From an uncultured Rubritalea sp. (GTDB lineage Bacteria > Verrucomicrobiota > Verrucomicrobiia > Verrucomicrobiales > Akkermansiaceae), in the NCBI GenBank assembly GCA_937132085.1, contig CAKZNV010000188.1:1-46508 (forward strand): a stretch of 46,508 bases of DNA. Reading direction: 5' to 3'. The position numbers and the translations under genes were made by a program. Below, piece after piece: positions 1-46,508 of the stretch (position 1 is its first letter; the number at the start of each line of letters is the position of its first letter). The notes below the pieces were generated by a model that saw nothing but the letters and a program-made list of their open reading frames with translations, searched no databases and had not been told where the DNA came from.

Positions 1-6
1 AAAGAC

Positions 7-43
7 ACAAAAAACCCGTAGGCGATATAGATCAGCTACGGGT
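7..43 (-). terminator. Rho-independent terminator of the E2 gene
   Basis: On the minus strand an 8-bp stem (ACCCGTAG paired with CTACGGGT, plus-strand arms 14-21 and 36-43) with a 14-nt loop is followed directly by a run of six T. It lies 30 nt after the stop codon of the dihydrolipoamide acetyltransferase gene, so transcription of that gene probably ends here. Confidence 0.85.
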
Positions 44-72
44 CTTGAAATATTTTCAGTTACTAGAACAAC

Positions 73-1353
73 TTAGATGAGCATGAGTGATGGTTGCTCA
101 AGAAGTTTCTTGATCTCGTTGAGGTAAGTCGCAGCTACTGCTCCGTCTACAACACGGTGGTCGCAGCTCATTCCGATGTTCATTCTAGTTCCAGGAACAA
201 CTTCGCCGTTCTTCACGATAGGTTTAGCGATAATGCCACCTACGCTGATGATCGCAGCTTGTGGTGGGTTTACGATAGCGTCAAAGCTCTCGATTCCCCA
301 TGCACCTAGGTTAGAAATAGTGATTGTGCCATTGTCGAATTCATTCGGCATTAGCTTCTTCTCTTTCGCTCTAACAGCCATTTCCTTGATCTCTTTAGAA
401 ATCTGGAGCATTGACTTAGTCTGAGCATTTTTCACTACAGGAGTGACGAGTCCGTCTTCGACTGCGATGGCGATGGACACACCAACATTAGCGAACTGAA
501 CGATGCTGTCTCCGTTGAATGAAGCATTCACTTCAGGCACTTTGAGACAAGCATTGATCATCGCTTTTACAACGAAGTCATTGAAGGTAAATTTGTTTCC
601 GTGAGTCTGCTCAGCTTGTGAGTTGACTTGCTTTCTGAGTGCGATAAGCGGCTCAGCATCTACTTCTACGTGAAGGTAGAAATGCGGAATTGTCTGCTTA
701 GATGTAAGTAGTCTCTCAGCGATTATTTTACGCATTCCACTAAGTGGAGTAACTTTATCTTCACCTGACACCACTGGGTTAATCGTTGCCGCTGGTTTAG
801 CTGGCGCAGGAGTTGAAACTGGTGCTGCTACTTTCGCAGGAGCGGACACTGGTGCTGGCTTAGCTGCAGCTACAGTAGGATTCTCTACATCTGCTGCTAC
901 GATTCTTCCACCAGGACCTGAGCCTTGGAGGGAATTGAGATCAGTTCCTTTTTCTGCAGCTAACTTTCTAGCTAGCGGAGAAACTCTGAGTCGTGAACTA
1001 TCGTTACTAGCAGTAACTGCTACAGGAGCACTCGCTGCTGGTGTAGCTACTGACTGAGTAAGAGCCGCAGCCTGAGTGACTGCTGGTGTGGACGCAGCTG
1101 GAGTGGCATCTTCCCCATCTTCTGAAAGTGTGCCAAGAACGGCGCCAACTGGAACTTTAGCTCCAGCTTCAACTAAAATCTCTGTGAGCACACCTTCGTC
1201 AAATGCCTCCATCTCCATAGTTGCTTTATCGGTCTCGATATCTGCAATAACATCGCCGATTTCTACTTCATCTCCGACGGCTACTCTCCAGGCTACGAGT
1301 GTCCCTTCGGTCATCGTATCTGATAGTTTTGGCATTTCTAATTTTACTGACAT
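73..1353 (-). CDS. pdhC: Dihydrolipoamide acetyltransferase, E2 of pyruvate dehydrogenase
   Basis: E2 core of the cytoplasmic pyruvate dehydrogenase complex: it moves the acetyl group from E1 to CoA on a swinging lipoyl arm. Seen: one lipoyl domain (about residues 1-80) with the attachment lysine in ETDKATME (K43); an Ala/Pro/Thr-rich flexible linker; an E3/E1-binding domain (about 122-157, VSPLARKLA and GSGPGGRI); a second Ala/Pro linker; and a catalytic domain ending in the diagnostic DHRVVDG (His399, Asp403). The length of 426 aa is normal for a one-lipoyl E2. A 2-oxoglutarate or branched-chain E2 cannot be fully excluded, but the layout is closest to alpha-proteobacterial-type PDH E2. The gene sits between two terminators, so it appears to be transcribed alone. 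No E1 or E3 gene is in the window. No Shine-Dalgarno precedes the ATG. Confidence 0.93.
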   Translation of the reverse strand: MSVKLEMPKLSDTMTEGTLVAWRVAVGDEVEIGDVIADIETDKATMEMEAFDEGVLTEILVEAGAKVPVGAVLGTLSEDGEDATPAASTPAVTQAAALTQSVATPAASAPVAVTASNDSSRLRVSPLARKLAAEKGTDLNSLQGSGPGGRIVAADVENPTVAAAKPAPVSAPAKVAAPVSTPAPAKPAATINPVVSGEDKVTPLSGMRKIIAERLLTSKQTIPHFYLHVEVDAEPLIALRKQVNSQAEQTHGNKFTFNDFVVKAMINACLKVPEVNASFNGDSIVQFANVGVSIAIAVEDGLVTPVVKNAQTKSMLQISKEIKEMAVRAKEKKLMPNEFDNGTITISNLGAWGIESFDAIVNPPQAAIISVGGIIAKPIVKNGEVVPGTRMNIGMSCDHRVVDGAVAATYLNEIKKLLEQPSLMLI

Positions 1354-1426
1354 AATCTAAGTGAATGAGTTATTAATTGTTCCTGATGTTCTCTGAAATA
1401 TTCGTCTCTTGAGCAAGTTTTATATG

Positions 1427-1468
1427 TATAAATAAACAATAATGCCCAACGAGCGAACTCATTGGGCA
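1427..1468 (-). terminator. Rho-independent terminator after the Cys-rich protein gene
   Basis: On the minus strand an 11-bp stem, TGCCCAATGAG / CTCGTTGGGCA with one U-G pair and a UUCG loop (plus-strand 1443-1468), is followed by the T-rich stretch TTATTGTTTATTTA. It separates the lipoprotein gene from the E2 gene downstream. Confidence 0.8.
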
Positions 1469-1496
1469 CTATATCTAAAGTTTATGATTTAAGAAA

Positions 1497-1844
1497 TTAC
1501 TTTTTAAGTGGTGGAGCGAGTGTCTTCATAGTCGGGATAAGTCCGATCATTGGCTCACCAGTTCCGCCTTGACCAGTCGCTCTTGAGAGAACGCTGTTAG
1601 AAACGATACCACAGCAGTCAGGCTTAGGGCAGTAGAATGAACCACACTTCTTACATTCGTGCTTCACTTTAACTGTCTTCTCCACAGTAACTAGGCCGCC
1701 TTTAGCACCTGTTGACTCTGAGACTAATACCTTGCGCTCGCCTTCGATAAACCCAACTTTGTTGAAATTACAGCATGAAGAGAATAGAACAGCGAATAAC
1801 GCTACAGTGAGTAATTGAATCTTAGTTTTCATAGATAAGTTCAT
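1497..1844 (-). CDS. Small cysteine-rich putative lipoprotein
   Basis: Not assigned to a family. The 115-residue product has an N-terminal hydrophobic segment (about residues 7-23) ending in FSSCC, which resembles a lipobox although Phe at -3 is not ideal; C24 or C25 could be lipidated. The mature part has a Cys cluster: C64-x2-C67-x4-C72-x4-C77-C78, preceded by H62. This looks like a metal-binding or disulfide knuckle. The C-terminal part is Gly/Pro-rich and uncharged until the final KK. A second ATG at residue 5 (position 1832) gives a more typical signal (MKTKIQLL) and may be the true start. It has its own terminator. Envelope location is inferred; the function is unknown. Confidence 0.7.
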   Translation of the reverse strand: MNLSMKTKIQLLTVALFAVLFSSCCNFNKVGFIEGERKVLVSESTGAKGGLVTVEKTVKVKHECKKCGSFYCPKPDCCGIVSNSVLSRATGQGGTGEPMIGLIPTMKTLAPPLKK

Positions 1845-1949
1845 ATACTAGGTCTCTGTCCCTACATTTCAAATAAATTCCGTAGAAATTTTCATCACGG
1901 CTACTGAAATACTCACAAAGTATTGATTTATGATTAGTTAGACTGTCTC

Positions 1950-4900
1950 TTATTTTCTAAATCTTAGTGTTTTAATCTCGAATGGAGTCATTTTGAGCTT
2001 TACTTTACCATCTAACATTTCTGTATCAACTGGGTTTTCCTCCATCATATTAACCTCAGCTACAGATGTGTTTTGGTGCTGATTTACGCCAATATTTACA
2101 GATCCACGAGACTGATGACCTTCATAGATTCTCATGATAGTATCGTCTGTTTTCTCCGCTTTTTTCACAGCCTCGATATAGACGCCTGGCTTATCCACAC
2201 TGAAGAAGGATCTCTCCTGCCCCAGCTCACCTTCATGCTCATCTGTAGAATGGCACACTAGTGGAACATTGAGGGCATAGGCTTCTTCGATAACTTTACC
2301 TTCCTGCAAGCTCCCGCTATGTGGGAATATAGAGTAAGTAAAATGATGCACACCACGATCAGCTTCAGGGTCAGGTGCATTTCCAGCCTTGAGAAGAGTG
2401 AGACGCATCACACTACCATCAATATCATAAGCATACTTGCAGTTGTTCAATAGAGCCACTCCGTAGTCAGACTCAGAGAGATCTGCCCACTTGTGAGCTG
2501 GCACCTCAAACTTCGCCACATCCCAGCTAGTGTTATCGTGAGTAGATCGCTCAACGTGTCCATATTGGATTTCGTAACTAGCTCTATAGCTCTTTACATC
2601 TACAGGGAACGCTACTTTAAGTAGTCTATCTCGCTCTTGCCAGTCGACCTCAGTTACGAAATCTACTCTACGGCTGCCAGCATTCATGATGATGTCTTGC
2701 TCTATTTTAGAGCCGCCATCTTTACCAAATCTACGAGTTACATGCACAACAGCTCTAAGCTCAGACTCCTGAACAACAGTCACAGTAGCTCCTTCTGTTA
2801 GATTCTCGACAGTCTCTTTGTAGAAAAAATCCACATCCCAAGCATTCCATCTGTTAGGGTAGTCTTTATGAAGCTGGAATAGGTTTGCACATTGGTCATC
2901 GAGCAGCACTTCACGATCATTCTCTAGATCTAATAGACCAGTGATTAATCCCTTCGCATCGATTTCTAGCTTCATCAAATCGTTAGTAAGAGTGATTGTC
3001 CCACCCTCTTCCGTCACGCTTACAGCTTTTACCTCAGCAGGTAATTTCTCACCAGTATCTGAAATCACAGAATATCCACACTGAGGAGCGGTCACGTAGC
3101 CGAGCTCTCCTGACGGCAACTCCACTACTTCACTTCTCTCCTGCGCTAGTGAGTTAAACACCACCACTGGCTCTACTATTCCTTGAGTATTAGCTCTCTG
3201 AGCCAGCACATCGAGTCCAGCTTCACGCACAACTAAGGCTGCTTCTTCTACGTTTGCATAGTCTGTCTTGCAGTCTTCATACACCCAGTGGATCGATGAC
3301 CCAGGGATGATATCGTGAAATTGGTTCAACAATAGTGTCTTCCAAGCTCTGTCCAGTGCTCGATCTGTGAGGCTGTTAGATTTCTCTGCTATACACCCTT
3401 CTACATCCCAGACTGGCACATTATCCTCAGCTGGCAGAGTCTCTAACAACTCGTCCACACCGAGTGAACTTGCTATCACTTGGAGCATCTCCGCATCACG
3501 AAGCAGAAGTTCACAGCGACGGTTCATCATCTTAGTGTATGCCTGACTAGTCAGTGTTCCACGGTGAAGTTCTAGATAGAGTTCCCCTTTCCAGAGTGGT
3601 AGATCGATTGCATCTTCCTTAGCTTTTTCAAAGAAGTCCAACACAGTTCCCATCTCTACTTTTGGTAGTCCTTCGAAGTCTTCCCACCTTCTAGCTTTCT
3701 CGATCTGTTCAATTGTCGGTCCGCCACCACCGTCGCCGAAGCCAAATGGGATCAGTGATCGAGTCGCTCTGTCAGTCTCTCTAAAGTTCTTCTGTGAACG
3801 CATCACCTCTTCGGCATTCAATCCACAGTTGTATGTATCTACTGGTGGGAAATGTGTGAAAATCTGACTTCCATCTAGACCTTCCCAGTTGAAAGTATGG
3901 TGAGGGAATTTATTTGTATCACTCCAAGAAATCTTCTGCGTCAAAAACCAATCAACACCAGTCTTACGCAGGATCTGAGGCAATGCCGCGGCATAACCAA
4001 ATACGTCTGGCAACCAAAGATCCTTAGTCTCTATACCGAATTCTTCTTCAAAAAAGTTCTTACCGTGAATGATCTGGCGCACCAGAGATTCGCCTGACGG
4101 GATATTACAATCCGCTTCTACCCACATGCTGCCGACTACTTCCCACTGGCCACGTTTCACCGCTACTTTGATGTCAGCATAGATACTCGGATAGTATTTC
4201 TTCATCCATAGGTATTGGATCGGCTGAGAACAGACGAATTTGAAATCTGGATACTTCTCCATGTAGCGAAGCATCGTCGAAAATGTTCTAGCGCACTTAC
4301 GGATAGTTTCTCTCAACGGCCAGCACCAAGCAGTGTCAATGTGAGCGTGACCGACTGCAGTCACCTTGTGAGTGGTGTCACCATTCTTCTTACCTAGCAC
4401 TTCTGTTAGAGCAGCACGAGCAGGAGCTATGCAGTCAGGGTTCCCCATATCGAGAGCTTGGCAAGCCGTGTTCAATGCACGGAAAAGCTGACCTCTTCTA
4501 GGGCTATCTTCTGATAATTGATTCATTCCGTCCGCAGCTGACGTGAAGTCCATATACAGCTGGAATGCTTCATCATCTCTGGTAGCAAGCTGAGCATTCT
4601 CTAGTCTGAAAAGCGCTTCTCCACCGAAGTCTGGCATCAGTAAATCACCGTCACCCCAGAACATCTGGGCAACTGGATTCGCTGCTGCTTCTACATAAAA
4701 TTCTATCTTTTCCCCACCCTGAGCTGAGTCGAGCATAGGCACTGCTTGTCTGTTGCGGTTCACTGCTATCACAGGAATCCCGTCTTTATAGACCACGCCT
4801 TCTCGGCCGAATCCTTCTCCATCACTAAAGTTTAGATTGATCAATGCCACCACCTCTTCGCCAGACCACTCGGCTGGCACTTTACCAGAAAATTTAAACC

Positions 4901-5108
4901 ACACAGTATCCCAGCGAGCCCCCCATTTTTCACCTACCTCGAAGGACTGGAAATCAAGCTTCATTGCCTCTTCAAAACTGATCGGCTCACCACCTACTAC
5001 AGCTGATTCCACCTGTAACTCAAGCTTCTCACGGTGAATCAACGGCTCAATAAATCTACCTGCTGCGACAGTGATCCTCTCCTCTGTGACACTTTTTAAC
5101 TTTAACAT
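1950..5108 (-). CDS. GH38 alpha-mannosidase
   Basis: Hydrolyses alpha-linked mannose from glycans or oligosaccharides. Glycoside hydrolase family 38 is recognised by GHAHIDTAW (about residues 253-261, first zinc ligands), by EADCNIPSGESLVRQ (nucleophile near D333) and by WLPDVFGYAAALPQI. Approximate layout of the 1052 residues: an N-terminal beta domain (1-240), the catalytic barrel (250-520), the helical mid-domain with DRALDRAWKTLLLNQFHD (530-640), and C-terminal beta-sandwich domains. The length is normal for bacterial GH38 enzymes. There is no signal peptide, so the enzyme is probably cytoplasmic and acts on imported oligosaccharides. It follows the secreted protein gene at 5153-6058 by 44 bp on the same strand and probably shares its transcript. 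The substrate is inferred from the family only. Confidence 0.93.
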   Translation of the reverse strand: MLKLKSVTEERITVAAGRFIEPLIHREKLELQVESAVVGGEPISFEEAMKLDFQSFEVGEKWGARWDTVWFKFSGKVPAEWSGEEVVALINLNFSDGEGFGREGVVYKDGIPVIAVNRNRQAVPMLDSAQGGEKIEFYVEAAANPVAQMFWGDGDLLMPDFGGEALFRLENAQLATRDDEAFQLYMDFTSAADGMNQLSEDSPRRGQLFRALNTACQALDMGNPDCIAPARAALTEVLGKKNGDTTHKVTAVGHAHIDTAWCWPLRETIRKCARTFSTMLRYMEKYPDFKFVCSQPIQYLWMKKYYPSIYADIKVAVKRGQWEVVGSMWVEADCNIPSGESLVRQIIHGKNFFEEEFGIETKDLWLPDVFGYAAALPQILRKTGVDWFLTQKISWSDTNKFPHHTFNWEGLDGSQIFTHFPPVDTYNCGLNAEEVMRSQKNFRETDRATRSLIPFGFGDGGGGPTIEQIEKARRWEDFEGLPKVEMGTVLDFFEKAKEDAIDLPLWKGELYLELHRGTLTSQAYTKMMNRRCELLLRDAEMLQVIASSLGVDELLETLPAEDNVPVWDVEGCIAEKSNSLTDRALDRAWKTLLLNQFHDIIPGSSIHWVYEDCKTDYANVEEAALVVREAGLDVLAQRANTQGIVEPVVVFNSLAQERSEVVELPSGELGYVTAPQCGYSVISDTGEKLPAEVKAVSVTEEGGTITLTNDLMKLEIDAKGLITGLLDLENDREVLLDDQCANLFQLHKDYPNRWNAWDVDFFYKETVENLTEGATVTVVQESELRAVVHVTRRFGKDGGSKIEQDIIMNAGSRRVDFVTEVDWQERDRLLKVAFPVDVKSYRASYEIQYGHVERSTHDNTSWDVAKFEVPAHKWADLSESDYGVALLNNCKYAYDIDGSVMRLTLLKAGNAPDPEADRGVHHFTYSIFPHSGSLQEGKVIEEAYALNVPLVCHSTDEHEGELGQERSFFSVDKPGVYIEAVKKAEKTDDTIMRIYEGHQSRGSVNIGVNQHQNTSVAEVNMMEENPVDTEMLDGKVKLKMTPFEIKTLRFRK

Positions 5109-5152
5109 AACGATTGTTTTAAAATGAAATAATTAAGATATTAGGACTAGTA

Positions 5153-6058
5153 TTACTTACCATTCATTTTCTTGAGGATCTTCTCGTCCACCATGAAATT
5201 ACCACTACCAAATGGCTTCACTACCCCCTCAGCAGGGACTTGGTATTCATAGACTTTCACTGGAGCTACCCCCGGTATTGCAGACATCATATAGACTCGG
5301 ATACTCAGAGCTTCCTTACCTGTGCTTCCCTCTAGCGCCTTGGTAGAGAACTGCACTTCATTCAGCCCCTGATGAGCTCCACCGATGACTACTTCTGACA
5401 TCTTTGTATTCTGAAAGCGATGATCTGAAACCTTATTCACCTTCATACGCACCTCTCGTCCCGGACAAAATACATACACTTTAGCAATGTATTGAGCACC
5501 ACGAACCTCGATTGGTTTGACTGGAACTTTACCGTCTGGAGCGAATGCAGCTTGATTCACATACTTGAGATTTCCAGCCTTGAGCTGAGCACGCACATCT
5601 TTGAGTTCATTGAGTCTGATGAAATCCACTTCACTATATTTCCACATCCCAGCTTCATTCACATAAGTCACTACTAATAAATTCTCCGGAATATCTCCAC
5701 CCACACCGAAATCTATTTTGCCGAAGTAGACAGCCGTAGCAGTAGCACCTCTAGAGCTCACACGTAGAGCTTTAAGACCTTTTAGAGTAGGAGGAACTAC
5801 AGGGACACTGAATAAGGTGCCAGGAAACGCCTTCTTCTCAGACACGATTCTATTCTTAATCGCTATTTTACGATGACTCGCTGTGTAAAATGCCCAGCGC
5901 TGATAATTCTTCTTGATCATCGCATCTCGCCACTGCACATAAGTCACTTCTAGCTTAGCTTGTAACCTTGCATCCACCTCGGCTTGTGCTATTAATCCCT
6001 CAGACAGGCCAGACAACATCCCGACCACTACTAACAATTGAACTATTACTTTTCGCAT
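5153..6058 (-). CDS. Secreted protein of unknown function
   Basis: A 301-residue protein with a clear cleavable signal peptide (MRKVIVQLLVVVGMLSG through about residue 26, LIAQA). The mature part starts with a helical segment rich in Lys, Arg, Tyr and Trp (RWAFYTASHRKIAIKNR) that resembles small NTF2-like or DUF4440-like folds. Beta-rich sequence follows, and the C-terminal segment reads like a beta-sandwich. I do not recognise a named family. It is upstream of, and 44 bp from, the alpha-mannosidase gene on the same strand, so co-transcription is likely, which hints at glycan use without proving it. The 81-bp gap to the divergent gene at 6140 must hold both promoters. Confidence 0.75.
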   Translation of the reverse strand: MRKVIVQLLVVVGMLSGLSEGLIAQAEVDARLQAKLEVTYVQWRDAMIKKNYQRWAFYTASHRKIAIKNRIVSEKKAFPGTLFSVPVVPPTLKGLKALRVSSRGATATAVYFGKIDFGVGGDIPENLLVVTYVNEAGMWKYSEVDFIRLNELKDVRAQLKAGNLKYVNQAAFAPDGKVPVKPIEVRGAQYIAKVYVFCPGREVRMKVNKVSDHRFQNTKMSEVVIGGAHQGLNEVQFSTKALEGSTGKEALSIRVYMMSAIPGVAPVKVYEYQVPAEGVVKPFGSGNFMVDEKILKKMNGK

Positions 6059-6139
6059 GGACTCACTACACAGAGATTTACTGCATTAGAAAATAAAAAA
6101 ATAGTCTAATTCTTTTTACCTACCGATCAGACAGCTTTC

Positions 6140-6988
6140 ATGGATCCAGAAACCATCATAGAACCCACTTCCCCTACCCCACTCATGAGGGAAAGAGAAC
6201 TCCTCAAAGGAGCGACTGTTCACACTTATAAAACGATCGGGATCAAGAAACTTGAGGCTCACTTTTTTTACCCAAAAGACTACATCGAAGGTGAATTAAG
6301 GACAACTATCGTGTTCTTCCACGGCGGACTCTGGGATAAGCAAATGGTCAGCCAATTTGTGCCTCAGGCACTTCACTTTGTATCGCGAGGCGCTATAGCA
6401 GTGCTCGCAGAATACCGAGTTTCCACTACGCATAAGTCAACTCCTCTCGAATCACTAGAAGACGCTCAATCTGCAATACTCTGGCTCAGAGAAAACCAAC
6501 GCTTTCTGGGTGCAGACCCGCATAAGATCATCGCCTGTGGAGCTGCTAGCGGAGCACACATCGCTCTCTGTGCTGCCATGAATCTAGAAGTAGACAACAA
6601 TGGTTTATACGATAGCCGCCCAGACGCACTCGTTCTCTACAGCGCTGTGATCGACACCACTAAAGGAACTGCTGGATTTACTAAATTTACAAACAGAAAG
6701 CTAGCGATCAAGAACAGCCCTACTAAGAACATCCGGAAAAAAGCTCCACCAATGATTTTCTATCACGGCTCAGCTGACCAGACCACACCGATAGCAACAG
6801 TGGAGCGCTTCTGTAAAAAGATGAGCAGCAAGAAGAACACCTGCTTGTTCTACCCATTCGAACGTGGAACTCACAGCTTCTTTAACTTCAACGTCAACCA
6901 GCATAATTTTGTGCAATCGATCGAAAGCGCAGATGGATTCCTCTCTGAGCAAGGATTCCTACCAGACACCGAAGAGAGCTATATTTAA
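6140..6988 (+). CDS. Alpha/beta-hydrolase-fold esterase-like protein, altered nucleophile
   Basis: Member of the esterase/lipase group related to hormone-sensitive lipase and common in Verrucomicrobiota and planctomycetes. Seen: the oxyanion HGG motif (VFFHGGLW, residues 58-65), the conserved EYR and DAQSAILWLR stretches, a DP-x-KI strand leading to the nucleophile elbow, an acid-residue region (GSADQTTP) and a His region (GTHSFF). The elbow, normally GGSAGGH, reads GAASGAH here (134-140). The usual serine position is therefore Ala136, and Ser137 sits one residue later. No signal peptide or lipobox is visible. The downstream oxidoreductase starts 57 bp later on the same strand. Either an inactive or repurposed homologue or a shifted nucleophile is possible; the fold assignment is firm, the catalysis is not. 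Confidence 0.82.
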   Translation: MDPETIIEPTSPTPLMRERELLKGATVHTYKTIGIKKLEAHFFYPKDYIEGELRTTIVFFHGGLWDKQMVSQFVPQALHFVSRGAIAVLAEYRVSTTHKSTPLESLEDAQSAILWLRENQRFLGADPHKIIACGAASGAHIALCAAMNLEVDNNGLYDSRPDALVLYSAVIDTTKGTAGFTKFTNRKLAIKNSPTKNIRKKAPPMIFYHGSADQTTPIATVERFCKKMSSKKNTCLFYPFERGTHSFFNFNVNQHNFVQSIESADGFLSEQGFLPDTEESYI

Positions 6989-7007
6989 ATGAGTTGTCAG
7001 ATTTATT

Positions 7008-7026
7008 TGTAATACACACTATTACA
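7008..7026. promoter_or_regulatory. Inverted repeat upstream of the oxidoreductase gene
   Basis: TGTAAT-N7-ATTACA, a perfect 6-bp dyad, lies 20 to 38 bp before the ATG at 7046 in the 57-bp gap between two genes. The placement fits an operator, but a dyad this short in AT-rich DNA may be chance. Confidence 0.25.
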
Positions 7027-7045
7027 GGAACGTAACATTAAATGT

Positions 7046-8341
7046 ATGAATCCTGAAAATAGTATCACTAGACGTAAGGCTTTGGTAAATCTTGCCACGC
7101 TCGCTTCCATTTCCATCGTTCCATCCAGAGTCCTAGGCATCAATGGACAGACTCCGCCATCAGAGACACTCACTCGTGCGATTATCGGATGCGGTGGCAT
7201 CTCTGCCTCACACCTGCCCATGCCCGGGAAGCTGCTCGCTCTCTGTGATGTAGACTCCAAGCGCCTCGACGGACGCATGAATCAAGTCAAAAAAGGCGGC
7301 AATAACGACATCAAAGGATACGCGGACTTCAGAGAAATCATCGCTCGTGACGACATCGACATCATTCACACAGCCACTCCACCACACTGGCACGCCTACA
7401 TGGCGATCATGGCTGCCAATGCAGGAAAAGCCATCTGGGCAGAGAAGCCAATGTCTCGCACTATCGCAGAAGGCATCGCTATGAAAGAAGCTGTGGAGAA
7501 GAACAACGTCGCATTCCGCCTTAACACATGGTTCCGCTTCCGCTCAAATTTCTACGGATCTGGTGTCACAGCTCGTCAGGTAAAGAAAGCACTTGATGGT
7601 GGCCTCATCGGAAAAGGCCCCTATAAAGTCACCCTCTCAGGCATCACTGGTTTTAACTGGAAATTCACTTGGTCAGGCAAAACGAATCTTCCAATACAAC
7701 AAGTGCCAGATCATTTTGACTACGACACATGGCTAGGACCAGCACCCTACAAACCATACTCAAGACACCGCACTCACGGAACCTTCCGCGGCTACTGGGA
7801 CTATGATGGTGGTGGACTCGGCGACATGGGCCAGCACTACTTAGATCCAGTCCAATACATTCTAGGTAAAGATGATGAGCTTCCAGTATCTGTAGAGATA
7901 GACGCAGATCCTCAAGACACGGATGCTGTCGGTAGTTGGAGAAGAATCACCTACACCTACGCAGATGGCACTCAGATCATTCTCGATGGTGCGAATAAGG
8001 ACAAGAATGCCGCATTCATCGAAGGCTCAGAAGGCAAGATATTCAAAGGCTTTAAATCCGACGTCAAAGGCTTTGCTGAGAAGATTAAATCACTGCCTGA
8101 ACCAGATGCTCAGATCACTAACTTCCATCAAGCGATCCGTGAGAAGAAAAAGTTCGCCCTCAACGAGAGCAATGGCTTCAACTCATGCACCTTGATTAAC
8201 ATCGGAAAAATTGCCCATCGCTTGAACAAGAACCTTAAGTTCGATCCAGAGAAAATGCAATTCATCGACAACCCACTAGCCAACTCACTCATCGACCAAC
8301 CGTCACGACCACAATGGGACTACAGAAAACTCTTGAAGTAA
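7046..8341 (+). CDS. Gfo/Idh/MocA family oxidoreductase with Tat-type signal
   Basis: NAD(P)-dependent sugar or polyol dehydrogenase-like protein of the glucose-fructose oxidoreductase family. Seen: twin arginines R9-R10 followed by a hydrophobic stretch (TRRKALVNLATLASISIV), typical of the exported planctomycete/verrucomicrobial branch; the nucleotide-binding IIGCGGIS (47-53); the acidic dinucleotide-binding end of strand 2 (CDVDSKR); TPPHWHAYMA; the active-site EKP (133-135, WAEKPMS); and a C-terminal domain with YWDYDGGGLGDMGQHYLDP. The 431-residue length is normal for this branch. The sugar substrate cannot be predicted. It may be co-transcribed with the hydrolase-like gene 57 bp upstream, and a terminator follows the stop codon. 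Confidence 0.9.
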   Translation: MNPENSITRRKALVNLATLASISIVPSRVLGINGQTPPSETLTRAIIGCGGISASHLPMPGKLLALCDVDSKRLDGRMNQVKKGGNNDIKGYADFREIIARDDIDIIHTATPPHWHAYMAIMAANAGKAIWAEKPMSRTIAEGIAMKEAVEKNNVAFRLNTWFRFRSNFYGSGVTARQVKKALDGGLIGKGPYKVTLSGITGFNWKFTWSGKTNLPIQQVPDHFDYDTWLGPAPYKPYSRHRTHGTFRGYWDYDGGGLGDMGQHYLDPVQYILGKDDELPVSVEIDADPQDTDAVGSWRRITYTYADGTQIILDGANKDKNAAFIEGSEGKIFKGFKSDVKGFAEKIKSLPEPDAQITNFHQAIREKKKFALNESNGFNSCTLINIGKIAHRLNKNLKFDPEKMQFIDNPLANSLIDQPSRPQWDYRKLLK

Positions 8342-8360
8342 TAAGCTAACAATTTCACAA

Positions 8361-8392
8361 GTTCTCTTCGTTCTATACGGAGAGAGCTTTTT
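8361..8392 (+). terminator. Rho-independent terminator after the oxidoreductase gene
   Basis: A 10-bp stem (GTTCTCTTCG / CGGAGAGAGC, two G-U pairs, loop TTCTATA) is followed by TTTTTC. It starts about 20 bp after the stop codon. It closely resembles the hairpin at 9341-9372. Confidence 0.8.
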
Positions 8393-8541
8393 CGTAGATT
8401 AGAATGCCCTTCTCCTTAATCTCCTGCCTCAAAGTAATGATCATCAGCATAAGTTTGATATAACTAAAATGATACTTGCTACAAAATACAGGCAGGACTA
8501 ACACTCTTGGCAACTCAAGACCTACACAAAACAACAACTCC

Positions 8542-9321
8542 ATGAAGAAATTTTTCAGACGCCTCTCGCTCATCATAACCTTACAAACGCTAATAATCTC
8601 TGCTTTAGCAGCTGTTTCTACCTATTTTTGCGTTAAGTATAATTGGAAAGCCAATTTCTCGTTAACTCTAGTAGCCACATCTATCGTTTTCCCAATTGTT
8701 TTCTCGATTGGAGGCGCCTATAAAAGAAGAGAAGTTGCCCTCAGAGAATATGCTGCAATCAAAGGCTACCTCAGGGCTATCTACTTCGCATCACGCGACT
8801 GGATGCCAATCGTCAAACCAGAGAATGTTACTAAAATGGAAAAGATCATTGAACGGTTTTTTACGAACATCAGAACTCTCTTTTCTCAGTCTACAGAGCA
8901 TCTAGAAGAAGGAGAAAAAGCAGTTTATAAAGACTTTTCTGATTTCTCCGATTACATCAAACATGATTTAAGAGAAGAAGGTTTATCAGCTGGTGAATGC
9001 TCTAGAACCAATCAGTTTCTTCAGAAAATGCTCATCTCATTTGAGTCTCTGAAGCACATTTATCAATACAGAACCCCAAGAACTCTAAGAGCATTCAGTG
9101 AGCTTTTCATCAAGGTGCTACCAATTGCCTACGGCCCATATTTCGCACAGATCAATGTCAGCGCCCCAGGCTTGTCTTATGTAATACCAGTGCTCCTCAC
9201 CATGGTTATTGTCAGCTTGCACAACATCCAAGACCACCTAGAAAACCCCTTCGATCAAGTGGGCGAAGATGACATCAAATTCAACGTAGAAAAATTCGTA
9301 GAAAACCTCAAGGCTACATAA
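8542..9321 (+). CDS. Small integral membrane protein with bestrophin-like ending
   Basis: I chose the ATG at 8542. The frame extends upstream to a TTG at 8476, but that adds a polar, unconvincing N-terminus. The product (259 aa) starts MKKFFRR, then has two hydrophobic helices (about residues 8-30 and 36-56), a long soluble helical region with many charged residues, and one or two more hydrophobic segments near the C-terminus (VLPIAYGPYFAQI and YVIPVLLTMVIVSL). These lead into DHLENPFDQVGEDDIK. An ENPF motif after the last helix recalls bestrophin-like channel proteins, but I cannot confirm that family. It is flanked by two nearly identical terminators and so forms a single-gene transcription unit. 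Confidence 0.6.
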   Translation: MKKFFRRLSLIITLQTLIISALAAVSTYFCVKYNWKANFSLTLVATSIVFPIVFSIGGAYKRREVALREYAAIKGYLRAIYFASRDWMPIVKPENVTKMEKIIERFFTNIRTLFSQSTEHLEEGEKAVYKDFSDFSDYIKHDLREEGLSAGECSRTNQFLQKMLISFESLKHIYQYRTPRTLRAFSELFIKVLPIAYGPYFAQINVSAPGLSYVIPVLLTMVIVSLHNIQDHLENPFDQVGEDDIKFNVEKFVENLKAT

Positions 9322-9340
9322 ACAACCTGTAAGTTCACAG

Positions 9341-9372
9341 ACTCTCTTCGCTATAAACGGAGAGAGTTTTTT
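9341..9372 (+). terminator. Rho-independent terminator after the small membrane protein gene
   Basis: A 10-bp stem (ACTCTCTTCG / CGGAGAGAGT, loop CTATAAA) is followed by six T. It lies 20 bp after the stop codon. The stem and loop nearly repeat the terminator at 8361-8392. Confidence 0.85.
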
Positions 9373-9527
9373 ACGTCTAGGAACAAACATAAACATCTAA
9401 GTATAAAAATGGATCAAGCAGTATAGAGCATGTTATGTTTTTTTCACAATTCAACTTAACTGGTTTACATTTAACACCAATACGCTACACATAAGTTTAC
9501 AACTTTAAATCACCCACCACCTATTAC

Positions 9528-10610
9528 ATGCAATTACCTGAGCGCCAATCTCTAGTATCCCAAACCGTTTCAATCATCCAACAAATGATTGTAGAAGGTA
9601 GTTTAGTCAGCCCCCTTATGGGAGAAAGACGATTAGCTACTAAGCTGCAGATAGGCAGGGACACACTGAGGTCAGCTCTCAAAGAATTAGAAAGTAAGCA
9701 ATGGATCTCAAGTGGGCTACACGGGAAACGTAGAACTATTTTAAACCCACCTGAGCTAGAAGTATGCGAGCCGAACCAAAAAACAGTTGCTGTTGTCTCT
9801 CCTAAACCGATAGAACAATTACCCAACCATGTTCTTATCGAACTCGATACACTAAGAGCAAATCTCGCAAACAAAGGCATCTTGTTAGAGGTCGTGATCC
9901 CATCAGTATTTAATACGACAAACCCTTACAAGAGGCTTGATTCAATGCTAAAACAGCATCCAGCAGATGTCTGGATTCTCTATCGTTGCACTCCTCAAAT
10001 TCAAGAATGGTTCCAAGAACGCGAACTACCATGCATCATCCGCGGATACCCGCACCCTGACATCAACTTACCATATCTAGACGAAGATTGGCATGCTGCT
10101 GCATTTCATGCGACCAATCAACTGATTCAAAATGGGCACACGGATATAGCATTACTAGTCCCCGACAAAGAACTCCAAGGTTTAATAGCTACAGAATCAG
10201 GAATCCGTGATGCTGCCGAAAAATCTAGAAGCGACGTTTCCGTGCACGTCCTCAAAGAGAACGGCGACAAAGAAAGTGTTCTCCAAGCGCTTAGTAAAGG
10301 TTTAGAACAACACACGCAAATATCTGCGTTAGTCATCACTCGGCCTAGACAACTTCTCAATACGATGACGTGGCTAGCACAACATCGTTTAAGCATCCCA
10401 GAGCACCTTTCTATCATCGCTCTTTGCTACGAACCATGGTTCGAAGAATTAATCCCAACTATCAATTTTTATCAAGCTTCACAAACCCATCTAGTAAAAA
10501 ATCTGACTAAAAGACTCAGCACCCTCTTACAAGGCAATAGTCTGGAATCTCATGTATCCCTCGTAATACCAGAATTGCTAAAGGGCCAATCTATCAAAAA
10601 GATAAACTGA
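9528..10610 (+). CDS. GntR-type transcriptional regulator with LacI-like sensor domain
   Basis: DNA-binding repressor or activator responding to a small ligand, probably a sugar. The N-terminal winged helix-turn-helix (about residues 5-68) has the GntR pattern: a helix with QTVSIIQQMIVEGSL, the spacer PLMGERRLATKLQIGRDTLR and the wing ESKQWISSGLHGKR. The rest (about 85-355) reads as a periplasmic-binding-protein-like effector domain of the LacI/GalR sort (RGYPHPDINLPYLDEDWHAAA, then HATNQLIQNGHTDIALL, and SIPEHLSIIALCYE near the end). This GntR plus LacI-sensor combination is common in Verrucomicrobiota. Its targets are not obvious: flanking genes are separated by a terminator on the left and converge on the right. 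The 206-bp region upstream is AT-rich and probably holds its promoter. No Shine-Dalgarno is visible. Confidence 0.85.
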   Translation: MQLPERQSLVSQTVSIIQQMIVEGSLVSPLMGERRLATKLQIGRDTLRSALKELESKQWISSGLHGKRRTILNPPELEVCEPNQKTVAVVSPKPIEQLPNHVLIELDTLRANLANKGILLEVVIPSVFNTTNPYKRLDSMLKQHPADVWILYRCTPQIQEWFQERELPCIIRGYPHPDINLPYLDEDWHAAAFHATNQLIQNGHTDIALLVPDKELQGLIATESGIRDAAEKSRSDVSVHVLKENGDKESVLQALSKGLEQHTQISALVITRPRQLLNTMTWLAQHRLSIPEHLSIIALCYEPWFEELIPTINFYQASQTHLVKNLTKRLSTLLQGNSLESHVSLVIPELLKGQSIKKIN

Positions 10611-10652
10611 CCCTTTGTCATTACACAATATGAAGTGTTTTGTTAGAGTTTA

Positions 10653-10940
10653 CTAAGCATCCTTTTTCTTAGGCTTCTTAGACCCCTTCTTACCTTTTCT
10701 TTTTGAATTGAATTCTTTTTTAGATAGGAAGCCGTCCTTGTCCTTATCTTTTTTATCAAATCTCTTCTTCGCACGATCTTCACTCTTAACTCCTACAAGG
10801 AATTCTGTTTTACTGACTTTCCCATCTTTATCAGTATCAACATCTTCAAAGACTCTTTTTTTCCCTTTAGCAGACGCCGCAGATGTGAGCAGCAGACTAC
10901 CAAAGCCAATAACGAATAGTTTGTTTAGTTTCATATACAC
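10653..10940 (-). CDS. Secreted EF-hand calcium-binding protein
   Basis: A 95-residue protein with a signal peptide (about residues 1-24, ending SAASA) and two canonical 12-residue EF-hand loops: D35-x-D37-x-D39-G40 ending in E46, and D65-x-D67-x-D69-G70 ending in E76. All calcium-ligand positions are filled. The C-terminus is strongly basic (RKGKKGSKKPKKKDA), which might bind nucleic acid or acidic polysaccharide. A second ATG at 10934 (residue 3, MKLNKLF) may be the real start. The role is probably calcium binding or structural in the periplasm or envelope. The gene converges with the regulator on its left and lies downstream of the macroglobulin gene region's promoter-distal side. Confidence 0.85.
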   Translation of the reverse strand: MYMKLNKLFVIGFGSLLLTSAASAKGKKRVFEDVDTDKDGKVSKTEFLVGVKSEDRAKKRFDKKDKDKDGFLSKKEFNSKRKGKKGSKKPKKKDA

Positions 10941-10995
10941 ATAGAACCACCCAAGATTCTAAAAGTTGCACAGATAAATATAAACTTTACATAAA

Positions 10996-13900
10996 TCACT
11001 CCTTTTCTTCTCCGATTTCCAATCTCATCTCATCAGAATTAGCTCTGAGTTCTGGAGCATACATCGCATCAGCCATTGCTGGCAGGGCGCTGAAGACACC
11101 AGGTATCTCAGCCCTCAGTCTGTAGGTTAGACTGTGCTTACCACGCGGTAGCTGACGAACGAAGAAACAGACTTTCTCATCTTTTATCTCCATATAGGCG
11201 CTCATGCTGCCAGTATTAGTGTAGCCACTTCTTACTTTCTCAGCTTCCATTCCGGCGGCCTTGTAATCTGAAAACATGAGGTATTCGTAGTCGTTCTTAC
11301 TCTCCATGATGAGCTCCACCTCGATGGTGTCACCACTCATTACTTTGTCGCCAATTTTGAGCGGTATTCTATCGAAGAGATCTACTTTCTGTTCAACCAC
11401 TTGTCCGTGTTGACCAGCGACTTTGCTTTTCGCCTTCTTAGGGACGAGCTTATAGAAACGTCGTTCAACCTTCACTTCTAGCCCAGCCTTCTTAATATTA
11501 TCTTCTTTAGTAAAGACAGTTAGATACGCATTAGTATAGAGCGCACCCTTACCTTTTCTTCGGATCTCTATCGTGTGTTTACCTGTAGTGAGCACATCAC
11601 CAGCTAGCGTCATTTTATTATCGAAACTAAATAGGTTTTCTTTCGTGATATTCACTTTTTTATAACTCTTACCATCTAACAGAACTTCTACTTGCGCTTC
11701 AGGGTCACTCTCGCCACTAGCTTTCATGTAGTCCGCAATCGCTTCGATACAGTAAGCAGTATCTCGGGTAGAATTCCAGTATGTAGCATGTTTACGATTA
11801 TTGATGAGATACTTCACCAGTCCCCTAGCCTGCTTACTCTCTGGCTTAGTCGCCGCCAGAAGCTTTAGATACCAAGCGTGAGCCTCCATCTCACTACCAT
11901 ACCAACGCCACCAATATCCACTGTTAGCCATCTCTAGGTAAGCGGTCTGATTTTCATCATCATACTTGAGAAATTGCTCGATATTTCTAATCACTGCATC
12001 TCTACGTTCAGCGTCGTTGACTAGATGTAGACTCATTCCTAGTAACGACTTCGCATAGTTACCATACGTGTTTTTATCGCGGAACTGGAAACCTAACATC
12101 TCTTTGTTAGAGACTCCATTCTCAGCAAGAACCAATCTAACAAAAGCATCTAACTGATCAGCATGTTTCTTAGTATTACGCTTACGTTCTCCCCACATTC
12201 TGATGCGTTCAGTCTCACGTTCTTCATATTTCTTCAGCCACTGAACACCACGTTGGAGTCTGTCTTCTGGAATCTTAGCTCCATTCATCTTTGCTATCTT
12301 CAGACCATGCACTACCACTGCCGTAGTATGCGGATATGATCTTTCACCACGGCCAGAGAACCAACCCCAACCACCATCACTGAGCTGCATTTCGATGAGT
12401 CTATTCACTCCCACTCTCACCATTTTATCCACCTCTTGTTGGCTAAACACCGGATTATTCTGCCATTGCTTCCACTGCTTGGCACGTTCCGTGTCATCGC
12501 CTAGTTCCTGAGGATTGAGGTTAGCTCGTTTGTTTCTCACTTCCTCTAAATCGATGCCCATATCTTTAAGCAGCTTCTGGGTTATGACTGTTGGAACAAA
12601 TCTGTTTAGCGTCTGTTCAGTGCAGCCATACGGATAGTTGGCTAGGTAGGGTAAAGCATCTACCATCGCACCTGCTATCGTAGGTGAGTATCTCACTTCT
12701 AGTCTAGACTCCGCAGGCTTACGCTCAGCTGGCACCTCTATCTCTATCTTGGTCGAGCCCACACCTGGCGCTATTTCTTTACTCCATGCCATTTGCTTTA
12801 ATATGCCATGCACATAGACAGGGAAGGTCATCTCCATAGCATCTGAGTCACCATCAGTGATTACTTTCATACGAATAATCGCTTCTCCTTCGCCCTTTAC
12901 TTTGACTCTCCAGTTGACCCGCTCTTCACCATTCTTAGCGGCTAGATTCACCTTCTGCTCTAGCTCACCAGAAATGACATCCAGTGTTCCACCTTCTAGC
13001 TCTAACAGAACTCTAGCTTGCTTAGCAGCATCGTGATAATTATGAACTACCGCACTTAGAACAACTTCATCTTTTTCTACAAAAAACCTTGGAGCTTGCA
13101 GCCTGATAATGAGATCCTTGCTCGTGATCACCTCGGCTGACCCTTGACCCACACGTGTTCCGTGTGACATCGCCCAAGTCTGGATTTTCCAAGTCGTGAG
13201 ATTATCTGGATAGTCTACCGCCACTTCAGCGACTCCATTTTCATCCAACTTCACAGAGCCAGCCCACTTGATGAGATCCGCAAAGTCTTTTCTAACAGCA
13301 ACATCATTACCACCTGCATGCCCCGCACCTCCAGCTTCTTCTCCTGCCGCCATCATATATTCACTTTTCTCCAACATCATGGCATTTGCCATTGGAGCAG
13401 CTGATTTTTTCGCTCTAGCCATCGACTTCCGTGGCATACCGCCACCTCCACCATCTACAGACAGACTATTCAATTTACCTTCGACACTTAACGACTGACC
13501 AAAAGCACCTAAAAACTGCATACTAGCTTCCTTCTTCAGCACCACATTACCACCTGCTATCTGGAGCGATCCGTTCCAAGCATCTTGGCTAAACCTACGT
13601 CTCCACTTCCAGAAAAATGCTCTAATTTCACCCACATTGCTTCCACCAGAAATATACTCTAGAGACTTATCATAAATGGTCAGAACACAATCACCTTTCA
13701 CAGGTTCACCATTTTCTCCAGTCACTCGGATTTTCACTTTACCCTTCTCACCTGGCTTGAACTTCTCTGCACTTGGTAAGACTTCCACATTCAACACACG
13801 CTTAGCTGGTGGGACAATTACTTCACGCACCTGAGTATGAATTCTCGCTCCACTAATCGTCATTGCCTCAACAAAGAAATTCGGCATATCCGCCAAAGTC

Positions 13901-16900
13901 ACTGGGATTTCTATCACTTGACTATGACCTTCTAATCTCAACAATCTACGATCCTCCGACCCTCTAACAGATAGTAACACCACTCCGTTCTTCTGTCTGG
14001 TATTCACTAGTAGCTTCACTGTGTCACCTGGCGCATACTCACGCTTATCAGTGATCAGCTCTAGATCGTTATACATGACCTCACCTTCTTCTCCGTTCGC
14101 TCCTCTCACAGAGAACAGAATAGCTCCTTCTATTTCTCTACCTTTTTCGTCTTTCACCGTAGAAACGAATCTATACTGACCAGCCTTATCTACTTTGAAA
14201 TCAATAGCCTCAAATTTAAATCCACTCTCAGCAGGAGTCTGCTTTAGCTCCCATTGCATCACCTCAACTTCTAAAATTTCACCTTCATCATCCGCAGTGA
14301 CTTTCATTAGCTTTGCTACACCATTTCCACTCACAGATCTTCCATCGAGAGTAGTTGCTGCTATATTAGCCTGAATCCTTTCACCAGCCACAGCATAGCC
14401 TCGGTTCAGCCATGTAGTTACTTTAAATGCCTGCCTAGCAGCGAGCACTGATCCACTTCCAAAAATAGTTCTTCGAGAAGCGTCTACTACCTCCACCTTT
14501 ATCTCATAGCGATGGTCCTTATCTCCATGTGCTAGCTTCGCCAATGCAGAATCCACAGTCACTTTCACTGTTCCATCCACACCGATTTCCATCACCTCAT
14601 CGAGCACTACTTCTGGTTGCTCATAGCCACCACGATACCAGAAAGGAACTGGACATTTACATCCCCAGTATGACCAACCTGGATACCATCTTCTCTCCAC
14701 ATCAAGCCAGCCGTAGCCACCACCATAGAGCCAATCCCAGCGCCCCACTGGAAACCACCTTGTATTGTGATTATGCCTAAGAACTTTTACTTTCACCTTA
14801 GCATTCGTGACTGGAGCACCATGATAATACGTCGCTTTCACAGTCGCCTCGAACTTGTCGCCCAACTTCACTGGCTCACTCGGAGCATCCACCTTCACTT
14901 CATACTCAGGCTTCTTGTATTGCTCCACTCTAAAGCTCTGACTACCTACATGATCATTTCTGTTGTTCTTACTTAAGAAGATCGATACTCTATAGTTACC
15001 AAGCTTCGCACCCTCATCTATCTTATAACTATAAGGCACTCCGCCAAACTCATCAGCCACTAGATCTTTGTGATTGGCCACCTTCTCACCCATTGGGCTA
15101 TAAATCTCTATGTTAAATAATTTACCAGCAAAGCTAGAAACATCATCTAAATCATATCTTACATCTCTCACCCAGAACTTTCCCTTCACCTCAGATTCAG
15201 GCTTATAGACTGGCTGACTAGTGATACCGAATGCTCTTCTGTTTCGCAAAATCTGATTATCATCACGACGCCATGACCAGATTCTCCCATTACCAAGCCA
15301 AGCTCGCATCTCACCTTTCCGAGCTTCTACCGTCCATTGGACTGATCGGTCTCCTTCTGCCCCATTTTTTATAAAGACCTGACCATTTTCATCAGTCTTA
15401 GCTGTAAAAATCTTCGTAACCGTATTGAACTTTCTAAACAGATTCTTATCCTTCAATCTCACCATTTTATAGCCCCGAGCTACTAGTTCAGCCTCCGCTA
15501 TTGGCTCTCCAGTCTCAGCATCTGCCACAAAGTAGAGCGTTCCACCTACAACCTCTTTAGCCGCTATCATCATCTCGTCGACCCAAACTAGAGTGTAGAA
15601 TTTCTTCTCCCCCATCTCCGCTTTCACTAAATAAGCTCCTGCTTTTTTCACTTTAGGCAGCATAAGCTCAGCCCTAGTATCCCAATGCCCCTTTCTAGCT
15701 TTTAAATCATAGTTTTTATCCGCTACCAGATCACCCACATACTTAGACTTATTCGCATTCACTACGTCATTTAGTAAATTATGGAAGTTTACTTTATCCC
15801 ACTTTACTGACAGAGGATTCCCCTCCAGGTATTTCCAGACATCGTCCTGCAGAGCTTGTATATCGATCTTGTGCAGTGACAGTTTCACCGAATCAGCATT
15901 TCTATAAATCACCCCTAGCTTGATATCATCAGCTAAAGTAAAGGCACCAGCCTGCGCCTCAAACATACCCCAGTCCTCGACAATCTGATCCAGCCTTTTT
16001 TGTCTACTTCCATGCTTGTTATCACCTTTAGACTTGATCATTCCCGCTAGTAACTCCGCTGCTTTCACATACTGTCTACGGTCTAGATAAATAGACACCA
16101 GACTATCCCCACTACTAGCATTACCAGACTCATAGAGTTGCTTATAGATCTCGATGAAATTCTGATTTGCAGGCAACTCGAAACGCTTCACACCATTCGC
16201 TAGTCTGGCAACAGTTTCATTATCTTTCAGAGTATGCACCTGCATAATTCCAGAGGCATTCCCATCATCTTCCTGCGCCATCCTATAATACCAACTATAG
16301 CTGCGAAGCGTCCCTACTCCGAATTCATTATGTAAATACGAAGCCAATCGAGACATTACATTCACCTTCCTATCAGACTGGTGTTTGATTATCTCGACCA
16401 ATAACCAACGCCATCTTTCACCATCATTTTTAGCAACTTCATAGCTGGCCGGAACTTCATAAAAAACAGGTTTCCCTTCTTCGCTGACCGGAGCTCCTTT
16501 GGCAGAACTCTGAGCATAATAAGCTCTCTCCACCTCTGGAACAACTTCAGTATTCGTAAGCACCTGAAGCCTCCAACTACTCCCTCCAGTCCTATTTCTC
16601 ATGATCAGATGTGACCAAGCTTCCAAAACATCAGCCTTAAGAGATGCATCGTCTGTCTTCAACGCTACCGTATAGGCCTTCTCTGCATATTGTAAGGCAC
16701 ACACCCTGTCTCTTTCCTGGACATTTGCATATTCACCTTTAGATCCTCGTCGACCCCAAGCATTTGCTCCTCGTATGAAATCATTATCTAACCACACCCC
16801 GTGCTTAGGCACTGAGTTCAGGCTATGCACAGTCTGTAAAAGAACTCTGGCATTGGCAGCATGTTTTTTATCTGTGGTTTTAATCAAGCTCTCAAAGTTT

Positions 16901-17139
16901 TCATACTTATTCAGACGCTGCATACACTGTAGCGCTTTCTGCATATCTTTGTGTGAATTTTCATCACTCACCGATCCATAGTTTTTCACGCTAAGGCCGT
17001 AAGCATCTTTCCAATTTCCCTCTTTGATCAGCTTATCCACATTCGCACGATCCGCTGTGATATCAGCTGACACGACCAGCATCATTAAGAAATAGCAGAG
17101 ACTGCATAGGGTTTTGAGTTTTAAGAAATCTGTTTTCAT
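10996..17139 (-). CDS. Alpha-2-macroglobulin family protein with thioester motif
   Basis: A very large (2047 aa) exported protease-trapping protein. Seen: an N-terminal signal peptide (about residues 1-27, LMMLVVSADITA; no lipobox, unlike E. coli-type bacterial macroglobulins); a TPR-like helical N-terminal region; an MG2-like domain starting near VYKPESEVKGKF (about 640); a Trp/Tyr/Gly-rich insertion (about 790-840); further MG domains; a Gly/Met/Ala/Lys-rich low-complexity stretch (about 1226-1283) at the usual bait-region position; the A2M domain (WKIQTWAMSHG); the thioester motif CTEQ (C1506 to Q1509, in YPYGCTEQTLNR) followed by the helical thioester domain; and a C-terminal receptor-binding-like beta domain. 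The usual partner PBP1C is not adjacent. It is expected to trap proteases in the periplasm or at the surface; its target is unknown. Confidence 0.93.
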   Translation of the reverse strand: MKTDFLKLKTLCSLCYFLMMLVVSADITADRANVDKLIKEGNWKDAYGLSVKNYGSVSDENSHKDMQKALQCMQRLNKYENFESLIKTTDKKHAANARVLLQTVHSLNSVPKHGVWLDNDFIRGANAWGRRGSKGEYANVQERDRVCALQYAEKAYTVALKTDDASLKADVLEAWSHLIMRNRTGGSSWRLQVLTNTEVVPEVERAYYAQSSAKGAPVSEEGKPVFYEVPASYEVAKNDGERWRWLLVEIIKHQSDRKVNVMSRLASYLHNEFGVGTLRSYSWYYRMAQEDDGNASGIMQVHTLKDNETVARLANGVKRFELPANQNFIEIYKQLYESGNASSGDSLVSIYLDRRQYVKAAELLAGMIKSKGDNKHGSRQKRLDQIVEDWGMFEAQAGAFTLADDIKLGVIYRNADSVKLSLHKIDIQALQDDVWKYLEGNPLSVKWDKVNFHNLLNDVVNANKSKYVGDLVADKNYDLKARKGHWDTRAELMLPKVKKAGAYLVKAEMGEKKFYTLVWVDEMMIAAKEVVGGTLYFVADAETGEPIAEAELVARGYKMVRLKDKNLFRKFNTVTKIFTAKTDENGQVFIKNGAEGDRSVQWTVEARKGEMRAWLGNGRIWSWRRDDNQILRNRRAFGITSQPVYKPESEVKGKFWVRDVRYDLDDVSSFAGKLFNIEIYSPMGEKVANHKDLVADEFGGVPYSYKIDEGAKLGNYRVSIFLSKNNRNDHVGSQSFRVEQYKKPEYEVKVDAPSEPVKLGDKFEATVKATYYHGAPVTNAKVKVKVLRHNHNTRWFPVGRWDWLYGGGYGWLDVERRWYPGWSYWGCKCPVPFWYRGGYEQPEVVLDEVMEIGVDGTVKVTVDSALAKLAHGDKDHRYEIKVEVVDASRRTIFGSGSVLAARQAFKVTTWLNRGYAVAGERIQANIAATTLDGRSVSGNGVAKLMKVTADDEGEILEVEVMQWELKQTPAESGFKFEAIDFKVDKAGQYRFVSTVKDEKGREIEGAILFSVRGANGEEGEVMYNDLELITDKREYAPGDTVKLLVNTRQKNGVVLLSVRGSEDRRLLRLEGHSQVIEIPVTLADMPNFFVEAMTISGARIHTQVREVIVPPAKRVLNVEVLPSAEKFKPGEKGKVKIRVTGENGEPVKGDCVLTIYDKSLEYISGGSNVGEIRAFFWKWRRRFSQDAWNGSLQIAGGNVVLKKEASMQFLGAFGQSLSVEGKLNSLSVDGGGGGMPRKSMARAKKSAAPMANAMMLEKSEYMMAAGEEAGGAGHAGGNDVAVRKDFADLIKWAGSVKLDENGVAEVAVDYPDNLTTWKIQTWAMSHGTRVGQGSAEVITSKDLIIRLQAPRFFVEKDEVVLSAVVHNYHDAAKQARVLLELEGGTLDVISGELEQKVNLAAKNGEERVNWRVKVKGEGEAIIRMKVITDGDSDAMEMTFPVYVHGILKQMAWSKEIAPGVGSTKIEIEVPAERKPAESRLEVRYSPTIAGAMVDALPYLANYPYGCTEQTLNRFVPTVITQKLLKDMGIDLEEVRNKRANLNPQELGDDTERAKQWKQWQNNPVFSQQEVDKMVRVGVNRLIEMQLSDGGWGWFSGRGERSYPHTTAVVVHGLKIAKMNGAKIPEDRLQRGVQWLKKYEERETERIRMWGERKRNTKKHADQLDAFVRLVLAENGVSNKEMLGFQFRDKNTYGNYAKSLLGMSLHLVNDAERRDAVIRNIEQFLKYDDENQTAYLEMANSGYWWRWYGSEMEAHAWYLKLLAATKPESKQARGLVKYLINNRKHATYWNSTRDTAYCIEAIADYMKASGESDPEAQVEVLLDGKSYKKVNITKENLFSFDNKMTLAGDVLTTGKHTIEIRRKGKGALYTNAYLTVFTKEDNIKKAGLEVKVERRFYKLVPKKAKSKVAGQHGQVVEQKVDLFDRIPLKIGDKVMSGDTIEVELIMESKNDYEYLMFSDYKAAGMEAEKVRSGYTNTGSMSAYMEIKDEKVCFFVRQLPRGKHSLTYRLRAEIPGVFSALPAMADAMYAPELRANSDEMRLEIGEEKE

Positions 17140-17282
17140 AATTATTGATCGGTTAGTTTTTTCTGCACACGGAATTCAAAGGCTTACTTCTACTTGATCA
17201 AATATCCCCAGATTGTGACATCAAAATCATCTTTTTTTCATTATTCCTAATTAATAAACTAATCTTAACTAGCTGATTCTTT

Positions 17283-17315
17283 AGATCTTTTTATCGGAAA
17301 GAAAGTGAAAGATCT
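17283..17315. promoter_or_regulatory. Inverted repeat upstream of rpoD
   Basis: AGATCTTT-N17-AAAGATCT is a perfect 8-bp dyad in the 280-bp gap between the divergent macroglobulin and rpoD genes. No T-run follows on either side, so it is not a terminator. It could be a regulator site; the evidence is only the symmetry. Confidence 0.25.
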
Positions 17316-17370
17316 TGACGTAAGGCACAGCATGCACAAGATTCCCGTCGCAGCAGAACCCCTGTTGCCC

Positions 17371-17376
17371 TATAAT
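17371..17376 (+). promoter_or_regulatory. Candidate -10 element of rpoD
   Basis: A consensus TATAAT lies 43 bp before the rpoD ATG in otherwise mixed sequence. No good -35 hexamer sits 16-18 bp upstream, so an activator or an extended contact would be needed. The predicted leader of about 37 nt has no Shine-Dalgarno. Confidence 0.45.
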
Positions 17377-17419
17377 GGTCATTCGTGCCCATAAATCTAG
17401 TTAAACACACATCACTATC

Positions 17420-19321
17420 ATGGCAGCCAAAAAAGCAGCAAAAAAAACTACCAAAAAAGTAGCAAAAAAAGCCACAAAAACAGTAGCAGCTAAGAAGGTA
17501 GCTAAGAAAGCTCCTGCAACTAAAGCTGTAAAGAAAGCCGCTCCGAAAAAGGCAGCAGCTAAAAAAGTAGCGGCTAAGAAGACGGCAACCAAAGCAGCAG
17601 CTAAAAAGACTGCCGCTAAAAAGCCAGCTAAGAAACTTTCCAAACTAGAAGCTCTACTCGCTGAAGAAGCAGCAGAAAAAGCAAAACGTGCCAAGAAGGC
17701 TAAGGCTCCTAAGAACCGTATCGATACTCCTGAAATGCAGGAAAAGGTCCGTGAACTTATCAAGCTAGCTAAAGAGCAAGATTACCTCACCTACGATGAC
17801 ATCAACGAAATTCTACCAAACGACATGGTGGAGCCAGCTGATGTAGAAGCGATCCTTGAGCGTCTCCGCTCCATGGAGTTCGACATCATCGATGCATCTG
17901 AAGTAGACCGCTACCGCACTAACAAAAAGGACGGTGTCGATGCTACTGAGACCAAGACTGAGCAGAAACTAGACATCCTAGACGATCCAGTCCGCATGTA
18001 TCTTAAGCAGATGGGTCAAGTCCCTCTACTTACACGTGAGCAGGAAGTAGAAATTTCTAAGAGAATCGAAGACGCTGAACTCTGTGTGCAGAAGTATCTA
18101 CACAGATTTGGATTCATCGCTGAACTCTACCTCAATCTCGCTGACAGCCTAATCAAAGGTAAAGAGAGATTCGACAGAGTCATCCTAGACAAGAAAATCG
18201 AGAGTCGTGAGCGCTACATGAAGACGCTTCCTAAGCTCTGTGATCAACTCCGCCAGACTCACGAAGAGACTGATCAAGTTTTCCGCAAACTCCATTCTAA
18301 AAACCCAAGAGGCAAAGCTAAGCTCGAGGAAGAACTAGAAAAGCAACTCGTTGCCATCGCTCGCATCTACAGCAGATTCTACTACAAGCAGAAGGTCGTA
18401 GAAGACTTCTGTGAAGAAGCTGAAGAGTATCAGAAAAAATTCTGGAAGTTCGCCAGAAAGCTCAAAGCGAATCCTAATGATAAAGAATTCGAAACTAAGC
18501 TCCGTGAAACTCAACAACTCTCATGGCACACAGTAGAAGGATTTGAGTCAAACAACACAGATCTCCGTGCATGGATGAAGAAGGCTTATGGAGCTAAGAC
18601 AGAAATGGTCGAGGCAAACCTAAGACTCGTTATCTCCATCGCTAAGAAATACACTAACCGTGGACTTTCATTCCTAGACCTTATTCAAGAAGGAAACATG
18701 GGCCTCATGAAGGCTGTGGAGAAGTTCGAATACCGTCGTGGTTATAAGTTCTCAACTTACGCTACTTGGTGGATTCGTCAGGCTATCACTCGCTCTATTG
18801 CGGATCAGGCTAGAACGATCCGTATCCCAGTGCACATGATCGAGACGATCAACAAACTCATGAGAGTGCAGAAGCAACTCGTTCAGGAATATGGCCGTGA
18901 GCCTACCCCAGACGAGATTGCAGACGAGATCCACCTACCAGTGGAACGTGTCAGAGCAGTTCTCAAGATGGCTCAGCAGCCTATCTCACTACAGGCTCCT
19001 GTTGGTGATTCAGACGATACTTCATTCGGTGATTTCATCGAGGACAAGGCAGCTGATAACCCGATGGAAGAAGCTGGATTCGCAATGCTTAAAGAAAAGA
19101 TCGTTGATGTGTTAGACACCCTAACAGAGCGTGAACGTGAAGTTCTAGAGCAACGATTCGGACTTAAAGATGGTTACAGCAGAACGCTTGAAGAAGTGGG
19201 CCGCCAGTTCCAGGTCACTCGTGAGCGTATTCGTCAGATCGAAGCCAAGGCACTTCGTAAGATGCGTCACCCGACCCGTATCCGCAAGCTAGAAGGCTTC
19301 ATCGAACTACCTAACATGTAA
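17420..19321 (+). CDS. rpoD: Primary sigma factor RpoD with Lys/Ala-rich N-terminal extension
   Basis: Housekeeping sigma-70 (633 aa) that directs core RNA polymerase to promoters. Domains: residues 1-75 are a histone-H1-like basic repeat (30 Lys, no acidic residues, AAKK/VAKK units); region 1.1 (about 105-170); region 1.2 ([22 protein letters not shown], from about 190); a charged non-conserved region; region 2 (about 396-470: [43 protein letters not shown]); region 3 ([13 protein letters not shown]); and region 4 ([15 protein letters not shown] and [20 protein letters not shown]). The core is ordinary; the basic tail is the odd part. The gene is transcribed alone, with a terminator 28 bp after its stop codon. 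The ATG at 17420 opens directly into the basic tail. Confidence 0.97.
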
Positions 19322-19348
19322 TTTTAGAATCAGTTTAAAATAATTTCC

Positions 19349-19383
19349 AAAGCGCAATTTCATCTAGAAGTTGCGCTTTTTTG
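19349..19383 (+). terminator. Rho-independent terminator of rpoD
   Basis: AAAGCGCAA (19349-19357) pairs with TTGCGCTTT (19371-19379) around a 13-nt loop, and six T in a row follow from within the arm. This is a strong intrinsic terminator. Confidence 0.9.
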
Positions 19384-19458
19384 TTAGAAAAATACCGCCA
19401 TCATTGAGAATGCTTGCTATCCTGAGGTATTTTATACTAGAGTTAGATTTAATAGATT

Positions 19459-20070
19459 ATGACTAAGAATATTATCATCGCCATCGTAGGTCTCTTTGCC
19501 CTTTATCTCCTCTTCACCGCATTCACGCTAGAGGAAACTAGTTATAAACCTCTGACCATTAGTCTCTATAAACTTGGCGCCAGTATCTTTGCTGGACTCT
19601 TTGCTGCCTACCTTTTCATGACCTTCATTTTACCAGTCATTGGAGACAAGACCTCACAGATGATCCTTGGTGATAATAATGAAACCGTGGAGGAAGATGC
19701 CTTTCGCCCTGCACGTGCATTAGTCGCTCAAGGTGAATACGAGGAAGCCATCGTCGCTTACCGAGTAGCTCTCATTAAGGAGCCAGAAAACAGAATGGGC
19801 TGGACTGATGTAGCTAAACTCTATGCTGAGAAACTAGAGCAGCCAAGCCTAGCTATTGCCACTTACCAAGAAGCAATCACCGCACACGAATGGCCAGAAG
19901 ACGATGCTGCCTTTTTCTTATTCCGTATTTCAGAATGGCAAATCAATGATCTAGAAGACTCTGCCTCTGGAATCGTCACTCTCCAAGAAATTAGAGCCGC
20001 TTACCCTGAGAGCCGTAATAGCGCCAACGCAGGACAGCTTCTCAGACAACTCGGAGTGGAACCTACTTAA
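19459..20070 (+). CDS. Membrane-anchored TPR protein
   Basis: A 203-residue protein with two N-terminal membrane helices (about residues 4-21 and 37-63) followed by a soluble domain with tetratricopeptide-like repeats: ARALVAQGEYEEAIVAYRVAL, then WTDVAKLYAEKLEQPSLAIATYQEAI. TPR domains bind proteins, so it is probably a scaffold or assembly factor with the TPR part on one face of the inner membrane. It ends 33 bp before comEC on the same strand and is likely co-transcribed with it, but no shared function is evident. Confidence 0.75.
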   Translation: MTKNIIIAIVGLFALYLLFTAFTLEETSYKPLTISLYKLGASIFAGLFAAYLFMTFILPVIGDKTSQMILGDNNETVEEDAFRPARALVAQGEYEEAIVAYRVALIKEPENRMGWTDVAKLYAEKLEQPSLAIATYQEAITAHEWPEDDAAFFLFRISEWQINDLEDSASGIVTLQEIRAAYPESRNSANAGQLLRQLGVEPT

Positions 20071-20103
20071 GTTTCTGAGCCTAACAGATCAAATTCTCTC
20101 GCA

Positions 20104-22326
20104 ATGAAAAATTGGCTTTTCAATGCGATCCAGAATCAACCACTCCTCCTCCCCACACTTGCTACTTCTTGTGTGATTGCCTATGCGGATCTAGGATATA
20201 TTCTATTTCTCGTTATCGCAGCGTTAACCTGCCTTTTGTCATTACGTTTTAGTAAGCTAATGAGCATGCTGACTTATGCATGCGCTATAGCTGGTTTCGC
20301 ATTTCATCATGCCAATTTATCAAAGCTAGACCAACAGAAGAGCCTAGACGGTCAATTGGTAGAACTCTATGGAATAGTCCATACTGAGCCACGTCCAAAC
20401 AGAGGATTCACCCAAGAAGTAGAGTTCTTCATTCTCCAGTCTAGCTCTAACCACACCACTTTAGTAGGGAGAAAAATCCTCGCACATTTCCCTCAAGAAA
20501 CGACTCTCAAGATCGGCCAAAAAGTCTGGATTCAAGGCAAGGCTCACACTCCCCCTGAGCCGATGAACCCTAAAATGTTAGATCGAGCGAAATTGATCCA
20601 CAGAATGAACATCGCCCTCGAACTCAAGGTCACCAAATACGAATTCGACAGTCAGCTCTCAGGCCAATACTTCATTCATCGCTGGGCTGAAAGCTCTAGA
20701 GTCTGGATACGTCATAGACTCACCGTAGGAATCGAGAATACAGAAGCCTCTAAAATCATCCTCGCAATGTTCTTAGGTGAGAAGCCTCAGGACTCTAGTG
20801 AGATGATGAATGATTTTAAACACAGCGGAACGATCCACGTCTTTGCGGTCAGTGGACTTCACGTCATGATGATCGGGCTTCTCTTCACCTTCGTTCTCAG
20901 ACTGTGTGGTTGTGGCGCTAAAGTCTGGATACCACTCGTAATCACCATCATGATCTTCTACGCCATCGTCACAGGCATGCGTCCACCTGCCATGCGTGCT
21001 GCGATTATGGGAACCACTGTTCTGATAGCAATGCTCATCATGCGTAAGCCATCACTGCCAAACAGCCTCTGGCTCAGCGCATTGATCGCTATGCTATGGA
21101 ACACACACAGCCTCTTTCTACCTGGCTTCCAGCTATCCTACGCAGTGCTCATCATGATCGTGCTCACCGGCACATGGTGGACCAAACGTTGGGCTTGGAT
21201 CACCGCAACTGATCCCTTCATGCCACGCTCACTCTTCTCTAAAAAGCAACGGATCAGTCTATCCTTCCGTAAGAAAGTAGCCGCCACATTTTCCGTCTCC
21301 TCTAGCGCATGGACAGGATCCTCTTTCCTCATCTGGATCTACTTTGGACTCATCACCCCGATTGCCATTCTAGCCAGTTTGCCTCTCATGCTCACCGTTT
21401 TCTGCCTATTGGCGACTTGTTGCCTGAGTCTAACAATAGGTAGCATCTCAGATTCCGTAGGCTCTAGGATCAATCAGCTCAACGCTTGGAATGCCACAGC
21501 CACTCACTCAATATCAAAATTCTTTGCCTCTCTACCTGGCAGCCACTACCAGCATAAACCTTGGGCAGATGGAGAAAGAATCGTTATCTACTCTATCCCT
21601 GAAGGTGGCTCAGCCTGCTACATTTCCCTAGGTGGTGGACTGATGCTTGATGCCGCCAATCAAGATGAATTCTACAGCAATGTCTGGCCCAGTCTCTCCA
21701 GAAATGGAGCAAAACTAGATTCACTCATCGCTAGCCATGCAGATGCTAACCACATCCAAGGACTTTCAGAATGTATCAAACGCTTCCCTATCCAGCAGCT
21801 CATCCTACCACAGTCAAATGACAAAAGCTCTGCCTACACATCACTACTCGATTCCGCGAGAACCAATGGAGTAAGCATGATTGAGCCACAGGAGAAGATC
21901 TACCAAATTTCACACGAAGCCACCCTAGAGATCCTCTACACAGGATCACCAGACTACCCACTAGCTGACGACCGCACCAATGTATTCCTGCTCACTTGGA
22001 AAGATAAAAAGATCCTATTCCTCAATGACTCAGGCTTTCATTTCGAACAATGGCTCAACAAAAACGATAGACAAATCAACGCCGACGTCATCGTGCTAGG
22101 TAAACACTCTCAAGAAACCTCCATCAATGTGAACTCTCTCTCAAAACTCAAACCACACACCGTCATCGCCTCTAACAGCAACTTCGAAGAAAGCCAAAAC
22201 CGCACTAAACAATGGCAGGCTCAGCTAACAGAAAAAGGTATCATACTACTCCTACTAGATGCAACAGGTGCAGTCACGATCACTCACTCCACGGATGTTC
22301 TCAAACTGGAGACCTTTGCTAAGTGA
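20104..22326 (+). CDS. comEC: ComEC/Rec2 DNA-uptake channel protein, C-terminal hydrolase domain degenerate
   Basis: Inner-membrane channel for single-stranded DNA uptake in natural competence. Seen: N-terminal hydrophobic helices with an OB-like DUF4131 region (about 60-190); the competence domain (about 215-460) with its signature GTIHVFAVSGLHVMMIGLL, GMRPPAMRAAIM and LPGFQLSYAVLI; and a C-terminal metallo-beta-lactamase-type domain (about 490-735). In that domain the usual HxDxDH motif reads H545-A-D547-A-N549-H550. The later HHGS-type motif reads KHSQ, and the usual GD strand reads ND. Full length is 740 aa, so this is not a truncation. The channel may work while the hydrolase domain is weak or inactive. 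The gene lies 33 bp after the TPR protein gene. Confidence 0.9.
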   Translation: MKNWLFNAIQNQPLLLPTLATSCVIAYADLGYILFLVIAALTCLLSLRFSKLMSMLTYACAIAGFAFHHANLSKLDQQKSLDGQLVELYGIVHTEPRPNRGFTQEVEFFILQSSSNHTTLVGRKILAHFPQETTLKIGQKVWIQGKAHTPPEPMNPKMLDRAKLIHRMNIALELKVTKYEFDSQLSGQYFIHRWAESSRVWIRHRLTVGIENTEASKIILAMFLGEKPQDSSEMMNDFKHSGTIHVFAVSGLHVMMIGLLFTFVLRLCGCGAKVWIPLVITIMIFYAIVTGMRPPAMRAAIMGTTVLIAMLIMRKPSLPNSLWLSALIAMLWNTHSLFLPGFQLSYAVLIMIVLTGTWWTKRWAWITATDPFMPRSLFSKKQRISLSFRKKVAATFSVSSSAWTGSSFLIWIYFGLITPIAILASLPLMLTVFCLLATCCLSLTIGSISDSVGSRINQLNAWNATATHSISKFFASLPGSHYQHKPWADGERIVIYSIPEGGSACYISLGGGLMLDAANQDEFYSNVWPSLSRNGAKLDSLIASHADANHIQGLSECIKRFPIQQLILPQSNDKSSAYTSLLDSARTNGVSMIEPQEKIYQISHEATLEILYTGSPDYPLADDRTNVFLLTWKDKKILFLNDSGFHFEQWLNKNDRQINADVIVLGKHSQETSINVNSLSKLKPHTVIASNSNFEESQNRTKQWQAQLTEKGIILLLLDATGAVTITHSTDVLKLETFAK

Positions 22327-22377
22327 GAAATTTGCTTTGCGCTTGAGTGGAGAAACGAACTATGGCTTAGTTTTACA

Positions 22378-23076
22378 ATGAGTGAAGCGAAGAGGTTTCC
22401 ATCAACACGGTGGACTTGCATTCAGAGAATTTGCTCTGGAAGCCGGTCTGATGCAATGGCGGCGATGGAAGAAGTCTGCCAAGCATATTGGCGCCCCCTC
22501 TATGGCTTTGCTCTCTCAATGAATGGCTCTCATCAAGATGCTGAAGACTGTGTCCAAGGATTTTTAACACGAGTGAGCACAGGAGATTTTTTCCAATCCG
22601 TCTCAGCGAACCGTGGTAAACTGAGGTCGCTACTCTTGGTTTCTTTTAAGAGATACATTGTCGATACCTGGAAAATGCAATCGAGTCAAAAACGTGGTGG
22701 TTCAATGCGGGATATAGCACTAGATGGCATTCATGTAGAAGATACATCTGAATCTGATCCCAGCCTAGCTTATGATCAAGAATGGGCAAAAGTCGTAGTG
22801 GATGAAGCGATGAGTAATTTACGTGAGCGCTATCAGAAACAGGGAAATGAAAAAACATTTGATAGCTTAGAAGCTTACATCGATGGCACTCCCCTAGAAA
22901 ATTCTTCTCAAACTGCTGAGCAATTAAATCTGAGCTCGGTGGCTCTCAAGTCTGCCATCCATAGAATCCGCCGCAGGTTTGGAGAAGAGTTACAAAACAT
23001 GGTGCGAGAGACTGTGCAGCATGAGAACGATGTGGATGAAGAAATCCGTTGGCTAATCAAGGTGTTACAAGCATAG
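22378..23076 (+). CDS. ECF-type sigma factor of the planctomycete/verrucomicrobial kind
   Basis: A 232-residue alternative sigma factor. Seen: FPSTRWTCIQRI at the N-terminus, then region 2 (about 25-105: AYWRPLYGFALSMNGSHQDAEDCVQGFL, FLTRVSTGDFFQSV, KLRSLLLVSFKRYIVD) and a C-terminal region 4 (about 170-205: NSSQTAEQLNLSSVALKSAIHRIRRRF). This is the class usually encoded beside Ser/Thr kinases in planctomycetes and Verrucomicrobiota. Its stop codon TAG is followed at once by the ATG of the kinase (positions 23074-23079), so the two are translationally coupled and almost certainly form one signalling unit. The ATG at 22378 has no Shine-Dalgarno. Confidence 0.88.
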   Translation: MSEAKRFPSTRWTCIQRICSGSRSDAMAAMEEVCQAYWRPLYGFALSMNGSHQDAEDCVQGFLTRVSTGDFFQSVSANRGKLRSLLLVSFKRYIVDTWKMQSSQKRGGSMRDIALDGIHVEDTSESDPSLAYDQEWAKVVVDEAMSNLRERYQKQGNEKTFDSLEAYIDGTPLENSSQTAEQLNLSSVALKSAIHRIRRRFGEELQNMVRETVQHENDVDEEIRWLIKVLQA

Positions 23077-24582
23077 ATGAAAAACTACGAAGCACTACTG
23101 GCACAGGGACTGAGTGAAGATGAAACTTCATTTCCTGATTTCGAGGGATACACAATCCAGAGAAAACTAGGCCAAGGTGGCATGGGTGCTGTGTATTTGG
23201 CTATTGATGAAGAGCTAGAACGTGAAATTGCCATCAAGGTCTTCACGAATCAATCCGCAGACCCAATGAACCTTGAACGCGTGCGTCAAGAGTCAGACAT
23301 CATGGCGAGAATTCAGCATCGTAATGTCATTTCTATTTATAAAGTGATCTCCTCAGAACAATCATTTTGCTTAGTGTTAGAATATGCAGCAGCAGGAGAT
23401 TTATCACGAAAGATAGCCGCCGAAGGCAGCTTGGAGCATGAACAAATGGTCAAGCACTGCTCCGAAATCTGCGATGGTTTGGAGCAAATCCACCAACTTG
23501 GAATCATTCACCGTGATATCAAACCTGCCAATATTTTACTTACTTCACAAGGCGTCGCCAAAGTTGCCGATCTTGGTATCGCTAAAGACACCGCCGCAGA
23601 ATCTCTCACCATGACTGGCTCTTACCTAGGTTCGATGATGTATGTCGCACCTGAGCAAATGACAGCAAGCAGCCTAGTAGATGCGAGAGCTGACATCTGG
23701 GCAATGGGTATTCTCATCTATGAAATGCTCACTGGTAACCCACCAAAAGCTGTGCTCGAATCTGAGCTAATGGAACCCTTGCCTGAGGCGATTCGCCCAA
23801 TTGTTAGAAGATGTTTAAAGCAGAATCCAGAGAACCGATATCCTAATGTGATGGAGCTGAAAGCTGACTTGCTAAAGTCTCTAGAACCTAAACACCCACA
23901 AGCTCTTCCTGCAAAAAAATTATCTCTAAAAACACTACTTATCACTTCTAGCATATTAATCATAGCGGCTACTTCCATCGCTATTTTCTCTCCTAAGAAA
24001 GAACAAAATGAACCAAAAGACCCTGCACCAACAACAGCATCAGAGGAAACGATTGATTTAATAAATCTTCTCCATAGTCCCCTTCAACCAGACCGAGGAA
24101 CTTGGCAGATAAAAAATGATAATCTACGATGCCAGACTGGCAACAAGGTGGCTTGTATTTCATTTCCTGTAGATGCCCTAGGTAATAGCTACGACCTTTC
24201 TTTTAATGTAGTCAGACACCAAGGAAGATATTCTGCTGCCGTTTATCTACCAACATCTATTGGCAATGTAACATTCGATCTTGATGGCTGGGGTAGTCGC
24301 CAATCAGGCATCCAAGCACTCGATAAACAGGATCTGCGCCATCACAGCCAAGGCTTCCGTTTTGGCATGGAGAATGGCACCAGCTACCAGCTCAGACTTG
24401 AGGTCAGAGAGAACTATGTGGATGCATATATCGATGGCAAAAAAGTCAATCATTGCAATCTCACAGGAAAAACAGGATCGATCATTGCTAACTGGGATAT
24501 CCCACGTAAACACGCTATCTCTCTGGCAGCTTGGCAATCTGAAATGACCTTTAGTAAAATAAAATTGAAAAAAATACCCTAG
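23077..24582 (+). CDS. Transmembrane Ser/Thr protein kinase
   Basis: Hanks-type receptor kinase (501 aa). Cytoplasmic kinase domain (about 25-270): the Gly-rich loop GQGGMGAVYLA, ATP-binding K54 in IAIKVF, the catalytic HRDIKPANILL (H145-R146-D147), DLG instead of DFG (D165), the APE at 191-193 and DIWAMGILIYEMLTG. One membrane helix (about 286-304) follows. The outer domain (about 320-501) resembles a concanavalin/jelly-roll ligand-binding domain (FRFGMENGTSYQLRLEVRE and VDAYIDGKKV). All catalytic residues are present. It directly follows the sigma factor with no gap and probably controls it by phosphorylation in response to an outside ligand; that link is inference. A PEP-CTERM protein gene follows. 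Confidence 0.92.
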   Translation: MKNYEALLAQGLSEDETSFPDFEGYTIQRKLGQGGMGAVYLAIDEELEREIAIKVFTNQSADPMNLERVRQESDIMARIQHRNVISIYKVISSEQSFCLVLEYAAAGDLSRKIAAEGSLEHEQMVKHCSEICDGLEQIHQLGIIHRDIKPANILLTSQGVAKVADLGIAKDTAAESLTMTGSYLGSMMYVAPEQMTASSLVDARADIWAMGILIYEMLTGNPPKAVLESELMEPLPEAIRPIVRRCLKQNPENRYPNVMELKADLLKSLEPKHPQALPAKKLSLKTLLITSSILIIAATSIAIFSPKKEQNEPKDPAPTTASEETIDLINLLHSPLQPDRGTWQIKNDNLRCQTGNKVACISFPVDALGNSYDLSFNVVRHQGRYSAAVYLPTSIGNVTFDLDGWGSRQSGIQALDKQDLRHHSQGFRFGMENGTSYQLRLEVRENYVDAYIDGKKVNHCNLTGKTGSIIANWDIPRKHAISLAAWQSEMTFSKIKLKKIP

Positions 24583-24639
24583 TAGCTGCCACCTTGTCGA
24601 AAGTTTGTCGTTCTTAGATTGAAACCAACATTTTAATTT

Positions 24640-25383
24640 ATGAAAACATCACTAACCACAATTGCCGCCACAGCTCTATTACACAGCACATTATCTGCTG
24701 CCAATATTGCCATAGTTAATCACAGTTTTGAGGACACCACTGGACAAAACCCCTACTTCGAATTCACCTTTGGTCGACCTGCTGGATGGACGATTTACGA
24801 TCCTAATGACATCCACCCGAGCTCAGGATTAGCAATAGGAACACTGATGCCGAATGGGACAGATTTCTTTAACTCGACAGCCCCAGACGGAGACCGTGTC
24901 GCCATCCTATACAACAGAACTCGTAGAGGCGATGGAGAATACGGATATGAACAAACTCTAGTCACAACTCTACAATCAGAAACCTTCTACACCCTCACCG
25001 TCGAGGTAGGCAACATCGCATCTGGAGCCGATACCAATGGCTCTAATTACAACCTAAATGGCTTCCCCGGTTACCGAGTAGAACTTCTAGCTGGAGGAAC
25101 TGTGATCAGCGTTGATAACAACTCACTCATAATCCCAGAAGGAGAATTCGCACTATCAACCGTCAGCTTCACCACTGGTGCTACTCATGCTTTACTAGGC
25201 CAGAATTTATCAATCCGCCTAGTCAGCGAAAACGTGATCGATCCTATTGATACGGATGCATACTTAGAAGTAGATTTCGATGACGTTCAGCTCTCCACCG
25301 CAGCCGCCCCAGTTCCAGAACCTAGCTCTACCCTGCTAATTGGTCTAGGCGGATTAGCGATGATCTTCAGAAGGAGAGATTAG
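24640..25383 (+). CDS. PEP-CTERM exported protein
   Basis: A 247-residue exported protein: signal peptide (about 1-20, ending TLSAA), one beta-rich domain (about 21-215), then the sorting tail VPEPSS, a glycine/leucine helix and RRRD. PEP-CTERM tails are cut and attached or sorted by an exosortase, usually in strains with exopolysaccharide; no exosortase gene is in this window. The domain begins AIVNHSFE, continues with GW, YTLTVEVGN and YRVELLAGG, and ends EVDFDDVQL. The same pattern occurs in the PEP-CTERM protein at 30619-31293, in the anti-sigma factor at 31357 and in the middle of the esterase at 27132. It lies 57 bp after the kinase gene, and a bidirectional terminator follows its stop codon. 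Confidence 0.88.
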   Translation: MKTSLTTIAATALLHSTLSAANIAIVNHSFEDTTGQNPYFEFTFGRPAGWTIYDPNDIHPSSGLAIGTLMPNGTDFFNSTAPDGDRVAILYNRTRRGDGEYGYEQTLVTTLQSETFYTLTVEVGNIASGADTNGSNYNLNGFPGYRVELLAGGTVISVDNNSLIIPEGEFALSTVSFTTGATHALLGQNLSIRLVSENVIDPIDTDAYLEVDFDDVQLSTAAAPVPEPSSTLLIGLGGLAMIFRRRD

Positions 25384-25392
25384 TAGAAAATA

Positions 25393-25424
25393 AAGCGGCG
25401 AACCTTTTTACAGGTTCGCCGCTT
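25393..25424. terminator. Bidirectional terminator between convergent genes
   Basis: A 12-13-bp perfect stem (AAGCGGCGAACC / GGTTCGCCGCTT, loop TTTTAC) sits between the PEP-CTERM gene (plus, ends 25383) and the barrel gene (minus, ends 25456). On the minus strand it is followed by TTATTTTC, and on the plus strand by ATTATT. It can serve both genes, better on the minus strand. Confidence 0.85.
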
Positions 25425-25455
25425 ATTATTCTAGAGGTCTAATGCTATTCAGTTC

Positions 25456-26817
25456 TTAGAATTCGTAATTTATAAATACGCTGAAGTTCTCAGAAGAGTC
25501 CTTTTGTTTAAGTGCGCCTGATTCATATTCAATCATTTGAAGACCAGCTGATGCTCCAACACTAATTCCGTTGTTCAAGTCCTTCTCGACCATCACACCA
25601 CCACTGTAGTAATGTGATTTAAGATCAGCAGCCATGCCTACATTGGAATCTAAATAGAGTCCTTGGAAGTAAACTGATCCTTTCACATCATTGCCAAAAT
25701 CACGAGATACACTACCTCCACAGCGAGTGCCACGTGCATCAGCTAGTGGAAGTTGGAAGGCATTCGTGATGTTTCTATCTGTAGTTCCATGATTACAATA
25801 CGCCTGCCAAGAGAAACCATTCTGACAGCCATGCACCAATGCCTCATAGCCTAACACTCTAGTTGTGTTAAGAAGAGCATCTTGGTATTCACGGCGCTCA
25901 TAGGTCACTCCTAGTTTATAACCTACGTCATTCACTCTGCCACTCACACCTGCACCTAGCTTGTAACCGTGTGAATCCCAGCCTGGCAACGCATCCCAAT
26001 CCTTCTCTCTATAGGCACCTCTTGTCCATAGAGTTAGTGATGGATTAACGATGTAGTTGATCGCTTGAGAAATTTCATATTGGTGAGTATCGTAGAGATC
26101 TCCGTCGTCTGAATTGTAGAGTCTGCCTCGATAACTAGTTAAATACTCTAGTCCATTAGAGCCTATATCTGCACCATCGGTTCTGAAAGTAAGTGTTGAA
26201 CGGCTTGACAGTAAGGTTCGGTCATACATAGCTAGCCCCTCAGAAATATCTCCAAGTTCTAAGCTGGACAGACCTCCGTAGTTTACTTGAAAATTACCAT
26301 TATAGCGTCCCCATGTGCCAATATTTCTCTCGGACTTTCCTCCTAAATAATAGCCATGAATCAAATCATCCGAGCCATCCCGGCCTGTTGGAGCATCGCT
26401 GTAATAGGTTTCGGATACCCCTGCATTAAACTTAAGATACTCTCCAAGCTCAAATGGCACACCTAGACTAAATTGAGTAACAGTAGAGCTCTCACCATTG
26501 AATGGATCGCCAGTCACATTGCTACTAGTCCCATAGCCTAGACGAAAACGTCCTGTATAGGCTGTCTGTGCATCTTGGAAACATCTGCCTACGATGGAAC
26601 GATCCATTCCAAAAGCATTTGGACTAGCCACGCTTCCCTGATTTAGGAAATTTCCCACATAATCCAGGAAAGGATCAGCATCAAAGCCGAGCGAGTAATC
26701 GCCCTCTTCGGGTAACATCGTCTCTCCCTTTTTAGAGGTGAGATCTTGCGCCATCACGGCGGAGGTGAGCACAGCTAATGCTGGCAAACAATACAGTGTT
26801 GATTTCGATTTTCTCAT
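25456..26817 (-). CDS. Predicted outer-membrane beta-barrel protein
   Basis: A 453-residue protein with a signal peptide (about 1-23, ending VMAQ) and a C-terminal aromatic residue (SVFINYEF), both typical of outer-membrane barrels. From about residue 85 on it is a succession of amphipathic strands with alternating aromatic residues (GRYNGNFQVNYG, GYKLGAGVSGRV, VGYKLGVTYERREY, KGSVYFQGLYLDS). The segment LPEEGDYSLGFDADPFLDYVGN after the signal recalls a family known mainly in Bacteroidetes outer membranes; that is from memory and should be searched. It stands alone between the two sigma-controlled PEP-CTERM loci, convergent with one and downstream of the other. The function, such as pore, transporter or anchor, is unknown. 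Confidence 0.7.
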   Translation of the reverse strand: MRKSKSTLYCLPALAVLTSAVMAQDLTSKKGETMLPEEGDYSLGFDADPFLDYVGNFLNQGSVASPNAFGMDRSIVGRCFQDAQTAYTGRFRLGYGTSSNVTGDPFNGESSTVTQFSLGVPFELGEYLKFNAGVSETYYSDAPTGRDGSDDLIHGYYLGGKSERNIGTWGRYNGNFQVNYGGLSSLELGDISEGLAMYDRTLLSSRSTLTFRTDGADIGSNGLEYLTSYRGRLYNSDDGDLYDTHQYEISQAINYIVNPSLTLWTRGAYREKDWDALPGWDSHGYKLGAGVSGRVNDVGYKLGVTYERREYQDALLNTTRVLGYEALVHGCQNGFSWQAYCNHGTTDRNITNAFQLPLADARGTRCGGSVSRDFGNDVKGSVYFQGLYLDSNVGMAADLKSHYYSGGVMVEKDLNNGISVGASAGLQMIEYESGALKQKDSSENFSVFINYEF

Positions 26818-27131
26818 AGTTATTTAATAATGGTTAACAAAACATAAAACATACCTCAAAACTAAAGTCAACCTAGAAATCCTAAACACAAAAAAACAAG
26901 AAGACACAGTCAACTAATTAAAAGCAACTTACACCCACCTCTAACAAAAACACCCTCTAACACACTATCATAATCATTAGCGTTAATACGCCATATTTTT
27001 AGATTCCTAAGTTGATAGCTCTATTAAGAGGTAGCTCAGCGCCCCCACCATTTAGATTATTTATCTGCCTTGTTTCACCTCATCACCAAACTAATGAGAC
27101 ACTTAAAGCCCCATTAGTTTTTGAAAATTCT
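26818..27131. other. 314-bp AT-rich gap with no gene
   Basis: Between the barrel gene and the esterase gene, both minus. It must hold the barrel promoter. Two copies of AGTCAAC (26866-26872 and 26908-26914) lie 42 bp apart; read on the minus strand each is GTTGACT, close to a -35 hexamer. A dyad AAACTAATG / CATTAGTTT (27088-27120) follows the esterase stop, but its T-run is on the plus-strand side, so it fits a minus-strand terminator poorly. I see no open frame, tRNA or longer repeat here. Confidence 0.5.
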
Positions 27132-30100
27132 CTATCGAACCTCAACCACGCCCAAACGTAAAAAGTCACGAGCGCTATTCATCCAGGAACCTGTAGCTCT
27201 CGTAATAGAGATTGTTTCAAATTCACCTGAGATGGAATCAACAGTCAATGACGAGCTAGGCACTTTAGTCCAGTTACCTGCAGTTAAAACTAAAGATTCC
27301 TCTAAATTGTAGCTTAGGCCAGCTGGGATTCCTATGCGTCGAGTCACAGTGAAAGTAGTTCCATCAAAGCTAATTGGATGAGACATGCTACTAGCTGAAT
27401 TAGGGTCTGATCCATAAGAGAACTCATGCAAATTACTTTGCCCATCACCATCCGGGTCTTCGTCTGATCCAGCACCAGTAACACTTGCTCCGCCAAAATT
27501 ATCAAACTGCCAAGCTTCTAAACTAGTAGTATCCTTAGGAGCGAACCGTTGCTGAATAGCACCAAGCCATTGTTCCGCAAGAACCACATTGCCCGCTGTG
27601 TTCGTATGCAGAGTATCAATCATCAAGCCCCCTGTGTTAGCATTGATGTGTGTATATTGATCCACTAAATAAATATCCCGACCAGCCACACGCTGAGCTC
27701 TAACAATGTCAGGTAACGCAGTATTATAAGCCAGAACTCTAGGATTCTCAGCAGGATTTAGGTTCGGGGGGATTTGAGCTACAAATATAGCAGGAGTTCC
27801 TACACCAGGCTGGGACATTATTTTGTCTACCAAGGTAGAGAGTCTCGCTGGGGCATTCGCCACATCATCGTTCAGATCAGTATCGTTTGTGCCGAGCATG
27901 ATTAGAATAATCTTAGGTTTCTCGACTGCTAGGCGACCACTGGTCCAGAAATTTTGCCCCGAATCTATGTTTGTGGTCATATCAGTGCGGCCGTTGCTGT
28001 TCACACCTATCGTGGAACCAGAGATCCCACTGTGATAATGATAGAGATTAGTAGCAGCTGTGCCACCTGTAGTTGGTAATCCATCGATATTCGCGGTAAA
28101 ATGCCCTGTATAAGTAAAATCTACATTCTCATCAACAAGAAGGTCATAGAGCTCTTTTCTTGGTGAACTGCTTCCGCTTCCATCAGCATTACTCTGAGTA
28201 ATAGAGTCTCCGATGAACCAAATTGCCCCCAGATCAAGAGGGTTAAGCGTAGCTGCATCTACATCGACATAGCCTCCAGCATTGACCTTGGAGATCTTAC
28301 AGGCAATGAGTTGGTTAGGAGCAACAGTAGCGCCGGAGGTGTAGGTGATGTTCGCCACGGTGAACTTACCTGTAGCATTTCCACCAGCGAGAGTATCGAG
28401 ATTAGCTTTGGTGAAGGTTCCTGTGGCAAGGACTTGACCATTGGCTAACAGTTCTAGTTTCGCTCCAGCAAAGGTTCCGCTATCTCTAATGCCGAGAGAA
28501 ACAGAAAAGTTGTATTCTTTATTTGGCTGTAGATACGAACGCGTAGTTTGGAGGAAATGGTTGCCTGCCGTTCCTCCTGAGAAAAATGCGACGTGCTTAC
28601 CTTTCATGTTTTCCATGACTCCAGCATTAATCGTATCGACAGCATTAGTATAAAAACTCGCATCAGGGTTGTAGTATCCATAGCTTCCATCGGCAGCTGT
28701 AGTCCCTGCGGCAGAAAGAATTCTCCAGTTCAGAACTCCAGGTGATGCATTGGATGATAGATCGACAATATGAACATCTCCATCTGCTAACGGAGCAGTT
28801 GTGGTTATTGAAGCAGTTGTATTGGCTTCGAAATCGCCATTTTCAAGACCTAGTGTCGTTCTTCCAAGGAGGATATCTCTCCACTGAACAGCATGATCCA
28901 TCAAGCCGATAGCGCTAAAGTGCACGGTATCGTGGAGCTTGAGACCGCCCCCATTTTCTAGAGTAAATTCATTGGTGCTTGGTCCAAGATGAACATTAGC
29001 GTCGCTCATTGTAGCCAACCGCTGTCCAGCAGTCACAGGTTCTTCTTGAGTCAGAGTGATGCTAGGGATAAATGAGGCTTCAGCTATATACCAAGGAATC
29101 GTCCAGCCTGCATCTGTGCGGCTTTCAGCGATCATAGTGGCTAGTAACGCAGCATGAGCCGTAGCGGTCACATTATTGACAGCATCAGTCTCTCCTTGGT
29201 GCCAGAGACAGGCTCGGAATCCATTAGCAGGAAATGACTGCACCGCCGCCTTCAACCTAGAAGTGTAATTCCCTTGTCCAGGCTGCCACGAGGATAGGGG
29301 TGATCCACCTACTCCAACAACCACAAAGCCAACGGGGACATTTTCTGTAGACACAAGTAAGTCACCAAGTCTCGACCATACTGAACCACCCGTTCCCGTA
29401 GCCAATGGCTGAGGGTCATATCCGTGGCGCCAACTAGCGCCGCCATAGGCGCTAAGAGTCACTACGCGATCGCTCGTAGGAGTGAGTGCTGGGGTGCCGT
29501 GGTTCGCTGAATTAGACTGTCCAGCAGTCACATAAATATCACCTATACCTACTTTCTGAATCACGGCAGAATCTCCTGCAACCCCACTCACCACTGGTCT
29601 GACCTCTAGCTGATACCAGCCTCCAGCGATAATATTAGTCAATGTTCCTGAAAAAGTTCCTGCATTAGGTGAGGCGTCTATTGTTTTCCATGCTGAGGTC
29701 GTTCCTGAGTTTGATCCTGACATCACCACTACTCTTGCTTCTATCGAATCCGGAGTAGTCAGGTAGGTTCCCTGGATATCGATATCTGCAACATTTTCAG
29801 TATCTCTCTGAATGATTTTTCGTGTAGTTGGTGATGTTATTGTCACGTCTGCTGGAGTAGAGCCAGTAGCTTGGCCATTGATATCTACCTCGTAGTAGAC
29901 TGAGCCATCCACAGCAGTATTCGCCCCAGACCAATCATGATTTATAAACTCGATGCGCACACTATGCACTCCTGTGCCTATCAGACCTGCCCCATCATCA
30001 GACACTGTCATCTGAGTAATGCTACCACCTGTTGCAGTATTATTAGCAAAAGGAATGTATTCAAATGTCCCCAATGAAACGAATGTGGTAGGCGCTGAAA

Positions 30101-30539
30101 CAGTTGAGATAGAGAGAGTGTATTTTTGGTTACCTAGCTGCGGTCCATTTATCGTCCAGCCTGCAAAGGACTCGATGGAAGTGATGTCATACCCCTGAGG
30201 GTTAGTGCCGACATCTAAGGCAAAGGTATAGGTCTGAGGAAGCTTGTTCCCCGTGCCAAAAGATTTCGGTAAGTAAAGAGAGTCAGCTCCTGTCCCAGGA
30301 TTGATCACTCCATCATTCAAATCAGCTGCAGTGCCAAAAAAGCCAGCGGCTCCAGTCACAGATGCAGCATTACCTAGATCAGTGCCATCCACTGCACCTA
30401 CGATAGTGGCATTAGTAGGCGTCGTGCTATTGACTCCAGTTGCTTCCAGTGCGGCATGAACCGAACTATTAAAAGAAATGAAGGCTAACAATACAGCTAT
30501 ACAGAGGGATTTAAGGAAATGAGCGACTGGAATATTCAT
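27132..30539 (-). CDS. Secreted esterase with two SGNH-type catalytic domains
   Basis: An 1135-residue exported protein. Order: signal peptide (1-29); a beta-sandwich of about 190 residues; a small beta domain (about 230-328); a sialate-O-acetylesterase-like SGNH domain (about 330-557) with the nucleophile motif GQSNS (S342), LWHQGETD and DTVHF (His540); a linker domain (about 564-765) that begins LENGDFE and ends GYVDVDAATL; a second SGNH/GDSL domain (about 770-1000) with GDSI (S779), GTND (883-886) and DTLH (D975, H978); an Asp-rich calcium-type motif DEDPDGDGQSN (from about 1026); and a C-terminal beta domain. Both active sites look complete, so it probably removes two kinds of ester, or the same ester in two contexts, from polysaccharide. 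It has no PEP-CTERM tail. It is last in the sigma/FecR/PEP-CTERM cluster, with a terminator hairpin just before its ATG. Confidence 0.88.
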   Translation of the reverse strand: MNIPVAHFLKSLCIAVLLAFISFNSSVHAALEATGVNSTTPTNATIVGAVDGTDLGNAASVTGAAGFFGTAADLNDGVINPGTGADSLYLPKSFGTGNKLPQTYTFALDVGTNPQGYDITSIESFAGWTINGPQLGNQKYTLSISTVSAPTTFVSLGTFEYIPFANNTATGGSITQMTVSDDGAGLIGTGVHSVRIEFINHDWSGANTAVDGSVYYEVDINGQATGSTPADVTITSPTTRKIIQRDTENVADIDIQGTYLTTPDSIEARVVVMSGSNSGTTSAWKTIDASPNAGTFSGTLTNIIAGGWYQLEVRPVVSGVAGDSAVIQKVGIGDIYVTAGQSNSANHGTPALTPTSDRVVTLSAYGGASWRHGYDPQPLATGTGGSVWSRLGDLLVSTENVPVGFVVVGVGGSPLSSWQPGQGNYTSRLKAAVQSFPANGFRACLWHQGETDAVNNVTATAHAALLATMIAESRTDAGWTIPWYIAEASFIPSITLTQEEPVTAGQRLATMSDANVHLGPSTNEFTLENGGGLKLHDTVHFSAIGLMDHAVQWRDILLGRTTLGLENGDFEANTTASITTTAPLADGDVHIVDLSSNASPGVLNWRILSAAGTTAADGSYGYYNPDASFYTNAVDTINAGVMENMKGKHVAFFSGGTAGNHFLQTTRSYLQPNKEYNFSVSLGIRDSGTFAGAKLELLANGQVLATGTFTKANLDTLAGGNATGKFTVANITYTSGATVAPNQLIACKISKVNAGGYVDVDAATLNPLDLGAIWFIGDSITQSNADGSGSSSPRKELYDLLVDENVDFTYTGHFTANIDGLPTTGGTAATNLYHYHSGISGSTIGVNSNGRTDMTTNIDSGQNFWTSGRLAVEKPKIILIMLGTNDTDLNDDVANAPARLSTLVDKIMSQPGVGTPAIFVAQIPPNLNPAENPRVLAYNTALPDIVRAQRVAGRDIYLVDQYTHINANTGGLMIDTLHTNTAGNVVLAEQWLGAIQQRFAPKDTTSLEAWQFDNFGGASVTGAGSDEDPDGDGQSNLHEFSYGSDPNSASSMSHPISFDGTTFTVTRRIGIPAGLSYNLEESLVLTAGNWTKVPSSSLTVDSISGEFETISITRATGSWMNSARDFLRLGVVEVR

Positions 30540-30560
30540 ATTGGAGATTTAATAGAGATA

Positions 30561-30589
30561 AAAAAAGCAGGAGGATCATCTCCCCCTGC
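30561..30589 (-). terminator. Intercistronic terminator or attenuator before the esterase gene
   Basis: On the minus strand a 9-bp stem (GCAGGGGGA / TCCTCCTGC, one G-U pair, loop GATGA) runs straight into six T. It starts 29 bp after the PEP-CTERM stop codon, and the T-run ends only about 20 nt before the esterase ATG. There is almost no room for a separate promoter after it, so the esterase is probably expressed by partial read-through. Confidence 0.75.
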
Positions 30590-30618
30590 CTTGATAAGAA
30601 TTTATGCCTGAATGACGT

Positions 30619-31293
30619 TTACTTTTTACGGCGTAAGATCAGAGCGAGACCTCCAAGCCCAAGTAAAGCAATTGAAGATGGTTCTGGAACTACTGTGGCG
30701 TCCAAACGCACGTTATCGAAATCTACATATCTATTAACAGTGGTAGTATCTAATGAGCTAAGTCTGATTGCTAGATTTCCAGCATCACTAGCCTGTCCTG
30801 TATAATTTACAGTAACGTCAGCAAAGGTGCCTGCTGCAGGAATTGTTGAGCTAGTCGCTGATGCAAGAACAGAATCTCCATCTAATAGTTCGATAAGGTA
30901 ACCACCAAAAACAGAAAGACCAGCATCACGTCCACCTACACCCACTGTCAGAGTATACATTGTGCCATCCGCAACTGCTTCTGTCGTTGTGTTAGTTAAA
31001 GTAACCCCTGTTGATTCAAAGATAAACAGTGCTGAATCTCCGTCCATAGTTCCAATTACACCGTTAGTGCCAGCGGTATCGACAATGTTACCGTTTGTAA
31101 AGAAGGCTGTGCCTGGGTTAAATGAACCTGTTATGCCTCCCCCTGAAGCAACCCAACCTGTGACGGCTCCTATATTTAGGTCTGTGTCAGCCAGCACTTC
31201 TGTTTCAAAGTCATGGTTAACGATAGCTATCGATGCAGCTTGCGCTACAGATAGAGTTGAAATGCATGCGATAAATAAGTTTCTAAGTTTCAT
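30619..31293 (-). CDS. PEP-CTERM exported protein
   Basis: I chose the ATG at 31293. An in-frame ATG at 31317 would add eight residues but lies inside a perfect inverted repeat. The product has a signal peptide (MKLRNLFIACISTLSVAQA), one beta-rich domain and the sorting tail VPEPSS, a Gly/Leu helix and RRKK. The domain starts IAIVNHDFE, has GW, YTLTVGVGGRD and YLIELLDGD, and ends YVDFDNVRL: the same layout as the protein at 24640-25383. It probably ends up at the cell surface or in an exopolysaccharide layer. The gene has its own ECF-type promoter candidate at 31344-31369, inside the end of the anti-sigma gene, and is followed by a strong hairpin. Role unknown; structural or carbohydrate-binding are guesses. 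Confidence 0.87.
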   Translation of the reverse strand: MKLRNLFIACISTLSVAQAASIAIVNHDFETEVLADTDLNIGAVTGWVASGGGITGSFNPGTAFFTNGNIVDTAGTNGVIGTMDGDSALFIFESTGVTLTNTTTEAVADGTMYTLTVGVGGRDAGLSVFGGYLIELLDGDSVLASATSSTIPAAGTFADVTVNYTGQASDAGNLAIRLSSLDTTTVNRYVDFDNVRLDATVVPEPSSIALLGLGGLALILRRKK

Positions 31294-31315
31294 ATTATAT
31301 TTATGGTTTGAGTTC

Positions 31316-31334
31316 ATACAGATACAATCTGTAT
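31316..31334 (-). promoter_or_regulatory. Perfect 19-nt inverted repeat before the PEP-CTERM gene
   Basis: ATACAGAT-ACA-ATCTGTAT, 8 bp per arm. It starts about 10 nt after the predicted -10 element at 31344-31348, so it would lie at or near the 5' end of the mRNA, either as a stabilising hairpin or as an operator just after the start point. It covers the upstream in-frame ATG at 31317, which argues for the start at 31293. Confidence 0.55.
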
Positions 31335-31343
31335 ATTAGCTTA

Positions 31344-31369
31344 ATGTCTTACATTTTCATTTCGTTTCA
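31344..31369 (-). promoter_or_regulatory. Candidate ECF promoter of the PEP-CTERM gene
   Basis: On the minus strand TGAAACG (plus 31363-31369), 14 nt, then GACAT (31344-31348). The identical two elements with identical spacing precede the sigma gene at 33348-33373. The spacing and the AAC in the upstream box fit group-IV sigma promoters. It lies across the last codons of the anti-sigma gene. Confidence 0.6.
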
Positions 31370-32784
31370 CTATTTTCCCCTTTTTCTTTAAAAAGTTGCA
31401 TTTTAGTCACACGCACATCGTCAAAATCAAGGTAACTCTTTCCTGTGTAATTATCCGCCCCTAGAGTAAGTATTCGCACAGATAGAGGGTCATTCACATT
31501 TACACCCTCAGGAAGATTGCTGCTATCCCAAGTGAAAGAGAGTGAAGTAAACGAATTTGAAACATTCGTCTCAGAGTTTCCTTTGATCGAATGAATCACT
31601 TTATCTCCAGAGACAAAAGCCAACTCGTAATCCGCCAATTGTGAAGAAGCATTTTCAATTCGATGCCCTAAAGTAATACTAAACGTGTAAAGAGTATTTT
31701 CATCTATATTAACCACTTTTTTAAGGTAGCCAGTAGGCTCCATAATAAACCCATAAATATACGCAAGGCACTTTCCTTTCATTCCTTGGAAGTTTCCAAA
31801 TGTGTCACTATTGTCATTCAATTCTACTCTATCATACCAAATATGGGCTCCCGTTGAGTCAAGATGTCCACTTGGATTATAAATGCCCATCTCCACGTCA
31901 TTTTGACCACACCGTTCCCAGCCAGCCAAACCACTCTCATTCCATTCGTTATCAGCAAGTTGCAAATCTTCAAAATCAGCCTCAAAAACAATTTCTACCA
32001 TCTTAGGGAAAAATACCTGAGATTGTAATTCTTTGTATTCTATACTTTTCATCGAACCTTCATGGTCGATTGAAATAGCCTCTCCGCCCTCAAGCTGTTG
32101 AATACCATTTGAGCGGTTTGTGACTTCTACTCTCCCTTTTTCCACATAAATCTCATCCATTGCGGACCAGCCAGAAATCACAGTAAACTGAGTGCCTAAA
32201 TCTACTATTTTCCCCTTAGCGCTAATCACAGTAAATCCCACTCCCTGTTCAGGCACATGAAACGATGCCTTTCCCTGCTCTAAAACAACCGTAGTTTCAT
32301 CCTGAATCTTCAATACTGCAGGAGCAAGCACCACAGCAGTCACATCGTTGGCTAATTCTAACCTAACTGCACCTTGTGTTATGCGCAAAGTCTTACCTAT
32401 GCCCAATTCATCACTCTTCCGTTCTCCCTCTATTTTATATTTTGAATTCCCTGCAAATTCTATTTTCGCTGAATAATAAACAGGGGCTTCTGGTTTAATA
32501 AAGAATTGCACACACAACGATAGCATCAAGCAGGCAGCTATACCGAATACAGCAATACGGATGTTACGTTTACTCTTCACTCTCTCATCTTTTGAACTTA
32601 CTAAGGTAGGTATAATACTCACGTGACTACTCAGAAGCCCATGTTCCAGCGTCACATGTTCCCTGTAGAGCTGGAGAAACTCATCATCAGACTTAATCAG
32701 ATTTTGGAACAAGTCGAATTCCTGCTCATTTAGATCAGAATCTAATAATCTCAAAATTAGTTCATTTTTTTGCTCTACAGTCAT
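31357..32784 (-). CDS. FecR-type anti-sigma factor with jelly-roll-like outer domain
   Basis: A membrane regulator of 475 aa. Seen: a cytoplasmic N-terminal part (1-75; EQEFDLFQNLIKSDDEFLQLYREH, the usual sigma-binding type in this family), one membrane helix (about 76-96), a FecR domain (about 120-240: TQGAVRLEL, VLEQGKASFHV, DLGTQFTV, VEKGRVEVTN), and an outer C-terminal domain (about 264-461) that opens EIVFEADFED and closes SYLDFDDVRV. This last domain is the same type as in the two PEP-CTERM proteins and the esterase linker. It begins 5 bp after the stop codon of the ECF sigma gene, which makes it that sigma factor's likely antagonist. A candidate promoter for the next gene lies within its final codons. 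Confidence 0.88.
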   Translation of the reverse strand: MTVEQKNELILRLLDSDLNEQEFDLFQNLIKSDDEFLQLYREHVTLEHGLLSSHVSIIPTLVSSKDERVKSKRNIRIAVFGIAACLMLSLCVQFFIKPEAPVYYSAKIEFAGNSKYKIEGERKSDELGIGKTLRITQGAVRLELANDVTAVVLAPAVLKIQDETTVVLEQGKASFHVPEQGVGFTVISAKGKIVDLGTQFTVISGWSAMDEIYVEKGRVEVTNRSNGIQQLEGGEAISIDHEGSMKSIEYKELQSQVFFPKMVEIVFEADFEDLQLADNEWNESGLAGWERCGQNDVEMGIYNPSGHLDSTGAHIWYDRVELNDNSDTFGNFQGMKGKCLAYIYGFIMEPTGYLKKVVNIDENTLYTFSITLGHRIENASSQLADYELAFVSGDKVIHSIKGNSETNVSNSFTSLSFTWDSSNLPEGVNVNDPLSVRILTLGADNYTGKSYLDFDDVRVTKMQLFKEKGENSETK

Positions 32785-32789
32785 TCTCG

Positions 32790-33311
32790 TTAGATACCTA
32801 TATTAAATTCTTCAATGCAAAGCTTAAGCTTCATTCTGACTCGCCTAAGAACTACTCTTAAACTTGAGGATTTTTCACCATGACTCTGCGCATAGCTTTC
32901 AATAGTGAGTCCTTGTGTGTAGCGAGCAGCGATTAGAGCTCTATTCTTAGCGCTCAATCTAGCCAAACATTGATCAAGAGCTGCAATTCTAACTTCTGAT
33001 GTTTCAGATGTAGCTGAGACGTCAACCACTGCAATCCTATGAATTACCTCCTCATCAAAGACTACTTTCTTTTCACGAACTAATTTTCTTCGCTCGTTCA
33101 GCGCATGGAATTTAGCCACTTGAAATGCCCATGCTTTAAAGTTAGTGCCTTGTTTAAACGTAGAGGACTTCTTCCATAAAGTAATATTCACTTCTTGAGC
33201 CAAAGAATCAATGTCAGCCTGAACAGGTAGAATAGAACGCAGATACGCACCAATAGCTGACTGGTGCGTCGTGAGTTCTCTAATAAAATATTCTTCTGTA
33301 GATGATGCCAT
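32790..33311 (-). CDS. ECF sigma factor, Rhodopirellula/Verrucomicrobium type
   Basis: A 173-residue alternative sigma factor. Region 2 (about 10-80): IGAYLRSILPVQADIDSLAQEV, FKQGTNFKAWAFQVAKFHALN and ERRK. Region 4 (about 112-165): CLARLSAKNRALIAARYTQGLTIESYAQ, with a recognition helix near SSSLRVVLRRVRMKLK. Length and composition are normal for this group, whose members are usually paired with FecR-like proteins. The anti-sigma gene starts 5 bp after its stop. Upstream lies the element TGAAACG-N14-GACAT, also found before the PEP-CTERM gene, so it probably activates its own transcription. The ATG at 33311 has no Shine-Dalgarno. Confidence 0.92.
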   Translation of the reverse strand: MASSTEEYFIRELTTHQSAIGAYLRSILPVQADIDSLAQEVNITLWKKSSTFKQGTNFKAWAFQVAKFHALNERRKLVREKKVVFDEEVIHRIAVVDVSATSETSEVRIAALDQCLARLSAKNRALIAARYTQGLTIESYAQSHGEKSSSLRVVLRRVRMKLKLCIEEFNIGI

Positions 33312-33347
33312 AAGTTATGGGCCTGAATTACCTAACCTTACTAGTAT

Positions 33348-33373
33348 ATGTCCTCTACAGCCAAAACGTTTCA
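33348..33373 (-). promoter_or_regulatory. Candidate autoregulated ECF promoter of the sigma gene
   Basis: On the minus strand TGAAACG (plus 33367-33373), 14 nt, then GACAT (33348-33352), with the sigma gene ATG 37 nt further on. It matches the element before the PEP-CTERM gene in both boxes and spacing. Immediately upstream is the small palindrome ATTCTGC-C-GCAGAAT (33377-33391), a possible extra regulator site. Confidence 0.6.
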
Positions 33374-33443
33374 ATTATTCTGCCGCAGAATTAAAAAAGC
33401 ACTACTTAAAGGCTGTTCTCGCTCCTACTACCTTCCACTCAAA

Positions 33444-34106
33444 CTAATGAGGATCTTCCGGAGTAACACCTAAAATGATGTTAAACTCTGCGGTGAGTTC
33501 GCCAGCCTTTGAATTCTTTAGAGGCAGGAAATCGACTAGTAATAAATTCTGTTTATCACCTGCTCTGCGCAATAATCCATCACGCTTGTTAGACTCTTCT
33601 CCATTTACATAAAGCTGAGTCGTGAGCACCTTCTTACCTTTATAGCTCACCATGACGTGGATATGTGGAGTTCTGCCTGGGTAAGAGACTGGCTTGATCG
33701 TTCTAAAGTAATACTCACCCTTCATATTAGTAGAAAACCGACCGTAACCTTGGAAGTTTTTATCTAGTTTCTCATGTCTTGGATCACCTGTGTGCAGGTA
33801 GGCTCCGTTGTTATCGACTTGCCAGATTTCGACTAGAGCGTTTCTCAGAGGATTGCCTTTTACATCGGTAACCTTGCCATGCAGGTGTGTTACTTTCCCC
33901 ACTGCGGCAGTCAGTTTATCATTTAAAATAAGTAGATCATTATCAGTATCGAGTGGCAGCTTGTTAGGGTAAAATGGCCCTTCCGCTTGTGCCGGTGTCA
34001 CCTCTAGCAGTTCAGCTAGCAAACCAGGGGCTGTAAATAACGCCAGCCCTCCAATAGTCATCCCACCTAATACCTGTCGTCTACTATAGTTCAAATTCTT
34101 ATCCAT
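33444..34106 (-). CDS. Exported intradiol ring-cleavage dioxygenase-like protein
   Basis: Related to protocatechuate 3,4-dioxygenase and catechol 1,2-dioxygenase, which open catechol-type rings between the hydroxyls with Fe(III). Seen in 220 aa: a twin-arginine signal (SRRQVLGGMTIGGLALF, R9-R10); EGPFYPNKLP; and the four iron ligands in context: Y103 (NNGAYLHTGD), Y121 (FQGYGRF), H148 and H150 (GRTPHIHV). It is shorter than the cytoplasmic two-subunit enzymes and belongs to the single-chain exported group often annotated only as dioxygenase. No other aromatic-degradation gene is near, so it may act on phenolics outside the cytoplasm or during detoxification. The gene ends 132 bp upstream of the sigma gene on the same strand. 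Confidence 0.88.
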   Translation of the reverse strand: MDKNLNYSRRQVLGGMTIGGLALFTAPGLLAELLEVTPAQAEGPFYPNKLPLDTDNDLLILNDKLTAAVGKVTHLHGKVTDVKGNPLRNALVEIWQVDNNGAYLHTGDPRHEKLDKNFQGYGRFSTNMKGEYYFRTIKPVSYPGRTPHIHVMVSYKGKKVLTTQLYVNGEESNKRDGLLRRAGDKQNLLLVDFLPLKNSKAGELTAEFNIILGVTPEDPH

Positions 34107-34220
34107 AGCTTCAAACTACGACTCCACAAGTCATATGACAAGGTCTATCGTGTAAAAGCCCTGTAAAGCCATTGAGAGATTTTACCTAGCTATTTTCACT
34201 ATATAAACTAAATAGTCGCC

Positions 34221-35318
34221 ATGGATTCGATCACACAAGCAACCTTAGGAGCTCTCTGCGGAGAAGTAATTCTGGGTAGAAAGCTCGGTAACAAGGCAGT
34301 GCTGTGGGGCGCATTATTCGGCACATTGCCAGATCTCGATATCATCGCCTATCCCTTCCTATCATTCGCAGAACAACTGATGTGGCACCGTGGGTTTTCC
34401 CACTCCATCCTCATGACATTTATCGCCACATTCTTCTTCGGATGGCTGATGCATAGGAAATATGCAGAATCAGGACTCAGCTTTAAACGTCTCAGTTTCT
34501 TCATCTTCTTAGCTTGGGGAACTCACATTTTGATCGATTGCTTCAATACCTACGGCACCCAAATCATGGAGCCTTTCAGCCACGATAGATTCTCCATCAA
34601 TAATATTTCGATCATGGACCCCTTCTTCACCGTTCCGCTTATCATTGGACTTATCGCAATGGCATTCATGAACAGGCTCAGCCCTAAACGCATTAAAATC
34701 GGCTGGATTGTCACTGGCTGGCTATGCGTTTATTTCTCCCTCAGCCTCATAGTAAAATACGTAGCTGGCAATGAATTCGAGCAACGACTTGCTGACAACA
34801 ACATCACTTACAACAAGATGATGACCGCCCCGTCCTTCGGAAACATTTTCCTCTGGCGCATGGTCGCTCGTGATGATGAGCACTTCTATGTGAGCTATTG
34901 GTCCATCTTTGATGGGAAATCTGACACTGATAAAATCAATAAGTTTAAGCAAGGCCACGAGCTCGATGAGCAGTTTAAAGACTCTGAAGACTTCCAGACT
35001 ATGATCTGGTTCGCCCAAGGCTGGCATAAAACTTATCAACTCCCGAACGAACCTAACAGCATCTACATTGTTGCCGTGAATATGTCCGAAATTGGGATCG
35101 AAAGAGACGATGGTGTAACCGAGCTACGACCAGCCTTTGTGTGGAAAGTCACCAACACAGACAACGGCTACGAAGCTGAGCGACCCTTCAAGCTGAGTAA
35201 AGACGGAGGCTCACACATATGGAAAGCCCTAGGCTCACTAATAGACCGCATCCCGGGCGAAACTGATGAATGGATGAGTGGAACATGGACCTGGGATCTC
35301 GAAGAGAAACACCAGTAA
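34221..35318 (+). CDS. YdjM-like membrane-bound metal-dependent hydrolase
   Basis: A 365-residue inner-membrane protein of the YdjM/DUF457 type. The N-terminal half has the family pattern: MDSITQATLGALCGEV, then PDLDII (possible metal Asp residues), then MWHRGFSHSIL (conserved HRG-x-SHS), followed by several membrane helices and an interior THILIDCFNTYG. The C-terminal third (about 190-365) is soluble and charged and is longer than in short family members. A metal-dependent hydrolase function is named for the family but the substrate is unknown. It converges with the DUF2339 gene, the two stop codons being only 5 bp apart, and I see no terminator between them. Confidence 0.85.
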   Translation: MDSITQATLGALCGEVILGRKLGNKAVLWGALFGTLPDLDIIAYPFLSFAEQLMWHRGFSHSILMTFIATFFFGWLMHRKYAESGLSFKRLSFFIFLAWGTHILIDCFNTYGTQIMEPFSHDRFSINNISIMDPFFTVPLIIGLIAMAFMNRLSPKRIKIGWIVTGWLCVYFSLSLIVKYVAGNEFEQRLADNNITYNKMMTAPSFGNIFLWRMVARDDEHFYVSYWSIFDGKSDTDKINKFKQGHELDEQFKDSEDFQTMIWFAQGWHKTYQLPNEPNSIYIVAVNMSEIGIERDDGVTELRPAFVWKVTNTDNGYEAERPFKLSKDGGSHIWKALGSLIDRIPGETDEWMSGTWTWDLEEKHQ

Positions 35319-35323
35319 AATCA

Positions 35324-38074
35324 CTAACTCTGAGGTTCCTCATCATCCACTTTCCTACAGTATAGGTAACCTGTCGTTAGAAGAACGATCCCCAGTGTAA
35401 TAAAGGATAGGATACGAAGTAAGGCACTTAATTTCCATACATCCGCACCATAGACTCGTAGAATACAGACCCCCAATATTGCAAACGCCATTGTTCGGAA
35501 AACGATCTCCTTACTCAGGAATCCAATGCTCAATATCAGCATCCCTAACAACGCCCAGCAGATAGAAAGAGCTGAACCTCCGAGAACTTCATAGACGTGG
35601 ATCGAGGTAATCACGAACAGACTCAAACTTGCATAGATTGCGATGGTTCTTAGAGCTGTTTCGCCATGTTCTCTCCTAGGCTGAAGCCTCTGAACGAAGT
35701 ATGCGGCCATTGGAACCAAGGCCACAAAGTAGTTCAGATAAATTCTCTCAGACTGGAAATCGATGAGAGTTAGAAGACTCACTAGGCTTAGAGCCCCAGC
35801 AACGATAGAAACCGACGTGTAGCGATCTCTCTTTTCAACATAAAGATACACCAACGCAGTCATCGCTACTGTCCCCTGCCAATGATCTACGAATGCGGTC
35901 TGCCAAAGCAATAGTAGCACTCCTGAAGCTAGGATCATCGCCTCTCCATAGGCTTCTGACATCTTGAGAACTTTAGATCTGATCAATCCATAATGAACCA
36001 TTGGCATCAGTGTCAATATAACTAAACCAGCATTATTTGATAGATACTCCAATGACAGATAACTAGCACCACCTAGCACCCACACGATGAGATAGAGGCA
36101 AATTGTTAGAGGAGCCACGCTACGTAGTTTGATAGTCTGGTTCATGAGACAAAGAGCAAGCGGAAGTAGCGAACCAAGGATCATAAACACCTCGTAATTC
36201 CTCAACAGAATCAAACTGAATAAGAATGCTACAGCTGACAAGCAGAGGTAAGGGGTTGGCACAGCGAACTCTCTCTCTCTGAGGAATCGAACTACCTGGA
36301 TACTCACAGAAGCCGCTAAAAACCCTGTAATAATAAGCATCTGAGTCGATGTGATCACGTGGACCAACTCTGCAGCAAATAACACGAAACTTGCCAAGGT
36401 GAAAGAATGACTGAACAAACCAAGTTCACGAAATGCCAACATAGTATCTCCTACCTTACCAAACTTCCTCCAAGATACTAAAGAGAGCCCAGTGCCTACC
36501 AGCATGATAGAAAGCAGTAGAATAACCTGACTAAAGGCTGAAATATCTCCCTGTAAAACCGAGGTCAGAACTGCGATCAATGTAGCCGCAGCCCCAAGAC
36601 CACGATACTGCCATTTCTGATCATTTTCCACATAGCTCGTGAAATGCACGATACATGTGATTACCATGAACAATGCAGCTACTACCAAATGCTGAGCAGT
36701 CGTCGCCGAATCGATGTTAAATAGATAAACACCGAACCCTAGCACCATCGACAGACACGCTGCGATAATGAGTAATTCTTTGCGAAGTTTGAATCCCATA
36801 GCAAGAGCCAATCCACCTTGAACAATCAGAGATAGAGCCAATGACGGACCAGTAAGTTTGAGACATAGAGCAAGAGTAATCATCGCTAGTCCCTTACCAA
36901 GATAGACTAGACTCACAGAAGCTGGCAGCTCTGATGCCTTATGCGTATAGACAGAAATAGCTAACAGAACTACGCCATACACAGCAGCGATTGGCCACAA
37001 CGGAGACACCCAACTCATCGTCTCGAAATCGATACAGAATGTGAGGAAGAATAGAGCATTATTCAGAGAGAGATAAGTCAACAGAGGTTTCTCTAACATC
37101 ACAGAAGCTCTCGGTAAAATCACAGCAGCGGTGCAGAGTATCCAGTAGCCTAACACAAACCAATTTGCATGTGCGTAACCTGTTCCTGCATTGACAAAAA
37201 ACTGCCAATAAGAAAATGACAAGTAGGCTCCTAGCATCGTAGTAAATCCTATCGATGCAGACTTTAGTTTGTAGAGCAATGTAAGCCCAGTAGCAGTCAG
37301 CATAAGACTAGAAAACAATGTGAATCCACCCACTGGATTAATAGACGTGCTATAGAAGGCCAGAGCAATAGAGCACACTGCCGTGACATTAGACTTCTTC
37401 CACAGAGCATACACTAGGCACACCACAGCACTAAGAAATAGCAAAACGCCACCTAACAAAGCTGAATCAATCACTTTAAGTCGCTCAATGTGATGAGAAG
37501 CATAACTAGCATAATATAGTATCGCTATTCCCCCTGCTCCCAACACTTTCCCATAGTTAGAAACTGCCTTCTTGGCCTTTTCTAAATACGTCCCCAAACC
37601 TAACAGACAAGCCGCAAGAACATACAGACCAGCAAGTCTAGGACCAGCACCCCAACTAGCGATGTAGTTCTGATAAGCAAAGTTACTCAAGAAAACTAAG
37701 CCTGTTAGAAGAGACACAATTCCCATTCTAACAAACCAAACCTTACCGAATTCCATCTCTACTTTGCGCATATCTCGGCGCTTTTTCTTAACAGGTTTCT
37801 CTACTGGAGTCAGAACCACAGACTCAGCAACTTCAGCCATCTTGATGGGGTGATGAGTTGACTCAAACGGATTCTCAATCTTAGGCGCAGCACTTACCAC
37901 CACTGGCACTTCTTCCTTAGCCTCCTCAGGAACAAGTTTCATCTTAGCGATTAAATCACTCAACACGGCGATCCTCTCGCCATGCTGTTGCATACTATAC
38001 CCCAGCATCCGGTGGTTACTTTGCAGGTCACGCAATTCCGATTTGAGCTCGTCTAGTTTCATACCGCCCATCAT
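35324..38074 (-). CDS. Large DUF2339 polytopic membrane protein
   Basis: About 916 residues. The N-terminal 130 are soluble: a coiled-coil-like start (MKLDELKSELRDLQSNHRMLGYSMQQ, within), a Pro/Val/Glu-rich linker and a basic patch KKKRRDMRKVEMEFGK. After that come more than 20 closely spaced hydrophobic helices to the end. DUF2339 proteins have this layout; their function is unknown, with a role in the cell envelope suspected. The frame can start at a GTG (38086) or at an ATG at 38074 or 38062; I used the first ATG. It is the last gene of a probable minus-strand group with the methyltransferase (50-60 bp gap) and the unknown protein upstream. Confidence 0.8.
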   Translation of the reverse strand: MMGGMKLDELKSELRDLQSNHRMLGYSMQQHGERIAVLSDLIAKMKLVPEEAKEEVPVVVSAAPKIENPFESTHHPIKMAEVAESVVLTPVEKPVKKKRRDMRKVEMEFGKVWFVRMGIVSLLTGLVFLSNFAYQNYIASWGAGPRLAGLYVLAACLLGLGTYLEKAKKAVSNYGKVLGAGGIAILYYASYASHHIERLKVIDSALLGGVLLFLSAVVCLVYALWKKSNVTAVCSIALAFYSTSINPVGGFTLFSSLMLTATGLTLLYKLKSASIGFTTMLGAYLSFSYWQFFVNAGTGYAHANWFVLGYWILCTAAVILPRASVMLEKPLLTYLSLNNALFFLTFCIDFETMSWVSPLWPIAAVYGVVLLAISVYTHKASELPASVSLVYLGKGLAMITLALCLKLTGPSLALSLIVQGGLALAMGFKLRKELLIIAACLSMVLGFGVYLFNIDSATTAQHLVVAALFMVITCIVHFTSYVENDQKWQYRGLGAAATLIAVLTSVLQGDISAFSQVILLLSIMLVGTGLSLVSWRKFGKVGDTMLAFRELGLFSHSFTLASFVLFAAELVHVITSTQMLIITGFLAASVSIQVVRFLREREFAVPTPYLCLSAVAFLFSLILLRNYEVFMILGSLLPLALCLMNQTIKLRSVAPLTICLYLIVWVLGGASYLSLEYLSNNAGLVILTLMPMVHYGLIRSKVLKMSEAYGEAMILASGVLLLLWQTAFVDHWQGTVAMTALVYLYVEKRDRYTSVSIVAGALSLVSLLTLIDFQSERIYLNYFVALVPMAAYFVQRLQPRREHGETALRTIAIYASLSLFVITSIHVYEVLGGSALSICWALLGMLILSIGFLSKEIVFRTMAFAILGVCILRVYGADVWKLSALLRILSFITLGIVLLTTGYLYCRKVDDEEPQS

Positions 38075-38136
38075 ACCAACAGACACTGCATTAACTAAAT
38101 TGATTCTACTGATCCTACTATCGACTCAGCAGATAC

Positions 38137-38727
38137 TTATACCTTCTTCCAGACCATCAGCCATTCACGGTCTTCTCTACCCGGATAGCTAGATTCAGGC
38201 TTACCTTCCCAGACTAGCTTGAATTTTCGGCCAAAGTTCTCATAGACCTCCTGCTTACTAGTCTTAAATGGTGGACCCTCCTCAAGCGGCTTACCTGTTT
38301 CTATGAAGAACACTCCAGCCAAGTAGCCATTAGGCCTAATAAAATGTGACATTGCATCCACGTAATCCTCCCTCTGAGAAGGCTGGATTGCGCAATAACA
38401 AGTGTGCTCCCATACCACATCGTAAACATTTTCTAAACCGTCCTGAGCTTGAAACAAGTCAGCTTGCAACCAGTTCAAATCATCAGAACTGCCATGCAAA
38501 ATCTCAGCTTCATTCAGTGCTGCTTGAGAAATATCCATCCCAGTCACTTTCATCCCCTGATCTAACAGCGGAATCACATCGTAACCTCTCCCACATCCAG
38601 GAACTAAAGCCCTACCACCTTCTATAAAATACTCAGGCTTACATTGAATAAGCTCTCCCAGAACAGGCGTCGCAGCACCCTTATCCCAAGGTGTGTCAGC
38701 ATCTACATATCTAGAATTCCAATCCAT
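38137..38727 (-). CDS. TPMT-like SAM-dependent methyltransferase
   Basis: A 196-residue class I methyltransferase. Seen: WNSRYVDADTPWDKGAATPVL at the N-terminus, the thiopurine-methyltransferase-type motif I LVPGCGRGYDVIPL (about 41-54), an acidic motif II region MKVTGMDISQAAL, DLFQAQ and a Cys-containing motif WEHTCYCAIQP. This fits the thiopurine S-methyltransferase family (PF05724), which in bacteria methylates thiols, selenium or tellurium compounds or halides. The natural substrate is not predictable. The ATG follows AAGGGG with 8 nt between, one of the very few Shine-Dalgarno-like sequences in the window, and the preceding gene stops 12 bp upstream, so the two are an operon. Confidence 0.85.
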   Translation of the reverse strand: MDWNSRYVDADTPWDKGAATPVLGELIQCKPEYFIEGGRALVPGCGRGYDVIPLLDQGMKVTGMDISQAALNEAEILHGSSDDLNWLQADLFQAQDGLENVYDVVWEHTCYCAIQPSQREDYVDAMSHFIRPNGYLAGVFFIETGKPLEEGPPFKTSKQEVYENFGRKFKLVWEGKPESSYPGREDREWLMVWKKV

Positions 38728-38739
38728 CAGAATAGCCCC

Positions 38740-39462
38740 TTAGCAAAACTCTTTGCCATTAATATCGACTAATAGTAGGTCCTCCGCCTTGCAATGACCT
38801 TGCGTAGCGTATGAACCAAGCTGGAAAGCCTCCTCGACTGTATCCACTTTAGCTATTTCGTTATAGTAGCCATGCTTATTCATCATTTTAACAGAGAATG
38901 GACCTTCTAGTTCATCCCATGCGTCGGTGAAAAAATTGTCAATCCTAGTCAAATCTACCTTTCGGAAATTGTTTTCGATAAAGAATCTCACTCTTCGATG
39001 AAACCAGATAGGAGTCAGCTTGTGATACTCCACGTATTCTTCCGTCACCTTATTTGCAAAGTTCGTAGTCTGTAGCACGAATTGAAAACTGTGTGGGCAA
39101 CCTGTATAAACGATCGCATTTGTCATGTATCCACTAGTGATCCTCAGTCCAGCCCCGCAGATATATACCTTATCGCTAAACTCACATTCAGTATCAAACA
39201 CTACCACTTCGACCTTGTAGTCATATTCTAAAAGAACCTCACCGATACGAGTGAACTCTGAGACAATGATTTCCTCCACGATACGCTCCATCTCTACATA
39301 ACCAACACGTAGAGCCTGACGGTAGCGCATTTCATCCTTGCTCAGTTTGGGTGCCGTTTCCACACCAGTATCGTTGGATACTGACTCAGGTAAGGTGCTT
39401 GGAGGATCGGGTTGATTTGAGTTCATTGCTAGGTTTTCAATAGATTGCGGAGAGTCAAACAT
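38740..39462 (-). CDS. Conserved-looking protein of unknown function
   Basis: A 240-residue cytoplasmic protein with no signal peptide or membrane helix. The first 45 residues are polar and Pro/Ser-rich, and an in-frame ATG at residue 13 may be the real start. The rest is mixed alpha/beta: ALRVGYVEMERIVEEIIVSEFTRIG, a short Cys-containing stretch VYICGAGLRITSG, a hydrophobic strand NAIVYTGCPHSFQFVL, and a Phe-rich helix. I do not recognise the family. It is co-directional with the methyltransferase gene, 12 bp apart, so a linked role is possible. It is divergent from the M16 protease gene; the 118-bp gap holds both promoters. Confidence 0.65.
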   Translation of the reverse strand: MFDSPQSIENLAMNSNQPDPPSTLPESVSNDTGVETAPKLSKDEMRYRQALRVGYVEMERIVEEIIVSEFTRIGEVLLEYDYKVEVVVFDTECEFSDKVYICGAGLRITSGYMTNAIVYTGCPHSFQFVLQTTNFANKVTEEYVEYHKLTPIWFHRRVRFFIENNFRKVDLTRIDNFFTDAWDELEGPFSVKMMNKHGYYNEIAKVDTVEEAFQLGSYATQGHCKAEDLLLVDINGKEFC

Positions 39463-39580
39463 ATCCCTCCCAGATGTCAGTCATTATTTTCTGAAGAATA
39501 AATGCGTAATTATCCACAAATTTTGCTTCTTACCTCGCTTATATCTCCATAAGCTTAAACATATCAAATTTAAAACCACT

Positions 39581-42508
39581 ATGAATAAAAATCTACCACT
39601 AATCGCAACACTATCTGCCGCCTCGCTCGTAGGTATCGTCATCGCTAAGAAAGATGGCGCCAATGCAGAAGACATTAAGAAAATGGAACTCGCTCAAGCT
39701 CTCAGCTCAGCTAAAACCGACACATCTAGAGCCAAAGGCACAGCAAGACCATGGGCTCAGTCCAAATCTGACATCAAAGCAGATGCTAAAACTCTCTACG
39801 GCACACTCGACAACGGAATGCGCTATGTAATTCACAGAAATACCCTACCCGCAGAGCGAGTCTCACTCCGCCTCCATGTAGATGCAGGCTCACTCAGCGA
39901 AAAAGAATCACAGCGAGGAGTAGCCCACTTCCTAGAGCACATGGTGTTCAATGGCACTAAAACATTTCCAGATGCTACTAAGCTAGTTCCACAGATGCAG
40001 CGCCTCGGTATAGCCTTCGGTGCTCACGCTAATGCTTACACCTCATTCGATGAGACAGTTTACATGCTAGACCTTCCAGACATGAAGGACACCACTATGG
40101 AGCTCGCATACAATGTTATGGGAGACTTCGCTGACGGAGCTCTACTTACTAATGCAGAGATCGACGAAGAACGCGGAGTCATCTCCTCTGAGAAGACTTC
40201 ACGTGACTCTATCCAGATGCGTATGATGGAAAAGCAATTCAAGCACCTCATGCCTAAATCACTCGTTCCTGATAGATTCCCTATCGGCACTGATAAAGTC
40301 ATCGCAGAAGCTCCACGTAAAGAATTTGTAGACTTCTACACTAACTTCTACACACCAGAGAAAATGACATTCATCGTAGTTGGTGATGTCGACGTCGCTG
40401 CTACTGAGCAGAAAATCCAAGAAATTTTCGGAGGTATCAAAAACCCTGCCAAACTTGCGGCTAAAGGTTCTGTCGGAGACCTCGGTGGTAAAAAAGGCTT
40501 CCAGACAGCGATTTTTACAGACAAAGAGCTCAGCTCCTCAGACGTCTCACTCATTCAGATCAAACCTGAAGAGAAAAAGTTTGATACTATCGCTAACCGT
40601 GCTCAAAAGATCCCGCTTAACATCGCTCACGCTATCATCAACCGCCGTTTCTCAAGACTAGCTAAGAAAGAAGGCTCCGCTATTACTAGCGGATCTATTA
40701 GTTCTTCTGTTCTGTTCCGCGAAGCAACGATCGGCTCAGTAGATGTCACAGCTAAAGACGGCAACTGGCAAGCAGCCGTTCCTGTTCTAGAGCAAGAGCT
40801 ACGTAGAGCAGTTGAGCATGGCTTCACTGAGTCAGAGCTTAACGAAATCACTGCTGGCATGATCAATAACTACGAACAAAACGTAGAAACTTCAGCCACT
40901 AGAAAGAATAAAACAATTGCTGACTCACTAGCCAAGCATATCCACGGCGACTTCGTTTACTCTACCGCTGAAGATGATCTCACCATCCTCAGGCAGAACC
41001 TAGCTAAGATCACTCCTGAGTCATGCCATGAGGCATTCAAGAACTTCTGGAACACAGAGGATATCACGCTCGTTCTTAACTCACCGAGCAAGCCTGAATC
41101 AGCTGAAGCTACGCTAGCCTCACTCTACAAGCGATCAGCTCTAGATAAAGTCACACCACCTACAGAAAAGAAAGTAGAGGCATTTGCTTACACTAGTTTT
41201 GGTGATGCAGGTAAAGTCACTAGCAGCAAGCACATCGAAGACCTAGACATCCATCAGATCCAGTTATCAAATGGAGTCCGTGTCAATTACAAGAAAACTG
41301 ACTTCGATAAAAACGCTATCCTCATGAGTGCCCATCTCGGCTCTGGCAAGATCGGCATGCCTAAAAACAAGCCAGGTCTCGACATGTTAGCAGGTGCAGT
41401 CATGAACGGTGGAGGACTAGGAAAGCACAGCGCTGACGACCTTCGTTCACTCCTAGTAGGCAAAAACGTTGGAGTTTCATTCGGTATCGATGATGAATCA
41501 TTCGTCCTAGGAGGTCAGACTACTCCTGAAGACCTAGAACTCCAGCTTCAGCTACTTTGCGCGGCTCTAACAGACCCAGGCTACAGACCTGAAGCAGAGA
41601 GACAGTTCAAAGGAATGCTACCAATGCTCTACTCACAGCTCAAGCACTCAGCGAAAGGTGCTCAAGCAGAAATGAGCCATTGGCTACACGGCAATGACGC
41701 TCGTTTCTCAATCCCTAACATGGAGCAAGCTAAGGCACTCACTACAGCGGATGTGAAAGCATGGATCCAGCCACAGCTCGACTCAGCAGCTCTAGAAATT
41801 GGTATCGTTGGAGACATTGATCCAGCAACACTCATTCCATTACTAGAGAAGACAGTCGGAGCTCTCAAGACACGTGACGCTGCAGCTAAGATCGATGACA
41901 GCCTCAGAGAAATCACCATCCCAGAGACACCAATTGTGAAAGAATTTAACTTCGACAGCAAGGTCCCTACTGCCATCGCAATCATCGGATGGAAAGCACA
42001 AGACAACACAGACCGTGATGTCAAACGTTCACGCAGAACTGACGTGCTAGCCGATATCCTCGGTGACCGCATGAGAGTTAAACTCAGAGAAGAACTCGGA
42101 GAAGCCTATTCACCAGGAGCTGGGTCTAACCTCTCTTCTACATACAAAAACGTAGGCTTCGTGATGGCATACAGCCCAGTCAAACCTAAGGACCTAGAAA
42201 ACGTCAGTAAAGTCATCGTAGAACTCGGCGACGAGCTAGCGAAAAACGGCCTTACACAAGACGAACTAGACAGAGCCCTCACTCCTCGAGTAGGAATGCT
42301 CAGCAAGTCAATCCGCCAAAACGGATACTGGTTAGGTAGCGTTGTTGCTAAGTCACAGAGCAGACCAGAGATTCTCGACTGGAGCCGCGGCAGAGAAGCT
42401 GACTACAAGGCGATCACCCTCGCTGAGATCAACGCTCTAGCTAAGGCTTACCTTGGCAGAGACAGAAGTCTCACCATGAAGATCCAGCCAGCTAAAGAGC
42501 AGAAGTAA
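39581..42508 (+). CDS. M16 (insulinase-type) zinc metallopeptidase
   Basis: A 975-residue two-domain M16 peptidase. Seen: an N-terminal hydrophobic export signal (about 1-22, LIATLSAASLVGIVIA); the inverted zinc motif HFLEH (H116, E119, H120) in GVAHFLEHMVFNGT; the distal glutamate in NAEIDEERGVI (near 196-197); and a C-terminal inactive-type M16 half with AYSPGAGSNLSSTYKNVG. All zinc ligands are present. Members of this secreted bacterial group degrade peptides in the periplasm or at the surface. The length is normal for fused active plus inactive halves. The gene is transcribed alone, with a strong terminator after the stop codon. Confidence 0.93.
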   Translation: MNKNLPLIATLSAASLVGIVIAKKDGANAEDIKKMELAQALSSAKTDTSRAKGTARPWAQSKSDIKADAKTLYGTLDNGMRYVIHRNTLPAERVSLRLHVDAGSLSEKESQRGVAHFLEHMVFNGTKTFPDATKLVPQMQRLGIAFGAHANAYTSFDETVYMLDLPDMKDTTMELAYNVMGDFADGALLTNAEIDEERGVISSEKTSRDSIQMRMMEKQFKHLMPKSLVPDRFPIGTDKVIAEAPRKEFVDFYTNFYTPEKMTFIVVGDVDVAATEQKIQEIFGGIKNPAKLAAKGSVGDLGGKKGFQTAIFTDKELSSSDVSLIQIKPEEKKFDTIANRAQKIPLNIAHAIINRRFSRLAKKEGSAITSGSISSSVLFREATIGSVDVTAKDGNWQAAVPVLEQELRRAVEHGFTESELNEITAGMINNYEQNVETSATRKNKTIADSLAKHIHGDFVYSTAEDDLTILRQNLAKITPESCHEAFKNFWNTEDITLVLNSPSKPESAEATLASLYKRSALDKVTPPTEKKVEAFAYTSFGDAGKVTSSKHIEDLDIHQIQLSNGVRVNYKKTDFDKNAILMSAHLGSGKIGMPKNKPGLDMLAGAVMNGGGLGKHSADDLRSLLVGKNVGVSFGIDDESFVLGGQTTPEDLELQLQLLCAALTDPGYRPEAERQFKGMLPMLYSQLKHSAKGAQAEMSHWLHGNDARFSIPNMEQAKALTTADVKAWIQPQLDSAALEIGIVGDIDPATLIPLLEKTVGALKTRDAAAKIDDSLREITIPETPIVKEFNFDSKVPTAIAIIGWKAQDNTDRDVKRSRRTDVLADILGDRMRVKLREELGEAYSPGAGSNLSSTYKNVGFVMAYSPVKPKDLENVSKVIVELGDELAKNGLTQDELDRALTPRVGMLSKSIRQNGYWLGSVVAKSQSRPEILDWSRGREADYKAITLAEINALAKAYLGRDRSLTMKIQPAKEQK

Positions 42509-42528
42509 TCTCCAACAAATCAAATACT

Positions 42529-42567
42529 AAGCGAAGGCCTCAACTAACATTGAGCCTTCGCTTTTTC
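42529..42567 (+). terminator. Rho-independent terminator after the M16 protease gene
   Basis: AAGCGAAGGC (42529-42538) pairs with GCCTTCGCTT (42554-42563). The stem extends past one bulged C with TCAA/TTGA and has a CTAACA loop, and five T follow. It ends about 50 bp before the next gene. Confidence 0.9.
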
Positions 42568-42616
42568 GTTTTAAATGATCGTGCTCGCTTAGCTTTACTG
42601 TTAATTCTGCACTTCT

Positions 42617-44011
42617 ATGAAAATTATTGGTCTACTAGCTCTTCTCTTACTCACTAGCTGCACATTGCCAGACACAGCGCTCTGGAATGAACGCAGCACG
42701 GCAAAATCGATCCGTATGCCAGCAGAAGGAATCACCAAAATCATGGTGCATGGCAGTCTCGTTTCTCTAGTTAGAAATCCTTTTTCTTCCACCAGAAAAG
42801 GCCTCTGGATGATGAAAAATAGAACAGAAATCGCTGTATCCAAATTAGTAGAAATCAATGCTGTAGATGAGCGCTATCGCAGCTCTCATGACATAGAAGA
42901 TCTACTCGACAAAATGGATATGCCACAACGTGTCGGCGGAAACCTTGATTACCTCATCGATGGAAAATCATTCTTCAGAGCACTCGATAAATCCATCGTC
43001 AACGCAAAAAGCACGATCGATGTCAGAGTCTTCATTTACGATAATGATGAAGTAGCTGTGAATATATCAAACCAACTCAAAGCGCGTAGCAGAGAAGTCA
43101 GATGCAGAGTGATGATGGATGAATTAGGCTCACTCAGCAGCTGGTGGGATCAGCCTGACTATGCTTCCAAATCATTCACACCACCAAGCTCCATGCCTCA
43201 CTTCCTGCGTAAGAATAGCAAAATTCAAGTTCGTGAATCTAAGAACCCATGGCTAATCGCAGACCACTCCAAGGCGATCATTTTCGACCAAAAAGAAGCT
43301 TACCTTGGCGGCATGAACATAGGCACTGAATACCTGCATGACTGGCATGATATGATGTTCCGCATCACTGGACCAGCTGTTGTCGCTATCCAAAATGATT
43401 TCAATCACGCATGGCGTCTCCAAGGTGGTTTCGGTGACTGGGCTTATCCATTGCTAAGAAACAAACGCTACAGAAAAGAAATAGAATCATCAGAAATAGG
43501 TATCAGAATTCTCAAAACGGCACCGGGTCGGCAAGAAATCCATGACTCAATCCTAGCAGCTATCCGCATGGCTAAAAAACGTGTCTATATCCAGAACTCC
43601 TACTTCACCACAGACGCGCTTGCTGACGAACTAGTCAGAGCTGAAAAACGTGGCGTCGATGTCCGCATGGTATTCCCTCTTGATAACGACTCTGGCTTGC
43701 TAGCTCAAAGTAATCTCGGCTTTGCCAAGCAACTCATCGATTCTGGAGCAAGCGTCTACGCTTACCCTAAATTCACCCACGTCAAAGCCATCGTAGTCGA
43801 TGACTGGGTCTGTATCGGATCAGCTAACTATGATGGTCTCAGCATGCGCATTAACAATGAAACAAACATCGCCTTCACGCATAAGCAAAAATCTGCCGAA
43901 CTAGTGCAGAAGCTATTCCGCAAAGACTTCAAAGTATCTAAGCTACTAACAAAAAAAGATTCTAAAGACTGGACTACCCCAGTCTTAGAACCATTGATTG
44001 ATCAGCTTTAA
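42617..44011 (+). CDS. Phospholipase D-like lipoprotein (cardiolipin synthase-related)
   Basis: A 464-residue envelope enzyme with a clear lipoprotein signal (MKIIGLLALLLLTSC, lipidated C15). It has two HKD motifs: H217-x-K219-x4-D224 (DHSKAIIFD) and H388-x-K390-x4-D395 (THVKAIVVD), each followed by a conserved Gly/Ser-x-Asn (LGGMNIG; GSANYDG). These are the two half-sites of the phospholipase D superfamily; cardiolipin synthase-type ClsC proteins and PLD nucleases share them. A lipid anchor instead of N-terminal membrane helices suggests action on phospholipid or another phosphodiester in the periplasm. No partner gene is adjacent. It converges with RNase R with only 14 bp between the stop codons. 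Confidence 0.87.
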   Translation: MKIIGLLALLLLTSCTLPDTALWNERSTAKSIRMPAEGITKIMVHGSLVSLVRNPFSSTRKGLWMMKNRTEIAVSKLVEINAVDERYRSSHDIEDLLDKMDMPQRVGGNLDYLIDGKSFFRALDKSIVNAKSTIDVRVFIYDNDEVAVNISNQLKARSREVRCRVMMDELGSLSSWWDQPDYASKSFTPPSSMPHFLRKNSKIQVRESKNPWLIADHSKAIIFDQKEAYLGGMNIGTEYLHDWHDMMFRITGPAVVAIQNDFNHAWRLQGGFGDWAYPLLRNKRYRKEIESSEIGIRILKTAPGRQEIHDSILAAIRMAKKRVYIQNSYFTTDALADELVRAEKRGVDVRMVFPLDNDSGLLAQSNLGFAKQLIDSGASVYAYPKFTHVKAIVVDDWVCIGSANYDGLSMRINNETNIAFTHKQKSAELVQKLFRKDFKVSKLLTKKDSKDWTTPVLEPLIDQL

Positions 44012-44025
44012 ACTGTGTAGTAGCC

Positions 44026-46404
44026 TTATAACTCGACGATCTTGAAGTCTACCAACTTACGGTCAGCATCCACCTTGATGATCTGCACTTTGACTTTAGC
44101 GCCAAGCTTGATCTCAGTGCCATCACTACTCACGTAGCGTAGACCTTCCATACGCCATCTGTCGTATTCTCTCCCCGGTAAATCTTCTATTTTCACCAGA
44201 CCTTTTACCTTCATCGCAGAAATTTCTACAAACAGTCCCATCGCTCTAACATCAGTCACCATCGCTTCGAACACTGGACCTTCTCCGTCCTTAACAACGG
44301 TCAGAAGATACTCCATCATCTTCATGCGCTTGGTCTCCATCTCCGCTTCAGAACTCTTGCGCTCAGTATCAGAAATACGTTCAGCTATCGTAGTGAGCGC
44401 TGCCAGTTTAGGATTCTGATCTGGCTTCGCAGGAGCATTTGTAAGCAGCTCTTGCAGCGCACGGTGCACCACTAGGTCAGCATAACGTCTGATAGGACTG
44501 GTAAAGTGACAGTAGTCCATTTTAGCTAATCCATAGTGACCTAGCGGATCAGTGCTATAAGCAGCACGCTTCAGGCTTTTCAGCAGTCCTAGCTTAATAC
44601 TTTCCTCTAGCGGAGTTGTCTTCGCCGTCTCGATCAATTCTTGGATATGCTTCTTATTCGTGAGGTCTCCCACACTAAATCCCTGTGCTCTAGCTTGCTC
44701 TGCAAAGTCATTGAGTCTGTCCGCATCTGGATCATCGTGGATTCGGTAAATAGCTTTCTTGCGCTGCATCTTCAGCGCCACAGCCACAGCTTCGTTCGCA
44801 GCTAACATACACTCTTCCACCATTTGGTGACTCTCGTTATGCACCACGTTTTTCACACCTACTGCTTTTAAATTATCATCTAACAAAACCTTCACCTCTG
44901 GAAATTCCAGATCCAATGCTCCATCTTCAAATCGCTTTTTCCTTAGCAAACTCGCTAGCTCCCAAGTCACCTTAAGCCCTTCCACGATTTCCTTACTAAC
45001 CTCAGGCATTTCTATCTCATCAGCCTCTGCCAATGGTAGACCTAACAGAACCTGCGCCTGCTCATAAGACAGTCTCGCCTTACTATGAATAATAGCATCA
45101 CAGAACCTCGATGAAGTCCGCTGACCATTCTTATCAAAGGTCATCACCGCACACTTCGTAAGTCTGTCCACCGCTGGCACCAAACTACAAATATTGTTAG
45201 AAATCTGGAACGGCAACATCGGCAACACACGATCCACTAGATACGTGCTGTTACCACGGAGCTGAGCTTCTTCATCCAGCGCACTGCCTGGCTTCACATA
45301 GTGAGAAACATCCGCAATGTGCACCGCTAGCTCCCAGCCTCCACCATCCAGACGCTTCACAATAACAGCATCATCAAAATCTTTCGCATCAAACGGATCC
45401 ACAGTAATCACCAGCTCATTTCGCCAGTCTTCACGTCTCTCTTCCTCTTCCTTAGAAACACTAATTTCCTTGCTCTCCTCATCGCCTTTAGCAGTCGATT
45501 GACCACCTTGCAGTGAAGTCAGCAGACCAGTCGCTTCGTCCTTCACATCTGTAGCGAAGTCTCCACGTAAACTGTATTTATGAATCACACTGATAATGTC
45601 CACACCCGGATCTTCTGGGTAGCCAAGCACCTTGGAGATCTTCCCCACAGGTGCTTCACGAGGATCATCCCATCTTACTAACTCACAGACCACTTGCTGG
45701 CCAGGCTTAGCATCTAGATCTTTTCCTATGATCTCTAGAGGCTTTTTAAAACCTACAAAATCTGGCTCCACGTAGCGGAACTTTCCTTTCTCTCGGAATA
45801 TCCCTAGCACCACATTGCTCTTGCGTTCCAGCACATCACGCACTCTGCCCTTCGCCTCATCGTCGAATCTACCTCTTCTGCCCTTGCCGCCTCGGATTCT
45901 TTTATCCTTAGGTTTCTTGCCTTTAAATTTCTTTCCCTTGTATCCTCTACTCGGTGCTTCCTCTTGCTGAGCTTCTGGGAATTTCACCTTCACGCTCACT
46001 CTATCACCTTCAAGAGCAAGACCAGTATCACCATTATGCACGAACACTCGGTCGAATTTATCCACATCCAGCCCTGCTGCGATGTTATCCTCATTTTTCA
46101 CATCTGGGTAAAACCACGCATGACCACTGTGCTGAAATCTTATCACACCCACCATCATTCCTTGGCCAGAGTCACGACTAGTGCTCCCACCACGTCTACC
46201 TCCACTCGGCTCCCCTGCTAGTCTATAACGAGATTTCTGCCCCATCACTACCTCTCCTTTGCGATCCATCTTATTGAGTTCCGCCCTCATCTTCGCTCTT
46301 TCATAGCTAGGAATACGTAAATCTCTTGCGATTTCAGACTTATTCATAGGCTTATAGCCGGGGCTTTTCATAAGCTGTAGTATTCTCTCCCTGATGTTCT
46401 TCAT
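44026..46404 (-). CDS. rnr: Ribonuclease R
   Basis: A 3'-to-5' exoribonuclease that degrades structured RNA. Seen: an N-terminal winged-helix domain (PMNKSEIARDLRIPSYERAKMRAELNKM, RYRLAG); cold-shock-like domains; a strongly basic insert (about 160-185, GYKGKKFKGKKPKDKRIRGG); the RNB catalytic domain with the metal-binding Asp cluster in PFDAKDFDDAV, HIADVSHYVKPG and the conserved TSPIRRYADLVVHRAL; and a C-terminal S1 domain (VFEAMVTDVRAMGLFVEI onward). The frame extends to a GTG at 46419, but I prefer the ATG at 46404. About 792 aa is close to the E. coli RNase R length. The basic insert may aid RNA binding. Confidence 0.95.
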   Translation of the reverse strand: MKNIRERILQLMKSPGYKPMNKSEIARDLRIPSYERAKMRAELNKMDRKGEVVMGQKSRYRLAGEPSGGRRGGSTSRDSGQGMMVGVIRFQHSGHAWFYPDVKNEDNIAAGLDVDKFDRVFVHNGDTGLALEGDRVSVKVKFPEAQQEEAPSRGYKGKKFKGKKPKDKRIRGGKGRRGRFDDEAKGRVRDVLERKSNVVLGIFREKGKFRYVEPDFVGFKKPLEIIGKDLDAKPGQQVVCELVRWDDPREAPVGKISKVLGYPEDPGVDIISVIHKYSLRGDFATDVKDEATGLLTSLQGGQSTAKGDEESKEISVSKEEEERREDWRNELVITVDPFDAKDFDDAVIVKRLDGGGWELAVHIADVSHYVKPGSALDEEAQLRGNSTYLVDRVLPMLPFQISNNICSLVPAVDRLTKCAVMTFDKNGQRTSSRFCDAIIHSKARLSYEQAQVLLGLPLAEADEIEMPEVSKEIVEGLKVTWELASLLRKKRFEDGALDLEFPEVKVLLDDNLKAVGVKNVVHNESHQMVEECMLAANEAVAVALKMQRKKAIYRIHDDPDADRLNDFAEQARAQGFSVGDLTNKKHIQELIETAKTTPLEESIKLGLLKSLKRAAYSTDPLGHYGLAKMDYCHFTSPIRRYADLVVHRALQELLTNAPAKPDQNPKLAALTTIAERISDTERKSSEAEMETKRMKMMEYLLTVVKDGEGPVFEAMVTDVRAMGLFVEISAMKVKGLVKIEDLPGREYDRWRMEGLRYVSSDGTEIKLGAKVKVQIIKVDADRKLVDFKIVEL

Positions 46405-46508
46405 ATCTACACTTTGCACTCATCTGGTCATTGCACAACCACCTTTTCTCATTGCCTCCCTATATTTAAAGTGCTAATTCTTATGTGTTGACATTGTATG
46501 CTATTTTT
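46405..46508. other. Right-edge gap with rnr promoter region and an outward TTGACA
   Basis: It holds the leader of rnr (minus). On the plus strand a consensus -35 hexamer TTGACA is at 46488-46493; a matching -10 would fall just past the window edge, so a divergent gene may start to the right. No coding frame is seen here. Confidence 0.3.

What the first reader, a model, noticed from the sequence alone, without database searches (positions are those of the whole stretch)
27132..33391. Self-contained sigma / FecR / PEP-CTERM / double-esterase regulon
Seen: ECF sigma gene, FecR-type membrane regulator 5 bp later, then a PEP-CTERM protein and a two-site SGNH esterase, all on one strand and in that order. 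The sigma and PEP-CTERM genes share a promoter-like element, and the membrane regulator shares an outer domain with the products. Known: ECF/FecR pairs usually sense an outer-membrane event and switch on envelope genes. Inferred: the anti-sigma factor monitors surface polysaccharide or the surface protein through a domain copied from its own outputs, and releases the sigma factor to make more surface protein and a deacetylating enzyme. I know of no described system with this exact closed layout.
Basis: partly seen in the sequence, partly recalled or inferred. Interest (0 to 1): 0.85.

Follow-up and report, generated by a model that had tools for sequence, protein, structure and literature searches.

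The report
Anti-sigma sensor mirroring its surface products
A verrucomicrobial bacterium carries a small genetic switch whose membrane sensor bears the same outer domain as the surface protein and the esterase encoded next to it, and relatives repeat this look-alike design with other domains, which suggests that such sensors detect what their own products bind.

Summary
On the minus strand lie an ECF sigma factor (TIGR02989 family), a FecR-like anti-sigma factor 5 bp on, a PEP-CTERM protein, and an esterase with two SGNH sites (SASA, GDSL). The last three share an HpiC1-like domain. The sigma and PEP-CTERM genes share TGAAACG-N14-GACAT.

The layout is not unique: sigma/FecR/PEP-CTERM occurs at 10 of 15 own-genome loci and 13 of 17 in a congener. 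The four-gene order, with an HpiC1-type FecR and a SASA esterase, recurs in that congener.

The shared-domain claim proved general. Of 148 distinct FecRs, 18 have a same-locus neighbour homologous to their outer domain (0.89 expected, 0 of 10,000 permutations), in 10-11 outer-domain clusters. Random neighbour genes do so less often (12 of 274). Sigma and PEP-CTERM upstream regions share locus-specific elements across 40 loci.

Best reading: one of many autoregulated, probably glycan-sensing ECF/anti-sigma switches resembling clostridial SigI/RsgI. Ligand, sigma-dependent transcription and sigma release are untested. The other 130 of 148 FecRs show no match at this threshold, so mirroring is frequent, not universal.

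The parts
33348..33373 (-). Promoter-like element TGAAACG-N14-GACAT before the sigma gene
   Evidence: Perfect match; function not tested
32790..33311 (-). ECF sigma factor, 173 aa
   Evidence: TIGR02989 141.8 bits, over cut-off; Sigma70_r2 42.6 bits, region 4 sub-threshold
31357..32784 (-). FecR-like membrane anti-sigma factor, 475 aa, with HpiC1-like outer domain at aa 268-459
   Evidence: PF22825 50.0 bits; PF04773 19.8 bits, sub-threshold; one hydrophobic helix; homologues beside sigma genes in 147 of 148 loci
31344..31369 (-). Promoter-like element TGAAACG-N14-GACAT before the PEP-CTERM gene, overlapping the end of the FecR-like gene
   Evidence: Perfect match
30619..31317 (-). PEP-CTERM surface protein, 232 aa, HpiC1-like domain aa 29-206
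   Evidence: PF22825 119.2 bits, PF07589 30.7 bits
27132..30539 (-). Secreted esterase, 1135 aa: SASA aa 334-489, HpiC1-like aa 598-765, GDSL aa 774-991
   Evidence: Pfam; both SGNH motif sets

Best explanation
This is one of many paralogous, autoregulated ECF/FecR signalling cassettes of verrucomicrobia. The FecR-like protein holds the sigma factor at the membrane. Its periplasmic HpiC1-like domain, a beta-sandwich like carbohydrate-binding modules, senses directly the glycan that the PEP-CTERM protein and the esterase bind with the same kind of domain. Ligand binding releases the sigma factor, by proteolysis or a change of shape. The sigma factor then fires its own promoter and a matching one before the PEP-CTERM gene, making more surface binding protein and esterase for that glycan. 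Shown: the genes, the shared domain, the matching promoter-like elements, and recurrence of both patterns in relatives. Inferred: the ligand, the release step, sigma-dependent transcription and the enzyme's substrate.
For: Anti-sigma gene beside the sigma gene here and in 147 of 148 loci. HpiC1-like domain in regulator, surface protein and esterase, rare elsewhere in the genome. Outer-domain mirroring in 18 of 148 FecRs, 0.89 expected, 0 of 10,000 permutations; in the set picked by sigma similarity alone 9 of 62, 0.30 expected; above the neighbour baseline. Mirror partners are surface or secreted proteins: PEP-CTERM proteins, SASA and GDSL-like esterases, a sulfatase, PSCyt1 proteins. HpiC1-like domains match Stig cyclases of known structure, whose closest structures are carbohydrate-binding modules (PMC9063808, passages). 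No STN domain over cut-off and only 3 TonB plugs in the genome, so no FecA-type input. Locus-specific elements shared by sigma and PEP-CTERM genes.
Against: 130 of 148 FecRs show no same-locus match at 20 bits. In the own genome 12 of 15 FecRs carry LamG, yet 0 of 9 immediate PEP-CTERM partners of such FecRs do over cut-off. The PEP-CTERM protein of the G006 counterpart has no HpiC1-like hit. The identity of the mirrored domains in the window is only 23%. Neighbouring genes share domains anyway in 12 of 274 controls. The window's own promoter pair ranks only 13 of 40 in the cross-locus score. No ligand is known, and the structure model was poor.
Confidence: 0.5

Rival explanations
1. Product sensing: the FecR outer domain measures the product itself, by contact with the PEP-CTERM protein or by competing with it for sites on the surface polymer, so that the switch keeps the amount of product constant.
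For: The same domain in sensor and product; in L080 the FecR carries a 58-61% identical copy of its PEP-CTERM partner's domain, with a remnant of the PEP-CTERM motif.
Against: Several mirror partners are enzymes or PSCyt1 proteins, not simple surface proteins. Domain identity is often low, 23% here. No test of contact was possible.
Confidence: 0.2
2. Domain shuffling without function: adjacent genes exchange binding domains by local duplication, and the sigma factor answers another signal.
For: Random neighbours also share domains, 12 of 274 against 5.77 expected. Most FecRs show no mirror.
Against: FecR outer domains exceed that baseline: odds ratio 3.0, p=0.003 at 20 bits; 6.0, p=0.001 at 100 bits. 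Both copies persist in homologous loci: FecR-FecR identity exceeds both FecR-partner identities in 8 of 11 homologous locus pairs, as expected of old, maintained copies. The exceptions are L181/L224, L181/L114 and, by 0.1 points, L200/L099.
Confidence: 0.22
3. Classical FecR signalling: an outer-membrane TonB-dependent transducer passes the signal to the FecR-like protein.
For: FecR-family homology.
Against: No STN signalling domain over cut-off in the genome, one sub-threshold hit, and 3 plug domains against 15 sigma/FecR loci. None of 8 window proteins scanned is a TonB-dependent receptor.
Confidence: 0.04

Closest known systems
SigI/RsgI polysaccharide-sensing pairs of Clostridium thermocellum (PMC12203970, PMC4711584; passages read)
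   Same: Several paralogous sigma/membrane anti-sigma pairs; the anti-sigma outer domain is a carbohydrate-binding or enzyme-like domain; autoregulation; outputs act on the sensed polymer.
   Different: SigI is not an ECF sigma factor and RsgI is not FecR-like; Gram-positive cellulosome genes. Here: ECF TIGR02989, FecR-like anti-sigma, PEP-CTERM and SGNH esterase outputs.
FecI/FecR iron-citrate signalling (recalled)
   Same: ECF sigma factor with a FecR-type membrane regulator in the next gene.
   Different: No FecA-type transducer found; the regulator carries its own added outer binding domain.
TIGR02989 ECF sigma factors with LamG-bearing FecR proteins, Rhodopirellula/Verrucomicrobium family
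   Same: This cassette's sigma belongs here; 12 of 15 own-genome FecRs have a LamG outer domain.
   Different: The window's FecR has an HpiC1-like domain in place of LamG, matching its products.
Stig cyclases, HpiC1-like fold (PMC9063808; passages read)
   Same: Same domain family as the FecR, PEP-CTERM and esterase modules.
   Different: Those are cyanobacterial alkaloid cyclases; a binding role is inferred here.

Membership tests
TIGR02989 ECF sigma factors | Model score over the curated cut-off | tested here: met
   141.8 bits, cut-off 124.55
FecR-type anti-sigma factors | FecR domain PF04773 over its cut-off | tested here: not met
   19.8 of 24 bits; 10 of 14 own-genome paralogues pass. 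Hence called FecR-like.
FecR-type anti-sigma factors | Gene beside an ECF sigma gene, single membrane helix | tested here: met
FecR-type anti-sigma factors | Partner TonB-dependent transducer with STN domain | tested here: not met
   0 STN over cut-off in the genome
PEP-CTERM/exosortase system | PEP-CTERM motif over cut-off and an exosortase in the genome | tested here: met
   30.7 bits, cut-off 20.7; two exosortase hits over cut-off
SGNH esterases (SASA, GDSL) | Domain scores over cut-off and SGNH motifs | tested here: met
   70.2 and 50.4 bits; motifs. Activity not tested.
SigI/RsgI | SigI-type sigma factor and RsgI N-terminal domain | tested here: not met
   The sigma factor has ECF-type regions 2 and 4; no RsgI family is among the hits for the regulator. 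It may work like SigI/RsgI but is no member.
SigI/RsgI | Outer domain binds the polymer attacked by the regulon | not testable with these tools
   Needs binding and transcription assays

The most novel reading that the evidence does not exclude
Verrucomicrobial ECF/FecR switches follow a mirror rule: the anti-sigma outer domain is repeatedly replaced by a copy of the outer domain of the locus's own product, with locus-specific promoters. Each cassette is then a separate loop that senses its product's ligand or the product itself, and the product's domain predicts the sensed ligand across the genome.
Probability: 0.35. Interest if true: 0.8.

Novelty: new variant of a known kind. Interest (0 to 1): 0.62.

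Why it matters
This genome has 33 hits to one sigma family (15 over its cut-off) and 119 PEP-CTERM hits, and I found no described inputs for them. If the sensor mirrors the product's binding domain, inputs can be guessed from sequence, glycan specificity can be tested on small soluble domains, and the cassettes offer independent sigma/promoter/sensor sets. It would also show the SigI/RsgI solution reached with unrelated parts.

Tried and rejected
Uniqueness of the layout: rejected. FecA-type transducer: unlikely, no STN domain over cut-off. Gene conversion as the general cause of mirroring: not supported in 8 of 11 homologous locus pairs, but not excluded for L181. A first mirror test on 24 FecR/PEP-CTERM pairs found two diagonal hits, window and L080. 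A repeat without HMMER's --max setting lost the window and L099; it was run again with --max. L104, at 25.2 bits, is not among the 18, where the outer domain was cut slightly differently. The AlphaFold model was too poor to use (mean pLDDT 51.7), so no fold search was run.

Rows dropped: three FecR-like ORFs under 380 aa of the first 89 (L060, L067, L135), giving 86, plus 62 from the 80 named loci = 148. FecR-like proteins and the L080 FecR fragment were removed as match targets, and PEP-CTERM tails were cut off. Two own-genome cassettes cut by contig ends (in L054 and L064) are not in the 15. Genes come from a longest-ORF caller and PEP-CTERM tails from a regular expression, so some starts and calls may be wrong. 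Some regions were picked by HpiC1 hits rather than by FecR (in; L153-L158). My note says 13 of 15 FecRs with LamG; the count is 12 of 15 (corrected).
Full report
OBSERVATION. The four genes lie on the minus strand in the order given. The sigma factor scores 141.8 bits to TIGR02989 (cut-off 124.55). The FecR-like protein is sub-threshold for PF04773 (19.8 of 24 bits) but has an HpiC1-like outer domain (PF22825, 50.0 bits); the PEP-CTERM protein (119.2 bits) and the esterase (71.7 bits) carry the same domain. The esterase has SASA and GDSL modules with both SGNH motif sets. The genome holds 9 HpiC1-like places, 4 in this window and 3 in these genes; two others are on SASA esterases elsewhere.

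THE LAYOUT IS A REPEATED CASSETTE. The genome has 33 TIGR02989 hits, 15 over cut-off, 119 PEP-CTERM hits and two exosortase hits. Of 15 sigma/FecR loci with a FecR of at least 380 aa, 10 have a PEP-CTERM gene as the next same-strand gene; with 119 PEP-CTERM genes among an assumed 3700, the binomial chance is 3e-12. In the congener G006 it is 13 of 17, in other relatives 11 of 54, and in named loci found by sigma similarity 3 of 62, six of those cut at a contig end. So the PEP-CTERM triad belongs mainly to this genus. Longer versions: L049 is sigma/FecR/PEP-CTERM/sulfatase/SASA esterase, and L056 is sigma/FecR/PEP-CTERM/LamG PEP-CTERM/sulfatase with LamG.

COUNTERPARTS OF THE WINDOW CASSETTE. 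G006 (L079): sigma, FecR-HpiC1 (32% identity to the window's), PEP-CTERM, SASA esterase (139.6 bits), same order and strand. Its PEP-CTERM protein has no HpiC1-like hit and its esterase none either. L159, an Akkermansiaceae MAG: sigma 50% identical, FecR 37% identical with an HpiC1-like match just below cut-off (26.1 of 27 bits), then a gene cut by the contig end with an HpiC1-like domain (66.3 bits). G004 (L080): the HpiC1-like part of FecR is split by an insertion that holds a 58-61% identical copy of the next PEP-CTERM protein plus a Big_5 domain, and the frame shifts after it, so it may be broken or misread. So among four FecR-HpiC1 cassettes, two show an HpiC1-like neighbour, one mirrors its neighbour with another domain, and one shows no mirror.

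MIRRORING IN GENERAL. Each FecR outer domain was compared with the genes of its own locus and of all other loci. In the first 89 FecRs, 10 had a same-locus match of at least 20 bits (0.88 expected, 0 of 20,000 permutations). After three short ones were dropped and 62 from named loci picked by sigma similarity were added, it was 18 of 148 (0.89 expected, 0 of 10,000); the 62 alone gave 9 (0.30 expected). Grouping outer domains by similarity leaves 10, 11 and 11 clusters with a mirrored member at three thresholds, against 0.91 to 0.98 on average and at most 5 to 6 when permuted. Examples: L108, LamG, 54% identical to its PEP-CTERM protein; L181 and L213, 71% and 59% to proteins with GDSL-like modules (31.1 and 31.4 bits, just under the cut-off of 32.9); L200 and L228, 49% and 41% to SASA esterases; L227 and L218, near-identical loci, 68-69% to a weakly F5/8-like protein; L115 and L204, 41-42% to PSCyt1 proteins; L206 and L224, 47% and 41% to PEP-CTERM proteins; L093, DUF642 in FecR and in its third downstream PEP-CTERM protein. 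In 9 of the 18 the partner is on the other strand, divergent from the sigma gene. In the window the match is 23% identical and 22.8 bits, the weakest of the 18.

CONTROLS AND COUNTER-EVIDENCE. Of 274 randomly taken genes of the same loci (no FecR, sigma or PEP-CTERM genes), 12 had a same-locus match of at least 20 bits (5.77 expected). FecR outer domains exceed this with odds ratio 3.0 (p=0.003) at 20 bits and 6.0 (p=0.001) at 100 bits. In 11 homologous locus pairs the FecR-FecR identity exceeds both FecR-partner identities in 8; the exceptions are L181/L224, L181/L114 and, by 0.1 points, L200/L099. Most mirrors thus look old and maintained, but L181 may be a more recent copy. Against a universal rule: 130 of 148 show no match at this threshold; in the own genome 12 of 15 FecRs carry LamG, while 0 of their 9 immediate PEP-CTERM partners do over cut-off (one weak hit).

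PROMOTERS. TGAAACG-N14-GACAT is perfect before the sigma gene (33348-33373) and before the PEP-CTERM gene (31344-31369), minus strand. The genome has 4 perfect copies. One of the others, C84:30767, also resembles the sigma element in its spacer and lies about 300 bp before an 888-aa DUF6288/PDZ protein. There is no enrichment of near-copies in the genome (14 against 24 for the reversed control) or in the window (3 against 3.32 expected), so a large regulon is unlikely. A post hoc dyad test is reached by 38 of 4000 shuffles. Over 40 loci with a PEP-CTERM gene among the first three downstream, sigma and PEP-CTERM upstream regions of the same locus resemble each other more than those of different loci (15.66 against 13.35, 0 of 20,000 permutations); 16.86 against 13.43 in the 19 with a gap of 90 bp or more, and 14.57 against 13.20 (p=0.008) in the other 21. 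Clear cases are L049, L093, L102, L108 and L051. The window's own pair ranks 13 of 40; the L080 pair, visible by eye, ranks 20 of 40.

MECHANISM. The genome has no STN domain over cut-off (one sub-threshold hit) and 3 TonB plugs, so the outer domain of the FecR-like protein is the likely sensor. HpiC1-like domains match Stig cyclases of known structure (3.5e-39 for the second HpiC1-like PEP-CTERM protein, 24640-25383; 7.1e-28 for the profile of four window domains). Those beta-sandwiches most resemble non-catalytic carbohydrate-binding modules (PMC9063808, passages). With esterase and sulfatase outputs this favours glycan sensing in the manner of RsgI, whose outer domains are carbohydrate-binding modules or enzyme-like domains and whose sigma factors autoregulate and drive genes for the sensed polymer (PMC12203970 and PMC4711584, passages). 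Sensing of the product itself and functionless domain shuffling are the main rivals.

LITERATURE. Searches for PEP-CTERM with sigma factor/FecR/Verrucomicrobia, FecR with Planctomycetes, Rubritalea with PEP-CTERM, ECF classification with Verrucomicrobia, PEP-CTERM with anti-sigma/ECF, FecR with laminin G, PEP-CTERM with exosortase and Verrucomicrobia and anti-sigma with Verrucomicrobia and carbohydrate terms listed no paper whose title or shown abstract start describes this system. Only listings were seen for these, and only open-licence papers are held, so this absence is weak evidence. PMC6056542 on clostridial sigma-I factors was seen in passages only.

Noticed in passing
window 23077-25383 (+): A Ser/Thr protein kinase gene is followed by a PEP-CTERM gene with the genome's strongest HpiC1-like domain (199 bits), which matches Stig cyclase structures at 3.5e-39; possibly a second surface-signalling pair.
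   Followed up: partly
L080 7491-10908 (G004): The FecR gene carries an inserted copy (58-61% identical) of its PEP-CTERM neighbour plus a Big_5 domain, splitting an HpiC1-like domain; the frame also shifts.
   Followed up: partly
L241 3268-3293 (G000:C84:30767): A third near-copy of the sigma promoter element, spacer included, about 300 bp before an 888-aa DUF6288/PDZ protein.
   Followed up: partly
L115, L204, L148: FecR outer domains match the N-terminal part of the adjacent PSCyt1/PSCyt2/PSD1 proteins (L115 and L148 scanned; L204 by similarity).
   Followed up: partly
L048, L049, L051, L054, L055, L059: PEP-CTERM proteins of these cassettes share a nearly identical tail (PEPSSTALLGLGGLAL.LRRRK) although their bodies differ.
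   Followed up: no
window 25456-26817 (-): A 453-aa protein with a sub-threshold match to a beta-barrel porin family (21.2 of 23.7 bits) lies 315 bp beyond the esterase on the same strand; it may or may not belong to the cassette.
   Followed up: no
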